The notes beneath the pieces were generated by a model. That model did no database searches. It had not been told where the DNA came from and worked only from the letters and a program-made list of their open reading frames with translations. A stretch of 64,000 nucleotides of DNA from Chloroflexota bacterium. Its GTDB lineage: Bacteria; Chloroflexota; Anaerolineae; Aggregatilineales; J027. Position 1 is the first letter of the stretch; the number at the start of each line of letters is the position of its first letter. The stretch spans positions 62,001 through 126,000 of the forward strand of contig JABFGB010000009.1 of assembly GCA_013112715.1 (NCBI GenBank), written 5' to 3'. Below are positions 1 to 64,000 of this stretch, one piece after another. Made by a program: the position numbers and the translations under genes.

Positions 1-1
1 A

Positions 2-76
2 ACCCAATCTGATGACTCTTTGAAAAAACTCCTCAATGAGTTGCATATGCACTTTAAGGGAAGGGCTAATCAATGA
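2..76 (+). CDS. 3' end of an upstream gene (partial)
   Basis: An open frame enters from the left edge and stops at TGA 74-76. It encodes about 24 residues, ending LHMHFKGRANQ, charged and probably helical. Its stop overlaps the start of the next gene in an ATGA (73-76), the same coupling seen between the next two genes. This suggests it is the true C-terminus of the first gene of this operon. The family cannot be identified from so short a piece. Confidence 0.45.
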   Translation, partial: TQSDDSLKKLLNELHMHFKGRANQ

Positions 77-1248
77 GTATTTCACCAGATATTCACTATT
101 TGACGGAGACCATTGGCGTCCGTCCACCCCTGTCGCAAGAGGAATATGAGGCGGGACAGTATGTGCTTACCCGCCTACGTGAAATGGGCCTGACCGACCT
201 GCAAGAACAGCCCTTCTACAGCATTCGGCGCGTGGGGGAACGGCTTGGTTTTATCACCCTTGTCGCTAACTTCGGGGTGTTGATCGGTACATTGGGCAGC
301 GGCAAATCACGTCTCCTACGCTTGTTGGGCGTGACGCTGACGTTGCTGGCCCATCATAACTTCCGCCGTGCTTTGACGGGTCGTGCAGCACTTGGGGAGT
401 GGTTTTGGCCGCAGCGTCGTTCCCAAAACATCATTGCTCGTCTGCCTGCCCAATCCAGTGAACCCAAAGCGCGAGTGGTGCTGCTGGCCCATCTGGATAC
501 CGACGTTGCTCGTTTTTCGGCCCAACCCCAAATGCGTCCCTACAGCCCCTATCTATTCAGCAGTTTGCCCGTGTTGGCTTTTGCAGGGGCCTTATTCACC
601 GCGCTAAATGCTCCAGTCTGGATGCGGCGTTTGATCGGGGCGCTGATGATCGGGCAGGCAGGGTTGGTCATCACCGACGAAATTGGCCCAAACAGCCCCG
701 GCGCGAATGATAATGCGTCGGGTGTCGCTCTCCTGTTAGCCCTAGCCGAAGAATTGACCCAGCATCCTCTCAAAAATACCGAAGTGGTCTTGGCTTTTAC
801 GGGCTGTGAAACGGCTGGATGCAATGGCGCGGCGGAACTGGCGGCGAAATATGGGAAGGAATGGCAATCGGCGTGGTGGCTGGCGATTGACGGCATCGGT
901 GCAGGTGAATTGTGCTGGGTAATAGAACACGGGTGGGGCGCAGATTTTGGCTCACGCTATCATTCCAATCCCGAATTGATGTGCATTTTGGAGCAGGTTG
1001 CCGCTGCTAATCCTGACCTCGGCATTATGGGACGCCCCCTGATGACCGTCAATGCAGTGGGGTCACTGGTTGGTGCTGGTTGCAAGGCCGCTGCGATTAT
1101 GGGGTATGAACGGGCGGGAAATACCCCTGTTGAATGGCGACAAACCGGGGATACGACCGATGTTTTGAATACGGATACGCAACAACAGGCCTATGATTTT
1201 CTACAGGCCGTCTTAACCAAAATAGATGAGGACACAGCCAAAAAATGA
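73..1248 (+). CDS. M28-family zinc peptidase-like membrane protein
   Basis: 391 residues resembling M28 aminopeptidases. Visible metal-site motifs are AHLDTD (His140, Asp142), ANDNASG (Asp213), TGCETAG (Glu246) and AIDGIG (Asp273). Hydrophobic stretches near residues 57-75 and 163-200 interrupt the peptidase fold, so it is probably membrane-associated; the second lies between the first and second metal motifs. The last zinc ligand of M28 enzymes is usually a His in a YHTPxD-like motif. Here the matching segment reads EWRQTGDTTD and no His follows residue 300, so activity is uncertain. The start has GGGAAGGG upstream and overlaps the preceding stop; the stop overlaps the ABC ATPase start (ATGA 1245-1248), implying one transcript. 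Confidence 0.8.
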   Translation: MSISPDIHYLTETIGVRPPLSQEEYEAGQYVLTRLREMGLTDLQEQPFYSIRRVGERLGFITLVANFGVLIGTLGSGKSRLLRLLGVTLTLLAHHNFRRALTGRAALGEWFWPQRRSQNIIARLPAQSSEPKARVVLLAHLDTDVARFSAQPQMRPYSPYLFSSLPVLAFAGALFTALNAPVWMRRLIGALMIGQAGLVITDEIGPNSPGANDNASGVALLLALAEELTQHPLKNTEVVLAFTGCETAGCNGAAELAAKYGKEWQSAWWLAIDGIGAGELCWVIEHGWGADFGSRYHSNPELMCILEQVAAANPDLGIMGRPLMTVNAVGSLVGAGCKAAAIMGYERAGNTPVEWRQTGDTTDVLNTDTQQQAYDFLQAVLTKIDEDTAKK

Positions 1249-2180
1249 TCGAAGTCCAAAATCTGGTGAAAAAATATGGGGAGTTTACCGCCCTGCATGG
1301 TATCTCTTTTAAAGCCAGAGAAGGCGAAATTCTCGGCTTTTTGGGGCCAAACGGCGCGGGCAAAACCACTACTATGCGGATTTTGACCGGGTTCATGCCG
1401 CCGACTTCCGGTGTCGCCAAAGTCGCGGGTCACGATATTTTTGAGGAATCCCTCGCCGCCCGCGAAAAAATTGGCTACCTGCCGGAAACCGTGCCGCTCT
1501 ATCCTGATATGACGGTGCAGGGCTATCTGGAATTTATGGCGGAACTGCGGCATGTGCCAGAGCGCAAAAAACGCACCCAAGAAGTGCTGCAACTGGTCGG
1601 TATGGATCACCGCGCCAAGAGCCTGATTCGCAGCATTTCCAAAGGGATGCGCCAGCGCGTCGGCCTCGCTCAATCCCTGATTCACAATCCCCCTGTGCTG
1701 ATTTTAGATGAACCGACCATTGGCCTCGACCCCGCCCAAGTAGCCGATTTACGCAGTTTTATCCGTGATCTCCGCACTCAACATACGGTCATGTTTAGCA
1801 CCCACATTTTGTCGGAAGCCGAGCAGATCTGCGATCGAGTGGTCATTATCAATCGCGGTCAAATTGTGGCACAGGGTGCTCCGCGTGAACTGCGCTCCAA
1901 ATTGAATCTAGGTAGCCGGATTTATGTCGAAGCACGCGGACGGGCCGACCAAAAAGCCCTTGCCAACACCCTATCCAAAGTACAGGGGGTCAAATTTGCC
2001 GAACCCTATCAAAACGGCGTGGTGGTCAACGTCAAAGACAACAAAGACGTCCGTCCAGCATTGGCGGCAGCGGTCTTGGAAAACGGCCTTGAATTACTGG
2101 AACTGCGCCCTGTCGCCATTACCCTTGAAGAAATTTTCCTCGAAGTCACAACCGCGCTAGGAGCAGAGGAAGATGCGTAA
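1245..2180 (+). CDS. ABC transporter ATP-binding protein, GldA-like
   Basis: 311-residue ATPase of an ABC-2 type exporter. Walker A GPNGAGKT is at about residue 34, the signature SKGMRQRVGLAQ at 132-143 (SKGM in place of the usual LSGG), Walker B LILDEP at 152-157, followed by the H-loop STHILSE. The SKGM signature is typical of the GldA/NatA/CcmA-type exporter group. The roughly 100-residue C-terminal extension is also usual there. It overlaps both neighbours by 4-8 bases and should pair with the permease and GldG-like protein that follow. The exported substrate is unknown. Confidence 0.9.
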   Translation: MIEVQNLVKKYGEFTALHGISFKAREGEILGFLGPNGAGKTTTMRILTGFMPPTSGVAKVAGHDIFEESLAAREKIGYLPETVPLYPDMTVQGYLEFMAELRHVPERKKRTQEVLQLVGMDHRAKSLIRSISKGMRQRVGLAQSLIHNPPVLILDEPTIGLDPAQVADLRSFIRDLRTQHTVMFSTHILSEAEQICDRVVIINRGQIVAQGAPRELRSKLNLGSRIYVEARGRADQKALANTLSKVQGVKFAEPYQNGVVVNVKDNKDVRPALAAAVLENGLELLELRPVAITLEEIFLEVTTALGAEEDA

Positions 2181-2940
2181 TATTTGGACTGTTTTTAAGC
2201 GGGAACTCCGCCAATATTTTGTTTCACCCATCGCCTATTTGGTCATGTTTGCGGTGCTGCTGCTCATCGGTCTGAATTTCAATACCGACTTGCAAGACCG
2301 GGCCAATTTTGAACCCGCTGATGGCACAGTCGTACTCAGCACCTTCGCCTTTTTGATGGTCTTTTTTGCGCCTCTCTTGACCATGCGCCTCTTTGCTGAA
2401 GAAACCCGCGAAGGCACACTTGAATTGATGCTGACCATGCCCATCCGCGATCACGAGTTGGTGATTGGGAAGTTTTTGGGAGCGTGGGCTTTCTATAGCA
2501 TTATGCTGCTGGTCACGTTGGTCTATCAGGGGATATTGCTTTCCTTAACCAATTTCGACCCCAGCCCCTCACCGCTGCAATCTGAACTCGACCTCGGCCC
2601 AATTATTGGCGGCTATATCGGTATCTGGTTATTCAGTGGCGCGACCATCGCCATCGGCATGTTTTTCTCGGCCATGACCGAAAATCAGATTATCGCCGGA
2701 TTTCTGAGCATGGCGGTGCTGTTTATTCTGTGGGTCGGGGACTTGGCCGGATTGCTGCCTGCCTCGATTGTCAGCACCCGCGTCGCCGAAGCCCTGCGTG
2801 TCATTAGCCTGCAATCGCACTATTCGACCTCATTCCTTGAAGGGGTCATCCGGCCCGAAGATGTCTATTTTTATGCAGGGGTGATGTTTATTATGCTGTT
2901 TGTGACGACCCGCTTGGTTGAATCGCGGAGGTGGCGGTAA
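2173..2940 (+). CDS. ABC-2 type permease, GldF-like
   Basis: 255 residues with about six hydrophobic segments, beginning IWTVFKRELRQYF, an N-terminus typical of ABC-2/GldF permeases. The segment TMRLFAEETREGTLELMLT is the coupling-helix region conserved in this family. It sits between the ATPase, which overlaps it by 8 bases, and the GldG-like gene, so it is the membrane half of the exporter. In gliding Bacteroidota GldAFG assists motility. In other phyla, including this case, the same trio has no assigned substrate, so motility should not be assumed. Confidence 0.88.
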   Translation: MRNIWTVFKRELRQYFVSPIAYLVMFAVLLLIGLNFNTDLQDRANFEPADGTVVLSTFAFLMVFFAPLLTMRLFAEETREGTLELMLTMPIRDHELVIGKFLGAWAFYSIMLLVTLVYQGILLSLTNFDPSPSPLQSELDLGPIIGGYIGIWLFSGATIAIGMFFSAMTENQIIAGFLSMAVLFILWVGDLAGLLPASIVSTRVAEALRVISLQSHYSTSFLEGVIRPEDVYFYAGVMFIMLFVTTRLVESRRWR

Positions 2941-4721
2941 TGAATTTGCGACAGGCGATCCAATCCCTTGATTTACCCAAGTTATCACGTTGGGGGGCGA
3001 TGGTTGGGGCGATTTCACTGCTGATTGCCCTTATTATTTTTCTTGTGGAAGAAAAACTCACCAATGAGGCGTTTGCCGCCTTGATTATCGGCGTGATTGG
3101 CTTAGGGGCATGGTTCTTAATCGCCCCGGATGAACTACGCGGTTGGTTGAGTGGCCGTCAGATTTATTACGGCACAGGTACAGTGGTTGTCACGGTGATT
3201 TTTGTCGGCCTCGTCTCGTCCGGCTATGCGGTCATTCAGCGCCAGCAGATTACGGGTGACTTGACCACTTACCAAAAATTTACCCTCGATCAAGTCTCAC
3301 TGGATGCCGTCAATCGTCTTACGGAGCGCATCAATCAAGCCGAACAAGCTGCTCTAGCCGCCGAAGGGCGCGATTTGGAAATCACCGCCAAAATCGTTGG
3401 ATTCTATCCCCGTGATCAACTCCGCGAGCGCGAGGCCGCCGACATTATCCTGCGCCAATTTGTCAATGAGGGCAAGGGCAATATTGAGGTTGAATATATT
3501 GACCCCGATGAAAACCCCCTCTTGGCGACTCGCTATGGCTATGGGCTTTCCAGTTCGGATGGCTCGCTCATCGGGCCATTGTTCTTGGCAATCGTAGACC
3601 AAGACAACAACTTTTATGGCTTTCAACCCCAGCCGATTGGCGATCCAAATGAGCGCGATATTGCCACTACTATGCTGCAATTTTTGGTCGCCGACCAATT
3701 TACGATTTATTTCGTAACTGGGCATATTGAGAACCAAGTGACTTCCGAGGCCGGACTTGGGCTGTCCTATGCTGGTAATGCCCTCAATGGACTTGGCATC
3801 ACCTTCCAAGAATTAGATTTAGCGCAGGTAGAAGCTATTCCCGATGATGCCAGTGCGATTGTGATTTCCAGCCCTCAGACCGACTATTCGGAAAGCGACA
3901 TCGCCAAAATTGACGCCTATATTCAGCGCGGCGGGAGCATGTTAATTACTGCCGACCCACCCTATGTTGATTCGACGCTGGTAGCGGGTAACAACCTATC
4001 TTTTCTGAAGGATGGTTTGTTCAACCAATACCTTTGGAATGAATTTGGGGTGCGTTTCCGCGAGGATTTGATTTCAGACACCTTTCAATCTGCCACAGGC
4101 AGCGAATTTAACCTCTTGGTACAGCTATTTAGTGGTCATGCCGCCGTCGCTAATTTCCCCAATACGTCGCCTGTTCTTAGCCTTGTCCGCTCCATTGAGA
4201 CGCTCGAAGAGGCTACAGGGGGTGTACCGGAATCCGACACCAATCAAGCCAATTATGTTCGTAGCCCTTTGCTTTTTTCCAGCGATCAATCATTTGCTGA
4301 ACAGGGTCTACCAGATGCTGATGGCGTTTACAGTCTATCCCGTCTGAATTTGGATAATCCTGCCGACTATACCGATGGGGTAGATATTCGCGGCCCGCTG
4401 CCAGTGGCTGTCGCCATCCAAGTGCCACTCGAAGATCAAGCCGTCGTTACACCGCGCATCATTTTGGTAGGGGATTCAGATTGGATGACCAACACCCTGA
4501 TTCCACAGGCCGCCAATAGTTATTTATGGCAGAGTTTCATTGATTGGCTGATTGGTTATGCGGAGGTTGCCGCGCCACCCGCCGCCACTCGACCCGACCT
4601 ACTGCCTGTCACTGTGAGTGACCAAGAGCGCAGTCGGATTCAATTGATTACGCTTGTTTTGCTGCCCGGCCTTGTGCTGGCTGCCGGAGTCATGGTTTGG
4701 GGGACACGCCGTCGGAATTAG
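2940..4721 (+). CDS. GldG-like ABC transporter auxiliary protein
   Basis: 593 residues from the ATG at 2940. GGAGG at 2927-2931 is ideally spaced for that codon; an in-frame GTG at 2931 is possible but would have the SD inside it. It has two or three N-terminal membrane helices, a large exported domain (about residues 100-560) with the GldG/ABC_transp_aux pattern, including VTGHIENQ and a later GGSMLITADPP segment, and a C-terminal helix ending WGTRRRN. The A of its ATG is the last base of the permease stop. It is expected to form an extracytoplasmic part of the exporter. Confidence 0.85.
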   Translation: MNLRQAIQSLDLPKLSRWGAMVGAISLLIALIIFLVEEKLTNEAFAALIIGVIGLGAWFLIAPDELRGWLSGRQIYYGTGTVVVTVIFVGLVSSGYAVIQRQQITGDLTTYQKFTLDQVSLDAVNRLTERINQAEQAALAAEGRDLEITAKIVGFYPRDQLREREAADIILRQFVNEGKGNIEVEYIDPDENPLLATRYGYGLSSSDGSLIGPLFLAIVDQDNNFYGFQPQPIGDPNERDIATTMLQFLVADQFTIYFVTGHIENQVTSEAGLGLSYAGNALNGLGITFQELDLAQVEAIPDDASAIVISSPQTDYSESDIAKIDAYIQRGGSMLITADPPYVDSTLVAGNNLSFLKDGLFNQYLWNEFGVRFREDLISDTFQSATGSEFNLLVQLFSGHAAVANFPNTSPVLSLVRSIETLEEATGGVPESDTNQANYVRSPLLFSSDQSFAEQGLPDADGVYSLSRLNLDNPADYTDGVDIRGPLPVAVAIQVPLEDQAVVTPRIILVGDSDWMTNTLIPQAANSYLWQSFIDWLIGYAEVAAPPAATRPDLLPVTVSDQERSRIQLITLVLLPGLVLAAGVMVWGTRRRN

Positions 4722-4779
4722 ACGCAACTGATGATTGTCCCTAAAATTTAGGCAAAATTTATACGCCGATCCAATAGTT

Positions 4780-4825
4780 AAGGTGTAGTATATAAAGATG
4801 GTACGCACTACACCTTTTGGTTTTT
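4780..4825 (+). terminator. Hairpin with T-run after the gld-like genes
   Basis: Perfect 10-base inverted repeat AAGGTGTAGT (4780-4789) / ACTACACCTT (4807-4816), 17-base loop, then TTTT and a second T-run to 4825. It lies 58 bases after the GldG-like stop and just before the DUF4340 gene, so it could terminate the first transcript or attenuate entry into the next gene. The loop contains TATATAAAG, which may also be a -10 element. Confidence 0.6.
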
Positions 4826-4838
4826 AAAGGCCGTACTA

Positions 4839-5543
4839 GTGGACATTGAATTTTTCAATGTTTTTGTACATATGAACCAAAAACGTGTAAGAAAATCAAA
4901 TTTGCCGTATACTGTGATGTTGCTACTGTTTGCAGGTGTCATGGTTGGTCTGTTAATCGCTAACGGCCCACCCTTTCAACCCAGCACCGACAGGGCAACC
5001 CCAGCCGCGAGTATCAGACCCATTTTTGGCGCAGAGGAATCCCTCGACGATATTATCGGAATTCGTCTCGTTAATCGCCTGTCAGATGAGTCTATTTTGT
5101 TGGTACGTAGTCCCGATAACTCGTGGGTGCGCGGAGATGTAACAAACACCGCTCCCGACCCCACAGCGGCTGAGTTGGCGACTGAGGTCATTTACAACCT
5201 GTGGCTGACTGAACTCGTAAAGTTTGATGAGACCACTGACTTCGGCCAGTATGGTCTCGATCCGCAGCCCCAATTTGTGGTAAGTTTTGGGGTGATTGCG
5301 TACAATCAAAGTAACGGTAATGAGGTAAAGGATACCACCTTGCAAATTGGCTCGCTAAATCCCACACAAACCGCCTATTACGCGGTTTTTGCTGACGGCA
5401 TCACCAATGCTCGTCTTGGGGAATGGGTCTATCTGATTGACACAGGCAGTATCAACACCCTCATGTATTTGTTGGCGACAGATTTTGCGCCATTAGACGC
5501 CACACCACCGGCGGATGAAAGTCAGATGCCGCCGACATCGTAG
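4839..5543 (+). CDS. DUF4340 domain protein, ABC exporter-associated
   Basis: 234 residues. There is one membrane helix near the N-terminus (YTVMLLLFAGVMVGLLIA), followed by an exported beta-rich domain. The pattern matches DUF4340: IIGIRLVNRLSDE, then SWVRG, then YGLDPQPQFVVSF and a late AYYAVFADG. Genes of this family usually follow GldG-like genes, as here, which supports a role in the same exporter. The start is uncertain: GTG 4839 has AAAGG eight bases upstream, while ATG 4872 (MNQKRVRK) is more typical but has a weak ribosome site. A strong terminator follows the stop. Confidence 0.75.
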   Translation: MDIEFFNVFVHMNQKRVRKSNLPYTVMLLLFAGVMVGLLIANGPPFQPSTDRATPAASIRPIFGAEESLDDIIGIRLVNRLSDESILLVRSPDNSWVRGDVTNTAPDPTAAELATEVIYNLWLTELVKFDETTDFGQYGLDPQPQFVVSFGVIAYNQSNGNEVKDTTLQIGSLNPTQTAYYAVFADGITNARLGEWVYLIDTGSINTLMYLLATDFAPLDATPPADESQMPPTS

Positions 5544-5577
5544 CACCGATCTGGGGACAGCCAGTTAGCAGAACATG

Positions 5578-5605
5578 GCCCTACCCTGTGCGGTAGGGCT
5601 TTCTT
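5578..5605 (+). terminator. Rho-independent terminator after DUF4340 gene
   Basis: GCCCTACC (5578-5585), loop CTGTGC, GGTAGGGC (5592-5599), then TTTCTT. A perfect 8-bp GC-rich stem 34 bases after the stop at 5543. It separates the exporter genes from the sigma factor gene. Confidence 0.85.
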
Positions 5606-5661
5606 GTCGTAGGGACTTGCATAAACAAACGTAAAGCGGGAAACTTTGAAGGTAATAACGC

Positions 5662-6915
5662 ATGACAATGACACTGACCATGCCCACCACAATTGAGGTA
5701 AACAAACAGTTGACTATGCAGGAGCAACTGACCATTTTAGCCCAGAAAAAAGGCTACATCACCTATGATGATATGCTCAGAACCCTGCCGCCTGAAGATA
5801 AAGAGAATGTGCCGCTGATCGAAAAGCTCTTCGACGAGCTAACTGAAGCAGGCATTGCCGTCTTGGAAGCACCACCGGAAGAAGACGAAGAACCCGATCT
5901 GGATTCGCTAGAAGAATTTGTCCTCGATGAAGAAGATGCCCTCAGCGAGATCGAACTGCTGACACCTGATCTGTCGAAGGATGCGGGTTATCAACAGGCC
6001 ATCGAAACCGATGATGTCGTAGGACTATATCTCAAAGAAGCGGGTCATATTCCGTTGCTCACGGCGGATGAAGAAGTTTCGCTTGCCAAACGCATGGAAG
6101 CCGCTGAGTTTGCCCAAGCCCAAATGGACGAACTGGGCGATATGATGGATTACGACATGCGTGAACGTCTGCAAGCCATTATTGAAGACGGCGGTTTGGC
6201 GCGTGAACACCTCATCCGGGCCAATTCGCGTCTGGTCATCAGCGTCGCCAAAAAGTTTGTCGGACGGGGTGTTCCCTTCCTTGATCTGATTCAAGAAGGC
6301 AACATCGGCTTGATTCGTGCCGTGCGCAAATTTGAATATCAGCGTAAGCACAAATTCAGCACTTATGCCACATGGTGGATTCGCCAAGCTGTCAGCCGGG
6401 CGGTTGCCGATCAAGGCCGTACCATTCGTGTCCCGGTGCATATGGGCGACCAACTGAACAAGATGCGCCGCACCAGTCTGGAACTACAGCAGTCGTTGGG
6501 CCGTGACCCCAATCCGGACGAAATTGCCGATCGGATGGAAACGACCTCCGACAAAATCCATACCCTGATGGAGATTTCGCGCCGTCCCATGAGCCTTGAC
6601 ACGCCGATTGATGACGAGGGCGACACCAATCTAGGGGATTTTATCGAGGACACCAGCAGCCCCGCCCCCGACGAACTGACCATGCAGAATTTGCTGCGTG
6701 AACAGTTGGAATTGGTGTTGGCGCGTCTGCCCGAACGGGAGGCCCACATCCTACGCCTGCGCTATGGCCTGCTGGATGGCGAAACCCACACGCTCGAAGA
6801 AGTGGGGCGGCAAATCGGCGTTACCCGTGAGCGCGTGCGTCAATTGGAGGCCCAAGCCCTTAATCGTCTGCGTCGTTCATCGGCTCACACCCTGTTGGTA
6901 GATTATTTGCGCTAA
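5662..6915 (+). CDS. rpoD: Primary-type RNA polymerase sigma-70 factor (RpoD-like)
   Basis: 417 residues. The N-terminal part (ILAQKKGYITYDDMLRTLP) resembles sigma region 1.1, followed by a very acidic linker (about 70-105). Region 1.2 begins DDVVGLYLKEAGHIPLLT. Region 2 contains [26 protein letters not shown] and the promoter-melting segment [13 protein letters not shown]. Region 3 begins [10 protein letters not shown] and region 4 ends with the helix-turn-helix TLEEVGRQIGVTRERVRQLE. It is a complete housekeeping-type architecture. A second sigma of this class lies at 47687-48841, so which one is the essential primary factor is unclear. GAAGG precedes the ATG by nine bases. Confidence 0.93.
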   Translation: MTMTLTMPTTIEVNKQLTMQEQLTILAQKKGYITYDDMLRTLPPEDKENVPLIEKLFDELTEAGIAVLEAPPEEDEEPDLDSLEEFVLDEEDALSEIELLTPDLSKDAGYQQAIETDDVVGLYLKEAGHIPLLTADEEVSLAKRMEAAEFAQAQMDELGDMMDYDMRERLQAIIEDGGLAREHLIRANSRLVISVAKKFVGRGVPFLDLIQEGNIGLIRAVRKFEYQRKHKFSTYATWWIRQAVSRAVADQGRTIRVPVHMGDQLNKMRRTSLELQQSLGRDPNPDEIADRMETTSDKIHTLMEISRRPMSLDTPIDDEGDTNLGDFIEDTSSPAPDELTMQNLLREQLELVLARLPEREAHILRLRYGLLDGETHTLEEVGRQIGVTRERVRQLEAQALNRLRRSSAHTLLVDYLR

Positions 6916-6928
6916 TAGGGGATAGACG

Positions 6929-7783
6929 ATGGGCCAACACTCTCAACTCCGCCAAACACCCTTCCTCTGGCCCGTCCTCATTGTGGTGATTGGTGTGTTA
7001 CTGCTGCTCGATAACTATTTGCTGCTGTCGCTGGATGTGCTGAATTTTTGGCCCGTCCTACTCATTTTTCTGGGTCTACAACTGCTGTGGCGCGGAGATT
7101 TTGCACTCAGTTGGCAGGCCCAGACCTTTGGTATCACACGCGGCAGTGTGCAAAGCGGCCTGATCGAAATTAGCAGCGGTGAGATAGATGTTAAACTCAA
7201 AGCCCTAACCAGACCGGGGCGTTTAGCCGCCGGACAATATACTGCCCGTTCTCGCCCCAACTTAAATGTGCGGAATAATCGAGCCTCACTCACCTTGCGG
7301 CGTGGCAATACATGGCTGTTTTCACTGGCCGATTGGGATGTCAATCTTGCCCCCGACCTACCTTGGGCATTGTTAGCCAGTTCCCATCTCGGTCAGATTG
7401 AGATGGACTTGCGCGGTCTTGATCTCAGCCGGGTGTACATGGCTTCTGGTTTTGGCGATTTACGTATCGTCGCACCAGATCGTCCCTCTGGCCCCATTTT
7501 GGCGCGTTCGACCTTTGGCGATGTGCGCCTCGCCGTCCCAGAACATGTGCCTGCCATTATCCATGTGCAAAGTGGGCCATTTTGCCGCATTATCCGCCAT
7601 TCCCGCCAATTCCGTCAGCGTCCTGACCAGACGATTGTCACCGCTGCCTATGAGCCAGACCATCCCGCCATTGAAATTACCCTAACCAGTACCTTTGGCA
7701 ATATCCACCTTATGAGCACCCCGGCCCGCATGTTGGGACAGGCTGAGGAAGAAGCCTCAGTCCTCGATTCTGACGATCAATAA
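6929..7783 (+). CDS. LiaF/DUF5668-like membrane protein with adhesin-like domain
   Basis: 284 residues. Two N-terminal hydrophobic segments (LWPVLIVVIGVLLLLDNY and LNFWPVLLIFLGLQLLW) match the LiaI/LiaF-type transmembrane module (DUF5668). The remainder is a beta-rich repeat region of the putative adhesin type, with recurring S(T)FG(D/N)(I/V)xL strands such as STFGDVRLAVP and STFGNIHLMS. It starts 13 bases after the sigma factor stop, so it is probably co-transcribed. LiaF-like proteins sense envelope stress in Firmicutes; a similar role here is inference. Confidence 0.72.
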   Translation: MGQHSQLRQTPFLWPVLIVVIGVLLLLDNYLLLSLDVLNFWPVLLIFLGLQLLWRGDFALSWQAQTFGITRGSVQSGLIEISSGEIDVKLKALTRPGRLAAGQYTARSRPNLNVRNNRASLTLRRGNTWLFSLADWDVNLAPDLPWALLASSHLGQIEMDLRGLDLSRVYMASGFGDLRIVAPDRPSGPILARSTFGDVRLAVPEHVPAIIHVQSGPFCRIIRHSRQFRQRPDQTIVTAAYEPDHPAIEITLTSTFGNIHLMSTPARMLGQAEEEASVLDSDDQ

Positions 7784-7910
7784 GCGCCTTTACAGCTTTA
7801 GGTGCTGTCAAGATTCCCCCACTAATACTCAACGGTTCAATCTCACCAATCGTTGAAAGCCAATTCTGCGCTACAATACGGCGCACATAGGACAAAACGC
7901 TTATAAAATC

Positions 7911-9212
7911 ATGACCACTCCCGAACAATCAACCACCAGCAATGGGCAAACTCTAGCGACGAGTATCAATCCCGAAACCTTTAAGGCCATCGGGCGGAAT
8001 CGTTCGTTTCTGGCCCTGTTGATTGGGCAATGGGCTTCCTTTTTTGGCGACCAATTTACCATCATTGCGGCCCTACCAGTGATTCATCATCTCAGTGGGG
8101 GCAATGCGCTTGCGACTGCCGCCATGCCAATTTGCTTGGCTCTGCCGCGCATCTTTTTTGGCCTCGTTGGGGGTGTTCTGGTAGATCGTTTTGACCGCAA
8201 AACGCTGATGTTAGCCAGTGAAGCCATTCGCGGCACGTTGATGATGATGCTCGTATTTGCCAGCCGCGATGCCGCCTATCTGTGGATGTTTTATTTTGTC
8301 GCGCTTGGGCAAGGGACAGTTGCAACGCTTTTTTATCCGGCCCGGTCTGCCATATTGCCTATTATTCTCACCCGTCAAGAACTAGCTATTGCTAACGCCC
8401 TGCTCAATATGGGGGTGGTGATGGCGCTGTTATTTGGGAGTCTGATGGCGGGGGTTACAGTCGAACTCATTGGCCCCCAGTGGGCTTTTGCGATTGATGC
8501 CAGCAGCTATTATATTTCTGGCCTCACCATTTTGTTGATGACTATCCCCAAACGTGCGATTCCCGCCAGCGCATCTGCCCAGCAGGTCTGGCATGAACTC
8601 AAAGAAGGCCTCATCTATGTGTGGCAGACCCGCTCCGTGCGGTATATTATGGCGCTGTCTGTGGCAGTTGCATTGGGGTTGGGCGGTACGCTCATTCTGA
8701 CCCTCGACTATCTACAAAATGAGCTAGAGGTCGGCACTAGTCAATTTGGCCTAGTGATTGCGGTACTAGGAATTGGCATTATATTAGGAGGAGCGATCCT
8801 AAAAAAGCTGTCCGGGGCGTTGCCGACCAATCGCCTTGTCGCGCTGGCGATCACCATCAACGGGTTGGCCCTCACATTTTTTGTGATTCAACCGCCGCTG
8901 GGCATTGTTTTGGGGTTGGCTGCCATCATTGGGTTTAGTTTTGTGGTCTCGCGGGCAGTTTTGGGCACCTTAACACAAGCCATCCCGCCGGATTCTTTGC
9001 AGGGACGGGTACAAGGCGCATTTGACCTTGTATTCCAAGCGCCTTTTGTACTTTCAATTGGTCTGGCAGGGGCGATGCTAGGTGTCCTCCCTGTACAAAC
9101 CGTATTTTTTTGTTATGGTATGATGTTGATATTCACCGCCTATCTTGCACTCCGCTTGTTGCAAGGCATTGATGAAGTAGTCTATGCAGATCGCACGACA
9201 GTTGAACTTTGA
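7911..9212 (+). CDS. Major facilitator superfamily transporter
   Basis: 433 residues with about 12 predicted membrane helices. The loop between helices 2 and 3, GGVLVDRFDRKTLML, is the MFS signature GxxxDRxxRRxxL. The overall pattern (SFLALLIGQWASFFGDQFT at the start, central loop near residues 215-240) fits the MFS_3 or enterobactin/macrolide-exporter-like group, so drug or small-molecule efflux is likely. The substrate cannot be told from sequence. Its stop lies just before a receiver-domain gene. Confidence 0.85.
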   Translation: MTTPEQSTTSNGQTLATSINPETFKAIGRNRSFLALLIGQWASFFGDQFTIIAALPVIHHLSGGNALATAAMPICLALPRIFFGLVGGVLVDRFDRKTLMLASEAIRGTLMMMLVFASRDAAYLWMFYFVALGQGTVATLFYPARSAILPIILTRQELAIANALLNMGVVMALLFGSLMAGVTVELIGPQWAFAIDASSYYISGLTILLMTIPKRAIPASASAQQVWHELKEGLIYVWQTRSVRYIMALSVAVALGLGGTLILTLDYLQNELEVGTSQFGLVIAVLGIGIILGGAILKKLSGALPTNRLVALAITINGLALTFFVIQPPLGIVLGLAAIIGFSFVVSRAVLGTLTQAIPPDSLQGRVQGAFDLVFQAPFVLSIGLAGAMLGVLPVQTVFFCYGMMLIFTAYLALRLLQGIDEVVYADRTTVEL

Positions 9213-9253
9213 TCTGCGGAAAAGATGAGACGATGAGGAAGGCAGAAAACCCT

Positions 9254-9640
9254 ATGCCCAGATTATTGATTGTGGATGATGAAGTCGCCACTGTAGACAT
9301 GCTCTCCACCTATCTCAAATTGCTCGGTCACGAACCGCTTGGGGCGTACAACGGCACTGATGGCTTAGTGTTGGTCGAAGTCGAAAAACCCGATCTGCTG
9401 ATCCTTGACCTCATGATGCCCGATATTGACGGTTTTGAAGTGTGCAAACGAGTTCGAGCACATGCCGAATTTGCTAAATTACCGGTGGTGATTATCTCCG
9501 CTCGCACCGACAAAGATGCCATCGAGAAGGCTTTAGGGCTTGGGGCCAATGCCTACTTAACCAAGCCAATCGAACTGGGTAAACTGTCACGAGAGATCAA
9601 ACAATTGCTACAAAAGAAAACCGATGAGCCGATGGTTTGA
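9254..9640 (+). CDS. Stand-alone response regulator receiver protein
   Basis: A single receiver (CheY-like) domain of about 128 residues with no output domain. Landmarks are IVDDE (acidic pocket), LLILDLMMPD (phospho-acceptor Asp), VIISART (Thr/Ser switch) and AYLTKPIE (conserved Lys). I chose the ATG at 9254 (MPRLLIVDD) because receiver domains begin there; ATG 9233 and a TTG at 9209 overlapping the MFS stop are also in frame. No histidine kinase lies nearby, so the partner is encoded elsewhere. Confidence 0.87.
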   Translation: MPRLLIVDDEVATVDMLSTYLKLLGHEPLGAYNGTDGLVLVEVEKPDLLILDLMMPDIDGFEVCKRVRAHAEFAKLPVVIISARTDKDAIEKALGLGANAYLTKPIELGKLSREIKQLLQKKTDEPMV

Positions 9641-9673
9641 TAAATTTCGTTTCCTTGAATTTTTCATTAAATT

Positions 9674-9724
9674 GAATACGAAGTATTCCTAAGATTACGG
9701 CACCCCATGTTATAATAAAACATG
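9674..9724 (+). promoter_or_regulatory. Putative promoter with two inverted repeats before a receiver gene
   Basis: A consensus -10 TATAAT (9711-9716) sits inside the inverted repeat CATGTT (9706-9711) / AACATG (9719-9724). Upstream is a perfect repeat GAATAC-GAA-GTATTC (9674-9688) covering the expected -35 position, where no good TTGACA is present. This arrangement suggests a regulator-dependent promoter for the receiver gene at 9803. Confidence 0.5.
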
Positions 9725-9802
9725 CACTGTAGGGATATACTGCCAATTTATGGGATTTATTTATTTGCTGTCGCTTGGCAGAACTCTTAAAGGGGTGGTT
9801 TT

Positions 9803-10186
9803 ATGGCAGTAACAATTCTTATTGTAGATGATTTGTCGGACATGCGGACACTCATAAGTTTGACCCTCAAGCGCAACGGGTGGAATATTTTGGAAGCAAG
9901 GGATGGACAAGAGGCTGTTGATATTGCCCGACAACACCAACCCGCCTTAGTGGTCATGGATTATGATATGCCCACTAAGAATGGAGCAGAAGCCTGTCGA
10001 GAAATTACCACTGATCCCACAACCTCTCACATCCCCGTGATTGTTTATACCGGACACGCCTCAATCCATATCAAAGAGGAATCCTATAAGGCGGGTGCGA
10101 AGCAGTTTTTGGTCAAACCGATCACACCCACCCAACTGCGCCAAGAAATCCAAAATCTGCTGACCGGCTCCAATTTAGATCATTAA
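9803..10186 (+). CDS. Stand-alone response regulator receiver protein
   Basis: 127-residue single receiver domain. It shows ILIVDDLSDMRTL (acidic pocket), LVVMDYDMPTKNG (phospho-acceptor Asp), VIVYTGHAS (Thr) and QFLVKPITP (Lys). AAAGGGG lies seven bases before the ATG, a strong ribosome site. Its terminal TAA overlaps by four bases the stop of the convergent penicillin-binding protein gene. It is a second diffusible receiver close to the one at 9254 but has its own promoter; it has no output domain. Confidence 0.9.
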   Translation: MAVTILIVDDLSDMRTLISLTLKRNGWNILEARDGQEAVDIARQHQPALVVMDYDMPTKNGAEACREITTDPTTSHIPVIVYTGHASIHIKEESYKAGAKQFLVKPITPTQLRQEIQNLLTGSNLDH

Positions 10187-13100
10187 GGAGCCAACCGCAC
10201 AGTAAGGCGCTCACTTTCAGCCTGATTGCCAGCTGCGTCCTTCACCACTACCCAAAACGTTGCTTCGCCTGTCGTGGTGATTTCCCAGCGATAGAGATAG
10301 GGGGCATCGGTGATGGTAGTAATCAATTCTCCATTTACATAAAATTCCACCGTCTCCACCTTATTCGCGTCAGACGGTTCGGCCTGCAACTCCACAAAAA
10401 CATCCCGTTGAGCGCTATACTCCTTACCCGCCTCCAACGACACCAATCGGGCGACTGGCGGCGTGTTATCTACAATCACTTCGCGGTTAGCCACTTCAAT
10501 GCTGGTGTTACGGCGAACGAGCGTCAAACGTAGCGTATAGAGGCCATCCGGCACACTGCGCGTATTCCACGTCCCCAACACAATCCCCGTTCCGCCCTCC
10601 GTCTGGCTGTCCCCAATTTGCTGCCATGCCTGCGGAGATTGCCCACTGCCAAAATCCAATTGGAAATAGCTCATGGCTTGGTCGTTGGTTTCACGTTGAT
10701 CGGGCAGCAAGCCATCATCAGCGTTACCCATGATTTCCACCGTGCCATTCACATAATCAAATTGGGCGGGTTCGGTAATTACGACTGGCCCAATCACCAC
10801 CGAAGTCGAAGTGTCATACACTGTCGGCGGCAGTTCAATAGTTGGATTGCTTTCCGCCCATGCCTTGAGTTCGCGCGGGAAATTAAAATAGACTTTCTCC
10901 GCCCTACATTCCTGTGGGGAATAAACGGTGGCAAGTGTATTGTTACAGAAATTCACTTCGACGGTGGTGTAGTAGGTATCCACTTGATAGGGGCTGTAAT
11001 CAATCCCCGACGCCGGATTAGAATAGAAAATCTCGCTATAGGCTGGACAATTTTGATTCGGCAGCATCCCCGACCAGCGACATACCATCTTTTCAATAAC
11101 GGTCTCCGGCTTGATCCATATTTCGGTGGGTAGTTGCTCACCACGCGCATGGACATACTCCATAATGGCACGCCAAATGGGAGCGGCCCCCAGATGCCCG
11201 GTCACATCGCCCATACTGCTGTTATCGTTATTCCCGACCCAAATTCCAGTGGTATATTGCGGCGTATAGCCAATTGTCCAGCTATCCCGGAAATTGTCGC
11301 TGGTGCCTGTTTTAACCGCAGCGGGACGGCTGAGTTCCATCGCGTTGCCGCGACCAAACGCAGGCCAGCGAGCCTCATTATCCGCCAAAATATCCGTCAT
11401 CATATAGGCCATACCCGGTTCTAAGATGGCCCGACGGTCAAATGTCCCTTCTTCCTCGCTGTACTGCCACAAAATATTGCCGTCGCGGTCTTCAATCCGC
11501 AAAATCGAAACGGGATTTAATTGCCGATAACCAATGCGGGCATCTTCGGGCGGCACAGGCGACCCCACCATCGTACCCAAATTATCGAGGACATTGTAGG
11601 CATAGGTCATATCCAACAGGCTCGCTTCGGCGGTTCCCAATGCTAGGGAGAGACCGTAGCTGCTTAACCCATCCGTCATTGAATTGATACCCATGCTGTG
11701 GGCAGTGGTCAATACACGGCTCATGCCCACCCAATTCATAACCTCCACCGCCGGAATGTTATATGAATTGGCGAGCGCCTCCCGCACACTGACAGGCCCA
11801 TGATATTGCAGGTCAATATTTTCTGGGATATAAGGGTCTAGTCCGCCCGTATCAAACTCAGTACGGACATCGTAGAGCATGGTGGCGGGGGTCACGACGG
11901 TATTGTTGTCAATCGGGTTAAAAAACGCTGTCAAATAGACAAAGGGCTTAAAGGTTGAAGCGGGTTGACGCTGGGCGAGGGTCGCATTGTAATTCCCGTC
12001 AATGCCCTCATTCCAATAATCCAAGCTGCCTAACATCGCCACGATTTCGCCCGTCTTGGCATTAAGAATCACACCTGCCGCGTTGGTCACGGTACGGGGT
12101 TTTAAGGCATCTTCCGGGGATAACGGCGGCAGATATTGGGCACTGATACACTCGCCACCCACATTTGTGTTATGCACAAAATTGGGATCACCCCCTGCCA
12201 GCCGACTGACATGGGTGCGGGCTGCGCATTCCAATTGGCGCTGCAAATCCAGATCAAGCGTGGTATAGATACGCAGGCCATCGCGGGAAACCATGCGTGA
12301 GCCATCCAAACCCATGTTATTCAAGATAGATTCGGCTTCACGGCGGGCATATAGGGCAAAATGCGGCGCGGCGACATTAAACCGTTGGGCAAATGATTTG
12401 ATGACGACGGGTTGGGCCAGTGCTTCGTCCGCTTGGGGACGGGTGATATATCCCTCAAAAACCATCGTATCCAACACAACCTTTTGGCGTTCGCGGGCGG
12501 CTTCGGGGCTGTCAATCGGATTCAGCAGCGGGAATTGGGGAATTGCTGCCAAGAGAGCCGCCTCTGCCAATGTAAGATTACGGGCAGGTTTATCAAAATA
12601 GACCCGTGAGGCCGCCTCGACTCCGTAGGCCAGATTGCCATAAAAATTGGTGTTGATATACCATTCTAAGATTTGATCTTTGCTGTACAGGCGCGAAATT
12701 TCCGACGCCAAGATAATTTCTTTGAGCTTGCGGTCAAACGAGACATCATTGCGCTCATCCGGCGGAATCAGCACATTTTTTACTAACTGCTGCGTGATCG
12801 TGCTGCCGCCTTGCAATTGGTCACTTGTTGTATTGGCCCACACTGCCCGCAGCATCCCTTGTAAATCGAAGCCGGGGTTTTCATAAAAACTGGCATCTTC
12901 AATCGCTACCGTCGCCTTAAGGAAGTAATCGGGCACTTCATCAATCGTGATATACTGGCGATCCCCACCGAGCGGGTCAATCACTTCATAAATCGAAAAG
13001 TTACCGGTGCGGTCATACAAAATCGTGGTGTGAAAAGTATCGGCTTGGGCGTCCACAATCGAATCGGCGGGGGGTAATTGTCGCGCATACACCGCATATA

Positions 13101-13263
13101 CCCCAACCCCTGTGCCAGCCGTGCCAACCGCCAATACGATGACCAAAATCACTAGGACAATACTGGTCAACCCAATATAGCGGCCTAGTTTAGCGGCGCT
13201 TCCTGACCGCTGCTGGCGACGTTTGCGGCGTTGACGAATAATTTGGGCAGTTCGACGACTCAT
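10183..13263 (-). CDS. Class A penicillin-binding protein with C-terminal Ig-like domains
   Basis: 1026 residues. A cytoplasmic Arg-rich start and one membrane helix (about 27-52) precede the GT51 glycosyltransferase domain (EDASFYENPGFD with the catalytic Glu, and GGSTITQQLVKN). The transpeptidase domain has QPASTFKPF (Ser-x-x-Lys), ANSYNIPA (SxN) and KTGTSDNF (KTG). The roughly 250 extra C-terminal residues hold a beta domain with VNGTVEIMGNADDG and a final Ig-like domain ending ERLTVRLAP. Length is above the usual 700-850. It polymerises and cross-links peptidoglycan on the outer face of the membrane. The first extra domain resembles the envelope protein at 21307-22047. Confidence 0.93.
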   Translation of the reverse strand: MSRRTAQIIRQRRKRRQQRSGSAAKLGRYIGLTSIVLVILVIVLAVGTAGTGVGVYAVYARQLPPADSIVDAQADTFHTTILYDRTGNFSIYEVIDPLGGDRQYITIDEVPDYFLKATVAIEDASFYENPGFDLQGMLRAVWANTTSDQLQGGSTITQQLVKNVLIPPDERNDVSFDRKLKEIILASEISRLYSKDQILEWYINTNFYGNLAYGVEAASRVYFDKPARNLTLAEAALLAAIPQFPLLNPIDSPEAARERQKVVLDTMVFEGYITRPQADEALAQPVVIKSFAQRFNVAAPHFALYARREAESILNNMGLDGSRMVSRDGLRIYTTLDLDLQRQLECAARTHVSRLAGGDPNFVHNTNVGGECISAQYLPPLSPEDALKPRTVTNAAGVILNAKTGEIVAMLGSLDYWNEGIDGNYNATLAQRQPASTFKPFVYLTAFFNPIDNNTVVTPATMLYDVRTEFDTGGLDPYIPENIDLQYHGPVSVREALANSYNIPAVEVMNWVGMSRVLTTAHSMGINSMTDGLSSYGLSLALGTAEASLLDMTYAYNVLDNLGTMVGSPVPPEDARIGYRQLNPVSILRIEDRDGNILWQYSEEEGTFDRRAILEPGMAYMMTDILADNEARWPAFGRGNAMELSRPAAVKTGTSDNFRDSWTIGYTPQYTTGIWVGNNDNSSMGDVTGHLGAAPIWRAIMEYVHARGEQLPTEIWIKPETVIEKMVCRWSGMLPNQNCPAYSEIFYSNPASGIDYSPYQVDTYYTTVEVNFCNNTLATVYSPQECRAEKVYFNFPRELKAWAESNPTIELPPTVYDTSTSVVIGPVVITEPAQFDYVNGTVEIMGNADDGLLPDQRETNDQAMSYFQLDFGSGQSPQAWQQIGDSQTEGGTGIVLGTWNTRSVPDGLYTLRLTLVRRNTSIEVANREVIVDNTPPVARLVSLEAGKEYSAQRDVFVELQAEPSDANKVETVEFYVNGELITTITDAPYLYRWEITTTGEATFWVVVKDAAGNQAESERLTVRLAP

Positions 13264-13391
13264 CGCAAAATTTCCCTGCTATCCCAATACTTGATTGCAC
13301 ATGGCGATGATACACGGGCCAGCGTCCATTCGCAAACCACCTCACATTTTGGGCAAGCTCATTCATGCTAAACCCCCCAATTTGAGGGCGG

Positions 13392-13419
13392 TTGGCGTGT
13401 ATGTAAATAGGGGTATACT
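13392..13419 (+). promoter_or_regulatory. Putative sigma-70 promoter of the slipin gene
   Basis: TTGGCG (13392-13397), 16-base spacer, TATACT (13414-13419). A start site near 13426 would give a leader of about 38 bases to the slipin ATG at 13464. It lies in the divergent gap shared with the penicillin-binding protein gene. Confidence 0.45.
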
Positions 13420-13463
13420 CATAAATGAACTAAAAATTAACCTCCAAACAGGGAGAGAAATTT

Positions 13464-14252
13464 ATGGAAATTTTGGCGGTCTGTTGCGGGTCAGCCCTCG
13501 TCGCGGGCCTGCTGTATCTCATTTCAGGTTTTCGCATCGTCAACGAATATGAGCGTGGGGTGGTGTTTCGTCTGGGTCGCGTGACCAAAGGCGCACGTGG
13601 CCCGGGTTGGTTTTTCATACTACCCGGCTTGGAACGCATGTTAGTGGTAGATTTGCGTGTGATTACCCTCGACGTGCCTGCTCAGGAATGTATCAGCCGT
13701 GACAATGTAACTATTCGGGTCAATGCGGTGGTGTACTATCGGGTGCTTGACCCCATCAAAGCCGTTGTGACCATTAAAAACTTCAATGTCGCCACGCTGC
13801 AAATCGCGCAAACTACGCTGCGCAGCATTATTGGTCAACATGAACTTGACCAACTGCTCTCCCAGCGGGAAAGAATCAATGAAGAATTACAGAAGGTCAT
13901 TGATGAACAAACTGAACCATGGGGGATTAAGGTCAGTGTGGTGGAAATTAAGGACGTGGAACTGCCACAATCTATGCAGCGTGTGATGGCCCGCCAAGCT
14001 GAAGCTGACCGTGAACGCCGCGCCAAGATTATCCATGCCGAAGGGGAGTTGCAAGCCGCAATTCAACTCCGACAGGCCGCCGAACAGATGGCAAACGAAC
14101 CCATCGCCCTGCAACTGCGTTATTTGCAAACCCTAACTGAAATCGCGGTTGAAAAGAACTCAACGATTCTTTTCCCCATCCCGATTGATATTCTAGAAGC
14201 CTTTATGGAGCGGGGGGGCAGCAAAGGTCGCACGACCCCACCGCCCGATTAG
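13464..14252 (+). CDS. Slipin / stomatin-like SPFH membrane protein
   Basis: 262 residues. An N-terminal hydrophobic hairpin (about 1-22) is followed by FRIVNEYERGVVFRLGRV, the start of an SPFH domain. The stomatin features YRVLDPIKAVVTIKNF and GQHELDQLLSQRE are followed by a charged helical coiled region (QRVMARQAEADRERRAKI). Slipins form oligomeric membrane scaffolds; in many bacteria a partner NfeD protease gene is adjacent, but none is seen here. GGGAGAG precedes the ATG. The stop abuts that of the convergent HEAT-repeat gene with no spacer. Confidence 0.9.
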   Translation: MEILAVCCGSALVAGLLYLISGFRIVNEYERGVVFRLGRVTKGARGPGWFFILPGLERMLVVDLRVITLDVPAQECISRDNVTIRVNAVVYYRVLDPIKAVVTIKNFNVATLQIAQTTLRSIIGQHELDQLLSQRERINEELQKVIDEQTEPWGIKVSVVEIKDVELPQSMQRVMARQAEADRERRAKIIHAEGELQAAIQLRQAAEQMANEPIALQLRYLQTLTEIAVEKNSTILFPIPIDILEAFMERGGSKGRTTPPPD

Positions 14253-15335
14253 TTACTCCAACGGAATTTCATCGTCCAAATCTTCTGAGGGGATGGAGTC
14301 TTCAAGCTGTTCATCTATCCCTTCAGTATCTTCATCAAATAACGAGCCACTCCCCGGTGCGGTGTCCAAAGATAATTGATTGAGGGCGGCTTCAGCAGCA
14401 GCTAGGGCAGGCGAGAAATCTTCCTCATCTCTATCCGCTTTGTCGCCAATATTGCTTTGCAGGCTCTCTAGTTTGATGGCTGGCATTCTGACAACCGTAT
14501 CGTCTTTTTCGCTGGCGCTCCCCACCATAGATGATTTTGCCAACAGGCTCGACGGGGATTCTGTTGCATCCAAAACCGCTTCGACAGTAGACATGGCTGG
14601 GACGGTTTCTTCCACACCCTCTTCTACTTGGCCTTCGGGCAGTGGGGTGGTTTTGCCTTGCTCTTGTTTGATGCGATACTCCGTGACCGCTTTTAGGGCA
14701 CGCGGGTTATTAAAACGACCCAGTGAATCCGCCGCCGTACTTCGCACCCACGCATGTTCATCTTCCAAACATTTAATCAAGGGCCCGGTAGCCCATGTCG
14801 CGTTTAGCTGTCCCAATACCGCCGCCGCATTATGCCGTACCCGCCAATTGTTCTTTCTCAGAGCCGCCAAAAGGGTCACCACAGCGGGAGCACTTTTGAG
14901 TTCCAACAGCGCTTCGGCTGCGGCAAGGCGCACCTCATCGGCCACAACGGGGTTACGAAATAGTGTAACCAATGGTTCGGTTGCACGCTGGTCATTGATT
15001 TGCCCCAACGCACGTGCTGCACGGATGACATCTTCAATGCGGGGACTTGCCAGCATTTCGATCAGGCCGGGTACGTTTTGATTTTCGATCAGGCTTTCGA
15101 CGAGGGTATCTTGATCCAAATACTCAATGGCTGCCGCCAAATGATCCCGGACATCGGAATTACGTTCGCGTTCCAGTGCCCGCGCCAGCGCAAACACCGC
15201 TTCAGGATTTCCCAAAACGCGCAGGGCCGCCGCCGAACGTTTACGAATGTCCGGGTCAAGATGCTGCAATGCTGCAATAAGACCTTTGATGTCTTTTTCC
15301 GCTTGGAGTTTCCAAATATTGGGACGCCGATTCAC
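14253..15335 (-). CDS. HEAT-repeat protein with acidic C-terminal tail
   Basis: 360 residues from a GTG start. Residues 1-215 hold about six HEAT/PBS-lyase-type helical repeats (for example LGNPEAVFALARALERE, AARALGQINDQRATEPLV, AAAVLGQLNATWATGPLI, AADSLGRFNNPRALKAV). The last 140 residues are low-complexity and acidic, ending DLDDEIPLE, with no visible domain. HEAT arrays usually bind other proteins, and the tail may be disordered. No enzyme motif is present and the partner is unknown. It ends tail-to-tail with the slipin gene and shares an upstream gap of about 160 bases with the divergent small membrane protein gene. Confidence 0.8.
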   Translation of the reverse strand: MNRRPNIWKLQAEKDIKGLIAALQHLDPDIRKRSAAALRVLGNPEAVFALARALERERNSDVRDHLAAAIEYLDQDTLVESLIENQNVPGLIEMLASPRIEDVIRAARALGQINDQRATEPLVTLFRNPVVADEVRLAAAEALLELKSAPAVVTLLAALRKNNWRVRHNAAAVLGQLNATWATGPLIKCLEDEHAWVRSTAADSLGRFNNPRALKAVTEYRIKQEQGKTTPLPEGQVEEGVEETVPAMSTVEAVLDATESPSSLLAKSSMVGSASEKDDTVVRMPAIKLESLQSNIGDKADRDEEDFSPALAAAEAALNQLSLDTAPGSGSLFDEDTEGIDEQLEDSIPSEDLDDEIPLE

Positions 15336-15498
15336 GGATGCCGCCTTTTATAGTGGGCCACCTAGAGGCTTTGTTTTTGGCGATTATACACAGATGGCGG
15401 GGTTGTTGTCTAGCAACCCACCCCTCGAATGTGTTATCCTGTATGTTGCCAGCCCACTTCCAGTAAAATTAGCCAAGGGTAAGTCAGGGAGAGGGACG

Positions 15499-15996
15499 AT
15501 GATGATTCATAGTGGAACGAGCTTAATAGCGATTTTTAAATCACGCCAAGAAGTGATGCACGCGGTTGATCAACTCACCGAAACCGACTTGGTAGCAATC
15601 AGCCGTACCGCAGTTGTGGCCCGTGACAAAAATGGTTCAACCATTGTCGTTGGCAGTCATCTTACCCCCGAAGAAGCTGGTTTGATCGGGGGCATCGCTG
15701 GAGCACTGATTTTAGCCTTTTGGACCAACCAAGTGGGGTTTTTTGATTCAGCCCAACTTTTCACTTTTGTCATTTTATTGGCAACGACAATTTTGGGGGC
15801 GTTGTTGGGTCGGCTGATTGCCCGCTCCATCGCCAGCGCCATGACCTTTGGCTCACGTCACCCCGAAGTCGAAACCGCCGCCGAGCATCTTAAACTAGGT
15901 GAGGTCGCCCTGATTGTAGAGGTCGAATCGCCCGAAGCCCTTTCACAACTCCGCCGCGAACTCGAACATTTTGATGCCGAGGTCTTGGAACATTAG
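15499..15996 (+). CDS. Small two-helix membrane protein, DUF1269-like
   Basis: 165 residues from the ATG at 15499 (or 15502); GGGAGAGGG lies just upstream, while the frame open further upstream runs antisense through the HEAT gene start. The protein begins with a soluble segment (SLIAIFKSRQEVMHAVDQL) resembling the alpha/beta start of DUF1269-type proteins. Two hydrophobic segments follow (GLIGGIAGALILAFW and FTFVILLATTILGALLG), then a C-terminal piece EVALIVEVESPEALSQL. The fold suggests a stress or general membrane protein; the function is not known. A terminator follows. Confidence 0.65.
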   Translation: MMIHSGTSLIAIFKSRQEVMHAVDQLTETDLVAISRTAVVARDKNGSTIVVGSHLTPEEAGLIGGIAGALILAFWTNQVGFFDSAQLFTFVILLATTILGALLGRLIARSIASAMTFGSRHPEVETAAEHLKLGEVALIVEVESPEALSQLRRELEHFDAEVLEH

Positions 15997-16030
15997 TCCT
16001 TATATAAGCAAAATTTGAATAATACGGATT

Positions 16031-16060
16031 GGCCCGTTAATGGTTGTTAGCGGGCCTATT
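16031..16060 (+). terminator. Rho-independent terminator
   Basis: GGCCCGTTAA (16031-16040), loop TGGTTG, TTAGCGGGCC (16047-16056); ten pairs including one wobble, followed by TATTTGC. It lies 35 bases after the small membrane protein stop. Confidence 0.7.
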
Positions 16061-16143
16061 TGCTTCTAAGTTCATTTCCCTGTAAAACAATACGCAGCGG
16101 TGGGGAAAACATCTTTTTTCATGTTTCAAGGAGATTTTCATTC

Positions 16144-16863
16144 ATGCCCAAATTATCGAAACCCATACAGGGTCTCATTGTGCTGGTACTAGCTTGTTTG
16201 GTCGGCGCGGTTGTATTTACAATGGTACGCAACAACGAGGACGAGGGCTTTCTTGGCCTAGTCGAACTCGAAACGACAGATGGAGCCTTACTTGCCCCAA
16301 CTGAAGAACCCGTCGAGGCTACTCAAGAACCGGCTCCCATCGCCACTGAGGAACCGCTTGCCACTGCCGAACCTTCCGACGGAACAAGCGGGGAACCGAC
16401 AACGGAGGGCAGTCCAGCAGGAGGTACGACCCAAACGGTTAGCCATCCCACCCCCTTTGGCGCGGATTTTAATATCGTCTTTCAGTGGATTATGGTATTG
16501 GCCCTGCTGTTTGGTGCATCCTTCGCTGTCCGCAAAGATTTCACCACTCACCGCAACATTATGACCTTTTTGGTGCTGGTCAATCTGTTTTCCATTCTAG
16601 GCCGTATGAGTCCCAATGTAGATGGCTATCTGGATACCCCCGACCCGGCGGGCTTTGAAAAAATTGCTATTTGGATTCATGCCATCGGCGGCGCTGTCAT
16701 AGCCATTTCGGGTCTCTATCTGCTGATTCGTATGTGGTTTGAGAAGAAATTGCCATCGTGGTTTTTGGTCAAAAATTTCAAATTGCAGATGCGTGCGACC
16801 TTGCTGCTGTGGCTTATCCTGATTGCGCTCGGTACGTTTATGTATTTCGACATCTACGGCTGA
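16144..16863 (+). CDS. Membrane protein with Pro/Thr/Glu linker, possibly DUF420-like
   Basis: 239 residues from the ATG at 16144, chosen because AAGGAG precedes it; the frame is open further upstream but lacks a ribosome site. It has an N-terminal helix (GLIVLVLACLVGAVVFTMV), then about 75 residues rich in Glu, Pro and Thr, then four hydrophobic segments. The last part has His at THRN and WIHAIGG and ends LLWLILIALGTFMYFDIYG, a spacing reminiscent of the small DUF420 membrane family. That assignment is tentative. No partner genes are obvious; it converges on mfd. Confidence 0.6.
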   Translation: MPKLSKPIQGLIVLVLACLVGAVVFTMVRNNEDEGFLGLVELETTDGALLAPTEEPVEATQEPAPIATEEPLATAEPSDGTSGEPTTEGSPAGGTTQTVSHPTPFGADFNIVFQWIMVLALLFGASFAVRKDFTTHRNIMTFLVLVNLFSILGRMSPNVDGYLDTPDPAGFEKIAIWIHAIGGAVIAISGLYLLIRMWFEKKLPSWFLVKNFKLQMRATLLLWLILIALGTFMYFDIYG

Positions 16864-16871
16864 TCTGCCTG

Positions 16872-16911
16872 ATAAACAAAACCCCTCCCCAAGAAATCTA
16901 TTGAGGAGGGG
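16872..16911 (-). terminator. Terminator of the pth-mfd transcript
   Basis: On the minus strand CCCCTCC (16911-16905) pairs with GGAGGGG (16888-16882) and is followed by TTTTGTTTA. It sits ten bases past the mfd stop and may also act, more weakly, for the plus-strand membrane protein gene. Confidence 0.75.
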
Positions 16912-16920
16912 ATGTGTTCT

Positions 16921-19900
16921 TTAGTCGCCTTCGATTGCAAACACCTCTTGTACCTGTTCTCGATTCAAGCGCCGCAGGATGTCCACCAACAAAGGTCGCC
17001 ATTCCTGCTCCGGCATATTCTGGGGGAACCAGATGGCAGTTCGACTGACCCGCACCACTTCGCCTAGATAATTTTGCAGTGCCACCCTGTCAATACTCCC
17101 TAGATAGGGCAGTTTGATATGCAACCGACCATTTTCCGTTGCCACTGCCGTCGCCCCGGCCAATTGCGCCAGCAATTTGATACGAAGCTGCGTTAGCAAT
17201 CCCTCAACAGGTTTAGGCATCGCGCCAAAACGATCTTGCAACTCGGCCTGCATCGCGTCCAATTCAGACTCGTTTTCGATATTCGCCAGCCGCCGATAGA
17301 GTTGAATCCGTAACTGCATATCCGGCACGTAATCCATCGGCAAAAATCCCGGTAGTGCCAGATCAATCGTCACCATTGACCGGGCTTGTAGCAATTGGGT
17401 GGCCTGATCCGCCGCTTGTTCAGCGATTTCTTCCGCCGTCAATGTGGATGTGCCATTATCCTGCCGAACGCGCTGGACGGCATCCGACAGCATTTGGGTG
17501 TACAGATGAAACCCAACGGCATCAATATGCCCACTTTGCCGCGTGCCCAACAGATCGCCAATGCCACGAATTTCGAGGTCACGAATCGCAATCGAAAGCC
17601 CCGCGCCGAGATCGGTGTATTCGCCAATCGTTTCCAGTCGTTCGCGTGCTTCGGGGGTCATGCGGTGGTCACGATCATGGAAAAAATAGACGAAGGCCTG
17701 ATTTGCACTCCGGCCCACCCGTCCGCGCAGTTGATATAATTGAGCCAAACCGAAACGATCCGCCCGATCAATGATAATCGTATTGGCATTAGGGATGTCC
17801 AAGCCGCTTTCGATGATGGTGGTTGAAACCAGCACATCATATTCGCCCGTTGCGAAATCCGCCATAATCGCTTCCAATTCGCGCTCCTCCATTTGCCCAT
17901 GCCCCACTACAAAACTGGCTTCGGGCACAAGGCGGCGCAGGCGATCCGCCATCATATCAATAGACTGCACGCGGTTATGCACAAAAAACACCTGACCACC
18001 CCGGTCAAGTTCGCGCAAAATGGACTGACGCACCAGTTTATCGTCATAGATGCCGACATACGTGACAACGGGCAGTCGTTCTTCCGGCGGTGTTTGAATC
18101 ACACTGATGTCCCGCACCCCGGTCAGACCCATATACAGGGTGCGGGGGATAGGCGTGGCGGTCATCGTCAGCACATCCACTTCCGTCCGCATCCGTTTAA
18201 GCAGTTCTTTGTGTGTTACCCCAAAGCGCTGTTCCTCGTCAATCACCAGCAGGCCGAGGTCTTTAAAACTGACATCTTCTTGTAACAGGCGGTGTGTGCC
18301 GATGATGATGTCAATTTTACCGTCGCGTAAATCCTGCAAAATAGCTTCCTGCTGAGGACGGGTGCGAAAACGGGATAACATTTCCACGCGCATCGGGAAC
18401 GAAATCACCCGATTACTAAACGTGGTGTAATGCTGTTGTGCGAGTACCGTCGTTGGCACCAACAGTGCCACCTGCTTGCCATCCATGACCGCCTTAAATG
18501 CCGCCCGTAGCGCCACCTCGGTTTTGCCATAGCCGACATCGCCACACAGCAACCGATCCATTGGGCGATTGCGTTCCATATCAGACTTGACTTCGCCAAT
18601 GGCCCGTAGCTGGTCTTCGGTCTCGACATATGGGAACGAGGCCTCCATTTCATGCTGCCACGGCGTATCGGGGCTAAAAGCGTGACCACGCACCACGCTC
18701 CGCGCCGCATAGAGTTGCAGCAAATCTTCCGCAACTTCTTCCACGGCTTTCTGGGTGCGTTCTTTGGTGCGTGCCCATTCCGGTGTCCCCAGCCGATTAA
18801 TGGTGGGTGCGCCGCCATCACTGCCGACATATTTGGACAGGCGATCCGCTTGGTGAATGGGGACATACAGCATATCCCCACCCGCGTATTCAACTAACAA
18901 ATATTCGCGTTCGCTACCATCCAATTTACGCTTGTGGATGCCCTTAAATTTACCTACCCCATAATCCACATGCACCACATAATCGCCTTCGACCATATCG
19001 GCAAAATAGGCTTCGGGTGTCATGGGACGGGGTTGAATGCGGCGGCGGGGTTCGGGCCGATTCCACCCAAATATTTCGGCGTCTGTCAGCAGATAGAGAC
19101 TGGCAGTATCGTCATAATGTAGCGTCCACCCTTCGGCCAGCGCACCCTCTACAAACGTAATCGGTCGCAGGTCTGCTGCGGATTCAATCTTCGTCACCGG
19201 GGTCAAATGGTCGGTGCGTTCCCCCCATAGTTCCGCCACCCGCTGGGCTTGCCGGGTCACAATCACCGAAAGTGTGTCGGGGCGTTGGCTTTCCTGCAAT
19301 TCATCCAAAAACAGGCGCAGTTGACCCGCATAACGTGGGCCGGGGGAAAATAATTCGCCCAGAATCGGCCCCTTGACATGTTCCACATCGTCGGGTTGCC
19401 CCAGATGCAAAACTGGGAGCGAGGAAAGCTCGTCAAAAATTTCATCCCACGTGTGATAGGGTCGCGGCGCATTCGGCGGGAGGGCGTTCATGCCTTCTTT
19501 TTCATCCCGCAGCCCCAATGCTTGATCTTCCAACTCGCCTATTGTGTCGCGCAGACCTGCCCAATCCTCAACCACAATTAAGGTATTGTCGGGTAGATAA
19601 TCGAGGAGGCTCGCTGGGGTATCATACAAATAGGGCAGATAGCTTTCAGCCAGTGGGAACGCTGTGCCATTTTCCAAATGACGCCAATCCGGGGCAGGCG
19701 ACGCCAAATCTTCATCTTGGTCGGGCAGCCCCTCAAACCACTGTGCCAAACGTGCCGCCGCGACGGGCAGTTGACCGGGCAGGGCTTCGCGTGCCGGGGT
19801 GGTGACAAAACTTTTCAGCGTTTCGACGGAGCGCTGACTCGCTGGATCAAATGTCCGCAGGCTGTCAATTTCATCGCCGAAAAATTCAATACGTACCGGA

Positions 19901-20526
19901 AAATCCATCGCTGGCGGGAAGACATCCACAATCCCACCCCGCCGACTGAACGTCCCCGGTTGAATGACCACCGTCACGGGTTGATAGCCAACCCCGACCC
20001 ACTGCTTAATCAGTTGGTCAATATCAATCCGCTGCCCCACACGAAATTGGCGTGACCCGGCCCGAAAATCCCGCACCGGAAGCGTGACTTGCATCAAGGC
20101 ATAGGCCGATGTCACCAAAATCGGTGGGGTAGTGGATTGGACAGCGGGTTGATTACCCGGCACAATCGGCGGGGCGAGGGCGGCGAGCGTTTGCAGTCGA
20201 GCACGTGTTACCACCTCTGTCCACGGGGCGCGCTCATAAAACATGGCGGTGGGTTCTTGGAAACGCAAAATGGGTGTGTCGGGCAGCCACGCCGGAAGCT
20301 GTTCGGCAATATCATACGCACGTTCCACCCGTGCCGTCACCACCAGCACAGGCCGAGCCAATTCACGGGCCAACGCCGCTACTACATAGGGCCGCGCTGA
20401 CCGTACCACCATCTGGTCAGGATACGCCTGCGTGTTCAGTACCTTGACCAGCGACTGAAACGCCTCGGTTCCTGCCAGTACATCAAGCAAGCCGTTCAAC
20501 TGCATATTGGGTTCTTTTGCCACCAA
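16921..20526 (-). CDS. mfd: Transcription-repair coupling factor Mfd
   Basis: About 1,200 residues, normal for Mfd. An N-terminal UvrB-like homology module (ISF-like, e.g. [11 protein letters not shown]) precedes the RNA-polymerase-interacting Tudor-like domain ([17 protein letters not shown]). The superfamily 2 translocase follows with [15 protein letters not shown] (Walker A), [12 protein letters not shown] (motif II), [11 protein letters not shown], and [16 protein letters not shown] in the second RecA lobe with QLRGRVGRS (motif VI). The C-terminal D7 domain is present. It removes stalled RNA polymerase and recruits UvrA. The start is uncertain: TTG 20526, GTG 20523 or ATG 20505. It lies three bases after pth, probably one transcript. 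Confidence 0.97.
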
Positions 20527-20529
20527 GTG

Positions 20530-21171
20530 TTATGAATTGGGTTGGTCAGGAGAAGGAACAGCGTCGCGTTTTACAAAACGAGCGGCGGCTTCCTCGGCGG
20601 TTCCATTTTGGCGATTCATCGCCGTGTCAATTCCATCTGTAAGCCATAGCTCAATCGCCTTAATCGCACGACTAAGTGTTTCTTGCAGCAGTACCTCATC
20701 TTGTTTCAAAAATGGTTGCAAAACATAGGCAGCGGGGTCCATTCTCCCCGGTGGCCGACCAATGCCGACCCGCATCCGGGCAAAATCCTCGCTTCCCGTC
20801 TGAGCAATGATATTCCGCAGTCCCTTTTGTCCACCTGCGCCGCCTTTGGGCCGAATCCGCAGGGTGCCCAACGGAATATCTAAGTCATCCGACACGACCA
20901 TGAGATGCGTCAACGGAATTTTATAGAAATCCATTAGACCACGTACTGCAAAACCGCTCTCGTTCATATAGGTCTGGGGTTTGGCGATAATGACCCGCTT
21001 ATTGGCAACCGTCCCCTCCGCAAAATAGGCTTTGGCTTTGTTGCCATCAAATTTTAGGTCATAGGCTTTGGCGAGGGTATCAATCACCATAAAGCCAATA
21101 TTGTGCCGTGTGTCCACATACTGACGGCCCGGATTGCCTAATCCCACGATCAGGTAACGCTCAATACTCAC
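20530..21171 (-). CDS. pth: Peptidyl-tRNA hydrolase
   Basis: 213 residues from the GTG at 21171, which has GAGGAAA upstream and gives the usual length. A TTG at 21234 would add 21 residues (MQRIAGFFRRN...) not typical of the family. Motifs are LIVGLGNPGRQY, the catalytic His in TRHNIGF, the substrate Asn in TYMNESG, the Asp in VSDDLDIPLG and GGAGGQKGLRNI. It releases tRNA from peptidyl-tRNAs that drop off the ribosome. It lies directly upstream of mfd, a pairing common in bacteria. Confidence 0.95.
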   Translation of the reverse strand: MSIERYLIVGLGNPGRQYVDTRHNIGFMVIDTLAKAYDLKFDGNKAKAYFAEGTVANKRVIIAKPQTYMNESGFAVRGLMDFYKIPLTHLMVVSDDLDIPLGTLRIRPKGGAGGQKGLRNIIAQTGSEDFARMRVGIGRPPGRMDPAAYVLQPFLKQDEVLLQETLSRAIKAIELWLTDGIDTAMNRQNGTAEEAAARFVKRDAVPSPDQPNS

Positions 21172-21264
21172 GTCTGGGGTTTCCTCGTCCTCTGTTCTAA
21201 CGTTACGCCTAAAAAATCCTGCAATCCTCTGCAAACCTACGATCCTTCACGCTACCACGTTGCT

Positions 21265-21299
21265 CCCCTCCCTAATGCTTTGGGGAAGGGTCGGGGATG
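21265..21299 (-). repeat. Dispersed GC-rich hairpin repeat, copy A
   Basis: CCCCTCCC, then the 17-base core CTAATGCTTTGGGGAAG (21272-21288), then GGTCGGGGATG. The core is identical in a second copy at 27757-27773, and the right half recurs at 40137-40155. On the minus strand it can form a C-run/G-run hairpin eight bases past the stop of the envelope protein gene, so it may serve as a terminator or REP-like element. Confidence 0.6.
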
Positions 21300-21306
21300 T
21301 TTTCAT

Positions 21307-22047
21307 TTATCCCCGACGATCATCATCCATTTCACTGCGAATCTGCCACATAATTTGACGCGCCATCGGACGTAATCTTGCCCTTAAGGCCAAATACCCA
21401 GCGAAAAATGCAAAAAACACCCCGGCAATAATCACCCCATTACAAAACGCCCCTTGCAGCCGATCAAAATTTAGCGACGACTCCCCCCCAGATGAACTGC
21501 TCTGATTGCTGGTATCAATCAAGGTTTCAACCGTCGGGCGCGGTGTATTGGTCGGCGGTTGCTGAATTGGTGCGGTAGGCGCAGGTGGCCCCGCAGTGGA
21601 GGTTGCAGGCGGCGGTAGGGGTGTTGGTAGGGGTGTCGGTACGGAATTTAAGACAGTTACATTCCGTACCACAAATTCAACTGGCGGTTCATCCGGCAAA
21701 TTCAAAAATACACGGAGGCGGATTTGATAGACCCCATCCGCCACGTTATTGGCAACCGTATCCCAAATTTGCAGCGTGCCTTCCGTGATTGGCTGCGAGA
21801 CGCGCGTTCCAATTGGCAGCCAAATCTCGTTGGCGTCGGCCATGTTGTCAAATTCGACTTCATAGCCCACAAATACGCTCGGATGACTGGCACTGCCCAT
21901 AATCACCACCTGCCCGGAGACCGTTGCTCCTTCGACGGGTGAGGTGATAATCGCAATCGCCGCTTCTCGACCCTGTGCCAACGCTGACGAGGGTGCAATG
22001 CTCATTGCGATTAAGAGCAAAATAAATACCGTCGTCGTTTTTGCCAT
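21307..22047 (-). CDS. Secreted, membrane-anchored protein with Ig-like domain
   Basis: 246 residues from the ATG at 22047, which has GGAG nine bases upstream. A signal peptide (TTTVFILLLIAMSIAPSSALAQ) is followed by a beta domain with SPVEGATVSGQVVIMGSA and VADGVYQIRLRVFL. A Pro/Thr-rich linker and a C-terminal membrane helix (NGVIIAGVFFAFFAGYLAL) with a basic tail complete it. The beta domain matches the pattern of the first extra domain of the PBP at 10183-13263, so the two may recognise the same wall component. It lies downstream of the sugar-importer permeases but the gap and own ribosome site leave operon membership open. Confidence 0.7.
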   Translation of the reverse strand: MAKTTTVFILLLIAMSIAPSSALAQGREAAIAIITSPVEGATVSGQVVIMGSASHPSVFVGYEVEFDNMADANEIWLPIGTRVSQPITEGTLQIWDTVANNVADGVYQIRLRVFLNLPDEPPVEFVVRNVTVLNSVPTPLPTPLPPPATSTAGPPAPTAPIQQPPTNTPRPTVETLIDTSNQSSSSGGESSLNFDRLQGAFCNGVIIAGVFFAFFAGYLALRARLRPMARQIMWQIRSEMDDDRRG

Positions 22048-22116
22048 TTGCACAAGCTCCATAAAACGATGCAAGCGTTCTAGTTTACAGATTTTTGGGA
22101 GCAGATGCAAGGTCAA

Positions 22117-22965
22117 CTAACCCTTGATTGATCCTGCCAGCAAGCCACGAATGAACCAGCGACCCATAATGATGTAAACCAGTAGGGTCGGCAGAGCAGC
22201 TAAAATCGCCCCGGCCATTGGCTGATTCCAGTCTACTGAAATACCGCCTGCGGTCTCGGCCAGCGGCACGGTAATCGGCTGCCAGCGATCTTTGACCAAT
22301 GTCACCGCGAACAAAAATTCATTCCAGATTTGCGTAAACTGCCAGATTACCACCACCACAAACCCCGGCAGCGAGAGCGGAAAGACGAGTTTGGTGTAGA
22401 TACCAAAAAAGCCCGCTCCGTCAATTGCCCCGGCTTCTAATAACTCATTTGGAATGTCCACATAAAAGTTGCGGAAAATCAGGGTGGTGATCGGAATCCC
22501 ATAGACCACATGCACCAATACCAGCCCCGGCAGGCCACCATACAGATTGACGTTATCCATAAATTTGAACAATGGAATCAAAATAGCCTGATAGGGGATA
22601 AACATCCCAAACAGCATCAAGGGGAAAAAGATGGAGGCCCCCGGTACACGCCACTTTGCCAATACATAGCCGTTCATCGAACCAACCAACGCCGAAATAG
22701 CAGTGGCCGCCGTCACCAACAAAAAGCTGTTTCGCAAATTGGGTGACAAATCGTTCCAGACCGTCTCAAAACTCTCAAAATTCAGCTTGGAAGGCAAATC
22801 CCACGCGGTTGCTTCTCGTCCAGCCTCAGCCGCCTCTTTCAACGAAGTGACAACCACCATATAGACTGGAATCAAGAAAATTAAGGCCATCAAGATCAAC
22901 AGGCCATAAGCCGCTACACGCCAGAGGCTGCGTGTTAATGTACGAGCATCTCTTTGGGCATTCAT
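22117..22965 (-). CDS. Carbohydrate ABC transporter permease, MalG-like
   Basis: 282 residues from the ATG at 22965 ([10 protein letters not shown]), with GGAG upstream and a 4-base ATGA overlap with the preceding permease gene. Six membrane helices; the cytoplasmic EAA loop reads [21 protein letters not shown], residues [12 protein letters not shown] being the part that contacts the ATPase. The start [18 protein letters not shown] is typical of the CUT1 family. It forms a channel with the MalF-like protein. No ATPase gene accompanies the operon, as is common when one shared MsmK-type ATPase serves several importers. Confidence 0.93.
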
Positions 22966-24104
22966 GACTGTTTCTCCGTCCGCAGGTTCGACCATAGATA
23001 GGGAATAATCACTAACGAAATGGCAAACAACATCACCATTGCGACCGCGCTACTACGTGCCCATTCATTACTGCGAAAACCCTTTAGCATCAGAATCCCC
23101 GGTACTTTGACATATTTGTTATCAATACCCGTCATGGCATAAACGAGGTCAAAAATCTTCAAAGAGATGTGCCCCAAAATAATAATGGCACTGAGAGCGA
23201 TGGGTCGTAATTGCGGCAGGATAATGCGGGTGTAGACCTGCCATTCGGCACAGCCATCAACCCGTGCCGCCTCACGCAGTTCTTCCGAAATCCCGCGAAT
23301 CCCCGCCAAGAACAGCGCCATTACATACCCCGCCATTTGCCATGTCGCGGCAATGACAATGCCAGAGAGAGCAGCGCTATAGCCATAGCCTTGATAAGTC
23401 CCAATATCGCGCACAGGATCATCAATTGGCACCCAAATTTTGTCCCAAAAACCTGCGGCGGAAATCAGCCACAACACCAGACCTGCTATGACGACCCAGA
23501 ACCCGCTGAGGTTGCGTTTTTGGGCGACATAGGTAAATAGGGCAAAGGTAAACAGCGCAATGCCTAGATAGAAAAGCGTGCCCCCTTTCAGCCATTCAAA
23601 TTTGAACAGGGTAGTATCGCTATTAAGCCACTTGTATTCAAGCGGGTCTGTTCCAAACAGCTTATTGGGGAGGATATTCAACCCACCCTTGGGTTTGAGC
23701 AGCCAATTCCAAATCGTGCCCGTCACGACAAACGAGAGCGACATGGGGAACAAAAAGATCGTCCTAAAAATGCCCTCGCCTTTGATTCGCTGATCGAGTA
23801 GAAACGCAAGGAAAAACCCCAGAATCAAACACGAGCTGAGGAAAAAGATGGTGAAGTAAAAGGTACTGATAAAGGCGAGGCGAAATTCGTAGTCGCTGGC
23901 GCTCGAAATGAGGGTGTGATAATTATCGAGACCAACATAATTCTTTTCGACGCCTTTTTTCAGTGCGGTTGCGGGATCAATCCCCCAGTCTGAAACGGAG
24001 TACCATGCGGTTTGCCCGATGAAGAAATAGACAAAGATCGCTAACAAGATAAGCGAGGGCGATATCATCAAAAAGGCAATCGCCTTATCTTTTCGGTTAT
24101 ACAT
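22962..24104 (-). CDS. Carbohydrate ABC transporter permease, MalF-like
   Basis: 380 residues from the ATG at 24104 ([11 protein letters not shown]), preceded by GAGAGGTGG; an upstream frame extension would run through the hairpin after the binding-protein gene. The opening [19 protein letters not shown] and the EAA loop [17 protein letters not shown] identify the MalF side of a CUT1 importer. An insertion with an extra pair of helices (about 190-270, [18 protein letters not shown]) makes it longer than the usual 290-300 residues. It overlaps the MalG-like gene by four bases. Confidence 0.93.
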
Positions 24105-24120
24105 CAAACCACCTCTCAAA

Positions 24121-24152
24121 AAATTAAAAGAAAACCCTGCTTTTGGGCAGGG
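24121..24152 (-). terminator. Hairpin and T-run between binding-protein and permease genes
   Basis: Minus-strand CCCTGC (24152-24147) / GCAGGG (24140-24135) with a six-base loop, followed by TTTTCTTTTAATTT. It lies 30 bases after the binding-protein stop, inside the importer operon. Such partial terminators or 3' stabilisers let the binding protein be made in excess over the permeases. Confidence 0.7.
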
Positions 24153-24181
24153 CTTTCTCAATTAACTAAGTCCTATTTCGA

Positions 24182-25471
24182 TCAGCCACCGCACGCGCCG
24201 GAGGATTCGCACAGTGCAATGAATTCAGCGGCTGCCGCCTCAGGCGCACCGCTGGTGGTGAACAGATCTACGACGCTGCCAAAGTTGCCAGCGAAGTTTT
24301 CATTCGCGGCGGCACCATGTACCAAACTACCAACAATCGTATCCACTGCCCAGTCAGCAGCGGCTGATTGCAGATAGGTGTTGTATAGTTCAGGATTGGT
24401 GACATCACCGTCGATACGGGCAGGAATGGAACCCTTGAGAGGATTGAAGGCATCTTGACCTTCTTTGGAGCCGAGCAGGGTCAACCAAGCAATCGCAGCA
24501 TCACGATTGGGAGCGTCCACTGGTAGACCAAAGCTGTCGGACAGCATCATGAAAACACCGTCGGTGCCGGGGGCGGGGGCATAACCAAAGCCTTCACCGG
24601 GGACGAGTTCGAGGGTGGTGGTCATATAACCAGCGGCCCAGTCGCCCATCACGTTGAATGCAGCGGTTCCGTCGGCAATACGGTCAGTTGCCTTGTCCCA
24701 CGGCAGACCTTCATTGTCTTCGCCAAAGTTGGAGCATTCCAGAACCTTGCCGAAGGTGTCCCATACGGCGAGGAATTCTTCGCCTTCAAGATCGGTCTCG
24801 CCTGTCCAAATGCCGTTCCAGCCTTCCGCACCGAGCACACCGAGGGCAACACTTTCCCACAGGTGATTGACAGTCCATGCTTCACCAACGACCAATGGGG
24901 TTACGCCAGCGTCTTGGAGGGTTGGGCAAACCGCAAGGAAGTCATCCCATGTCGCGGGCACTTCTACGCCCCATTCTTCCAACTTGGCGGGGTTATACCA
25001 CAGCACGTTGGAACGATGAATGTTAACCGGAACGCTCCAAATGCCTTCATCGGTGGAGAGCAGGTCAATCAAGCCTTCGGGGAAGACCTCGAACCAGCCT
25101 TGTTCTTCAAACAGGAAGGTCAAATCTTCCATGCGATCGGCAGCAACCCATGTCCCAATCAGTTCCTGACCAGCGTGAACTTGGAACGAATCTGGTGGCT
25201 CGCCACCTTCCATACGGGTCTTCAGCACGGCGCGGGCGTTCACACCAGAACCACCAGCGACGGTCGCATTAATAACTTCTACATTGGGGTGTTGCTCGTT
25301 ATAAAGAGCAATTAAGGCTTCTAGTGCGGGGCCTTCGCTACCTGCCCACCACGAGAAGATTTCAAGGCTACCGGATAGGTCGTCTTGAGCGCGGGCGGTA
25401 GGGGCAAACGATCCTACAACAACCGCAAAAACGATGACTAAACTGCATAAACTCAGCAACCGCTTAGACAT
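24182..25471 (-). CDS. Extracellular sugar-binding protein of the ABC importer
   Basis: 429 residues with a signal peptide (LLSLCSLVIVFAVVVGSFAPTARAQ). The mature region begins GSLEIFSWWAGSEGPALEALI and contains the family 1 solute-binding pattern YNEQHPNVEVINATVAGG. A later GTAAFNVMGDWAAGYM segment matches the conserved GKAAM-x-GxW motif of sugar-binding proteins. It captures an oligosaccharide or sugar outside the membrane and delivers it to the two permeases downstream. The gene is first in the operon and ends with a hairpin. The particular sugar cannot be read from the sequence; proteins of this group often bind glucose or mannose. Confidence 0.93.
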   Translation of the reverse strand: MSKRLLSLCSLVIVFAVVVGSFAPTARAQDDLSGSLEIFSWWAGSEGPALEALIALYNEQHPNVEVINATVAGGSGVNARAVLKTRMEGGEPPDSFQVHAGQELIGTWVAADRMEDLTFLFEEQGWFEVFPEGLIDLLSTDEGIWSVPVNIHRSNVLWYNPAKLEEWGVEVPATWDDFLAVCPTLQDAGVTPLVVGEAWTVNHLWESVALGVLGAEGWNGIWTGETDLEGEEFLAVWDTFGKVLECSNFGEDNEGLPWDKATDRIADGTAAFNVMGDWAAGYMTTTLELVPGEGFGYAPAPGTDGVFMMLSDSFGLPVDAPNRDAAIAWLTLLGSKEGQDAFNPLKGSIPARIDGDVTNPELYNTYLQSAAADWAVDTIVGSLVHGAAANENFAGNFGSVVDLFTTSGAPEAAAAEFIALCESSGACGG

Positions 25472-25647
25472 ACGAAAAAACTCCTTTAAGTAGAATCCAT
25501 GTCGAATTCAAGCGAGCGTAGATTTTATCCAATCCATGTCATCTCAGCAAACTCTCGTGTCATGCGATTTAACTGACATTTGTCGTCATAAATTGTATTT
25601 CCCAAGATATAATTCAACTTCAAAAATAATGTTCGAGACATAAATAT

Positions 25648-27429
25648 ATGGCCTCTCAATCAGAAATTACCCTTGCCCAAATTCGTGCCCGTGCCAATAG
25701 CCAGAGTTTCACTCGTGGTGAGCAGTATTTTCGCCAAAATGCCATCTCGAGTACGGTCAAACGCGGGAACACCATTGAAGCTGATTGTACAGGATCAAGG
25801 TCGCGGCCCTATCATGTCAAAGCTACCTTAAACGAAACAGGTATTCAGAATACCGCTTGTACATGCCAGTACAGTTATGAGGGGGATTGTAAACACATCG
25901 TTGCACTCCTCCTCCATTACCTAAAACGTCCCAACGATTTTGAGGAACGGTCATCCATTGAGAATGCCTTGCAAAAACGCACCAAAGAGGAGTTGATTAA
26001 ATTGATTCAGACGATGGTGCGGCACTATCCCGACCTCCAAGCCCTTGTGGATCGCCCCATCCCGGTCACAGATAGCCACCTTACTCCCGTGAACACAACT
26101 CAGTTTCGCAAAGAACTGCGTCGCACGTTTGAAAGTTTCGGGGATTATTACGACGACCACGCCGCAACACCGATAGATGTGGTTGACTCTATCACTAAAT
26201 CCGCCGAAGATTTTGTTGATATGGGCGATTGGCGTAGCGCCAGTGCCATCTATCAAGCTATTTTGGATGAATTTTTGGACGGCAACCACGAGTATTTGTT
26301 GGATGATGAAGGCGAATTGATTGAGTCATTAAATACAGCGGTGGAAAAACTAGCGGCGTGTTTGGGGCAATCCGAAATATTGGATTCCGATACCGAGCGA
26401 CGGGGTATCTTCACGATGCTCATGCGGGCTTTTATCTGGGATACGGATTATGGTGGGCATGGTCTGGCGGATGATGCCCCAGATATTGTTTATAAATATG
26501 CCAAACCAGCGGACATATCAATCATTCGTGACCAGTTGCTTGCGGCTCAGGCGGATCATGCCAAGCGTCCTTATTACAGTAACTGGGGACAAGAGGTTTA
26601 CGACCAAGTGTTGATGGAACTCGACACGCTCGACCATGTTGATCCTGAAGTTATTTTGGAACGGCTACGCCAAAATGGGCAATATTATCTGCTGGTGATA
26701 AAGCTGCTCGATCTAAAGCGCTTGGATGAAGCCTTTGAAGTCATTAAGTCGCATATTCAAGGCAATGTAGATCAGACCAGAGTGCTGTACGATCTTCAAC
26801 AAAAAGGTCACGAGCAGGTTGCGATTCAACAGGCTGAGGTATGGCTTAACGCTGGTTATAATGATTTTATTGCCGATTGGTTGATTGGGCGATTAACCAT
26901 CAATCACGATCATGAGCGCAATCTAAAATGGCAGTTGGTTCGCATGAATGAAAGACCAGACATCCGTTATTATGTGGAATTAAAGGCGACGGCTCAAGCA
27001 TTAGGCAATTGGGATATTATGCGGCCCGATTTGTTGAAGAAGTTGGAACGAGGCAACCACTATGACATTCTGATCTACGCCTATCTTCATGACCAAGATT
27101 GGGATAGCGCATGGGCAATGCTGCCTAAAATCGAATCCAAACCGCCAAATCGTTACCAGTGGATGGCGTTGGATTTTGAAATTGCGAAACAATCCTACAT
27201 TGCCCGACCTGAAAAGGCGCTGCCTGTCTATCAAAAGTATGTTCGCATCCACATTAGTGAACGTAATCGGCAAAGCTATGCTGAAGCTACCGCAATATTA
27301 AAAACCCTGCGCGAGATATACAAACAATTGGATGATATTGAAGGTTGGCAACATTATATCAACGAGCTACGCACTGAATTTAGGAAATTGTCCGCCTTCC
27401 AAGATGAGCTTAGTAAAGCCAAACTTTGA
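25648..27429 (+). CDS. SWIM zinc-finger domain protein
   Basis: 593 residues. Near the N-terminus, about residues 64-88, CTCQYSYEGDCKHIVALLL is a SWIM zinc finger (CxC ... CxH), preceded by the typical RGEQYFRQNAI and GSRSRPYHVKATL strands. The remaining 500 residues are helical and TPR-like, without a helicase. SWIM domains bind DNA or protein, and in bacteria are often found with SNF2 ATPases, none of which is nearby. The gene is divergent from the sugar importer and ends at a bidirectional terminator. The biological role is unknown. Confidence 0.85.
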   Translation: MASQSEITLAQIRARANSQSFTRGEQYFRQNAISSTVKRGNTIEADCTGSRSRPYHVKATLNETGIQNTACTCQYSYEGDCKHIVALLLHYLKRPNDFEERSSIENALQKRTKEELIKLIQTMVRHYPDLQALVDRPIPVTDSHLTPVNTTQFRKELRRTFESFGDYYDDHAATPIDVVDSITKSAEDFVDMGDWRSASAIYQAILDEFLDGNHEYLLDDEGELIESLNTAVEKLAACLGQSEILDSDTERRGIFTMLMRAFIWDTDYGGHGLADDAPDIVYKYAKPADISIIRDQLLAAQADHAKRPYYSNWGQEVYDQVLMELDTLDHVDPEVILERLRQNGQYYLLVIKLLDLKRLDEAFEVIKSHIQGNVDQTRVLYDLQQKGHEQVAIQQAEVWLNAGYNDFIADWLIGRLTINHDHERNLKWQLVRMNERPDIRYYVELKATAQALGNWDIMRPDLLKKLERGNHYDILIYAYLHDQDWDSAWAMLPKIESKPPNRYQWMALDFEIAKQSYIARPEKALPVYQKYVRIHISERNRQSYAEATAILKTLREIYKQLDDIEGWQHYINELRTEFRKLSAFQDELSKAKL

Positions 27430-27440
27430 TCCAAACAAAA

Positions 27441-27461
27441 AACCAGCCACTTGGACTGGTT
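27441..27461. terminator. Bidirectional terminator
   Basis: AACCAG (27441-27446) / CTGGTT (27456-27461) with extra CC/GG pairing inside the loop. On the plus strand it is followed by TCTTGTT, after the SWIM gene. On the minus strand it is followed by TTTTTGTTTGG, 15 bases after the tRNA-Ser(GCT) end. Confidence 0.7.
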
Positions 27462-27475
27462 TCTTGTTATTAAAT

Positions 27476-27569
27476 TGGCGGGGAGAACAGGATTCGAACC
27501 TGCGATGCAGCTTTTCAACCGCATAACCGCTTAGCAGGCGGCCCCAATCGACCACTCTGGCATCTCCCC
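27476..27569 (-). tRNA. tRNA-Ser (anticodon GCT)
   Basis: Acceptor stem GGGGAGA / TCTCCCC, anticodon loop CTGCTAA giving GCT, T-loop GGTTCGAATCC, and a long variable arm typical of serine tRNA. The 3' end reads G-CCA, so CCA is encoded (27478-27476). It reads AGC/AGU codons. It lies 16 bases after the tRNA-Ser(TGA) gene on the same strand. Confidence 0.95.
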
Positions 27570-27585
27570 GATTGGGATGTATCTG

Positions 27586-27673
27586 CGGAAGGAGAGGGAT
27601 TCGAACCCCCGGTGACGTATAACGCCACAACGGTTTTCAAGACCGCCGCTTTAAACCGCTCAGCCATCCTTCC
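27586..27673 (-). tRNA. tRNA-Ser (anticodon TGA)
   Basis: Acceptor stem GGAAGGA / TCCTTCC, anticodon loop CTTGAAA giving TGA, T-loop GGTTCGAATCC and a long variable arm. The bases after the discriminator are CAG rather than CCA, so the CCA end must be added by an enzyme. It is the first of two serine tRNAs transcribed together and reads UCA and related codons. Confidence 0.95.
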
Positions 27674-27749
27674 TAAGATGTTTTGTCAGTATAGCAGGGC
27701 TAGAGGGGCATGTCAACGCCCATTCCCCCGCTTGGTGCTGCCACAATTT

Positions 27750-27786
27750 CCCCTTTCTAATGCTTTGGGGAAGCGTTAGGGGTGGG
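27750..27786 (-). repeat. Dispersed GC-rich hairpin repeat, copy B
   Basis: CCCCTTT, the 17-base core CTAATGCTTTGGGGAAG (27757-27773), then CGTTAGGGGTGGG. On the minus strand TTCCCC and GGGGAA can pair around the core. It lies seven bases past the glpK stop, as copy A lies just past another stop. It probably belongs to a genome-wide REP-like or terminator family. Confidence 0.6.
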
Positions 27787-27792
27787 ACGAAT

Positions 27793-29283
27793 TTATGCCC
27801 ATCCGCGTGATTTTTCGACAGCTTTTCGCCACCCCGTCAACATCGCTTGTCGTTGGTCATCACCAATGGCCGGTTCAAACGTCCGGTCAATTTTCCACTG
27901 CTGCGATAGCTCATCGGTAGATTTCCAAACTCCTACCGCTAAACCTGCCAGATATGCCGCGCCGAGTGCCGTCGTTTCCGTCACCGCCGGACGCTCTACC
28001 GCCGCGCCCAAAATATCGGCCTGAATTTGCAGCAGCAAATCATTTTTCGTCGCGCCGCCATCCACCCGCAACGTATCAATCGTCAATTGGGAATCCTGAA
28101 GCATGGCGGTAATCACATCAAGGCTCTGAAATGCAATCGCCTCCAGTGTCGCCCGTGCGATATGGCATTTATTCGCGCCGCGTGTCAACCCAACAATCGT
28201 GCCACGTGCCGACGAATCCCAATACGGCGCACCCAAGCCGACAAACGCCGGAACAACATAGACGCCGTGTGAATCCTCAACCGTCGCAGCAAGGGTTTCA
28301 ATCTCGCCAGCCGACGAAATCATACCCAATTCATCACGCAACCATTGCACCGCCGCCCCTGCAATAAAGACACTGCCTTCCAGCGCATAAATCATGGGTT
28401 GATTTTTGCCCAATCGCCACGCTACTGTAGTCAATAATCCCGCATTCGACGGCACAGGTTTTTCGCCCGTGTTCATGAGCAAAAAGCAGCCCGTTCCATA
28501 GGTATTTTTGGCGAGGCCGGGTTGATAACACACTTGCCCAAATGTCGCGGCCTGTTGATCGCCAGCGTCTCCGGCTAATGGAATCGGCCTCGCACCAAAC
28601 AGCACTGATTCGCCATAGACCTCACTCGATGACCGCACCTCGGGGAGTAGGCTACGCGGGATGCGTAATTTCCCCAGAATTTCGTCATCCCAATCGCCCG
28701 TATGAATATTAAAAATCAGCGTCCGCGCTGCATTGCTGACATCAGTGATATGCAACGACCCACCTGACAAATTCCACAGCAGCCATGTATCCACCGTGCC
28801 GAATGCCAATTCACCTGCCTCGGCTTTGGCCCGCGCACCCGGCACATTCTCCAACAGCCATGCGATTTTTGTTCCCGAAAAATAAGCATCAGTGACAAGG
28901 CCGGTCTTTTCGCGGATGACGTTATCAAACCCCTCGGCTTTTAACTGCTCACACATCGGCGCGGTGCGGCGGCACTGCCACACGATCGCGTTGTAAATTG
29001 GTTCACCCGTCTTTCTGTCCCAAATAATCGCCGTTTCGCGTTGATTGGTCACGCCAATCGCGGCAATACTTTCGGAGCGCAGTTTGGCATTATTCATGAC
29101 CTCTGCGGCAACCTCAAATTGCGTTTCCCAAATATCAGCGGGATTATGCTCGACCCACCCCGGCTTCGGATAATATTGGGGAAACTCGCGTTGGGCCGTT
29201 CCGAGAATTCGCCCTCCCACATCAAACAAAATAGCGCGTGAACTGGTCGTCCCCTGATCCATCGCCAAAATAATTTCAGTCAT
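27793..29283 (-). CDS. glpK: Glycerol kinase
   Basis: 496 residues, the standard FGGY-kinase length. It opens with [16 protein letters not shown] (phosphate-binding loop), then [45 protein letters not shown], and ends with the family signature region [21 protein letters not shown] and [19 protein letters not shown]. It phosphorylates glycerol to glycerol 3-phosphate using ATP. No facilitator (glpF) or glycerol-phosphate dehydrogenase is adjacent. The gene stands alone between a terminator and a hairpin repeat, so it is probably transcribed independently. Confidence 0.97.
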
Positions 29284-29313
29284 TATGACCCTCTCATCAA
29301 GCTCTACTTAGAC

Positions 29314-29331
29314 AAAAAAAGGGCGGCACCC
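29314..29331 (-). terminator. Terminator of the five-gene minus-strand run
   Basis: Minus-strand GGGTGCCGCCC (29331-29321), a short GC stem, followed directly by seven T residues (29320-29314). It lies ten bases after the nucleotidyltransferase stop and 31 bases before the glpK start. Confidence 0.65.
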
Positions 29332-29340
29332 TACTTTATA

Positions 29341-30846
29341 TCAATTCTTGTGATCCGCTAGCCAGTTTTCGACCCATCGCAGCGCCTCATCTTGAGTCTG
29401 CACCTCTTGAACCGCTTGTGCTTCGCGGAGGCCATCCAAAATTTCCCCGATGATTGGCCCCGGTTTCAGATTAAAACGGTTCATAATCATCCACCCGTCC
29501 AATAACATCGGAAAGCTCACCAATGCTTCGCGCTGCCGATAGTACCCCTCCAACAGTGTCTTGATAATCTGGACAAAGCGCAGCCACTCGCCCTGATTGA
29601 GCGTCGTGCCATAGGTCGCCAGATAGTCGGCACAGCTTAAGAGACAGACATCTACCCCGGCCTCACCCAAATCACGCCAAAAACGATAAATCGCCCGTCG
29701 TGTTAATTCACCGCTGTTATAAAGCATCAAGGGGCGCATATGATGATAGACCACCCGATGCAGTCGTTCGATTTCATCATTGCTAAGACGCATCGCTGTA
29801 CCCCACTGCGCCACGATTTCTGCTCCTCGTTCAGGATGTCCAAAAAAGTGCGTGTTGCCGTCAGGGTCAACCGTGCGGGTCATAGGTTTGGCGATGTCGT
29901 GAGCCAGCGCCGCCAGCATCAACAATGCGATATGTGAACGTTCGGCGGGCCACCAATGTTGAACATGCGCCACGATCTCACTCCGCAAATGGGCCAGACT
30001 AAACACCACCATTCCCAGTCCAAAATTCGCCGCCGTTTCATCGGTACGACGGGGACTAAATGCCGTGAGCAGGCCCTCCAAGTTATCCATGACATGGAGG
30101 GTATGCCGCCAAACATCCAGTGTATGGGGCGGACTCTGAGTGACACCCTGCATCATCCGCGCTTCAGGAAACAAAAGGGGCAGCAAGTCCAAACCATCCA
30201 GCAGAGCCAAAGCTGAGGAGGGTTTGGTCGTGCCCAATAATTTAAACACCTCATCCCGCACCCGTTCAGGGGATACATGGCTGACTTGTGGCCCATCCTG
30301 TCGAATAGCAGTTTTGGTTTCGGGAGATAAGCGATATTTTAGGGTCAGACTCATACGAATGGCTCGTAATGCCCGCACTGGGTCACGGCTGATGGCATCT
30401 TCGGCGCAAATCACCACCTGCTTGCTTTCCATCGCCCCGACCCCATCCGTCGGGTCAAGCAGATGGTCAAGATCATGCAGGCTGACCGCGATGGCGTTGA
30501 TCGAGAAATCCCGATCCCGTAAATCCTGTTCCAGCGTTGGGCCGCGCAGTTGGGCTACGTCAATGACCCATGCCTGCTCCTGATACTGAATTAGCGCCCG
30601 TCCCACCCTGCGTTCATCATCCAACGGATAATAAGCACCATCAAACGTATTGGCGATCAGCCTTGCAATCGGGCGACCATCTTCTGGGGTCACAAAATCC
30701 AGATCATGCACCGGACGGCGCAAATACACATCCCGCACTGTCCCCCCCACGATATAAATCTCACGATTTGGTAGGTGGGCTTGCAATTCATGTATCAGTT
30801 CAGGCCAATAGAGCGGGCGATTTGAGGGAATGGGGGTAAGGGTCAT
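29341..30846 (-). CDS. CCA-adding / poly(A) polymerase family nucleotidyltransferase with HD domain
   Basis: 501 residues. The head domain shows IYIVGGTVRDVYL and DLDFVTPEDG (catalytic Asp pair), then RDFSINAIAVSL and DPVRALRAIRMSL, hallmarks of class II tRNA nucleotidyltransferases and bacterial poly(A) polymerases. A central HD phosphohydrolase domain (AALAHDIAKPMTR) is followed by a helical tail. Sequence alone does not separate CCA-adding from A-adding activity. One of the two nearby tRNA genes lacks an encoded CCA, so a CCA-adding enzyme is needed in this organism. It is last in a run with hpt. Confidence 0.88.
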   Translation of the reverse strand: MTLTPIPSNRPLYWPELIHELQAHLPNREIYIVGGTVRDVYLRRPVHDLDFVTPEDGRPIARLIANTFDGAYYPLDDERRVGRALIQYQEQAWVIDVAQLRGPTLEQDLRDRDFSINAIAVSLHDLDHLLDPTDGVGAMESKQVVICAEDAISRDPVRALRAIRMSLTLKYRLSPETKTAIRQDGPQVSHVSPERVRDEVFKLLGTTKPSSALALLDGLDLLPLLFPEARMMQGVTQSPPHTLDVWRHTLHVMDNLEGLLTAFSPRRTDETAANFGLGMVVFSLAHLRSEIVAHVQHWWPAERSHIALLMLAALAHDIAKPMTRTVDPDGNTHFFGHPERGAEIVAQWGTAMRLSNDEIERLHRVVYHHMRPLMLYNSGELTRRAIYRFWRDLGEAGVDVCLLSCADYLATYGTTLNQGEWLRFVQIIKTLLEGYYRQREALVSFPMLLDGWMIMNRFNLKPGPIIGEILDGLREAQAVQEVQTQDEALRWVENWLADHKN

Positions 30847-30902
30847 CAGTTTCCCTCCTTAATGTTGGGTGGCCTTGCTGCGTTTAATGATTAGCCGCGA
30901 AT

Positions 30903-31475
30903 CTATTCTTTTTCTTTCTTCTCCAATGCCGCCAAATCTACCACACCGATAAATGGCAGATTGCGGAATTTCTCGTCGAGATCAAGGCCATAACCAAAAA
31001 CGAATTTGTCCGGGATTTCAAATCCCAAGAAATCAATTTGAATATCCACTTCACGGCGCGATGGCTTACTCAACAAACTACAAACCCGCAGGCTGCGTGG
31101 ATGGCGGGCTTTTAATTGCCCCATGATATAATTCAAAGTATGTCCGCTGTCAATAATATCTTCGACCAACAGAACATCCATACCGGAGATGTCGCGTTCC
31201 AAGTCCATCACAATCCGCACATATCCCGAACTGCGTCGCGCCCCTGCGCCATAGCTGGATACTGCCATAAAATCAATCGCGTGGGGAACATCCACATGTC
31301 GCATCAAATCGGTAAGGAACATGACCCCACCTTTGAGGACGCATACTAGCAGCAAATTGGGTGAATCGGCATAAAACTGGGTAATTTTATCGCCTAACTC
31401 TTGAATACGGGCTTGAACCGTCTCGCTATCCAGCAAAATCTCGGCGAGATAGGGGCTATAGGGGTGCGTGGTCAT
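30903..31475 (-). CDS. hpt: Hypoxanthine phosphoribosyltransferase
   Basis: 190 residues. The PRPP-binding motif is VLLVEDIIDSGHTLNYI; the purine-contact segment is IPDKFVFGYGLDLDEKFRNLP, and the flexible loop region is DFMAVSSYGAGARRSSG. Length and motifs fit HPRT, which salvages hypoxanthine and guanine to IMP and GMP. It belongs to a minus-strand run with the unknown protein upstream (18-base gap) and the nucleotidyltransferase downstream (56-base gap). Confidence 0.94.
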   Translation of the reverse strand: MTTHPYSPYLAEILLDSETVQARIQELGDKITQFYADSPNLLLVCVLKGGVMFLTDLMRHVDVPHAIDFMAVSSYGAGARRSSGYVRIVMDLERDISGMDVLLVEDIIDSGHTLNYIMGQLKARHPRSLRVCSLLSKPSRREVDIQIDFLGFEIPDKFVFGYGLDLDEKFRNLPFIGVVDLAALEKKEKE

Positions 31476-31493
31476 AAATCCTTTTCTACTGCC

Positions 31494-32075
31494 TTAGTGA
31501 ATATGTTTGGGGTCTGATTTCATAGACCACTCAAAAATTTGCCAACCTGCGCGGGCAGAATTGACTGTCAGCGCGTAGATCCAATCCAAAATCATGTCGT
31601 GCAGTTTTTCGGTTAACAAAACATCCTCGTACAATCGTCTCGCTGTCTCACGCGATGCCCGCAGCACTTCCAACAGAACCATCCGCTCGTCTTCTTCAAT
31701 AGAGACACCTTGTTCAATCACGTACATCAACACACGCTCCGGATGAAGCAGGTGATAATCATCCAACCTGTCAGCAGGCATCAAATGGGTGACATCGAGG
31801 CGATACATTTCCTCAAACATCACCACAATCTTTTGCCGAATATCAAAATGATAGGCTTTTAGGGTCAAGAGGCGCTGCTGCAAATCGTTGGCAATATCTG
31901 TCAGAAGTTGGATTTGCGGCGGATCATAGGCTAACTGCTGCTCGATAAATCGCTCCAGAGGCAAAAGATTACCCTCTGCCAAACAGCGGTCATAGAGGTT
32001 AATGGCCTCTAGTCGCAAATGATTGAGTTCGAGCATCGAGAGTAGATCGGTGTGAGTTGTGGTTGTTTCAAACAT
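31494..32075 (-). CDS. Helical protein of unknown function
   Basis: 193 residues with no motif I recognise. It is rich in Leu, Glu, Asp and Arg and appears almost wholly alpha-helical (for example LRASRETARRLYEDVLLTEK). There is no signal peptide or membrane segment. It sits 18 bases from both hpt downstream and the DUF971 gene upstream, so it is almost certainly co-transcribed. The ends MFETTTTHTDLL and SMKSDPKHIH are not diagnostic. Its place suggests a housekeeping accessory protein but no function can be given. Confidence 0.7.
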   Translation of the reverse strand: MFETTTTHTDLLSMLELNHLRLEAINLYDRCLAEGNLLPLERFIEQQLAYDPPQIQLLTDIANDLQQRLLTLKAYHFDIRQKIVVMFEEMYRLDVTHLMPADRLDDYHLLHPERVLMYVIEQGVSIEEDERMVLLEVLRASRETARRLYEDVLLTEKLHDMILDWIYALTVNSARAGWQIFEWSMKSDPKHIH

Positions 32076-32093
32076 AGTGTTTCGATACCTGTA

Positions 32094-32477
32094 TTATGAA
32101 TGCTCAGTGGACGGGGCAGGGCAAAGATGGTAAAGAAGTTCCCATGTATAAATACCAGTATGATGACCATCATCCCAAAAAAACTGTAAAGCATAGTTGC
32201 CCACTAATTCCAAACGCTCGGCTTTATACGAACGGGCAGGTGTCAGGCTCAAAATATCCTTGGGGGCATTTTGCATTCCCATATTATGATGTCCACCCCG
32301 ACACTCAACACATGGACAGGCTTCGCGTAAATGGCTTAAAGGATACACGCATGTCTGTCCGGTTGACCATTCAATAGTCAGGTGGCCCTGTGTACGATCT
32401 AGGGTGATATTGGTGGGGCGCAAATCATCTGCCACTACTACTTCATCTCCTGATGATTCGGATTGTTTGTTGTTCAT
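32094..32477 (-). CDS. DUF971 domain protein
   Basis: 127 residues. The core HLTIEWSTGQTCVYPLSHLR followed by ACPCVECRGG is the DUF971 signature, in which W-x-D/T-G, the YPxxxLR turn and the CPCxxC cysteines are conserved. The second half, ERLELVGNYALQFFWDDGHH then GIYTWELLYHL, is the other conserved half. In other proteins this fold is fused to gamma-butyrobetaine hydroxylase or linked to iron-sulfur assembly (Mrp/ApbC). No such partner is adjacent here. The cysteines could bind metal. Confidence 0.85.
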   Translation of the reverse strand: MNNKQSESSGDEVVVADDLRPTNITLDRTQGHLTIEWSTGQTCVYPLSHLREACPCVECRGGHHNMGMQNAPKDILSLTPARSYKAERLELVGNYALQFFWDDGHHTGIYTWELLYHLCPAPSTEHS

Positions 32478-32516
32478 TTTGGACGACTGTCGCTACCTTA
32501 TTATTTCATCGCCGTT

Positions 32517-32951
32517 TCATTGCGTCATTTCTTTGGCGGCAGCAATCCATTCTTCAAGCTGCTCCACCGAGCCAATCCCGGCAGATTTCTCTCGTAGCTC
32601 ATTCGCATCCGCCGCCGCTAACCCATTAAAGGTCGTAATCCCAATTGCAGCCAGTGCTTCTGCTTTCTTCGGGCCAATCCCCTTAATAATCGTCAGGTCA
32701 TCCGCAATGGCTTTGGATTTGACCTTGATTTCCGGCTTCGGTTTAATGGCGGGTTCCGGCTCGGCAATCGCTTCAAACGCTTCTGGGGGCAGGGTAATGA
32801 CTGGTTCAATCGTGGGTTCGTTCGGGGTCAAATTCGGGGTGGGGAGATTTCTTTTAGAAAGTCGTTCTTGCTGTGACAGCCACCACCCAACCACCAAACT
32901 GATACCTAATCCGGTAACGAATAATCCCAATCCTTTTAGTATTCGCATCAT
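32517..32951 (-). CDS. Membrane-anchored helix-hairpin-helix protein
   Basis: 144 residues. One N-terminal membrane helix (LGLFVTGLGISLVVGWWL), a Pro/Glu-rich linker, then a C-terminal helix-hairpin-helix domain IIKGIGPKKAEALAAIGIT and LAAADANELREKSAGI, the type found in DUF4332 and similar DNA- or protein-binding domains. It is the first gene of a minus-strand run leading to hpt. An HhH tethered to the membrane is unusual; a role in DNA or nucleoprotein contact at the membrane is conjecture. Confidence 0.78.
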   Translation of the reverse strand: MMRILKGLGLFVTGLGISLVVGWWLSQQERLSKRNLPTPNLTPNEPTIEPVITLPPEAFEAIAEPEPAIKPKPEIKVKSKAIADDLTIIKGIGPKKAEALAAIGITTFNGLAAADANELREKSAGIGSVEQLEEWIAAAKEMTQ

Positions 32952-33175
32952 CCTACCCTCATGTTTTAGATTTTACACCAGAATGAAGAGAGTATTGATA
33001 GTTATAAGGCGCTTAACTCAAAATTTCACAAAAGATTCAAAACTTGTATTGTATTCTCCCCATAAGGGAATGTCAAAATACGCTTTTCAAAATGGTTCTG
33101 AAATATCCTAACTATGAAATTGTTGTCAAACAGTCTCGTTGACAGTACGTTAGTAATCTTAAGAATACGCGACTA

Positions 33176-33205
33176 TTGCTTTTTCTACCCTAAATGATTT
33201 ATACT
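33176..33205 (+). promoter_or_regulatory. Putative promoter in the 32952-33328 gap
   Basis: TTGCTT (33176-33181), 18-base spacer, TATACT (33200-33205), giving a leader of about 120 bases to the regulator ATG at 33329. A TTGACA also occurs at 33139-33144 but lacks a good -10. The rest of this 377-base gap is AT-rich and I see no gene in it; GGGT/ACCC near 33221-33234 may form a small hairpin. Confidence 0.4.
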
Positions 33206-33328
33206 ACATACTATGCCAGTGGGTCGTAAAACCCCCTGTCATGCCTGTTAATATTCTAATTTCTAAGCGAAAAGCTAGGTTTTTTGAGCCAAAACGATCT
33301 AGCTTGTTATTGTGACCGGGAGGGAACA

Positions 33329-34606
33329 ATGGCATTACAAACCTTAGTTGCAGATACCTATGCAGCATTTCAGAAATATGCTGCGGAGGCCCAAATTATT
33401 TTACTCCATCCTCAAAGCCGTCTTCGTTCGATGCTGGTAGCACACCTCTTGAATGAAGCACCACTACCGACCTTCTATTACGCAATGGGTCCAGACGACA
33501 TCAACCTAGACGCCTTTCTTGATGGCTTCTCCCACGATATGGCCGTACAACATCCTACTTTCGGGCGCCATCTATACCAGTTATGGCAAAATTCGCGTGA
33601 CAATACACAGGCACGGATCAATGCCTTTGTTAACGATCTTGCCGAACTTCATGAAGGGCCATTCATCCTCATCCTCGATGAATTTGATGCCAGCAATGAA
33701 GCGGATGACATTCAAGTTTTTTGGGAGCGCGTCGTTCACTATCTACCCAATCACTGCCAACTGGTCATCAACAGCCGCACGATTCCACGTATGCCTTGGA
33801 TTTCCATGATTGCGCGTCGCCAAGCCGTGATTTTGAAGGATACCGAGATCATCGGGGAGAACTTCTATCGTATCCAAACCGACTCCCCAGTGGCCCAACT
33901 CGATGCGCTAGGGCTTGGGCCGGGTTTTGTCTATAAAGATGAGAACTCAATCGAAGAATGGGAAGGCCATCTACCGCGCCTGCTCTTCTTCTTTGTGTTG
34001 GATCGTCCTATCGTCACCCGTTCCGAAATCTGTGGGACGTTTTGGCCGGATTTGGACAGTGACCAAGCAGTTAACGTGTTCCATGTCACCAAACGCCGTC
34101 TGCATAAGGCCCTCGGCTTCGACGTGCTGGTACACCAAGATGGCTACTACCAAATCAACCCCGAAGCACGGGTGGAATATGATGTGGAGCGTTTTGTAAC
34201 GGCGCTCGTCAAGGGCCGTCAATCCAGTTCTTATACTGAAGGCTTGCCCTATTGGCAGGAAGCCGCCGAGTTATATCGTGGGCCATTCCTACAGGGACAC
34301 ACCGAATCGTGGATTAAAGAACGCCGCGAGGATTTCCAAGCCGGGTATCTGGAAGCCATGACCAATATCGCCAAAGTACGGTTGGAAGAAGGCCGCGAAG
34401 AACAAGCCCTTGCCCTACTCCTACGTGCCGCCAGCGAAAACGACACCTATGAACCCATCCATCGGGAAATCATGAAACTATATGCCCGTTTGGGTCGCCG
34501 CAGCGAGGCCGCCGGACACTATCAACGCTTGATGGATACCCTGCGCAGCAATGGCCTCCAACCCTCCGCCCAGACCCAATCCGTCTATGCAGACATCATG
34601 TCTTAA
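33329..34606 (+). CDS. BTAD-type transcriptional regulator with degenerate STAND ATPase
   Basis: 425 residues from the ATG at 33329, which has GGGAGGG upstream. Residues 20-160 resemble the NTPase of MalT-like STAND proteins, with FILILDEFDAS (113-122) at Walker B and CQLVINSR (143-150). The P-loop position reads LLHPQSRLRSM with no GxxxxGK, so ATP binding is doubtful. A winged helix follows (about 230-300, SEICGTFWPDLDSDQAVNVF). A BTAD helical repeat domain ends it (YDVERFVTALVKG ... LYRGPFLQGHTESWIKE). The order matches BTAD regulators of the MalT/SARP kind. The effector is unknown. A long-stem terminator follows. Confidence 0.85.
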   Translation: MALQTLVADTYAAFQKYAAEAQIILLHPQSRLRSMLVAHLLNEAPLPTFYYAMGPDDINLDAFLDGFSHDMAVQHPTFGRHLYQLWQNSRDNTQARINAFVNDLAELHEGPFILILDEFDASNEADDIQVFWERVVHYLPNHCQLVINSRTIPRMPWISMIARRQAVILKDTEIIGENFYRIQTDSPVAQLDALGLGPGFVYKDENSIEEWEGHLPRLLFFFVLDRPIVTRSEICGTFWPDLDSDQAVNVFHVTKRRLHKALGFDVLVHQDGYYQINPEARVEYDVERFVTALVKGRQSSSYTEGLPYWQEAAELYRGPFLQGHTESWIKERREDFQAGYLEAMTNIAKVRLEEGREEQALALLLRAASENDTYEPIHREIMKLYARLGRRSEAAGHYQRLMDTLRSNGLQPSAQTQSVYADIMS

Positions 34607-34614
34607 AAGCAGAT

Positions 34615-34649
34615 GGGGTGTATCTTCATAAGATGTGCCCCTCTTTTTT
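34615..34649 (+). terminator. Rho-independent terminator after the BTAD regulator
   Basis: GGGGTGTATCTT (34615-34626), loop CAT, AAGATGTGCCCC (34630-34641): 12 pairs, three of them G-U, then CTTTTTT. It starts eight bases after the stop. Confidence 0.8.
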
Positions 34650-34750
34650 CTTTCCATTTCCCAACACCTATCCCCTTCACTTGCCGCAAATGGGGTTGTC
34701 TACTACACTCAACAGCACTTTTGATCTTCTAATGCAGACGGATATGGGTC

Positions 34751-35419
34751 ATGACTCTACCATTTGAACTTACCACCATGCCAGAACAGGCACTTGATAT
34801 TCTTCGCTATATGGGGCGTATCCAAGTGGATAACATTCACGCCGACGCCCTCATGAATGGCCTAGGCATGTCCGAGCGCTCATTTAGCAAGGGCATCAAG
34901 CGCCTTGTCACCAAAAGTTATATGGCAATGGATGAGGCCCGCTACTACCGCGTCACCCAAAAGGGCTATCAGGCCATTGAAGACATTAATGCCTATGATG
35001 CCACTGCCCCTGCGGATGCCGGAAAACATTACGCCGTCCTCGCCTATGACCTTTGTGCCGTCGTCCCGCTGCCTAGGGCCATTAATCAATCCGCTCGTTG
35101 GCTACTCGGTCTAGAACCCGACCCGATGGAAATGGAAACCATCAGTGAACCAACACCGATCTTGCTGCGGGTGAGTGCCAATGGCGGTGAGGTGTCGCCC
35201 GCCGAATTGACCTTGACCCTTACACCTGAGACACCCTCGCAATTTGCCGAACTGAATCTAACGGCCTATCAAACGCCGATGCGATTGCGTGTTGAGGTTT
35301 TCCAATTGATGGAGATGAATGAACCATACGTTTCAGGCGGGATGTATTTTGACGTGGAAGTGAGCGCCTCGTCGCAGCAGCGTGCCCTGCATACCACGAT
35401 TTCAGTGGCCCAAATTTAG
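34751..35419 (+). CDS. Winged-helix-like protein with C-terminal beta domain, unknown
   Basis: 222 residues. Residues 10-80 resemble a winged helix-turn-helix: ALDILRYMGRIQVDNIHADA, then LGMSERSFSKGIKRLVTKSY as recognition helix and YYRVTQKGYQAIEDI as the wing. The last 110 residues are beta-rich (ELTLTLTPETPSQFAELNL) and show no domain known to me, perhaps a ligand or protein-binding module. It follows the BTAD gene on the same strand after a terminator and gap, so it is a separate transcript. It converges with a four-base gap on the membrane protein gene. Confidence 0.65.
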   Translation: MTLPFELTTMPEQALDILRYMGRIQVDNIHADALMNGLGMSERSFSKGIKRLVTKSYMAMDEARYYRVTQKGYQAIEDINAYDATAPADAGKHYAVLAYDLCAVVPLPRAINQSARWLLGLEPDPMEMETISEPTPILLRVSANGGEVSPAELTLTLTPETPSQFAELNLTAYQTPMRLRVEVFQLMEMNEPYVSGGMYFDVEVSASSQQRALHTTISVAQI

Positions 35420-35423
35420 CGGA

Positions 35424-36011
35424 CTAGGCTTGTTCGGATGAGGCGCCAGCTTTGGCAAGGCCATTAAAGAACCAGAACAGATAGCCAGAAAGCGCTGTAA
35501 AGGGCAAAATTGCTATGACCATCAGCAAAGCAATCGGCAGGCTGATTGTGGGGCTTTGCAGCCAGATCGCCACCACCTCAATTACATTGCTGATTTCCCG
35601 AATCAGCGTGACCCGCAGGCTTTGATTCACAATCGCCTGTGTCGTCAAAAATAAAATCGTTCCCAAGATCGGAATCGTCACCAACGCAGCGGCGGTCAGC
35701 CCCAAAACGATGCCTGTACCCTCGGAATAGGTGGGGTACAGTTGGGCCTGTTTTTTTATCAACGCCAGCACCCGATCCGCAAACCCACGCGGGGAAGCCA
35801 CCATCGGGGCAGTCTTCAACAAATGATCCACCTGTTGAAATGCGGCATCCGAGGCCTGTTTAGCGTTATCTTGACTGTTTTCCTGTGTGTTCTCGGCGGG
35901 TGCTGCCAAACGCTGACCTGCTTGCAAGCGGGTTTCCTCTGGCTCATGCACTACCTCATCTTCAAGATGATCGAACTTCTTCCGCATTGGGTCTTGTTCT
36001 AAACGCGACAT
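35424..36011 (-). CDS. Two-helix membrane protein downstream of ECF sigma factor
   Basis: 195 residues. The first 90 are acidic and soluble (MRKKFDHLEDEVVHEPEETR). Two hydrophobic helices follow (LGLTAAALVTIPILGTILFL and PIALLMVIAILPFTALSGYL) and a short cytoplasmic end. It is 39 bases downstream of an ECF sigma factor gene, the position where anti-sigma factors are found, but the zinc anti-sigma motif HxxxCxxC is absent. An anti-sigma or regulatory role is therefore only inferred from position. Confidence 0.65.
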   Translation of the reverse strand: MSRLEQDPMRKKFDHLEDEVVHEPEETRLQAGQRLAAPAENTQENSQDNAKQASDAAFQQVDHLLKTAPMVASPRGFADRVLALIKKQAQLYPTYSEGTGIVLGLTAAALVTIPILGTILFLTTQAIVNQSLRVTLIREISNVIEVVAIWLQSPTISLPIALLMVIAILPFTALSGYLFWFFNGLAKAGASSEQA

Positions 36012-36050
36012 TGGGTGTAATCCTACTTTTCTCAGCTATTCCAACACGTC

Positions 36051-36653
36051 TCAACTTGCCAACAGCGGCTGCAAAATCATCTGGGCTTCTGAATCTTCTA
36101 ACAACTCGACCAGCGCTTGCCGGGCGCGAAACAGACGGCTTTTCACCGCACTCTCTGTGGTTTCCAACATCTCCGACATTTCTTGATACGACAGGTCATA
36201 CCAATAGCGCAGCACCACCGCCACCCGATAATCAGGGGCGAGTTGATTTAGCAGTTTCTGGATAAGGGCGCTACGTTCTTCTTCTAACATTTGTTGTTCA
36301 GGGTCGGGCTGGTCACTGACAAGGGCGGGATGCGGTGGCAGCGGTTCGTCAATAGATAACAAGGTCAAGCGGCGTTTCCGCAACCGATCAATACAGTGGT
36401 TGGAGGCAATTGAAAACAACCATGTCTTAAAAGACCGCCCTCGGTCATAGGATGCCAGATTGCTATATGCGCGTATAAACGCTTCTTGGGCAGCGTCTTC
36501 AGCCTCAGCCCCATCCCCCAACATACGATAGCATAAATTGAAGATAGGCCGTTCGTACAGCCGAATCAGTTCACCAAACGCCTCAACATCGCCATGTAAG
36601 GTCTTTTCCAAAAGGGCGTTTTCTTGTTCAACCAACATCTCGGGCAAAATCAT
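36051..36653 (-). CDS. ECF RNA polymerase sigma factor
   Basis: 200 residues from the ATG at 36653 (MILPEMLVEQ); an upstream in-frame extension looks untranslated. Region 2 contains FNLCYRMLGDGAEAEDAAQEAFIRAY (start, residues near 35-60) and SFKTWLFSIASNHCID. Region 4 contains YRVAVVLRYWYDLSYQEMS and TESAVKSRLFRARQAL, a SigW/RpoE-like group. It has no region 3, as usual for ECF factors. It directs expression of a stress or envelope regulon. The following membrane protein is its likely partner. It is the third sigma factor in this window. Confidence 0.92.
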   Translation of the reverse strand: MILPEMLVEQENALLEKTLHGDVEAFGELIRLYERPIFNLCYRMLGDGAEAEDAAQEAFIRAYSNLASYDRGRSFKTWLFSIASNHCIDRLRKRRLTLLSIDEPLPPHPALVSDQPDPEQQMLEEERSALIQKLLNQLAPDYRVAVVLRYWYDLSYQEMSEMLETTESAVKSRLFRARQALVELLEDSEAQMILQPLLAS

Positions 36654-36728
36654 TGCATGGATTCCTGCCGTCAATTTCAAATTAGGGGGATGGCATCCCA
36701 TCTATATTTTATACGGGATGACCATTAA

Positions 36729-36760
36729 AAGGTTGCACTATTTTTATTCTCAGCAACCTT
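36729..36760 (-). terminator. Terminator of dnaA
   Basis: Perfect 8-base inverted repeat, minus-strand AAGGTTGC (36760-36753) / GCAACCTT (36736-36729), 16-base loop, followed by TTTTAATGG. It lies 24 bases past the dnaA stop and before the sigma factor gene. Confidence 0.65.
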
Positions 36761-36784
36761 GTTGTACAAATTGTGAGGATCAGT

Positions 36785-38215
36785 CTAAACAGCGGCTTGG
36801 TGGATGTGTTTCCGTAGGTCTTCGACTTCGCGGCGCATATCGGAATTGGTTTCAATTTCTTCGGCGACCTTCTTATAGCCGTGTACCATCGTGCTGTGGT
36901 TACGTCCACCAAAAGCATCGCCAATTTCCGGCCATGAGGCTTGGGTTTCCTCACGTGCCAGATAAATCGCCAACTGCCGGATATAGCTGACGTCTTTGGT
37001 ACGACGTTTGCTCAGGATGTCATCCAGCGACAATTGATAAAAACGCGCCGTCGCCTGCAAAACATCGTTTAGGCTAATTTGGCGCTTCACAGCAGACATA
37101 TCACGGCGGGGCTGCGCATTGGGCACGGGGATACTGCCTTGTTTTTCGGCCAATATCTGTTCCGCAACTTCGATGGTCAAATGATTGCCCATCAGTGTTT
37201 TATAGGCCAACACTTGGGTAAGTGTGCCTTCCAAATCGCGGATACTGGCATAGGTATAGCTGGCAATCAGATGGGCGATTTCATGGGGTAGAGGATGGCC
37301 CTTCATTTCCGACTTATCATTCAAAATCGCCAAACGGGTCTCATAGGAAGGAGTTAAAATTTCAACCTGCAATCCCCATTCAAACCGCGAACGCAACCGA
37401 TCATCCAGTCCCTTAATCGCCTGTGGCCGTCGGTCAGAGGCAATGACGACCTGCTTGCCTTGTTCGCGTAGGGCATTAAAGGTATGGAAGAATTCTTCCT
37501 GCGTGCTGTCCTTGCCCGCCATAAACTGCACATCATCAATTAGCAGCACATCCACTCCGCGATAGTAGTCACGGAAATCAGAGGTGGTCTTGCCTCGTAT
37601 CGCCTCCACTAAATTGTTCATGAACTGCTCGGAGGTGGCATACAACACTCTGAGACCCCGCTGACGACAGGCATTTCCAATCGCGTGCAGTAAATGGGTT
37701 TTCCCAAGCCCCGAATTTCCATATATATAGAGTGGGTTATAGACCTGCCCCGGATTGACCGAAACGGCTTGGGCGGCAGCTTGGGCCATTTGATTACTGG
37801 GGCCAACCACAAAATTCTCAAATGTATATGCCGAATTTAACTGGGGATTCCAGTCGTCCGCCGGTGGCGCTTCCTCTACATAAATCGAACTGTAGTGGGT
37901 TTCCGTTCCGTCTGTCGAATATTCGGATCCGCTGTGCTCAGTATCATCATAGAACTCGCGGCGCGGGCGGTTCTGTACCACAAACTGAATCTCGACCTGC
38001 TCATGAAACACAGAGCATAAGGTGTGTTTAACGGCTCGATAGAGTTTTTGTTCTAACCAGTCTTTGGCATATCCATTGCGCACGCGCACCGTAAAGACCT
38101 TATCGTCATACGATAGGAATTTGGCATCGCGCAGCCATGTATCGTAGGTGCTGCGGTGGAGTTGGAGTTGGAGTTGGCCTAACGCTGCAAGCCAAGCATC
38201 TTCAGGTTTCATCAC
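36785..38215 (-). CDS. dnaA: Chromosomal replication initiator DnaA
   Basis: 476 residues, normal for DnaA. Domain I begins DAWLAALGQLQLQLHRSTYD. A short acidic/Ser-rich domain II follows (about 105-125). Domain III has YIYGNSGLGKTHLLHAIG (Walker A), VDVLLIDDVQFMAGK (Walker B) and sensor motifs near VIASDRRPQ. Domain IV ends with the DnaA-box signature region DAFGGRNHSTMVHGYKKV. It opens the replication origin. Upstream is a 710-base non-coding region, a possible origin. No dnaN or gyrB follows, so the classic dnaA-dnaN order is broken. A terminator ends it. Confidence 0.98.
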   Translation of the reverse strand: MMKPEDAWLAALGQLQLQLHRSTYDTWLRDAKFLSYDDKVFTVRVRNGYAKDWLEQKLYRAVKHTLCSVFHEQVEIQFVVQNRPRREFYDDTEHSGSEYSTDGTETHYSSIYVEEAPPADDWNPQLNSAYTFENFVVGPSNQMAQAAAQAVSVNPGQVYNPLYIYGNSGLGKTHLLHAIGNACRQRGLRVLYATSEQFMNNLVEAIRGKTTSDFRDYYRGVDVLLIDDVQFMAGKDSTQEEFFHTFNALREQGKQVVIASDRRPQAIKGLDDRLRSRFEWGLQVEILTPSYETRLAILNDKSEMKGHPLPHEIAHLIASYTYASIRDLEGTLTQVLAYKTLMGNHLTIEVAEQILAEKQGSIPVPNAQPRRDMSAVKRQISLNDVLQATARFYQLSLDDILSKRRTKDVSYIRQLAIYLAREETQASWPEIGDAFGGRNHSTMVHGYKKVAEEIETNSDMRREVEDLRKHIHQAAV

Positions 38216-38925
38216 ACCGTACTCGTTTTAGATAACAAAAATACAAACAAGTCGTCCCAGCAGCAGGCAATAAATAGACACCCACTCTTAATAAGGTGGT
38301 TAAGCGAATTATAGTTGGCGTTTGCCGAGTGCTTTTTTGACTAGATACAGGGAGTGAATGAGGCCAATATGTGGATTCTAGGCTCAAGAAGATTGGGAAA
38401 GTTGAGCCTTGGGGTTGCCTCTCATCGGTTCACTCCGAAAAGTTTAAATGATTTTACCATTCACACTGAAAAGGGGCAACAGATTGGGGGGGCAGATTTC
38501 TAGATTTTTGAATTTTTTAAGGTAACAGCACTAGTCCTATAAAATGAATTCGTTCTTTTTTCACAACAGACCAAATGTTCGCTATTCTAGCACAAGAGCA
38601 CCCCCCATATATGGTGGTGTGGGGCAGGTCAACACCCACCTGTGGGAGTTAGGTTAAGTAAAATTTATATAACTCTCCGCAACCTTAAATTTTTCCGGCA
38701 TCCCAACTTTCCCCTTGACTAACATAGAATTGGTGTTCAAGCCCTTACTGCCTAGCCCAAGAATTTTGTCAAAATATCCATATCTATCTATGCTTTTAAG
38801 CATATTAAACAGATGACACACATCACCACTTAATCGGCTTCTATTGGTCAGGACTTTAAGTCGTTATATACTCACTTTGAACACTGTGTTAATCACTGTA
38901 TAAATAGAAGAAATCAGGCAAGCAC
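38216..38925. other. Non-coding region between dnaA and SpoVS-like gene, possible origin
   Basis: 710 bases with no gene that I can see. It contains AT-rich stretches (38494-38520, 38655-38700) and one exact match to the relaxed DnaA box TTWTNCACA (TTTTTCACA, 38557-38565), plus 7/9 matches such as CCATTCACA near 38458. I found no cluster of good boxes. Candidate dnaA promoters on the minus strand include an extended -10 TGCTAGAAT (38592-38584) and TTGACC (38632-38627). The position next to dnaA supports an origin; the box content does not strongly do so. Confidence 0.35.
38877..38904 (+). promoter_or_regulatory. Putative promoter of the SpoVS-like gene
   Basis: TTGAAC (38877-38882), 16-base spacer, TATAAA (38899-38904), about 20 bases before the ATG at 38926. 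A perfect inverted repeat AACAC-T-GTGTT (38880-38890) lies across the end of the -35 and the spacer, a likely repressor site. Confidence 0.55.
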
Positions 38926-39249
38926 ATGGACGCGCTACATTCAACCCACCCATTTGAAGAACATCTTACAGAAGACCTTGGTCAATCCGGCCTGATTAAA
39001 GTCTCTGCCCACTCCCGCTCGACGGCTGTGGCGGGTGCAATTGCAGGGGTAATCCGGGAACACCATCGTGCCGAAATTCAAGCGATTGGCGCAGGAGCGG
39101 TCTATCAAACCGTCAAAGCCATCGCCATCGCCCGCAACTACCTTGCTGAAGAATATACCATTACTGGCATTCCGATCTTCACTGAGGTTATGATTAACGG
39201 TCAAGAGCGCACTGCTATCCGTTTCATCATTGAAGGCAAAGCCTGTTAA
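38926..39249 (+). CDS. SpoVS-like protein
   Basis: 107 residues. After a 20-residue N-terminal extension (MDALHSTHPFEEHLTEDLGQ) the sequence follows SpoVS: LIKVSAHSRSTAVAGAIAGV, AEIQAIGAGAVYQTVKAIAI, then NGQERTAIRFIIEGKA. SpoVS is a small Alba-like nucleic-acid-binding protein needed for spore development in Bacillus and also common in non-spore formers. Here no sporulation genes are visible, so the role is unknown; proximity to dnaA makes DNA or RNA binding at replication or division an attractive idea only. It is followed after five bases by the PHP gene. Confidence 0.88.
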   Translation: MDALHSTHPFEEHLTEDLGQSGLIKVSAHSRSTAVAGAIAGVIREHHRAEIQAIGAGAVYQTVKAIAIARNYLAEEYTITGIPIFTEVMINGQERTAIRFIIEGKAC

Positions 39250-39254
39250 ACACA

Positions 39255-40121
39255 GTGGACAAAACAACAACATCGCAGCTACTCATTGACCTACATATGC
39301 ACAGTACAGCCTCCGACGGTGTGTTTTCGCCATCGGAGGTTGTTCATACCGCGATTACATGTGGCCTGCACGTTATCGCCCTCACCGACCACGACACTAC
39401 CAACGGCGTGATGGCAGCACAGACCGCCGCTAGTCAAACCCCGCTCCAAGTCATTCCCGGCATTGAAATGGGCTGTGAGGATGCTCTCCGCACCATTGAC
39501 ATTTTGGGCTACTTCATTGACACCGAAAATGAAGACTTTCAGCATCAATTGACTGACATCCGCACCTATCGAGAACGACGGGCCGAACTCATTGTTGAGA
39601 AATTGGCGCGGCTGGGGGTCAATATCTCATTGGAGCGCGTCTACGCGATTTCCGAAGGTGCGGCTATTACTCGCCCGCATATTGCCCGTGTTATGGTTGA
39701 AAAAGGCATCGTGCCTGATAGCCAGACGGCCTTTAATCACTATCTTGCGAATGATGCCCCTGCCTACGTGCCGCGTTTCCGACTGACCATTCCCGAAGCC
39801 ATTGCCATGATTCATCAGGCAGGTGGGGCAGCAGTCTTGGCGCACCCCGGACGTTATGCCAGCCCCACCAAAATCATTGGCGAAGCGATTGCAGCAGGTG
39901 TGGATGGCCTCGAAGTCTATTATCCCGACCATGCCCCTGAATTCCGCCAGCAGTTGCTCAAAACCATCACCGAAAATGGCTTGATTGCGACAGGGGGCAG
40001 TGATTTCCACCACCCCGAAAATGGGACGATTCGTATGGGCGTCGAAGCCACCAACATGCCCGCCGACACCCTGATAAAACTCCGCGAACGCGCCACTCGC
40101 TACCAATCTACAGGTTTTTAA
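39255..40121 (+). CDS. PHP-domain phosphoesterase (RNase AM / TrpH-like)
   Basis: 288 residues from a GTG at 39255. Metal ligands of the PHP fold are visible: IDLHMHSTASDG (His-x-His), ALTDHDTTNG (Asp-His), a central EMGCED, then VLAHPGRYAS and TGGSDFHHPENG (Asp-x-His). The layout is that of the YciV/TrpH family. In E. coli the member is RNase AM, a 5'-3' exonuclease acting on RNA ends, and others hydrolyse nucleotide phosphates. It begins five bases after the SpoVS-like stop, so the two are coexpressed. It ends near a GC-rich repeat fragment. Confidence 0.9.
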   Translation: MDKTTTSQLLIDLHMHSTASDGVFSPSEVVHTAITCGLHVIALTDHDTTNGVMAAQTAASQTPLQVIPGIEMGCEDALRTIDILGYFIDTENEDFQHQLTDIRTYRERRAELIVEKLARLGVNISLERVYAISEGAAITRPHIARVMVEKGIVPDSQTAFNHYLANDAPAYVPRFRLTIPEAIAMIHQAGGAAVLAHPGRYASPTKIIGEAIAAGVDGLEVYYPDHAPEFRQQLLKTITENGLIATGGSDFHHPENGTIRMGVEATNMPADTLIKLRERATRYQSTGF

Positions 40122-40136
40122 GCCGCGCCCTGTGCA

Positions 40137-40155
40137 TGGGGAAGGGGTGGGGATG
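40137..40155 (+). repeat. Partial copy C of the dispersed GC-rich repeat
   Basis: TGGGGAAGGGGTGGGGATG matches the right half of copy A (TGGGGAAGGGTCGGGGATG) at 17 of 19 bases. It lies 15 bases past the PHP stop. The left half is absent. Confidence 0.4.
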
Positions 40156-40244
40156 ATTCCCTCAATTTTCCCTCACACTCTTTTCGTGTAAAATATCTGA
40201 ATACTTGTTCTGTTAATTTCAAGCAAGCTATCTCAGGATCATTC

Positions 40245-43097
40245 ATGACCGACTACAACCGTGAACAAAACCTCCAAGCCTTTGTGACATGGTGGCAGCA
40301 GTTTGGCAAAGGCGACGAAAAAGGCCAAGCCCAAATTTTCCTAGACCGCCTGTTTAAAGCCTTTGGACATGCGGGAGTTCAAGAGGCGGGGGGTGTCCTT
40401 GAAGACCGTATCCTCAAAAAACGGGGCACCAAAACCACCACCGCCTTTGCCGATTTGGTGGTGCCGGGGCGTGTCTTGTTTGAAATGAAAAAACGCGGTG
40501 AAGACCTCCGCAAACATTATCAACAAGCCTTTGAATATTGGCTCTACCTTGTCCCTAATCGCCCTACCTATGTCGTCCTCTGCAATTTTGACGAATTTTG
40601 GGTGTTCGATTTCAACCGCCAACTCGAAATCCCGATGGACAAGGTGAAAATCGAGGATTTACCCCAGCGTTGGGGGCCACTAGCTTTCCTGTTCCCCAGT
40701 CAAGAGCGCCCCACCTTCAGCAAAGAAAACGACTTGGTAGCAGTTACTGAAGAGGCAGCCCAACGCCTCTCCCAAATTTTTACCAAACTGCTCAAACGGG
40801 TAGAGCGTCCGAAAGCGCAGCGCTTTGTCCTCCAATGTATGTTGGCCCTTTTTGCCGAAGACATTGGCCTCCTGCCGCGCTATCTCTTTACTCAAATTAT
40901 TGAAGATTGTCAAAATGGGGCGGAATCTTCCGAGCTATTTTATTTGCTCTTTTTAGCCATGAACCAACCCAGCGGCATCCCTAGCCCACGTTTTCACAAG
41001 GTCGCCTACTTCGACGGTGGCCTTTTTTCCGAAATTCACCCCATTGCCCTGCAAAAAGATGAACTAAACCTTCTATGGGATGCCACTCAGATGAATTGGG
41101 GCAAAATCCGTCCGGCCATCTTTGGCACCATCTTTGAAAAAAGCATGGAATCCAAAGAACGCCGCGCTACCGGAGCGCAATACACCTCCGAAGTAGACAT
41201 CCAGCGTATCATTCAGCCCGTCATTGTTCGCCCTTGGCGACAGCGCATCGAAGCCGCCCATACCGTTGATGAACTGCGCCAACTTCAACAGGAACTTAGC
41301 CATTATCAAGTTCTCGACCCCGCCTGTGGGTCTGGCAATTTTCTCTATCTGGCCTACCGCGAAATGAAACGCCTCGAACACGACATTCTCGCCCATATCG
41401 CCGAACAAACCGGCTCACCCCAACTCGAAATGGGGCTTGTCAATGCCCAGCAGTTTTGGGGCTTCGACATCAATCCCTTTGCCGTTGAATTGGCAAAAGT
41501 CAGCCTCATGATCGGTAAAAAACTGGCGGTAGATGAACTCGGTCTCCCCGAAAAAGTCCTGCCGTTAGACAATCTCGATAACAACCTGCGTGCTGCCGAT
41601 GCGATTACCACCGCATGGCCTAAGTTTGATGCTTGTATCGGGAATCCACCCTATTCAGGCACGGCTCTCTCAAAAGATGCTGAAGCAATAAAACGCTTGA
41701 ATGATGCCCGCGAAGCCTATCCTGACGTTCCCAAGAAAGCGGATTACTGTGCTTATTGGTTCCGCAAAGCCCATGAGTTGATGCCGCTTGGTGCAAGGGC
41801 GGGGTTAGTAGCGACCAATAGCATCCGACAGAACAATTCCCGTATTGGAAGCCTTGATTATATTGTGAGCGACGAGGGTCATATATATGAGGCTGTATCT
41901 TCTATGGCATGGTCAGGTGAAGCCAAAGTCCACGTTTCGGTAGCTTGTTGGAGCAAGGGTCAACCACCATTTCCCACAAGACGGTTGTGGATAGACGGAG
42001 GCAATAGCTATATTGAGCAAGCGACGATTAACAGCAGCCTTTCAACAAAAGTGGACGTAAAAGGCGCAAAAACACTCCCTCCCAATAAAGCACCTAAACG
42101 CACATTTCAGGGCCAGACTCCGGGGGAAGATGGATTCATAATCCCGCTCGAACAGGCCCAAAAGTGGATTAAAACCAACCTTCATAACCGCGAAGTGATC
42201 TTTTCCTATATGACGGGAGACGATTTACTCGGCAACCTGCGAGCCTTACCTAACCGCTATATCGTAGATTTTGGGGATCGCGATGTCATTGAATCCCGCA
42301 GATACAAAACCCCTTTCCACCATATAGAAAATACCGTTTTACCCGTGCGTCAGCATAAGGCCAAAGAAGAGGCAAATAAAAATGCCGAAGTTCTAAAAGA
42401 CGACCCCGATGCGGAAATAAACCGCGACCATGAAAATGCCTTGAAAAAATGGTGGCTTCACTTCCGCAGTCGTTCGGATATGAACAAAGCGATCCAAAAG
42501 TTGCCGCGTAGCATTGTATGTTCCCGTGTTACCAAACGCCCTGTTTTTGAGTTTGTTGGTAAAGGCTTTTGTTTCGGCGATTCCCTGCAAGTCTTTGCTT
42601 TTGCCGACGACTACAGTTTTGGCATTCTGCAATCCAATCCGCATTGGGCATGGTTCACAGCGAAGAGTTCAACACTTACAGAACGTTTCCGTTATACCCC
42701 AAGCAGCGTTTTTGATACCTTCCCATGGCCCCAAAATCCGACTATTGCCCAAATCCAAGCCGTTGCCGCCGCCGCCCGTCAACTCCATGAATATCGCCGC
42801 GCCCAACTCAATCGCACAGAAAGTCGCCTAACCCTGCGCGATATGTACGCCTCATTAGAACTTCCCGGCAAAAATCCTTTGCGTGACTTGCACACCGCCC
42901 TAGATGCTGCTGTCATCGCCGCCTATGGCTTTGACCCCAACGCCGATTTGCTGGCCCAACTTCTAGCCCTCAATTTCCAAGTCGCTGCCAAAATCGAGGC
43001 TGGGGAGTCGGTTACAGCGCCCGGCATCCCCGCCCATTTTCCCAATCCCGATACCCTCATCTCTTCCGGCTGCATTCTCCCCCCTGAACTGCTCTAA
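40245..43097 (+). CDS. MmeI-like single-polypeptide restriction-modification enzyme
   Basis: 950 residues, close to the 919 of MmeI (type IIL/IIG). The N-terminal nuclease domain has FADLVVPGRVLFEMKK: Asp70, then nine residues, then Glu80-x-Lys82, the PD-(D/E)xK arrangement of MmeI. A helical spacer follows, then a gamma-type adenine methyltransferase: LDPACGSGNFLYLAY (motif I, about 357) and IGNPPYSG (motif IV, NPPY at about 467). The last 450 residues are the target-recognition and C-terminal helical domains. One protein should both cut and methylate DNA, so no separate subunits are expected. The recognition site cannot be read. Confidence 0.9.
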   Translation: MTDYNREQNLQAFVTWWQQFGKGDEKGQAQIFLDRLFKAFGHAGVQEAGGVLEDRILKKRGTKTTTAFADLVVPGRVLFEMKKRGEDLRKHYQQAFEYWLYLVPNRPTYVVLCNFDEFWVFDFNRQLEIPMDKVKIEDLPQRWGPLAFLFPSQERPTFSKENDLVAVTEEAAQRLSQIFTKLLKRVERPKAQRFVLQCMLALFAEDIGLLPRYLFTQIIEDCQNGAESSELFYLLFLAMNQPSGIPSPRFHKVAYFDGGLFSEIHPIALQKDELNLLWDATQMNWGKIRPAIFGTIFEKSMESKERRATGAQYTSEVDIQRIIQPVIVRPWRQRIEAAHTVDELRQLQQELSHYQVLDPACGSGNFLYLAYREMKRLEHDILAHIAEQTGSPQLEMGLVNAQQFWGFDINPFAVELAKVSLMIGKKLAVDELGLPEKVLPLDNLDNNLRAADAITTAWPKFDACIGNPPYSGTALSKDAEAIKRLNDAREAYPDVPKKADYCAYWFRKAHELMPLGARAGLVATNSIRQNNSRIGSLDYIVSDEGHIYEAVSSMAWSGEAKVHVSVACWSKGQPPFPTRRLWIDGGNSYIEQATINSSLSTKVDVKGAKTLPPNKAPKRTFQGQTPGEDGFIIPLEQAQKWIKTNLHNREVIFSYMTGDDLLGNLRALPNRYIVDFGDRDVIESRRYKTPFHHIENTVLPVRQHKAKEEANKNAEVLKDDPDAEINRDHENALKKWWLHFRSRSDMNKAIQKLPRSIVCSRVTKRPVFEFVGKGFCFGDSLQVFAFADDYSFGILQSNPHWAWFTAKSSTLTERFRYTPSSVFDTFPWPQNPTIAQIQAVAAAARQLHEYRRAQLNRTESRLTLRDMYASLELPGKNPLRDLHTALDAAVIAAYGFDPNADLLAQLLALNFQVAAKIEAGESVTAPGIPAHFPNPDTLISSGCILPPELL

Positions 43098-43141
43098 GGC
43101 TTCATTGCGGGGGGAGTTTGGGGTCACACCTTATATCTACA

Positions 43142-43251
43142 ATTAAGAACATATATTCTATAATCTGCATTCATATAAGCCAGAGGTGAAATCCGTAACC
43201 GTGGTTACGAAGTTGGCCTCTCACTTATATAATTAGAAATTATGTTCTAAT
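43142..43251. repeat. Large imperfect palindrome between convergent genes
   Basis: About 110 bases centred near 43201. The centre is GTAACC-GT-GGTTAC (43195-43208). Middle arms are ATATAAGCCAGAGG (43173-43186) and CCTCTCACTTATAT (43217-43230), 12 of 14 matching. Outer arms ATTAAGAACATATATTCTAT (from 43142) and the complement of 43232-43251 also match with small gaps. It fills the gap between the MmeI-like enzyme and the NADAR gene. It could be a MITE-like element, a cruciform site or a bidirectional terminator. Confidence 0.7.
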
Positions 43252-43709
43252 CAACTCTCGCCTTGTGAGTCCTGCAAATGGCTTCGCACGGCCATTAAAA
43301 TTTGCCCTAATTTGTTTTGCCCGTTGCCACTCCGACCCGCTCCCCAATAATAATCGGTGGGGGCATTCTCAATAAGTTCCTCATCGCCTGTCGCCAAGAG
43401 CTTGTCGCGCAGGCTGGCATGGGTCTGGAATTTTTTCAAAACGGCCTGCCACATGATTTCATCTTTCACGGCTTCCCAGTCGGCCCGAATCGGATGTTCG
43501 CGGCTGCGCCCCAATGTCTTGGCCTGTTTAGGAGATTTTGCCAGTCGGATTTTTTCGGCATAGGGCGGATCCGTCTCCACAAATTTCTGCGCCTGAAAAT
43601 AATGCTCCACCGTCGGCCAATAGACTCCATCCAACTCAAAACCATGCGCCGAAAAATTGGACAGATAAGCGTATTCATCCGTATTGGAATAAAAATAAAT
43701 CGGCATCAT
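43251..43709 (-). CDS. NADAR family protein
   Basis: 152 residues from the ATG at 43709, where GGGAGATG supports the start; the open frame further upstream is probably not translated. The motifs are YFYSNTDEYAYLSNFS, WPTVEHYFQAQKF (catalytic Glu region), IRADWEAVKDEIMWQAVLKK and YYWGAGRSGNGQNKLGQIL with the ending LMAVR, all as in the NADAR/YbiA family. Members act on ADP-ribose or N-glycosidic bonds, and some remove ADP-ribose from guanine in DNA, countering DarT toxins. No DarT is adjacent. It converges with the MmeI-like gene across the large palindrome. Confidence 0.92.
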   Translation of the reverse strand: MMPIYFYSNTDEYAYLSNFSAHGFELDGVYWPTVEHYFQAQKFVETDPPYAEKIRLAKSPKQAKTLGRSREHPIRADWEAVKDEIMWQAVLKKFQTHASLRDKLLATGDEELIENAPTDYYWGAGRSGNGQNKLGQILMAVRSHLQDSQGES

Positions 43710-43829
43710 CTCCCTTTGTCCCTTTCCGAAATTTGTCTTTCTGAAAGTTTTACCCCGCGTTATAGTATAAGTGTTTAGGTGTAAGCCGCTTCCCATTTTG
43801 AAAAGTTAAATATTCCCCAAAAAGGTCTT

Positions 43830-45581
43830 ATGTTGACTTCAGTTTCAGCCGATACCCAAGCCAATATTTTGAAGGCCCAAACGCTGCGGGGTCGTCCCCC
43901 ATCGAGCCATTTGGTGCCCTATCGTAATATCCGTCACCTGCTCGAAAATCGGGCAATGGAATCTCCTGACAAGGTGTACCTCATCCATTATGACAAAGAC
44001 GGCCACCGTGAGGAAATCACCTATGCCGACTTGAATACCCGTATCAACCAAACCGCCAACGTCTTATTACGTCTGGGGGTCAGACGGGGGGATCGGGTGG
44101 CGACCATCGGATACAACCACAGCGATACCGTCATTATCTATTTTGCCTGTTGGAAGATTGGGGCGGCTGTTGCACCCCAAAATGTCGCCGAAGATGACCG
44201 CCGTATTGCCTTTATTTTACGCAATAGTGAGGCCATTGTCTGCCTAGTGCGCGAGGAATATTTAGAACGCGCTGAGACCATTATTCATGGCACGGATGAA
44301 GGGCTTGGGGCGGCCAATGTACGCCAGATCATTCAAGTCGGCGGTGCCAAACGACCTCCATATGACCGCCTGCAAGATTTATTCACCCCCCAGACCAGCC
44401 TTGATGTCCCTGACGACACCACATTGGATGATGAAAGCCTCTTGGTCTACACCAGCGGGACGACGGGTGCGCCCAAAGGGGTCGTACTGACTCAATACCA
44501 CATGCTGGTAGATGCCTATGGAATTTCTGCCGCACAGGGCTTGACAGGTAATCAGCGTACAATGGCGGTGCTGCCGATCCATCATGTCAACGGAACAATC
44601 GTCACCCTTGTCACGCCCTTGTTTATCGGCGGCAGTACGGTGCTGAATCGGGCCTATAGTTCGCATCATTTCTGGGAGCGTATCGCCAAAGAAAAGGTCA
44701 ATATGGTCAGCGTGGTGCCGACCCTGCTGCAATTTTGCTGCGAATATGGGGATGAGCAGGCGGCGAAAGGCGAAAGTATCTTTGGGCCGAACGTCACCCG
44801 TGAGGATTTAAGTCATTTTCGACATCTGACCTGCGGTGCGGGCACATTGGCGGTGCAGTTGGCTAAACGTTTTGAAAATCAATTTGGTTTCAAGATTTTG
44901 CATGGCTATGGCTTGAGTGAAACCACCTGCTATAGTTGTTTCCTACCGATTGAGTTGGATTGGCAGACCCACCAACATTGGATGCAGGATTATGGCTACC
45001 CGAGCATCGGCGTACCGATTTCTACCAACGAGATGGCGATTTTTGACGCCAGTGGCAATGGTCAGGAACTTGGGCCGGGGGAGCGCGGTGAAATCTGCAT
45101 TCGGGGACATAATGTTATGAAATATTATTATCAGCGCCCCGATGCCAACACCGAAACGTTTAAGTTCGGCTGGTTTCGCAGTGGAGATGAGGGGTTTTTT
45201 GAGGTGGATGACAAAGGCCGGCATTTCTTTTTCATCACCGGACGCCTCAAGGAACTGATTAATCGGGGTGGGGTCAAGTTTAGCCCGTTTGATATTGAAG
45301 AAATCTTGCTGCAAATCCCCGGTGTTAAGGTCGGCCTTGCGGTAGCCTTTGAAAACGATTATTACGGGGAAGAGGTCGGGGCGTATGTCGTTTTGCAGGA
45401 GGGCGCAACCTTGACCGAAGCCACCATTTTGAGTTATTGCCGCGAAAAGATGTCGTTTGAGAAAAGCCCGAAAGTGGTGGTCTTTGGGGCGGAAATCCCG
45501 GTCACGACGACGGGTAAATATCAGCGGCTCAAACTGCGGGACCTATTCACCCAATGGAAATCCGTCCAGTTTAAAAAATAA
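43830..45581 (+). CDS. Acyl-CoA synthetase (AMP-binding)
   Basis: 583 residues. The AMP-binding motif VYTSGTTGAPKGVVL and the A8 region FFITGRLKELINRGGVKFSP, DIEEILLQIPGV and the catalytic Lys region TTTGKYQRLKLRD mark an adenylate-forming enzyme. HGYGLSETT is motif A5. It activates a carboxylic acid to acyl-CoA. The acyl-CoA dehydrogenase that follows after 45 bases suggests a fatty or branched-chain acid as substrate, but the specificity pocket cannot be read. The first 25 residues precede the usual ANL start. Confidence 0.9.
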   Translation: MLTSVSADTQANILKAQTLRGRPPSSHLVPYRNIRHLLENRAMESPDKVYLIHYDKDGHREEITYADLNTRINQTANVLLRLGVRRGDRVATIGYNHSDTVIIYFACWKIGAAVAPQNVAEDDRRIAFILRNSEAIVCLVREEYLERAETIIHGTDEGLGAANVRQIIQVGGAKRPPYDRLQDLFTPQTSLDVPDDTTLDDESLLVYTSGTTGAPKGVVLTQYHMLVDAYGISAAQGLTGNQRTMAVLPIHHVNGTIVTLVTPLFIGGSTVLNRAYSSHHFWERIAKEKVNMVSVVPTLLQFCCEYGDEQAAKGESIFGPNVTREDLSHFRHLTCGAGTLAVQLAKRFENQFGFKILHGYGLSETTCYSCFLPIELDWQTHQHWMQDYGYPSIGVPISTNEMAIFDASGNGQELGPGERGEICIRGHNVMKYYYQRPDANTETFKFGWFRSGDEGFFEVDDKGRHFFFITGRLKELINRGGVKFSPFDIEEILLQIPGVKVGLAVAFENDYYGEEVGAYVVLQEGATLTEATILSYCREKMSFEKSPKVVVFGAEIPVTTTGKYQRLKLRDLFTQWKSVQFKK

Positions 45582-45626
45582 CGGATAGGACTGCCCAGCT
45601 AAATATAAATAAGGAGAAACCATTCC

Positions 45627-46787
45627 ATGTATTTTGAGTTAACCGAAGAACAGCGCATGTATCAAGAGGCTGTGCGTGATTTTTGTGACCGCGAACTTGC
45701 CCCTTATGCGGCGCAGGTGGATCAGACAGGTGAAATGCGCTGGGAGGCCATCCGCAAAATGCCCCTATTGGGACTGACAGGCCTGCAAGTCCCTGAAGAC
45801 TATGGCGGGGCGGGCCTTGATTCGATTTCGGCGGCGATTGCAATTGAAGAAGTGGGGCGGGCCTGCGGGTCAACGGGACTGTCACTGGCGGCACACAATG
45901 GCCTATGCTGTTTCCCGATCAATCGCTGGGGCACATCTGAACAAAAGCAAAAGTATCTGCCGCGCCTAACTTCCGGTGAGGTTTTGGGGGCGCTGGCCCT
46001 GACCGAACCCAATGCCGGATCGGATTTGGTTGGCGGGGTACGTACCTCGGCGGTCAAAGAGGGTGATTCGTGGATTATTGATGGGCATAAGGCATGGATT
46101 ACCAATCCCCAATATGCCCCGGTTATTATTACCCTGACGCGCACCAACAAAGAGTCTGGCGCGAAGGGCTTCTGTATGCTGTTGGTCGAACCCCAGTATG
46201 AAGGCGTGACGGTACATCACCCCGAAAAGAAAATGGGACTGAAGGCGTCGCCGACCCAACAAATCACTTATGATAATGTGCGTGTGCCGATTATCGAGGG
46301 CACGTTGGGGGAAGAAGGTAAGGGCTTTCACCAAACAATGGAAACGCTGGATGGCGGGCGTATCAGTATTGGAGCACTCAGCGTCGGGCTAGCCCAAGCC
46401 GCTTTTGAAGCCGCCATGAAATATGCTGCTGAACGGGAGGCGTTTGGGGGCAAAATTACCCAGTTCCAAGCCATCCAGTGGATGATCGCCGACGCCGCCC
46501 TAGAAATTGAAGCGGCCCGCCTCATGGTCTATCGTGCGGCATGGCTTAAAGATCAAGGTAAAAATTTCACCAAAGAGGCAGCGATGGCGAAATTGATGGC
46601 CTCGGAGGTGGCAGAAAAAGTCAGCTTCAACGCCATCCAAATTCACGGATCGTATGGCTATAGTCAAGAATTTCCAGTCGAGCGTATTTATCGTGATCAG
46701 CGCCTTATGACGATTGGCGAAGGCACCAGCCAAATTCAACGTTTGGTTATTGCCCGGCGCGTATTGCAAGAACACGGACTGAGTTAA
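45627..46787 (+). CDS. Acyl-CoA dehydrogenase
   Basis: 386 residues, the usual length. It begins FELTEEQRMYQEAVRDFCDREL. FAD-binding segments are ALTEPNAGSDLVG and AWITNPQYAPV, and the C-terminal domain contains AEREAFGGKITQFQAIQWMI, GSYGYSQEFPVERIYRDQR and the catalytic-Glu segment TIGEGTSQIQRLVIAR. It oxidises acyl-CoA to enoyl-CoA, passing electrons to ETF. AAGGAGA precedes the ATG. It is probably coexpressed with the acyl-CoA synthetase upstream. It resembles short-chain members; the chain length cannot be decided. Confidence 0.95.
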   Translation: MYFELTEEQRMYQEAVRDFCDRELAPYAAQVDQTGEMRWEAIRKMPLLGLTGLQVPEDYGGAGLDSISAAIAIEEVGRACGSTGLSLAAHNGLCCFPINRWGTSEQKQKYLPRLTSGEVLGALALTEPNAGSDLVGGVRTSAVKEGDSWIIDGHKAWITNPQYAPVIITLTRTNKESGAKGFCMLLVEPQYEGVTVHHPEKKMGLKASPTQQITYDNVRVPIIEGTLGEEGKGFHQTMETLDGGRISIGALSVGLAQAAFEAAMKYAAEREAFGGKITQFQAIQWMIADAALEIEAARLMVYRAAWLKDQGKNFTKEAAMAKLMASEVAEKVSFNAIQIHGSYGYSQEFPVERIYRDQRLMTIGEGTSQIQRLVIARRVLQEHGLS

Positions 46788-46811
46788 TCTGAACAATTGT
46801 TGACATAATTC

Positions 46812-46841
46812 GATGGGGTGGGAAACATAACCCACCTCATC
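46812..46841 (+). terminator. Terminator after the acyl-CoA dehydrogenase
   Basis: GATGGGGTGGG (46812-46822), loop AAACATAA, CCCACCTCATC (46831-46841), 11 pairs including one G-U, then an A/T-rich tract with TTTTT at 46853. The rest of the 46788-47088 gap holds the promoter at 46928-46956 and no gene. Confidence 0.65.
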
Positions 46842-46926
46842 CCATTTACAAATTTTTGGCTTCAAAAGGCATCTTCGCCAAAGTCATCAATTCTTCCCCA
46901 ACTGTTATGCTCTTCTATTAATATTT

Positions 46927-46956
46927 CTTGACATGCCATAGTCAAGCGAATACAAT
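46927..46956 (+). promoter_or_regulatory. Strong sigma-70 promoter with inverted repeat
   Basis: Consensus -35 TTGACA (46928-46933), 17-base spacer, TACAAT (46951-46956). CTTGAC (46927-46932) and GTCAAG (46941-46946) form an inverted repeat over the -35. The predicted start near 46963 leaves a leader of about 125 bases before the YceD-like gene at 47089. Confidence 0.75.
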
Positions 46957-47088
46957 TAGGCTATACACTTTTCAGATGTTCGACACGCAGTATCACTACG
47001 GGCGAAAATCTTTATTTTTTGTTCTACTCGTAGCCCCATAATGGTTATCGGCAATGTTCGTTTGGGGTGAATTACGCAGGAGGCTTGA

Positions 47089-47637
47089 GTGACTCAGACA
47101 CCCAATACCGGCTATGTGAGTGCCAAAGTCCTGCGTATGAATGTTGGGTTTATCCTCGCAGAGACGATTGGTTTTAGCCGAGAAACAGAATTTAATGTAC
47201 CTTCGCTTTTGAAGGTTTCAGATGATTTGATGTTGGGACACTTCTATGCGACACTGCGCATGTCGAAAACCCGCGACGGACTGCTGATTCAGGGCAATGT
47301 ACAAACCAGTGTATTTGACGAATGCTCCCGCTGCACCGATGAAGTTTCCATCCCGATTGAGTTTGAAATTGAAGAACTCTTTGCTACCAATGAAAATTTG
47401 GATACCCAGTATCGGGTAGATGAAACTGGGATTCTTGATCTCGCGCCGATTGTGCGGGAAGAAGCGATGCTGAATAGGCCCATGACCACCCCTACCAATG
47501 AGGCAGGACGCTGCATTTTTTGTAACCGAACCATGCGTGATGTGATGCGTGACAATGGTTTGCTGGACGATATTGACCCGCGATTTGAAGCCCTAAAAGC
47601 ACTGCGCGATCAAATGCAAGATGATGACGAAAATTAG
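47089..47637 (+). CDS. YceD/DUF177 family protein
   Basis: 182 residues from a GTG at 47089 with AGGAGG nearby. A beta domain (VSAKVLRMNVGFILAE) is followed by a conserved pair of cysteines CSRCTDEVSIPI and a C-terminal CIFC pair (EAGRCIFCNRTM) of the YceD/DUF177 type. In many bacteria yceD precedes rpmF (ribosomal protein bL32) and affects 23S rRNA maturation. Here rpmF is absent and the next gene is a sigma factor. The four cysteines could bind zinc. Confidence 0.85.
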   Translation: MTQTPNTGYVSAKVLRMNVGFILAETIGFSRETEFNVPSLLKVSDDLMLGHFYATLRMSKTRDGLLIQGNVQTSVFDECSRCTDEVSIPIEFEIEELFATNENLDTQYRVDETGILDLAPIVREEAMLNRPMTTPTNEAGRCIFCNRTMRDVMRDNGLLDDIDPRFEALKALRDQMQDDDEN

Positions 47638-47686
47638 CCAGTCATCCATCATGAGTTCGTCGTAAAAAAAACAATGAGGACTCCCT

Positions 47687-48841
47687 ATGTCTGACGACCT
47701 GTTTGAAAATTTTGATACACAGGATCATGCTTCGCAGGAAGAAGAAGATATGCTGCCAGAGGTCGAGCAGGATGATGCTGAACCAATGGATGATGTTTTT
47801 TTTGCGATGGATGAAAATGGTGAATTAACCGATGACGATTTTGAGGACCTTGATGATTTAGATGAATTTGATTTAGATGACCTCGAAGAGGACGATGAGT
47901 TTGAGGACGAAGAATTTGATCTTACCGAGGTGTCGTCCGATGATACCGTCGGCCTCTATCTCAAGGAAATGGCGCGGGTCCCACTGCTGACTACCGAGGA
48001 AGAAATTTCATTGGCCCTACGCCTCGAAAAAGGCAAAGAGGCGAGTGATAAACTGGCCCGGCTGAATGGACACTGCTCTGAAGATGAACTGCTGAAGCTG
48101 ACCGCGTTGGTAGATGATGGACGCGAGGCCCGTGACCATCTGATTAAGGCCAATACGCGCTTGGTGGTGAGCATCGCCAAACGCTACATGGGGCGAGGTG
48201 TGCCATTTTTGGATCTGATCCAAGAAGGCAATCTCGGCTTAATGAAGGCCGTTGAAAAATTTGACTATAAACGTGGGTTCCGCTTTAGCACCTATGCGAC
48301 ATGGTGGATTCGCCAAACCATTACCCGTGCGATTGCCGATCAGGGACGCACGATTCGCGTTCCGGTGCATATGTCTGATCGCATCCGCCATTTGTATAAG
48401 ACGGCCCGTGAGCTTGAACAAAAACATGGCCGCAAACCAACCCCCGAAGAAATTGCCCAAGAAATGGATTTGGAACCACGCAAAGTCCAATGGATGCTCA
48501 AAGTGTCGTGGCGTCCGCTCAGTCTTGAGCGCCCAGTGGGGGAGGATGAAGAAAGCGAACTCGGCAATTTCATCGAAGACTACACCATGCCGACCCCGCT
48601 ACAAAGCGCCTATCAAAATCTGCTGCGCGAAAAATTGGATGAGGTGCTGAGTACGCTGACACCACGTGAGGCCCGCATTTTGCGACTGCGCTTTGGGTTG
48701 CAAAATGGTCGCAGCTATACGCTGGAGGAAGTGGGGCAAAAATTTGGCTTGACCCGCGAACGGATTCGGCAAATTGAAGGTAAGGCTCTGCGCCGTCTGC
48801 GCCACCCACGCCGTTCACGCCAGCTACGTGATTTCACATGA
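47687..48841 (+). CDS. Sigma-70 family factor, second RpoD-like
   Basis: 384 residues. An acidic N-terminal region of about 85 residues (runs of Asp/Glu) without region 1.1 precedes region 1.2 ([18 protein letters not shown]). Region 2 contains [20 protein letters not shown] and [15 protein letters not shown], region 3 [20 protein letters not shown], and region 4 ends with [20 protein letters not shown]. It resembles the RpoD-like factor at 5662-6915 but lacks its N-terminal domain. It is co-transcribed with the YceD-like gene and the phosphoesterase. It may be the primary factor or a stationary-phase (HrdB/SigB-like) alternative. Confidence 0.92.
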
Positions 48842-48842
48842 T

Positions 48843-49580
48843 ATGCGTCTGGCAATCATCTCCGATATTCATGGCAATTTGACGGCCCTTGAGACGGCAT
48901 TGGCGGATATTCGGGCTGCCTCGCCCGACCAGATTGTTTTTTTGGGCGATATTGCGGATCGTGGCCCCCAACCACACGAAGTTGTTCAGTGTGTGCAAAG
49001 TCTCAATTGTCCGGCGGTCATGGGCAACACCGATGATTTGCTGGTTTCTCCCCCTAGTGCTACTGAACTGAATAAACAGGCGGAAGTTCCGTTCTGGGGC
49101 ATGATCCAGTGGTGTCGTACCCAGTTAAGCGATGATGACCTTGCATTCATGCGGACATTCCAGCCAACACTAACGATTTCACTGGAAAATGGGCAGAAAT
49201 TATTGTGTTATCATGGGTCGCCGCGTTCCAATATGGACAGGATTTGGGCCAGCACACCAGATGACGACCTCAAAGCGATGTTGGGTCAACAAACCGCACC
49301 GATTATGATTGGTGGGCATACCCATTTACCGCTTTTTCGGCGATTGCATGACCAGATTATTTTGAACCCCGGCAGCATCGGCTTGGCGTTTACACCCACC
49401 CCAGACAGACGTGAACTCAATAATAATCGGGCCGAGTATTTGATCTTGACGGTGGAACGGCGACGGTTGAGTGTCGAATTTCGCCAAGTGGTGTACTCTT
49501 TAGATCACTACATCCAAAAGGTGCAAAAGAGCGGGATGCCCAGTCAAGATTGGTGGCTTCCTTTATGGCAAGAGGTATAA
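48843..49580 (+). CDS. Calcineurin-like metallophosphoesterase
   Basis: 245 residues from the ATG at 48843, one base after the sigma factor stop. Metal motifs are ISDIHGNLTALE, FLGDIADRGPQ, VMGNTDD (GNxD/H), CYHGSP and GGHTHLP (GHTH), the complete calcineurin-like set. It resembles YfcE/diadenosine-tetraphosphatase-type phosphoesterases, probably hydrolysing a nucleotide or phosphodiester. The substrate is unknown. The operon links it to the sigma factor, so it may act on a signalling nucleotide. Confidence 0.9.
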   Translation: MRLAIISDIHGNLTALETALADIRAASPDQIVFLGDIADRGPQPHEVVQCVQSLNCPAVMGNTDDLLVSPPSATELNKQAEVPFWGMIQWCRTQLSDDDLAFMRTFQPTLTISLENGQKLLCYHGSPRSNMDRIWASTPDDDLKAMLGQQTAPIMIGGHTHLPLFRRLHDQIILNPGSIGLAFTPTPDRRELNNNRAEYLILTVERRRLSVEFRQVVYSLDHYIQKVQKSGMPSQDWWLPLWQEV

Positions 49581-49589
49581 GATAACCCG

Positions 49590-50813
49590 ATGAAACGACT
49601 GCTGCGCTCGTTAATCCTAATGATTATTTTGGTCAGCTTTGTCGCGGCGTGTACAGAGGATAATTCCAATAAACCTCGCCCAACGGCAACCCTTGGCGAA
49701 ATTTTGTGGCAGCGCCCCGCCGAAGTTATCACCGCTGCCAACGCCGAAAAGTTGCAATTGATTGGGCACTTTGGCGGACACAAAAAGACTGTCTCAGCGA
49801 TGGCATTTTCAAGCGATAATTTACGTCTTGCCACGTCCAGCACCGAAGACAAGCTGGTACAGGTGTGGAATCTGGCAAGTGGTCGGTTGGTACGGGCGAT
49901 TACCGACCTGAATGCCCAGCATTTATTTTTCAGTGCCGATAACAATACGCTCTATACCATAGGCACCGACATGAAGCTATATGCGTGGAGCCTCTTGGAT
50001 GAGACGCAGCGTTCGGAGGGCATTCAAGGCTCGACCAATATCGTCGGGCCAGTGGCGCAGTCGGCGGATTTAAAGCGATTGGCGGTGGGCAGCATTGACG
50101 GACGATTGTTGGTCTTTACGCTCGACCCGTTGGAGGAGGTCGCCCGTACCGACGCCCATTTTTTCCCAGTTCAAGATGTGCTATTTTCGCCAGATGGCAA
50201 CACGGTGATTACATTAGGGCAGGAAGGCCATATTCGCCTATGGAAATTTGATACACTCGAACTTATCCATACGCTCGGCCAGTTCCAGCCACCACCTCAA
50301 GATATCGCACTTTCGGCGGATGGCAGATTGTTAGCCGCGTCATTTGCGGACAGCATCACCATTTGGCAGTTGGACAATGATTATCTGCCGCTGCGTGAAT
50401 TCGCTATTCCAGAATTTTCGGCGGGCACACTCGCATTTTCGCCTGACCAGAACATGCTCATTACGACAGGTGACGGAGAATTGGTCAATATCTGGAATGT
50501 CAATACAGGCGAGTTGGTGGCGGGGCTGCCCAATCACAACCTGCGCATCGGAGTGGCGACATTTTCACAAGATAATCAACTGGTGCTGACAGGTACAAAT
50601 GGCCCCAATCTATTCTTGTGGAATCTCGCCGCCGCTGAAACTATCCAGCAAGGTAATGCTGAACAATTGCGCGTGCCCAGTGCCCAAATCGCCCCTCAAC
50701 AACTCAGCACCTTAGATGTATATCGGGCGGCGTGGTCACCAGATAATAAGATTATTGCGATAAGTGATGCACGCGGGGCCGTTTACATTCTGGGCATTCC
50801 GTCTGGCGAATAA
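49590..50813 (+). CDS. WD40-repeat lipoprotein
   Basis: 407 residues. The N-terminus RSLILMIILVSFVAAC ends in a lipobox, VAAC, so it is a lipoprotein anchored outside the membrane. About seven WD40-like repeats follow, for example VSAMAFSSDNLRLATSS then DKLVQVWNLASGRL, and VLFSPDGNTVITLGQEG then HIRLWKF. It likely forms a beta-propeller that binds another protein. It is the last gene of the YceD operon and its 3' end overlaps by 31 bases with the convergent HEVGH membrane protein gene. Confidence 0.9.
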   Translation: MKRLLRSLILMIILVSFVAACTEDNSNKPRPTATLGEILWQRPAEVITAANAEKLQLIGHFGGHKKTVSAMAFSSDNLRLATSSTEDKLVQVWNLASGRLVRAITDLNAQHLFFSADNNTLYTIGTDMKLYAWSLLDETQRSEGIQGSTNIVGPVAQSADLKRLAVGSIDGRLLVFTLDPLEEVARTDAHFFPVQDVLFSPDGNTVITLGQEGHIRLWKFDTLELIHTLGQFQPPPQDIALSADGRLLAASFADSITIWQLDNDYLPLREFAIPEFSAGTLAFSPDQNMLITTGDGELVNIWNVNTGELVAGLPNHNLRIGVATFSQDNQLVLTGTNGPNLFLWNLAAAETIQQGNAEQLRVPSAQIAPQQLSTLDVYRAAWSPDNKIIAISDARGAVYILGIPSGE

Positions 50814-51595
50814 ACGTTGGAGGCGGACTTCAAGAGATTACCTTGAAAGCGAGGTCTGCCACCTAAGGTCAGGCGCGGGAATACCCATGCTGTCCAAATA
50901 CCCAAAACAATGGCAGATAGGGCAATGAACACGCCCAACAACACCGCAAAATCGGCGATGGCATGGTCATATTTAAGTAATCCCAACCGCCGCAAGATGT
51001 TCCACCAGTCGTGATGGCTGCTGTCCATGCCAAACAGCAGGGGTAAATCACGACTGCGGGCGTCCCGGATATAAACCGCCATATCCATAAAGCTGTGGCC
51101 CACAATCATCCAGCAGAACAGGGCACTGGTGAAATAGTGCCGCGCAAGCAGGCCATAAATTGCAACCAACAGCCAGAACAAGACCTGCCAGATTGAACCG
51201 CCTAGAAACATCAGTAACGTGCCAAAGGGCGAACAGATGACATGCCCCACTTCATGCGGGAGAATCACGAGTGCCCATGTGAAATTGGCGGCCCATCCGC
51301 CACGTGGAACCAATAGATGGTTTAGTAATGGGATAAGACAGGCCAACCAAAAAAGCGTTTCTATTATTCCATAGGCTTTGAAGGGATGGGTTTCGACGGC
51401 GATTTGGAATTGTTGCAAACGGGCTTGGAAAAATTGGAAAATAGTGGGCTTGGGTGGTAGATCACTATCAGGGAAAAGGTCAAGCGGTGGGGCTTGTAAA
51501 TCATCTCTAAATCGGGCCTGCCATTCGCTATAAACACCATAACCGATCAGCACCAATGCGCCAGAAATCACCAAGCCCAAGATCGCTATTGTCAT
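50783..51595 (-). CDS. Membrane protein with HEVGH motif, M50-like
   Basis: 270 residues with about six hydrophobic segments. HEVGH (114-118), inside a hydrophobic helix (VILPHEVGHVICSPFG), is an HExxH zinc-binding motif as in intramembrane metalloproteases. It is followed by FLGGSIWQVL and, later, VGHSFMDMAVYIRDARS, whose Asp171 or Asp178 could be the third ligand. The pattern resembles the M50/M50B family, but no clear substrate is known. The tail after residue 245 is hydrophilic. Protease activity is inference; a non-catalytic metal-binding membrane protein is an alternative. Confidence 0.72.
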   Translation of the reverse strand: MTIAILGLVISGALVLIGYGVYSEWQARFRDDLQAPPLDLFPDSDLPPKPTIFQFFQARLQQFQIAVETHPFKAYGIIETLFWLACLIPLLNHLLVPRGGWAANFTWALVILPHEVGHVICSPFGTLLMFLGGSIWQVLFWLLVAIYGLLARHYFTSALFCWMIVGHSFMDMAVYIRDARSRDLPLLFGMDSSHHDWWNILRRLGLLKYDHAIADFAVLLGVFIALSAIVLGIWTAWVFPRLTLGGRPRFQGNLLKSASNVYSPDGMPRM

Positions 51596-51606
51596 AAAAA
51601 TTACCG

Positions 51607-52443
51607 CTATTTTTCATTCAGATCGTGCAACAGCATGTCGTCCCGCAATTTTATGTCCATATCATCATCCGGTTCGAGTGGGGCCTCGATGGTCTTTAAT
51701 TTTTGGAAGACGGCCTCGTCATCAAAGTTTAAGGAATCGGTATCCACCTGCTCGATATGTTTGAGGGTCATCAAGCGATTCACCAAGAGGGGGATTTGTT
51801 GGGCTTTGAGCGAATGATTAAGTTCAATGCGCAACACGGCGCTCATCCCCGGCCCCGGCAGCATGGTCACTTTTTTAATCGGCACACCCAACCGATTGAG
51901 AGCAACTAGGGTTTTGCCAACCGCTTTGCTGTCATTTTTGAGGTAAATATTGAGGTCGTTTTCGTGCTTACGATCCATGCGTTTTTCCAGCCGTTCCAGA
52001 AAAACAAGAGTGAACAAAATGAGGAAAGTGGCAGTGGTCGCCAATCCGCCCATACCAACCCCGGTGGTGATGCCAATGCCTGCTGCACACCAGATACTTG
52101 CCGCAGTGGTCAGTCCGCGAACGGTGGTACCATGCCGCAGAATCGCACCCGCACCCAAAAAACCAATCCCGGACACAACATAACTGGCGACCCGCATAGG
52201 GTCACGGGTGGTCGAAAATTCGGGCAGGGCATAGGCGCCCGCCATTGCCATCAAACAAGCGCCCAGTCCGACTAAGATATGGGGGCGAAAACCGCTGGAA
52301 CGCTCATGGTTGGAACGTTCTAGGCCGATGATGCCACACAAGATCAGCGAGAGGAATAACCGCCCAATCAGCACCTCATCAAAATCGCCGAAAATCGGTT
52401 CGAGGCTGTGCGAGAGGCTATTGGCAACGTGCTGAAAATCCAT
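51607..52443 (-). CDS. MgtC/SapB family membrane protein
   Basis: 278 residues from the ATG at 52443 (MDFQHVANSL), with AAGGA upstream; the frame open to 52503 overlaps a terminator hairpin. The MgtC pattern is clear: SLILCGIIGLERSNHERSSGFR, LVGLGACLMAMAGAYA, VSGIGFLGAGAIL, then TVRGLTTAASIWCAAGIGI. The C-terminal 110 residues are an ACT-like soluble domain. MgtC proteins affect magnesium homeostasis or the proton-motive force. It lies 11 bases upstream of the M50-like gene, likely co-transcribed. Confidence 0.92.
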   Translation of the reverse strand: MDFQHVANSLSHSLEPIFGDFDEVLIGRLFLSLILCGIIGLERSNHERSSGFRPHILVGLGACLMAMAGAYALPEFSTTRDPMRVASYVVSGIGFLGAGAILRHGTTVRGLTTAASIWCAAGIGITTGVGMGGLATTATFLILFTLVFLERLEKRMDRKHENDLNIYLKNDSKAVGKTLVALNRLGVPIKKVTMLPGPGMSAVLRIELNHSLKAQQIPLLVNRLMTLKHIEQVDTDSLNFDDEAVFQKLKTIEAPLEPDDDMDIKLRDDMLLHDLNEK

Positions 52444-52478
52444 TACGCGATCCTTCAAATCCGAACGAAGAATTCCAC

Positions 52479-52520
52479 AAAATAAAAACACCGCTTGCCT
52501 CATTATAAGACAAACGGTGT
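52479..52520 (-). terminator. Terminator of the second acyl-CoA dehydrogenase
   Basis: Minus-strand ACACCGTTTG (52520-52511) / CAAGCGGTGT (52497-52488), 9 of 10 pairs, followed by TTTTTATTTTG. It lies 22 bases past the dehydrogenase stop and before the MgtC ATG. Confidence 0.75.
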
Positions 52521-52542
52521 CAAGTTAAAAGAAATTTAAATT

Positions 52543-53715
52543 TTAGTTGCGGAACAATTCACGCACGATGATATTGCGCTGGATTTCACTCGTGCCTTCG
52601 TAGATTTGGAAAACCTTGACATCACGCATCAATTTTTCGACGGGATATTCCTTCATAAAGCCATAGCCTCCAAAGACCTGCACGGCTTCGACAGTCGCTT
52701 TCATGGCGGTGTCGGCGGCAAAGGCTTTGGCGAAGGAGGCATATTTGGTATTGGAAACACCGCTATCAATAATCGAGGCGGCACGCCATGTCAGCAACCG
52801 GGCTGCTTCGACATTCATGGCAATATCGGCGATCTTGTGACCGACAGCCTGATGTTCGTAAATCGGCACACCAAAGGTTTCGCGCTCGCGGGCATATTTG
52901 ACACATTCATCCAACGCACGTTGGGCCACACCCACTGCACCAGCGGCGACGGGGGGACGGCTCTTGTCGAACACTTTCATGGCAGTGTAAAAGCCCATGC
53001 CATCTTTGCCACCGAGCAAATTGGCGGCGGGGACCTCGACATCTTCAAAGGTGATTTCGGCGGTATCGGCACAGCGCTGACCCAGTTTATCAAAGTGTTT
53101 GCTGACACTGACACCTGCCGAGGCTTTTTCGACCACAAACACCCCTAGACCCTTGTGACCAGCGGCGGGGTCGGTGACGGCAAAGACGGTATAGAAATCC
53201 GCAATATTGGCGTTGGAGATAAAGGTCTTGCTGCCATTCATGATGTAGACGTCGCCGCGTTTTTCGGCACGGGTACGCATCCCAACGACATTGGAGCCTG
53301 CGCCGGGTTCGGTGACGGCATAGGCGGCCATTTGACCATCTACGATACGGCCTAGCCATTCTTTCTTTTGGGCGTCCGTCCCAGCAATGGAGATGGGTAG
53401 GGAAGCGAGATTGTTAATCGTAAGGGCGGTGCTGACGCCGGAGCAACCCCACGCGAGTTCTTCTCCCACGATACATTCCTCTAGGACACTGGCCCCAATC
53501 CCGCCATATTCTTCGGGGATATTGAGGGTGAGCAGGCCAAGTTCACGGGCTTTGTGGGCGATTTCCCAAGGGTATTCGGCGGTACGATCATAATGTTCGG
53601 CCTTTGGCGCGATCTCGTTGCGGGCAAAATCGCGTGCGACCTGTTGGAGCATTTTTTGTTCTTCAGTTAAATCAAAAGAGACACCAGCAATTGTTGGCGT
53701 TATCGGGTGGGCCAT
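52543..53715 (-). CDS. Acyl-CoA dehydrogenase
   Basis: 390 residues. It begins FDLTEEQKMLQQVARDFARNEI and has AVTEPGAGSNVVGMRT, KTFISNANIAD, the C-terminal segment AREREFGV-like ARERETFGVPIYEHQ and GGYGFMKEYPVEKLMRDVK, ending with the catalytic-Glu region IYEGTSEIQRNIIVREL. It oxidises acyl-CoA to enoyl-CoA with FAD. Unlike the enzyme at 45627-46787 it is monocistronic and its promoter carries two matching operator palindromes, so it is probably regulated by acyl-CoA or fatty acid supply. Confidence 0.95.
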   Translation of the reverse strand: MAHPITPTIAGVSFDLTEEQKMLQQVARDFARNEIAPKAEHYDRTAEYPWEIAHKARELGLLTLNIPEEYGGIGASVLEECIVGEELAWGCSGVSTALTINNLASLPISIAGTDAQKKEWLGRIVDGQMAAYAVTEPGAGSNVVGMRTRAEKRGDVYIMNGSKTFISNANIADFYTVFAVTDPAAGHKGLGVFVVEKASAGVSVSKHFDKLGQRCADTAEITFEDVEVPAANLLGGKDGMGFYTAMKVFDKSRPPVAAGAVGVAQRALDECVKYARERETFGVPIYEHQAVGHKIADIAMNVEAARLLTWRAASIIDSGVSNTKYASFAKAFAADTAMKATVEAVQVFGGYGFMKEYPVEKLMRDVKVFQIYEGTSEIQRNIIVRELFRN

Positions 53716-53740
53716 TATTTAAACTCCATCCACTCTAGCG

Positions 53741-53806
53741 TAATCAAATGGTGATTTGATTAAATTATACTCAAAATTCAAAAATATCCAAATGGAAATT
53801 TGATTA
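53741..53806 (-). promoter_or_regulatory. Paired operator palindromes before acyl-CoA dehydrogenase
   Basis: Site 1: TAATCAAAT-GGTG-ATTTGATTA (53741-53762), perfect 9-base arms. Site 2: TATCCAAAT-GGAA-ATTTGATTA (53785-53806), same arm length and spacer, right arm identical. They are 44 bases apart centre to centre and bracket a putative promoter on the minus strand. The pattern is that of a dimeric regulator (TetR, MarR or GntR type). Confidence 0.75.
53764..53791 (-). promoter_or_regulatory. Putative promoter of the acyl-CoA dehydrogenase
   Basis: Minus strand TTGGAT (53791-53786), 16-base spacer, consensus -10 TATAAT (53769-53764). It lies about 50 bases upstream of the gene start and is flanked by the two operator palindromes, site 2 overlapping the -35. 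Confidence 0.6.
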
Positions 53807-53824
53807 ATGCAGGGCACCGAAAAT

Positions 53825-53861
53825 AAACTAAACAAAAAGGACGGGGGTGAGCCGTCCTTTT
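53825..53861 (-). terminator. Terminator of the SH3/IPT protein gene
   Basis: Perfect 10-base stem AAAAGGACGG (minus, 53861-53852) / CCGTCCTTTT (53844-53835), 7-base loop, followed by TGTTTAG. It begins 23 bases past the stop at 53884. Confidence 0.85.
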
Positions 53862-53883
53862 CTTAATTTTGAGAAATCTGCAA

Positions 53884-55365
53884 CTAGGGCAGGACAAAGG
53901 TGAATGGAGTCACCGCCGAAATGGACTGATTGCTGGCTACCGTGACGACCACCTGTAATGCTGTGTCGGTAATGGGTGTGCCATTTGTCCATTGGCTTGG
54001 AACGGTAAAGGGTGTCGTGAATGCACCGGAACTATTGGTCGTGACGGTCAGATAGGGGCTAGAAATGAACCCCGCGCTCGACAGACCCAAACGAATTTCG
54101 ACGGTGGTATTGGCCGGGAAGTTTGTTCCACTGACGGCAATATCGGTTCCTGCTCCCGCTGAGGTTGGATTAATGCTGATGACTGGATTTGCCACAGCGG
54201 GTTGATAGGTAAAGGCTTCGGAGTCCACATAGCTTGTGCCGTCCACCAATGCTACGACCTGCAAATTGGTCTGGGTGATGGTGCTATTATCCGGCCACTT
54301 GGAGGGCATGGTAAAGGAGGTGGCGAATGTGCCTGAGCCTGAAGTGACGGCAGTAGTGTAGGGCGTCGTCAGGAAGTCAGTGCTGGTGATTGCCAAACGA
54401 ATGCTGACACTGAGCGATGGCGGGAAACCCGTACCGGATACATTGATGACGGTACCCGCTGGCCCAGTGTTGGGGCTAATGGCGATCACTGGGGTATAGG
54501 TTTGTGCCGCCGTGTAGTTGACAGTCGTCAAAGCGCCAACGCCATTGGTTGCGGTCACGCTGATAATCACTGGCCCGGTAGGAATGGTTGTACCATTGGG
54601 CCATTGGGCAGGCATCTTGAGGGTAGTGGAGAAGCGACCACTTGAATCTGTCAAAGCGGTAGCCAACACATTGGGGAAGACACTGAGGTTGCTTGGCCCA
54701 ATATACACATAAACTTGGGTCGAGGCGGGATAACCCGTACCGTTGAGCGCAATTTGAGTATCTTTGACAACGCTGGTGGGATTGGCTGTCACTTGGGGGA
54801 CAGTCGGTGTTGGTTCGGTTACAGGCAGGCTCCCCAATGCAACATTGGCGCGAATATAGCTGGTATTGACCCAACCCACTGTGCCACTGACCAAACGAAT
54901 CTGCACCCACGTTGACGCATTATTGCGACCAATCAAGCCCACCAGTTGATTTAACCCAATGGTTTGTACAATGCCATATTCCGTCCCCGGCCCCGAACGT
55001 ACATTCAGGGTGGTGGTATTGGTGACATAGGCGGCTGGCCCGGAATTGGTTGGGAAAGTTGGCTGAATCACGGGTGGCGGGTTGTTGTTATTGCCGCCGC
55101 TCGAAAATGGCGTAGCGGAGGGCCGCAGGGTCTGAGTCGGCTGGGCGGTTGGGAAAACTTGAGGCGTGGATTGGGTTGGGAAGACAAAGGGTGTCGGGTT
55201 AGCAACCGATTGAGGGTTTTCGTCGTCGCCCCCACTTGCCAACAAATAGATGACCAAAACCCCTGAACAAATGAGGCAGGTCAAGCCAATGATGACCGCC
55301 CCGATAATCCCCCATTGCAGATTTGGACTGATTTGTTGTCCTGTTACGGGAGGTTGATTACCCAT
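53884..55365 (-). CDS. Membrane-anchored SH3 and IPT-like repeat protein
   Basis: 493 residues. One N-terminal membrane helix (GIIGAVIIGLTCLICSGVLV) is followed by a Pro/Thr/Gln-rich linker. A bacterial SH3 domain is next (NTTTLNVRSGPGTEYGIVQT, then VGWVNTSYIRANV). Then come three tandem repeats of about 90 residues resembling IPT/TIG domains; each begins with a pattern such as ISPNTGPAGTVINVSGTGFP and contains FxxPYxTxxT(N/S)xSGxFxTxFTxPSxW. It is exposed outside the cell and may bind the wall or polysaccharide. It has no enzyme motif. Confidence 0.8.
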   Translation of the reverse strand: MGNQPPVTGQQISPNLQWGIIGAVIIGLTCLICSGVLVIYLLASGGDDENPQSVANPTPFVFPTQSTPQVFPTAQPTQTLRPSATPFSSGGNNNNPPPVIQPTFPTNSGPAAYVTNTTTLNVRSGPGTEYGIVQTIGLNQLVGLIGRNNASTWVQIRLVSGTVGWVNTSYIRANVALGSLPVTEPTPTVPQVTANPTSVVKDTQIALNGTGYPASTQVYVYIGPSNLSVFPNVLATALTDSSGRFSTTLKMPAQWPNGTTIPTGPVIISVTATNGVGALTTVNYTAAQTYTPVIAISPNTGPAGTVINVSGTGFPPSLSVSIRLAITSTDFLTTPYTTAVTSGSGTFATSFTMPSKWPDNSTITQTNLQVVALVDGTSYVDSEAFTYQPAVANPVISINPTSAGAGTDIAVSGTNFPANTTVEIRLGLSSAGFISSPYLTVTTNSSGAFTTPFTVPSQWTNGTPITDTALQVVVTVASNQSISAVTPFTFVLP

Positions 55366-55534
55366 GAGATTGAATCCTTTGATCTATAAAGATCGTTGAT
55401 GATGACTGTGCTGTGACAGATTTCACTTTAGGCGTCCGGTGTCACGGCCATATGACAAGGGCGTATCAGTCATGTAACTGTATGTTACGAGATTGACACA
55501 GGCGCTTCATGCCGCAACGGATACGCTCGTTCGG

Positions 55535-56326
55535 CTATTGACCCGTGAATTTCGGCTCACGTTTTTCATTAAAAGCGGTGATGCCTTCCATCGCGTCTTT
55601 GGTATTGCTGGCAGCGTGCTGCAATTGGGCTTCCATATCGAGTGTTTCGGCAAGGGTTTGATCCCATGTGCCATTTAGGAGGCGTTTGGTCAGGCCGATG
55701 GCGCGAGTGGGCATGGTGGCAAATTTGACGGCTAAGGCACGGGCCTGTTCCATCAAGGCATCGTTTTCAACAACGGATGTGCATAAATTCAGATCAAGGG
55801 CCTGTTGGGGCGAGACCCGATTTTTGCCATCGGTCAACATTATCAATTCAAAGGCTTTGGCCTGACCCACCAAGCGAGGCAAGTGGTAATCAATGCCTGT
55901 ATCGGGAACGAGGCCGATTCCCACAAAAGCCGCAAACACAAAACTGGCCTTGTCGGAGAGGATACGTAAATCACAGGCCAGCGCCACGCCGACGCCTGCC
56001 CCCGCCACAACGCCATTAATCGCGCCGATAATGGGTTTTTCGAGGCCACGCATTGCCAGAATGAGTGGATTATATTTGGAACGGACATGCTCCATAAAGC
56101 CTTTTTCGACACTCTCAGCATCGCCCAAGTCTTGGCCCGAACAAAAGGCTTTGCCTGCGCCAGTGATAATCACGGCTCGCACAGCGGCATCACGGGCAAT
56201 TTGCCTGAAGGCATCATTGGTTTCGTGCAGCATCTTGGCAGAAAAGGCGTTGTATTTTTCAGGGCGATTGAGGGTGATGGTCGCCACACCGTCGGCAACT
56301 TCGTATAGGATGTTTTCGTAGGTCAT
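55535..56326 (-). CDS. Enoyl-CoA hydratase/isomerase, PaaG-like
   Basis: 263 residues. The crotonase fold shows GKAFCSGQDLGD and PIIGAINGVVAGAGVGVALA. The second catalytic segment reads FVGIGLVPDTGIDYHLPRLVG. In this position typical enoyl-CoA hydratases have a Glu, whereas PaaG, the 1,2-epoxyphenylacetyl-CoA isomerase, has Gly and an Asp as in PDTG, so the PaaG/isomerase type fits better. It processes an acyl-CoA from fatty-acid or aromatic degradation. No other paa gene is adjacent, so the pathway is not settled. Confidence 0.85.
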   Translation of the reverse strand: MTYENILYEVADGVATITLNRPEKYNAFSAKMLHETNDAFRQIARDAAVRAVIITGAGKAFCSGQDLGDAESVEKGFMEHVRSKYNPLILAMRGLEKPIIGAINGVVAGAGVGVALACDLRILSDKASFVFAAFVGIGLVPDTGIDYHLPRLVGQAKAFELIMLTDGKNRVSPQQALDLNLCTSVVENDALMEQARALAVKFATMPTRAIGLTKRLLNGTWDQTLAETLDMEAQLQHAASNTKDAMEGITAFNEKREPKFTGQ

Positions 56327-56503
56327 AGGGATTGTGCCTCTGCAAAATGGTCGCTCCTAAATTCACAGGCAGTATAACAATTTCAGGCAAATAACGCTTG
56401 AAAAATCCAGTTAAATTGCCAATAATGCGTGCCGCCATTGCCTAGTTCGTTTATCATATGTTTCAACGTAGGATTAACGTTTCTTCCAGCGAGTCCATTG
56501 GCA

Positions 56504-56512
56504 TGGTACAAT
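56504..56512 (+). promoter_or_regulatory. Extended -10 promoter candidate for ftsK
   Basis: TGG-TACAAT (56504-56512) is an extended -10 about 29 bases before the GTG start; TTCCAG at 56484-56489 is a weak -35 at 17 bases. It lies in the 214-base gap between the divergent enoyl-CoA hydratase and ftsK genes. Confidence 0.4.
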
Positions 56513-56540
56513 AATGAGGTAGTTTAATTCAAAAGGATAT

Positions 56541-59500
56541 GTGATTTGCATGTCGGATCGGAACACGCCGCCGCGCAAACCATCTGAGACACCCAAGCCG
56601 GCGCGTACCAGTTCAACTTCTAGCTCTGCGTCCGGTAAGAAGTCCACCACCACCCCAAAAACAGCAGCCCAAGCGCCGTCGAAAGGTACGAGCAAAAAAA
56701 CGACGGGAAGTGCTTCTGTCGTATCTTCACGCACGTCTGCACCGAAGACACCCGTATCGAGCAAGTCCACTGGTACAAGCAAGCCCACTACGGGAATAAC
56801 CAGAAGATCGGCAGCAGGTTCAGCTAAAACGACCACCAGCAAAACACCGTCGTCAAAAATGGCGACACCCGCAAAATCAACCGCGCCTGCAAAAACGACA
56901 AAATCTCCGGCTGGCACAGGCAAAACATCAGCTAAAACGACGACCAAGACCCCTGCATCACCCAAGACCTCGTCCGCCCGGATGACCACTGCACGGCCAC
57001 AGCCAACACCTCGTCCGGTGCGGCCCCCGCGTCCGCCGAATCCTAATTCGTTTGGGAATCGGCTGCGGCGATTTTTGGAAGACCCTGATGCGTTCCGTAA
57101 TCTGGGCCAGACGATGCCGAGTTGGGCAGATGAGCTTGGCGCGATTTTGCTGATTATCGTAGGGATTTTTGTGTTTACAGCCTTGCTCAATCCGGTTGGT
57201 GATGCGGCGGTGGCGACATCATTGGCGACGGGATTAAAACAAGCGTTTGGCATCGGGTCTTTTGTTACTGCCCTCACCATTTTTGGTATGGGGATATTGC
57301 TGCTGCTGCCGAAAATTAATATTCATCTCAATCTAAAATTTGACTGGATGCGGATACTGGCGGTTGAAATCGCCTTTATCAGCCTACAGGGGTTGTTCCA
57401 TCTGCTGGCGTTTGAAGAAGAAGGACGGGCACTAGCACGCGAGGGTAAAGGCGGTGGTTACGTCGGCTGGGCCATCAGCAGCATTTTGACCACCGTATTA
57501 GGTCAATATCTCTCGATTATTGTACTGACTATCGGCATGGTATACAGTTTGATGTTGGCTTTACACATCCGTCGTCATCATATTCGGCAATCGTTAGAAT
57601 GGGTGGGGACCCGTTCGCAAGATCTTTCGACACGGGTACGCCCTGTTATCCCACAGCGTTCTATTGCACAAACTAACGGCAATACTACCACGCAGGAAAT
57701 GATGATTGGGGCGGCAGTGGTAGCTCCTGCGGTAGCGACGATGGTTCACCCCATGCCTGTTCAAGAGATGCCAGCTTATGCGCCGCTTGCTGCATTGCCA
57801 TCCGAACCAGCACCCACCACGCCACCAGCGAATGTCCCATCTGCGGGGGTAAAGGTCGAAGTGCCGTATGGAAATTATGCACGGCCCGATATGCCACCTG
57901 TCCCTGTAGCAGAATCGGTTGCCTCACCTATACCTCCTACACCGCCGCCATTGCCACCCCAAGCATTGCCGGGAATACAAAATCCAGATACAGTGCCAAG
58001 TCGAGCCGAGCGGCCTGCCATACCCGCAAGGCCAGAGCCAATAGGTCGAAGCGTGTCATCCCCGCCGCCGCCAACGTCATTGCCACAGACGCCAATGGCA
58101 GAACCACCTGATGAAATACGGTCACCTACTGCGCCACTGTCGGTGTCGGAATCGGAAAAACCATCTATTGAAACAGTATCTCCTGTTGCTGACGAAGCGG
58201 TGACAGCGGTAAATCTAGAAAATGAGATCGAAGATATGCAAGACGACGAAAACGAGATGCTGCCCCGCCGCAACACGTTAGTAATTAATGGGCAAGTCGT
58301 AAATCTGCCCGTTAAAGAAAATGGGGAAGCCGTAAAGCCCCGCAGTTCAAATTCAAATCCCAACAACGGGAATGGGGGCAACGGACGGCGCTATTTTACG
58401 GTAGATGGCTTTCAAGACCGTCGCATGGTGGGGGAACGGTTGGCGGAACTGCCACCATTGGAACTGCTGCATTACACCCGTTTACGACTACCTTCCGAAG
58501 ATGAGGTCAATAACAATGCCCGCATCATTGAACACACGATGATGGAATTTGATATTGATGCGGATGTGATTGATGTACGTGTTGGGCCAACCGTCACCCA
58601 ATATGCGGTGTCGCCGATTAAGGAAGTGATTAATGAGGCCGGGGAACGGGTAGTCATTCGCACCCGCGTTGGCAAAATCGCGGCCCTACAAAATGATCTC
58701 GCGTTAGCACTGTCGGCGCGGAGTGTGCGTATTGAAGCCCCCGTACCCGGTCATTCATATGTGGGGATTGAAGTGCCTAACCGCGAACCGAGTGTGGTGG
58801 ATTTACGCTCGGTGTTGGAATCCGAAGCATCCTATAAAGAACGCCATAAACCCTTAGCTGTACCGTTAGGTCGGGATGTGTCCGGTGAGCCGATTATGGC
58901 CGACCTTGCATCCATGCCGCATATGTTGATCGCCGGCACAACGGGGTCGGGTAAATCGGTCTGTTTGACGGCGATGATTGCGTCATTGGTGGCAAACAAT
59001 ACCCCGGATCGGCTACGGCTGATTATTCTTGACCCTAAGATGGTCGAGATGGTGCATTTTAATGGATTACCCCATCTGCTTGGGCCAGTTGAAACCGATG
59101 GTGAACGCATCATCGGCGTGCTGCGCTGGTCAACCCGCGAAATGGATCGGCGTTACAAGCTGTTGGAACATGAAAACGCCCGCCATCTTGAAGCCTATAA
59201 CAAGGCGGTGGTCAAGAAGGGTAAACCGGAAGAACAACTGCCGTATATTGTCATTGTGATTGACGAAATCGGCGACCTGATGATGACGCGGCCCGACGAA
59301 ACCGAAAAGACGGTCACACGCCTTGCCCAAAAAGCACGCGCCGCCGGGATGCACCTCGTCATTGCGACCCAACGCCCCAGTGTGGATGTTATCACGGGGT
59401 TGATTAAAGCTAACTTCCCGGCCCGTATCTCGTTTGCGGTGGCATCAGGGACGGATTCGCGCGTTATTTTGGATACGGTGGGTGCGGAATCACTGGTTGG

Positions 59501-59954
59501 CAAGGGTGACATGCTGTTCCTTGCACCGGACGCGGCAGGGCCAAAACGTATTCAGGGGTGTTATGTTTCTGACGAAGAGCTATATGAAATCGTCATGTAT
59601 TGGAAGGCATGGCACACCGAACAGCAAGAGGTACAGGAGGCGGAAGAGGAAACCGTGCCTCCATGGGAGCGCGGCATGACCCGACTCGAAACGCTGTCCG
59701 AACTCGACCCGATGCTGGAAGAGGCACTTAGCTTGGTGGTGTTGGATGGGGAAGCCTCGGCATCCTTGATTCAGCGACGTTTAGGAATTGGCTATCCGCG
59801 TGCCGCCCGATTGATGGATTCGCTGCACGAATTGGGCATTATCGGTGAACCATTGGCAGGAGGCAGAAGCCGCCGTGTCTTGGTAAAATCTATTGACGAA
59901 GCACGCCGGATGGTGCGGAACAATCGCCGCAAACCGCCGGGGAGTGGGTCGTAA
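56541..59954 (+). CDS. ftsK: DNA translocase FtsK/SpoIIIE
   Basis: 1137 residues from GTG 56541 (ATG 56550 is possible). The first 155 residues are a Ser/Thr/Lys/Pro-rich low-complexity tail. Four membrane helices follow (about 195-365), then a long Pro-rich linker with the acidic ENEIEDMQDDENEM. The motor domain has AGTTGSGKSVCLTAMIASL (Walker A), YIVIVIDEIGDLMM (Walker B) and IATQRPSVDVITGLIKANFP. The C-terminal gamma winged helix (SLIQRRLGIGYPRAARLMD) reads KOPS-like sequences. It pumps chromosome DNA through the division septum. The 80-residue Ala/Thr/Lys-rich N-terminus is unusually long and basic. Confidence 0.96.
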   Translation: MICMSDRNTPPRKPSETPKPARTSSTSSSASGKKSTTTPKTAAQAPSKGTSKKTTGSASVVSSRTSAPKTPVSSKSTGTSKPTTGITRRSAAGSAKTTTSKTPSSKMATPAKSTAPAKTTKSPAGTGKTSAKTTTKTPASPKTSSARMTTARPQPTPRPVRPPRPPNPNSFGNRLRRFLEDPDAFRNLGQTMPSWADELGAILLIIVGIFVFTALLNPVGDAAVATSLATGLKQAFGIGSFVTALTIFGMGILLLLPKINIHLNLKFDWMRILAVEIAFISLQGLFHLLAFEEEGRALAREGKGGGYVGWAISSILTTVLGQYLSIIVLTIGMVYSLMLALHIRRHHIRQSLEWVGTRSQDLSTRVRPVIPQRSIAQTNGNTTTQEMMIGAAVVAPAVATMVHPMPVQEMPAYAPLAALPSEPAPTTPPANVPSAGVKVEVPYGNYARPDMPPVPVAESVASPIPPTPPPLPPQALPGIQNPDTVPSRAERPAIPARPEPIGRSVSSPPPPTSLPQTPMAEPPDEIRSPTAPLSVSESEKPSIETVSPVADEAVTAVNLENEIEDMQDDENEMLPRRNTLVINGQVVNLPVKENGEAVKPRSSNSNPNNGNGGNGRRYFTVDGFQDRRMVGERLAELPPLELLHYTRLRLPSEDEVNNNARIIEHTMMEFDIDADVIDVRVGPTVTQYAVSPIKEVINEAGERVVIRTRVGKIAALQNDLALALSARSVRIEAPVPGHSYVGIEVPNREPSVVDLRSVLESEASYKERHKPLAVPLGRDVSGEPIMADLASMPHMLIAGTTGSGKSVCLTAMIASLVANNTPDRLRLIILDPKMVEMVHFNGLPHLLGPVETDGERIIGVLRWSTREMDRRYKLLEHENARHLEAYNKAVVKKGKPEEQLPYIVIVIDEIGDLMMTRPDETEKTVTRLAQKARAAGMHLVIATQRPSVDVITGLIKANFPARISFAVASGTDSRVILDTVGAESLVGKGDMLFLAPDAAGPKRIQGCYVSDEELYEIVMYWKAWHTEQQEVQEAEEETVPPWERGMTRLETLSELDPMLEEALSLVVLDGEASASLIQRRLGIGYPRAARLMDSLHELGIIGEPLAGGRSRRVLVKSIDEARRMVRNNRRKPPGSGS

Positions 59955-59995
59955 AACGCTGAACCACATGGCAAAATCGCATATTTGAAACGACA

Positions 59996-60019
59996 GGGCA
60001 GGTGAATCATCTGCCCTTT
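59996..60019 (+). terminator. Terminator of ftsK
   Basis: GGGCAG (59996-60001), loop GTGAATCAT, CTGCCC (60011-60016), then TTT. It lies 41 bases after the ftsK stop and covers a GTG that would otherwise extend the GH31 gene, so the real start of that gene is downstream. Confidence 0.6.
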
Positions 60020-60061
60020 GCCAACCCTTATTTATTACACAAGATTAGGCCGGGAAAATCT

Positions 60062-62632
60062 ATGTTCCGACGGGATCGTAAAAAAAAGCAGGATAAATCC
60101 TCTAAAAAACAGACTGAGCAAACCCAGATACAGACCCCCAATGGACAGGGAAACCCACCCGAACGCTATGCCAAAGTTGCCGAAAAGATGGCAAAGCAGT
60201 TCGCCAAACCCCCTGTGACCGGCCCATTGAAAACTCCCGGTATTATTCAACATGTTCAACAAATCCCCGGCGGGGCGATCATTCATGCTGCTAATGCCTC
60301 GATTTCAGTGATATTTTATCAACCGAATCTTGTGGAAATTCGGATGCGGCCTGATCGTCAATTTCCGCCTGTTTTTTCGTATGCCCTAAGTGAAACGTTT
60401 AAATTTGCACCCCAAGCCGCAACCGTTACCGAGGATACCGATACCGTCGTCATTGGGGCAGGCGGAATGGCCTGTGTTTTTACCCGCACGACTACCCAAC
60501 TGCGGATTTATATGACCAATGGGCAAGAGGTCAGTGTTGAGAGTGGGTTTAGCTGGCTAGGTGAAAAGGTCACATGGCAACGCCAATTACCCGCCGATGA
60601 GGGCTGTTATGGATTGGGCCAGCGGGGATGGGGGTTGAATCTGCGGGGTCGCAAATGGGCCTTATGGAATTTTGACCCAGTGGGTTATGGACGTGGCACC
60701 GACCCGGTTTATTACAGCATCCCGTTCTATATGGGGGTGCATCCCGAATATGCTGTCGGTGTACTGTGGGATAATCCGGCACGCGGCACGGTTGATCTCG
60801 GGGCGGAACGGGCTAATCAAATGGCTTTTAGCGCGGATACAGGCGAACTACGACTGTATTTCATGGCCGATGAAAAACCCGATGCTGTCTTGAAACACTA
60901 CCTAGAATTGACAGGTTTGCCGCCGTTGCTGCCACTGTGGGCCTTTGGTTATCAGCAGTCACGGTGGGGGTATGTGCCGTCCAATAAATTCCGCGAACTC
61001 GCCAGAGAATTTCGCCAGCGGCTTATTCCGTGTGATGTCCTCCATTTTGATATTGATTATATGGATGGGCACCGCGTTTTTACCTATAACAAAGAGACAT
61101 TTGGTGACTTGCCTGCGCTGCTCTCCGAACTGGATAAGCAGGGATTTAAGGCCGTTTCGATTGTTGACCCTGCCATCAAGGTTGACCTTGATTATGAGAC
61201 GTTTCGGGATGGGCAAGAACGTGGCATGTTCCACACGTATCCCGATGGCCGATTGTTTGTTGCGCCAGTTTGGGCAGGTGATTCGGCTTTCCCCGATTTC
61301 ACCAATCCGACGGTGCGCGAATGGTGGGCCGGACAGGTCGAAAGCTTGCTTAAGGTTGGGTTTGCGGGTTTATGGAACGATATGAACGAGCCGACAGTGT
61401 TTTTGCCCCCCGGCCCCGGTATCGTACCCGAATATATTCAGGCCAATTGGGAAGGGCAGGGAAATACCCATCTCGGCGGAGCGCATAATGTATATGGAAT
61501 GCAGATGGCACGGGCCACACGGATGGGCCTTGAACGCGCCCGACCAGATAAACGCCAATTCGTCCTGACGCGCGCCGCTTATGCCGGGGCACAGCGGTAT
61601 ACGGTTTCATGGACGGGCGATAATCGTTCGGAATGGGATCACCTCCGTCTTTCGATTAGCGTTGTATTGAATCTAGGCCTATCGGGGATGTTTTTCACCG
61701 GGCCAGATATTGGCGGGTTTATGGGCGATTGCGAACCCGAAATGTATGCCCGCTGGATTCAAGTTGCCAGCTTGCTGCCGTTCTGCCGGACCCATACCTG
61801 TACAGGTACAGTAAATCAGGAGCCATGGAGCTTTGGGGCAGAAGTTGAAAAAATTGCGCGAAAATATATCGAACTGCGTTATCAATTGTTGCCCTATCTC
61901 TATTCGACGTATGTACAGGGGGCACAAAATGGCGTGCCGATGATCCGTCCGACCTTTTGGGACGACCCCAGCGACACCCGCCTGTACAACCAAGATGATG
62001 CCTATATGGTCGGGGATGCCCTACTAGTTGCACCGATTCTCGAACAAGGGGCAACTAAACGCGAACTCTATCTGCCGCGCGGAGTTTGGTATAACTTTTG
62101 GACACGTAAATTGATTGACGGGTCACGCACGATTGAACTTGAAGCACCACTCGATCAAATGCCAATTTTTGTGCGGGCGGGGCGCGTGGTCCCGATGTGG
62201 CCTGTAACACAGTATGTTGGTGAGAGGCCGATTGATGAATTGCAGCTACTCGCCTTCGCAGGGATTGGCGAAACGACCCTTTATGAAGATGCAGGGGACG
62301 GTCTGAGTTATAAAAATGGCGACTATCGCTACTCCTATTTCAGCACCAAGTTTTTGCCGGGGGGACAGTTCGCGGTCGAATGGCGACGGGCCGGAAAATA
62401 TCAACCCGCCTATAAGAAAGTGCGCTTGGAATTGGTTGGCATTTCTGGCGACCCCGAAATGGTGTATGTGGATGACCAAGCCGCCCCGCTGTGGTTTTTT
62501 GAAAACAGCATGGTCGAGGTATTGAGCAGTCCGTTTAGTCAAGTACGCATTGTTGGAAAATCGCCCGATACATCTGAAGCAGCCAAAACCGTAGCACGTC
62601 GTCCGGGGCCAAGCGGCGACCAAACATCATAG
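60062..62632 (+). CDS. Glycoside hydrolase family 31 alpha-glucosidase
   Basis: 856 residues from the ATG at 60062 (MFRRDRKKKQDKSSKK), with GGGAAAA upstream. After a basic N-terminal segment of about 60 residues comes the beta-sandwich domain, then the (beta/alpha)8 catalytic domain with GLWNDMNEPTVF (catalytic nucleophile Asp, about residue 440), SWTGDNRSEWDHL (acid/base Asp, about 518) and RPTFWDDPSDTRLYNQDDAYMV-type active-site loops near the C-terminal lobe. It hydrolyses alpha-glucosides. No signal peptide is visible, so it should act in the cytoplasm on sugars taken in, for example by the importer at 22-25 kb. The Lys-rich N-terminus is unusual. Confidence 0.93.
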   Translation: MFRRDRKKKQDKSSKKQTEQTQIQTPNGQGNPPERYAKVAEKMAKQFAKPPVTGPLKTPGIIQHVQQIPGGAIIHAANASISVIFYQPNLVEIRMRPDRQFPPVFSYALSETFKFAPQAATVTEDTDTVVIGAGGMACVFTRTTTQLRIYMTNGQEVSVESGFSWLGEKVTWQRQLPADEGCYGLGQRGWGLNLRGRKWALWNFDPVGYGRGTDPVYYSIPFYMGVHPEYAVGVLWDNPARGTVDLGAERANQMAFSADTGELRLYFMADEKPDAVLKHYLELTGLPPLLPLWAFGYQQSRWGYVPSNKFRELAREFRQRLIPCDVLHFDIDYMDGHRVFTYNKETFGDLPALLSELDKQGFKAVSIVDPAIKVDLDYETFRDGQERGMFHTYPDGRLFVAPVWAGDSAFPDFTNPTVREWWAGQVESLLKVGFAGLWNDMNEPTVFLPPGPGIVPEYIQANWEGQGNTHLGGAHNVYGMQMARATRMGLERARPDKRQFVLTRAAYAGAQRYTVSWTGDNRSEWDHLRLSISVVLNLGLSGMFFTGPDIGGFMGDCEPEMYARWIQVASLLPFCRTHTCTGTVNQEPWSFGAEVEKIARKYIELRYQLLPYLYSTYVQGAQNGVPMIRPTFWDDPSDTRLYNQDDAYMVGDALLVAPILEQGATKRELYLPRGVWYNFWTRKLIDGSRTIELEAPLDQMPIFVRAGRVVPMWPVTQYVGERPIDELQLLAFAGIGETTLYEDAGDGLSYKNGDYRYSYFSTKFLPGGQFAVEWRRAGKYQPAYKKVRLELVGISGDPEMVYVDDQAAPLWFFENSMVEVLSSPFSQVRIVGKSPDTSEAAKTVARRPGPSGDQTS

Positions 62633-63616
62633 GTAGCCATGATCGCGGTACCAATGGTATGTATCGGCGAAACTTTGGGTCATATCGTAATGCGGCTCAC
62701 CCAATTCACGCCACGCCTTCGCGCAATCAAAGTAGATGTAGCGCTTGCTGAGACGCAGTTGATTGCCTTCCGCGTTGCCGGGAATGGGGATATTCAACGC
62801 ACGTCCGGCGTCTACCAACAAAGCCGCAATATCCACCAGTGGCGGAGGGATAGGAATTTGGGGTGGCGGTACCCCAACAATCTCAGCAATGAGGTGAAGC
62901 ATGGCCTTATGGCTGAGATTGACCGCGCCGAGCAAATAACGCTCTCCCATGCGGCCACGTTGGGCAGCGGCCAAATGCGCCCGTGCCACGTCGCGCACAT
63001 CAATCATGGTGACGCCCCCTTGCATGGGCATGACCGGGACTTTTTTCTTGGCAACCTCAATCACCAGACTGCCCGAAATCAAATTGAGATCACCCGGCCC
63101 GATAATGACGGCAGGATTTAAAATCACGCAGTCCAGACCCCGTTTAATGGCGCGATAGACTTCCGCCTCGGCGAGAAATTTACTGTGACCATAAGGAGTT
63201 AGACGGGGGTTAACATTAAAATAGGTGTGTTCATCAGCGGGATAGCTATCCTCTCGATGGCCCATCGCGGCGGCACTGCTGGTAAAAATGAAACGGCGCA
63301 CCCCGGCTTTTTGGCTGGCTCCTAATAACAGGCGTGTACCATCCACATTGACGCGATAAATGGATTCTTTTTCTTGTCGCCAGTAATCGGCCACTGCCGC
63401 GACATGAAACACCCAATGCACCCCGACCAATGCCTGCTCCAAAAATTCAGAGTCCGCCATATCGCCAATAAAATGTTGGACTGACAGGTCGGCGATGGCA
63501 TCCAAGCGGCTGGACTGGCGCCGCAAAATCCGCACTTCATGTCCAGCAGTTAGAAGGGTTCGCGCGACCCATGAACCGACAAATCCTGTTGCACCCGTTA
63601 CCAGTGCGATTGCCAT
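62627..63616 (-). CDS. NAD-dependent epimerase/dehydratase (extended SDR)
   Basis: 329 residues. The N-terminus ALVTGATGFVGSWVARTLL has the extended SDR glycine motif TGxxGxxG. IFTSSAAAMGHRE is the catalytic-Ser strand, and PYGHSKFLAEAEVYR holds the YxxxK (Tyr-Gly-His-Ser-Lys). VHWVFHVAAVADYWRQ and GVTMIDVRDVARAHLAAA are typical of dihydroflavonol-reductase-like members such as HpnA. It probably reduces or epimerises a sugar or polyketide/isoprenoid substrate, not determined. Its 3' end overlaps the GH31 gene end by six bases. Confidence 0.9.
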   Translation of the reverse strand: MAIALVTGATGFVGSWVARTLLTAGHEVRILRRQSSRLDAIADLSVQHFIGDMADSEFLEQALVGVHWVFHVAAVADYWRQEKESIYRVNVDGTRLLLGASQKAGVRRFIFTSSAAAMGHREDSYPADEHTYFNVNPRLTPYGHSKFLAEAEVYRAIKRGLDCVILNPAVIIGPGDLNLISGSLVIEVAKKKVPVMPMQGGVTMIDVRDVARAHLAAAQRGRMGERYLLGAVNLSHKAMLHLIAEIVGVPPPQIPIPPPLVDIAALLVDAGRALNIPIPGNAEGNQLRLSKRYIYFDCAKAWRELGEPHYDMTQSFADTYHWYRDHGYL

Positions 63617-63622
63617 GATGAT

Positions 63623-64000
63623 CTAGTCCTGTGGTTGCGGAGAATCGGATTCATCCGGCGGGAGGAATTGATGGGTCTCAGAATCATCCAGTGCGGTAAA
63701 ACGCATAAACGCCCGTTCCTGTGCGCTCATTTCGGCGGGATATTCGTTACGATCAGAGGCTTCCATAATCCGATAGCCCTCTTTGATATAGCTGCGTATG
63801 GTGTGTGGGCTGACCCCCATTTCATCGGCGGCAAGGTCAGCGCTCATACCTTCCACTACACAGAGTTGGATGGCTTGACGGATACGGTCGGTTAGTTCGG
63901 GATAGGGCCGCTGCTTTGGTAGAACCAGTGCGTTGACCAGTGATTTGTCTGCTTTGTTTTTGATGACTTTTTCGACGCTGGATGAGATCGCAAAAGAGAC
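63623..64000 (-). CDS. HTH DNA-binding protein, 5' end beyond the window
   Basis: The frame is open from the right edge (64000) to the stop at 63623, 126 codons here. The visible part begins VSFAISSSVEKVIKN, passes ELTDRIRQAIQLCVVEGMSA then LAADEMGVSPHTIRSYIKEG (a LuxR- or sigma-type helix-turn-helix with GVSPHTIRSY as recognition helix), and ends with an acidic Pro-rich tail DESDSPQPQD. The stop lies six bases before the epimerase start, so they are likely in one transcript. Internal starts near 63847-63856 would omit part of the helical domain. Confidence 0.75.
   Translation of the reverse strand, partial: VSFAISSSVEKVIKNKADKSLVNALVLPKQRPYPELTDRIRQAIQLCVVEGMSADLAADEMGVSPHTIRSYIKEGYRIMEASDRNEYPAEMSAQERAFMRFTALDDSETHQFLPPDESDSPQPQD

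What the first reader, a model, noticed from the sequence alone, without database searches (positions are those of the whole stretch)
43142..43251. Roughly 110-base imperfect palindrome between an MmeI-like enzyme and a NADAR gene
Seen: nested inverted repeats around a perfect core GTAACC-GT-GGTTAC, 12/14 matching middle arms and AT-rich outer arms. It is larger than an ordinary terminator and exactly fills the convergent gap. It may be a MITE-like element, a cruciform target of the R-M enzyme, or a bidirectional terminator.
Basis: partly seen in the sequence, partly recalled or inferred. Interest (0 to 1): 0.65.

Follow-up and report, generated by a model that had tools for sequence, protein, structure and literature searches.

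The report
Genus-wide modular palindromic intergenic repeat
The palindrome is one copy of a previously unlisted, roughly 135-base repeat that sits between genes at tens of places in every sampled species of one uncultured Chloroflexota genus; its fixed blocks are kept by natural selection, while its central hairpin is a hot spot for sequence change and for insertion of jumping genes.

Summary
The palindrome at 43142-43251 is real and is the best in the window (32 of 55 ungapped pairs, next best 28). It is not a terminator and has nothing to do with the MmeI-like gene. It belongs to a dispersed family: 20 exact cores in this genome (control 1) and 10-35 in four congeneric species, but only chance numbers in 36 genomes of other genera. 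The usual copy is about 135 bp with rigid spacing: TACCACA, TAACGGCCA, ATATAA, the core CGTAAC-N4-GTTACG, ATATAA, TAGAAC-N4-GTTCTA, with TA at both ends. The window copy carries the right-hand arm on both sides, which is why it looks like one long palindrome. Copies are intergenic, show no orientation preference, and are mostly inherited at the same place. Between orthologs the fixed blocks differ by 5% and the spacers by 36%, so the blocks are under selection in situ. The four central bases differ by 54%. Arms are swapped between copies, and at least two kinds of transposable element have inserted into the core. Best reading: an old MITE- or BOX-like repeat kept as a DNA-level protein-binding site, with a recombination-prone palindromic core. 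The bound protein is unknown.

The parts
43144..43250 (.). Whole repeat copy: R-arm (inverted) + palindromic core + R-arm. It is a variant of the usual L-arm + core + R-arm.
43145..43160 (.). Left outer box AAGAACATATATTCTA (degenerate form of TAGAAC-N4-GTTCTA)
   Evidence: aligned with the R box of other copies
43173..43178 (.). Left ATATAA block
43194..43209 (.). Core palindrome CGTAAC-CGTG-GTTACG; arms nearly invariant across the family
43200..43203 (.). Core centre (4 nt): hypervariable between orthologs; position of transposable-element insertions in other copies
43227..43232 (.). Right ATATAA block (0 of 240 mismatches between orthologs elsewhere in the family)
43234..43249 (.). Right outer box TAGAAATTATGTTCTA, ends 1 base before the NADAR ORF end
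40245..43097 (+). MmeI-like type II restriction-modification gene, convergent neighbour; absent at this place from four congeners, so it arrived separately from the repeat
43251..43796 (-). NADAR-domain gene, convergent neighbour

Best explanation
The palindrome is one copy of an ancestral, genus-specific family of small modular intergenic repeats (about 135 bp), probably MITE-like in origin and now kept by the host. Shown: many copies, rigid spacing, intergenic position without orientation preference, inheritance at orthologous places, strong conservation of the blocks against the spacers, a palindromic core whose arms are constant and whose centre changes fast, arm swapping between copies, and insertion of at least two kinds of transposable element at the core. 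Inferred: the blocks are binding sites for one or more host proteins acting at DNA level (the core bound by a dimer or read as a cruciform), and the core is a place of breakage and copy-repair between repeats. That would explain the hypervariable centre, the arm swaps and the insertions. The window copy has a right-hand arm on both sides of the core, which gives the unusually long palindrome.
For: Dispersed family; exact core 20 copies against control 1; 10, 11, 35 and 27 in four congeners and 0-2 in 36 other genomes; model R1 finds 29-74 matches per congener and essentially none in other genera. Same copy at the same place in congener L090 without the MmeI gene. Orthologous copies at most sites. 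Selection: mismatch 5% at fixed positions, 24% at partial, 36% at spacers over 40 ortholog pairs; with the consensus taken only from this genome and tested only on the other species, 5.6% against 33%, 23 of 23 pairs, Wilcoxon p 2e-7. Core centre 54% mismatch against 4.6% for core arms. Clearest paired covariation in the core, columns 71-80 A-T 57 / T-A 11 with no mismatch, the T-A form only in one species. Orientation of neighbours: 12 --, 11 ++, 10 divergent, 6 convergent. Mosaic arms: 11 of 40 pairs differ significantly between outer left and right halves, in both directions. Core insertions.
Against: No protein has been shown to bind and no transcript data exist. The neighbouring genes have no common theme. 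Selection could act on RNA rather than DNA, although the family consensus fold is only the 6-8 bp core hairpin. Ortholog pairs share species and are not fully independent. Breakage and copy-repair at the core is inferred from patterns, not observed.
Confidence: 0.6

Rival explanations
1. A still mobile MITE: the outer boxes are transposon ends, TA is the target site, and a transposase in trans moves it; block conservation reflects only recent spread.
For: TA at both ends of the consensus, as in ERIC, RUP and Correia elements (PMC2229807). In G002 three IS-bearing copies share an identical 56-bp R-arm that ends exactly at the R box with different flanks beyond.
Against: Nearly all copies checked are shared between species at the same place. 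No clean gain was seen, only losses of whole intergenic stretches. Spacers of orthologs are already 36% different while blocks stay, so the copies are old. No transposase with these ends was found.
Confidence: 0.15
2. A portable divergent promoter: GTTAC as -35-like and ATATAA as -10-like on both sides of the core, with the GAAC-N4-GTTC box as a LexA-type operator.
For: Symmetric spacing of about 16-17 bp from TTACG to TATAAN on both sides (from the consensus). LexA-like genes of this genome have CAGAACAAAAGTTCTG upstream. The window copy contains TATAAT.
Against: No preference for gene starts or orientation. Promoter scan barely above shuffles. Neighbouring genes have no SOS theme. Stand-alone boxes are not enriched (24 against control 20).
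Confidence: 0.1
3. Non-coding RNA or mRNA-stability element acting through its hairpin when transcribed.
For: Window copy folds strongly; core shows compensatory changes.
Against: The family as a whole folds only at the core (mean z -1.7); the conserved blocks do not pair; no Rfam match; random orientation to genes.
Confidence: 0.08
4. Bidirectional transcription terminator of the MmeI-like and NADAR genes.
For: Convergent gap and strong hairpin at this place.
Against: Core only 6-8 bp in the family, no T run, only 6 of 39 loci convergent; terminator scan finds none at the element.
Confidence: 0.04
5. Target or cruciform substrate of the neighbouring MmeI-like restriction-modification enzyme.
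For: Adjacency only.
Against: Element present at the same place without the gene in L090 and in tens of copies elsewhere; the MmeI gene is a lineage-specific insertion.
Confidence: 0.01

Closest known systems
ERIC / IRU / RU-1 elements (enterobacteria, 127 bp)
   Same: Size, multiple intergenic copies, lineage-restricted, TA at ends (PMC2229807); palindromic and largely old copies (from general knowledge)
   Different: Sequence unrelated; here modular arms with different boxes, arm swapping and a hypervariable core centre; selection on boxes shown against spacers
BOX elements of streptococci (boxA/B/C modules)
   Same: Composite repeat built from modules, interspersed, nearly restricted to a few related species (PMC3049150)
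   Different: No tandem B-type module; a palindromic core joins the arms; the pneumococcal authors concluded parasitic, whereas here the blocks are under selection
CIR elements of Caulobacter and relatives (about 110 bp)
   Same: Intergenic, two arms, conserved protein-recognition motif, no clear TIR, TA at ends (PMC2229807)
   Different: No fixed GANTC motif in the consensus; boxes unrelated; limited to one Chloroflexota genus
REP palindromes as targets of insertion sequences
   Same: Palindromic repeats serve as insertion targets for specific ISs (PMC1525189)
   Different: 135 bp with several fixed boxes instead of 20-40 bp; in G002 the inner arms travelled with the IS

Membership tests
MITE-like small repeats (ERIC/RUP type) | Under 200 bp, non-coding, multicopy, dispersed | tested here: met
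MITE-like small repeats (ERIC/RUP type) | TA dinucleotide at both termini | tested here: met
   columns 3-4 and 130-131 nearly invariant TA
MITE-like small repeats (ERIC/RUP type) | Terminal inverted repeats | tested here: not met
   canonical ends TACCACA and (reverse complement) TAGAACA share only TAnnACA; only R-core-R variants such as the window copy have inverted ends
MITE-like small repeats (ERIC/RUP type) | Target-site duplication at empty/filled sites | tested here: inconclusive
   no clean gain found, only whole-gap losses
MITE-like small repeats (ERIC/RUP type) | Partner transposase with the same ends | tested here: inconclusive
   IS-bearing forms in G002 share the R-arm but the IS body is not in the assembly
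BOX-type modular repeats | Interchangeable modules in different combinations | tested here: met
   L+core+R, R+core+R (window), L + CAAGTG-type module; mosaic ortholog pairs
REP / RAYT | 20-40 bp palindrome | tested here: not met
   fixed 135-bp architecture with several boxes
REP / RAYT | Associated RAYT (REP-associated tyrosine) transposase | not tested
   no search for the Y1 transposase family was run
Intrinsic (bidirectional) terminator | GC-rich stem followed by T run, placed at 3' ends | tested here: not met
Rfam RNA families | Match to a covariance model | tested here: not met
   only two tRNAs in the window
LexA (SOS) operator | R box equals the LexA site and is bound by LexA | not testable with these tools
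   similar GAAC-N4-GTTC sites upstream of LexA-like genes are only suggestive

The most novel reading that the evidence does not exclude
The core is a homing site: an IS-bearing form of the repeat spreads into resident IS-free copies by breakage at the palindromic core and copy-repair, carrying along the inner left arm and the right arm, while the host keeps the boxes of the IS-free copies for a chromosome-level function. In G002, three loci share an identical 29-bp inner left arm and three share an identical 56-bp right arm next to the same IS ends, with different outer flanks. One of these loci has an IS-free element in four other species.
Probability: 0.2. Interest if true: 0.75.

Novelty: new variant of a known kind. 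Interest (0 to 1): 0.5.

Why it matters
Small intergenic repeats are usually read as parasitic leftovers. Here five congeneric genomes make it possible to separate blocks from spacers within single copies, and the blocks are held by selection regardless of neighbouring genes. That points to a chromosome-level DNA function and gives a directly testable bait for an unknown protein. The family also offers a natural case of a palindrome acting as a hot spot for recombination and transposon insertion.

Tried and rejected
Rfam: nothing at the element. Viral contigs scan with the core pattern: 34 hits, about the number expected by chance by my own estimate, dropped. Stand-alone GAAC-N4-GTTC boxes: not enriched. 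Orientation relative to GC skew: weak, and marginal after masking the element, not claimed. Insertions enriched at element edges: a few cases (window, L178, L299) but no systematic pattern. Clean empty sites: none. Pfam on the short IS peptides: no family. MAFFT on divergent copies misplaced the variants, so only canonical copies entered the model.

Full report
Observation. An ungapped count of complementary bases around every centre of the 64 kb ranks this centre first, 32 of 55 pairs, next 28. RNA folding of the surrounding stretch beats all 200 shuffles on both strands.

A dispersed family. A search of the window's own genome (5.55 Mb) gave 30 matches at about twenty places. Reading them showed one shared design with almost rigid spacing: TACCACA, about 12 bases, TAACGGCCA, about 15 bases, ATATAA, CATAAAT, core CGTAAC-N4-GTTACG, AATTC, ATATAA, about 10 bases, TAGAAC-N4-GTTCTA. 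I call the two sides of the core the L-arm and the R-arm. The window copy carries an R-arm on each side of the core, so it is palindromic over its whole length. The family as a whole is palindromic only at the core: the consensus fold of 43 independent copies is a 6-8 bp hairpin, mean z of single copies -1.7, against -6.0 for the window copy.

Distribution. The exact core occurs 20 times here (control pattern 1), 10, 11, 35 and 27 times in four other species of the genus, and 0-2 times (chance level) in 36 other genomes of the family and order. A sequence-only model of ten canonical copies found 41, 29, 59, 74 and 50 matches in the five congeneric genomes (some places counted on both strands), none in four genomes of other genera and one marginal match (E 0.08) in a fifth. 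Named relatives are Anaerolineae/Chloroflexi MAGs, among them CFX5.

This locus. The repeat is therefore most likely older than the arrival of the MmeI-like gene, and the restriction-modification link is adjacency only.

Placement. Ninety-three regions from the five genomes were fetched and searched, giving 68 full copies. In 39 independent loci, neighbouring genes relative to the repeat are -- 12, ++ 11, divergent 10, convergent 6. This argues against a general terminator or gene-directed promoter role. Nearest genes are unrelated in function.

Age and selection. Most copies have an orthologous copy in other species. Over 40 ortholog pairs the fixed positions differ by 5%, partly fixed ones by 24% and spacers by 36%; non-orthologous copies differ by 9, 52 and 69%. 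To remove circularity, the consensus was taken from this genome alone and tested on pairs among the other four: 5.6% against 33%, in 23 of 23 pairs, p 2e-7 (pairs share loci and are not fully independent). Old, inactive insertions would not show this. The R-side ATATAA had 0 mismatches in 240 comparisons.

Core. The clearest paired covariation is in the core: columns 71-80 are A-T in 57 copies and T-A in 11 with no mismatched intermediate; all eleven T-A copies are in G002, at loci that are A-T in other species where an ortholog was available. Other high-scoring column pairs are mostly neighbouring positions of R-arm subtypes and do not form base pairs across the core. The four central bases differ in 54% of ortholog comparisons, more than the spacers, while the core arms differ in 4.6%. 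The central dinucleotide is always purine-pyrimidine.

Arm swapping and insertions. In 11 of 40 ortholog pairs the outer left part and the right arm differ significantly in divergence, in both directions, as expected if arms are replaced as blocks. In G001 two copies carry a ~140-bp MITE exactly in the core centre, in opposite orientations. In G002, three contig ends stop inside an IS-like sequence joined to CGTAAC with an identical 29-bp inner left arm, and three more stop inside what looks like the other end of it, joined to an identical 56-bp right arm that ends exactly at the R box. The flanks of one left and one right end (C51, C6) match the two sides of the locus that holds an intact repeat in four other species. 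So the IS entered a resident repeat, and the inner arms came with it. I infer co-conversion or a composite unit; the tools cannot separate these. A second IS variant sits in another core (C42). REP palindromes are known targets of ISs (PMC1525189).

Interpretation. Shown: a selected, modular, genus-restricted intergenic repeat with a variable palindromic centre. Inferred: DNA-level binding by host protein(s), and breakage and repair at the core. The R box resembles sites upstream of this genome's LexA-like genes, but stand-alone boxes are not enriched, so a LexA role is only a lead.

Comparison. ERIC, RUP, BOX and CIR elements (PMC2229807, PMC3049150) are the closest kinds. Size, dispersal, intergenic place and TA ends agree; terminal inverted repeats do not (canonical copy), and target-site duplication could not be tested. 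I therefore file it as a new variant of small bacterial intergenic repeats, not as a proven MITE.

Noticed in passing
L216:8690-8840 and L217:8800-8960 (G001): A ~140-bp MITE with TGTTGAAAAAGTC ends inserted exactly in the core of two repeat copies, in opposite orientations, next to TGCC.
   Followed up: partly
L348, L349, L351, L350, L372, L373 (G002 contig ends): IS-like ends TAATGCRCTTTAACAA...TACGG joined to the repeat core; inner left arm (29 bp) and right arm (56 bp) identical at three loci each while outer flanks differ; homing-like co-conversion. One locus is IS-free in four other species.
   Followed up: partly
L352:16-120, L356:2100-2200, L357:2090-2190, L359:2070-2170, L167:4740-4840: The L-arm is also found joined to another module containing CACTTGACAAGTGCATACCGTTTCAC instead of the core and R-arm.
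   Followed up: no
window 40102-43272: The MmeI-like gene and adjoining sequence are absent from four congeners at this place; lineage-specific insertion between a PHP-domain-like gene and the NADAR gene.
   Followed up: partly
L180, L178, L183, L195 flanks: A second short repeat, AGATTCAGCACGGCGGCTTTAGCCCCGTGT or close to it, recurs beside several copies.
   Followed up: no
L169 and L207: Repeat plus about 70-80 bp of flank on each side is essentially identical between two species whose surrounding 10 kb is 92% identical.
   Followed up: no
L345-L347: Three LexA-like genes; upstream sites CAGAACAGAGGTTCGG and CAGAACAAAAGTTCTG suggest a GAAC-N4-GTTC operator in this genus.
   Followed up: partly
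43 independent copies, flanking 4-16 kb: Slight negative GC skew on the canonical strand of the repeat (mean -0.017 after masking, 28 of 43), hinting at a replication polarity; marginal.
   Followed up: partly
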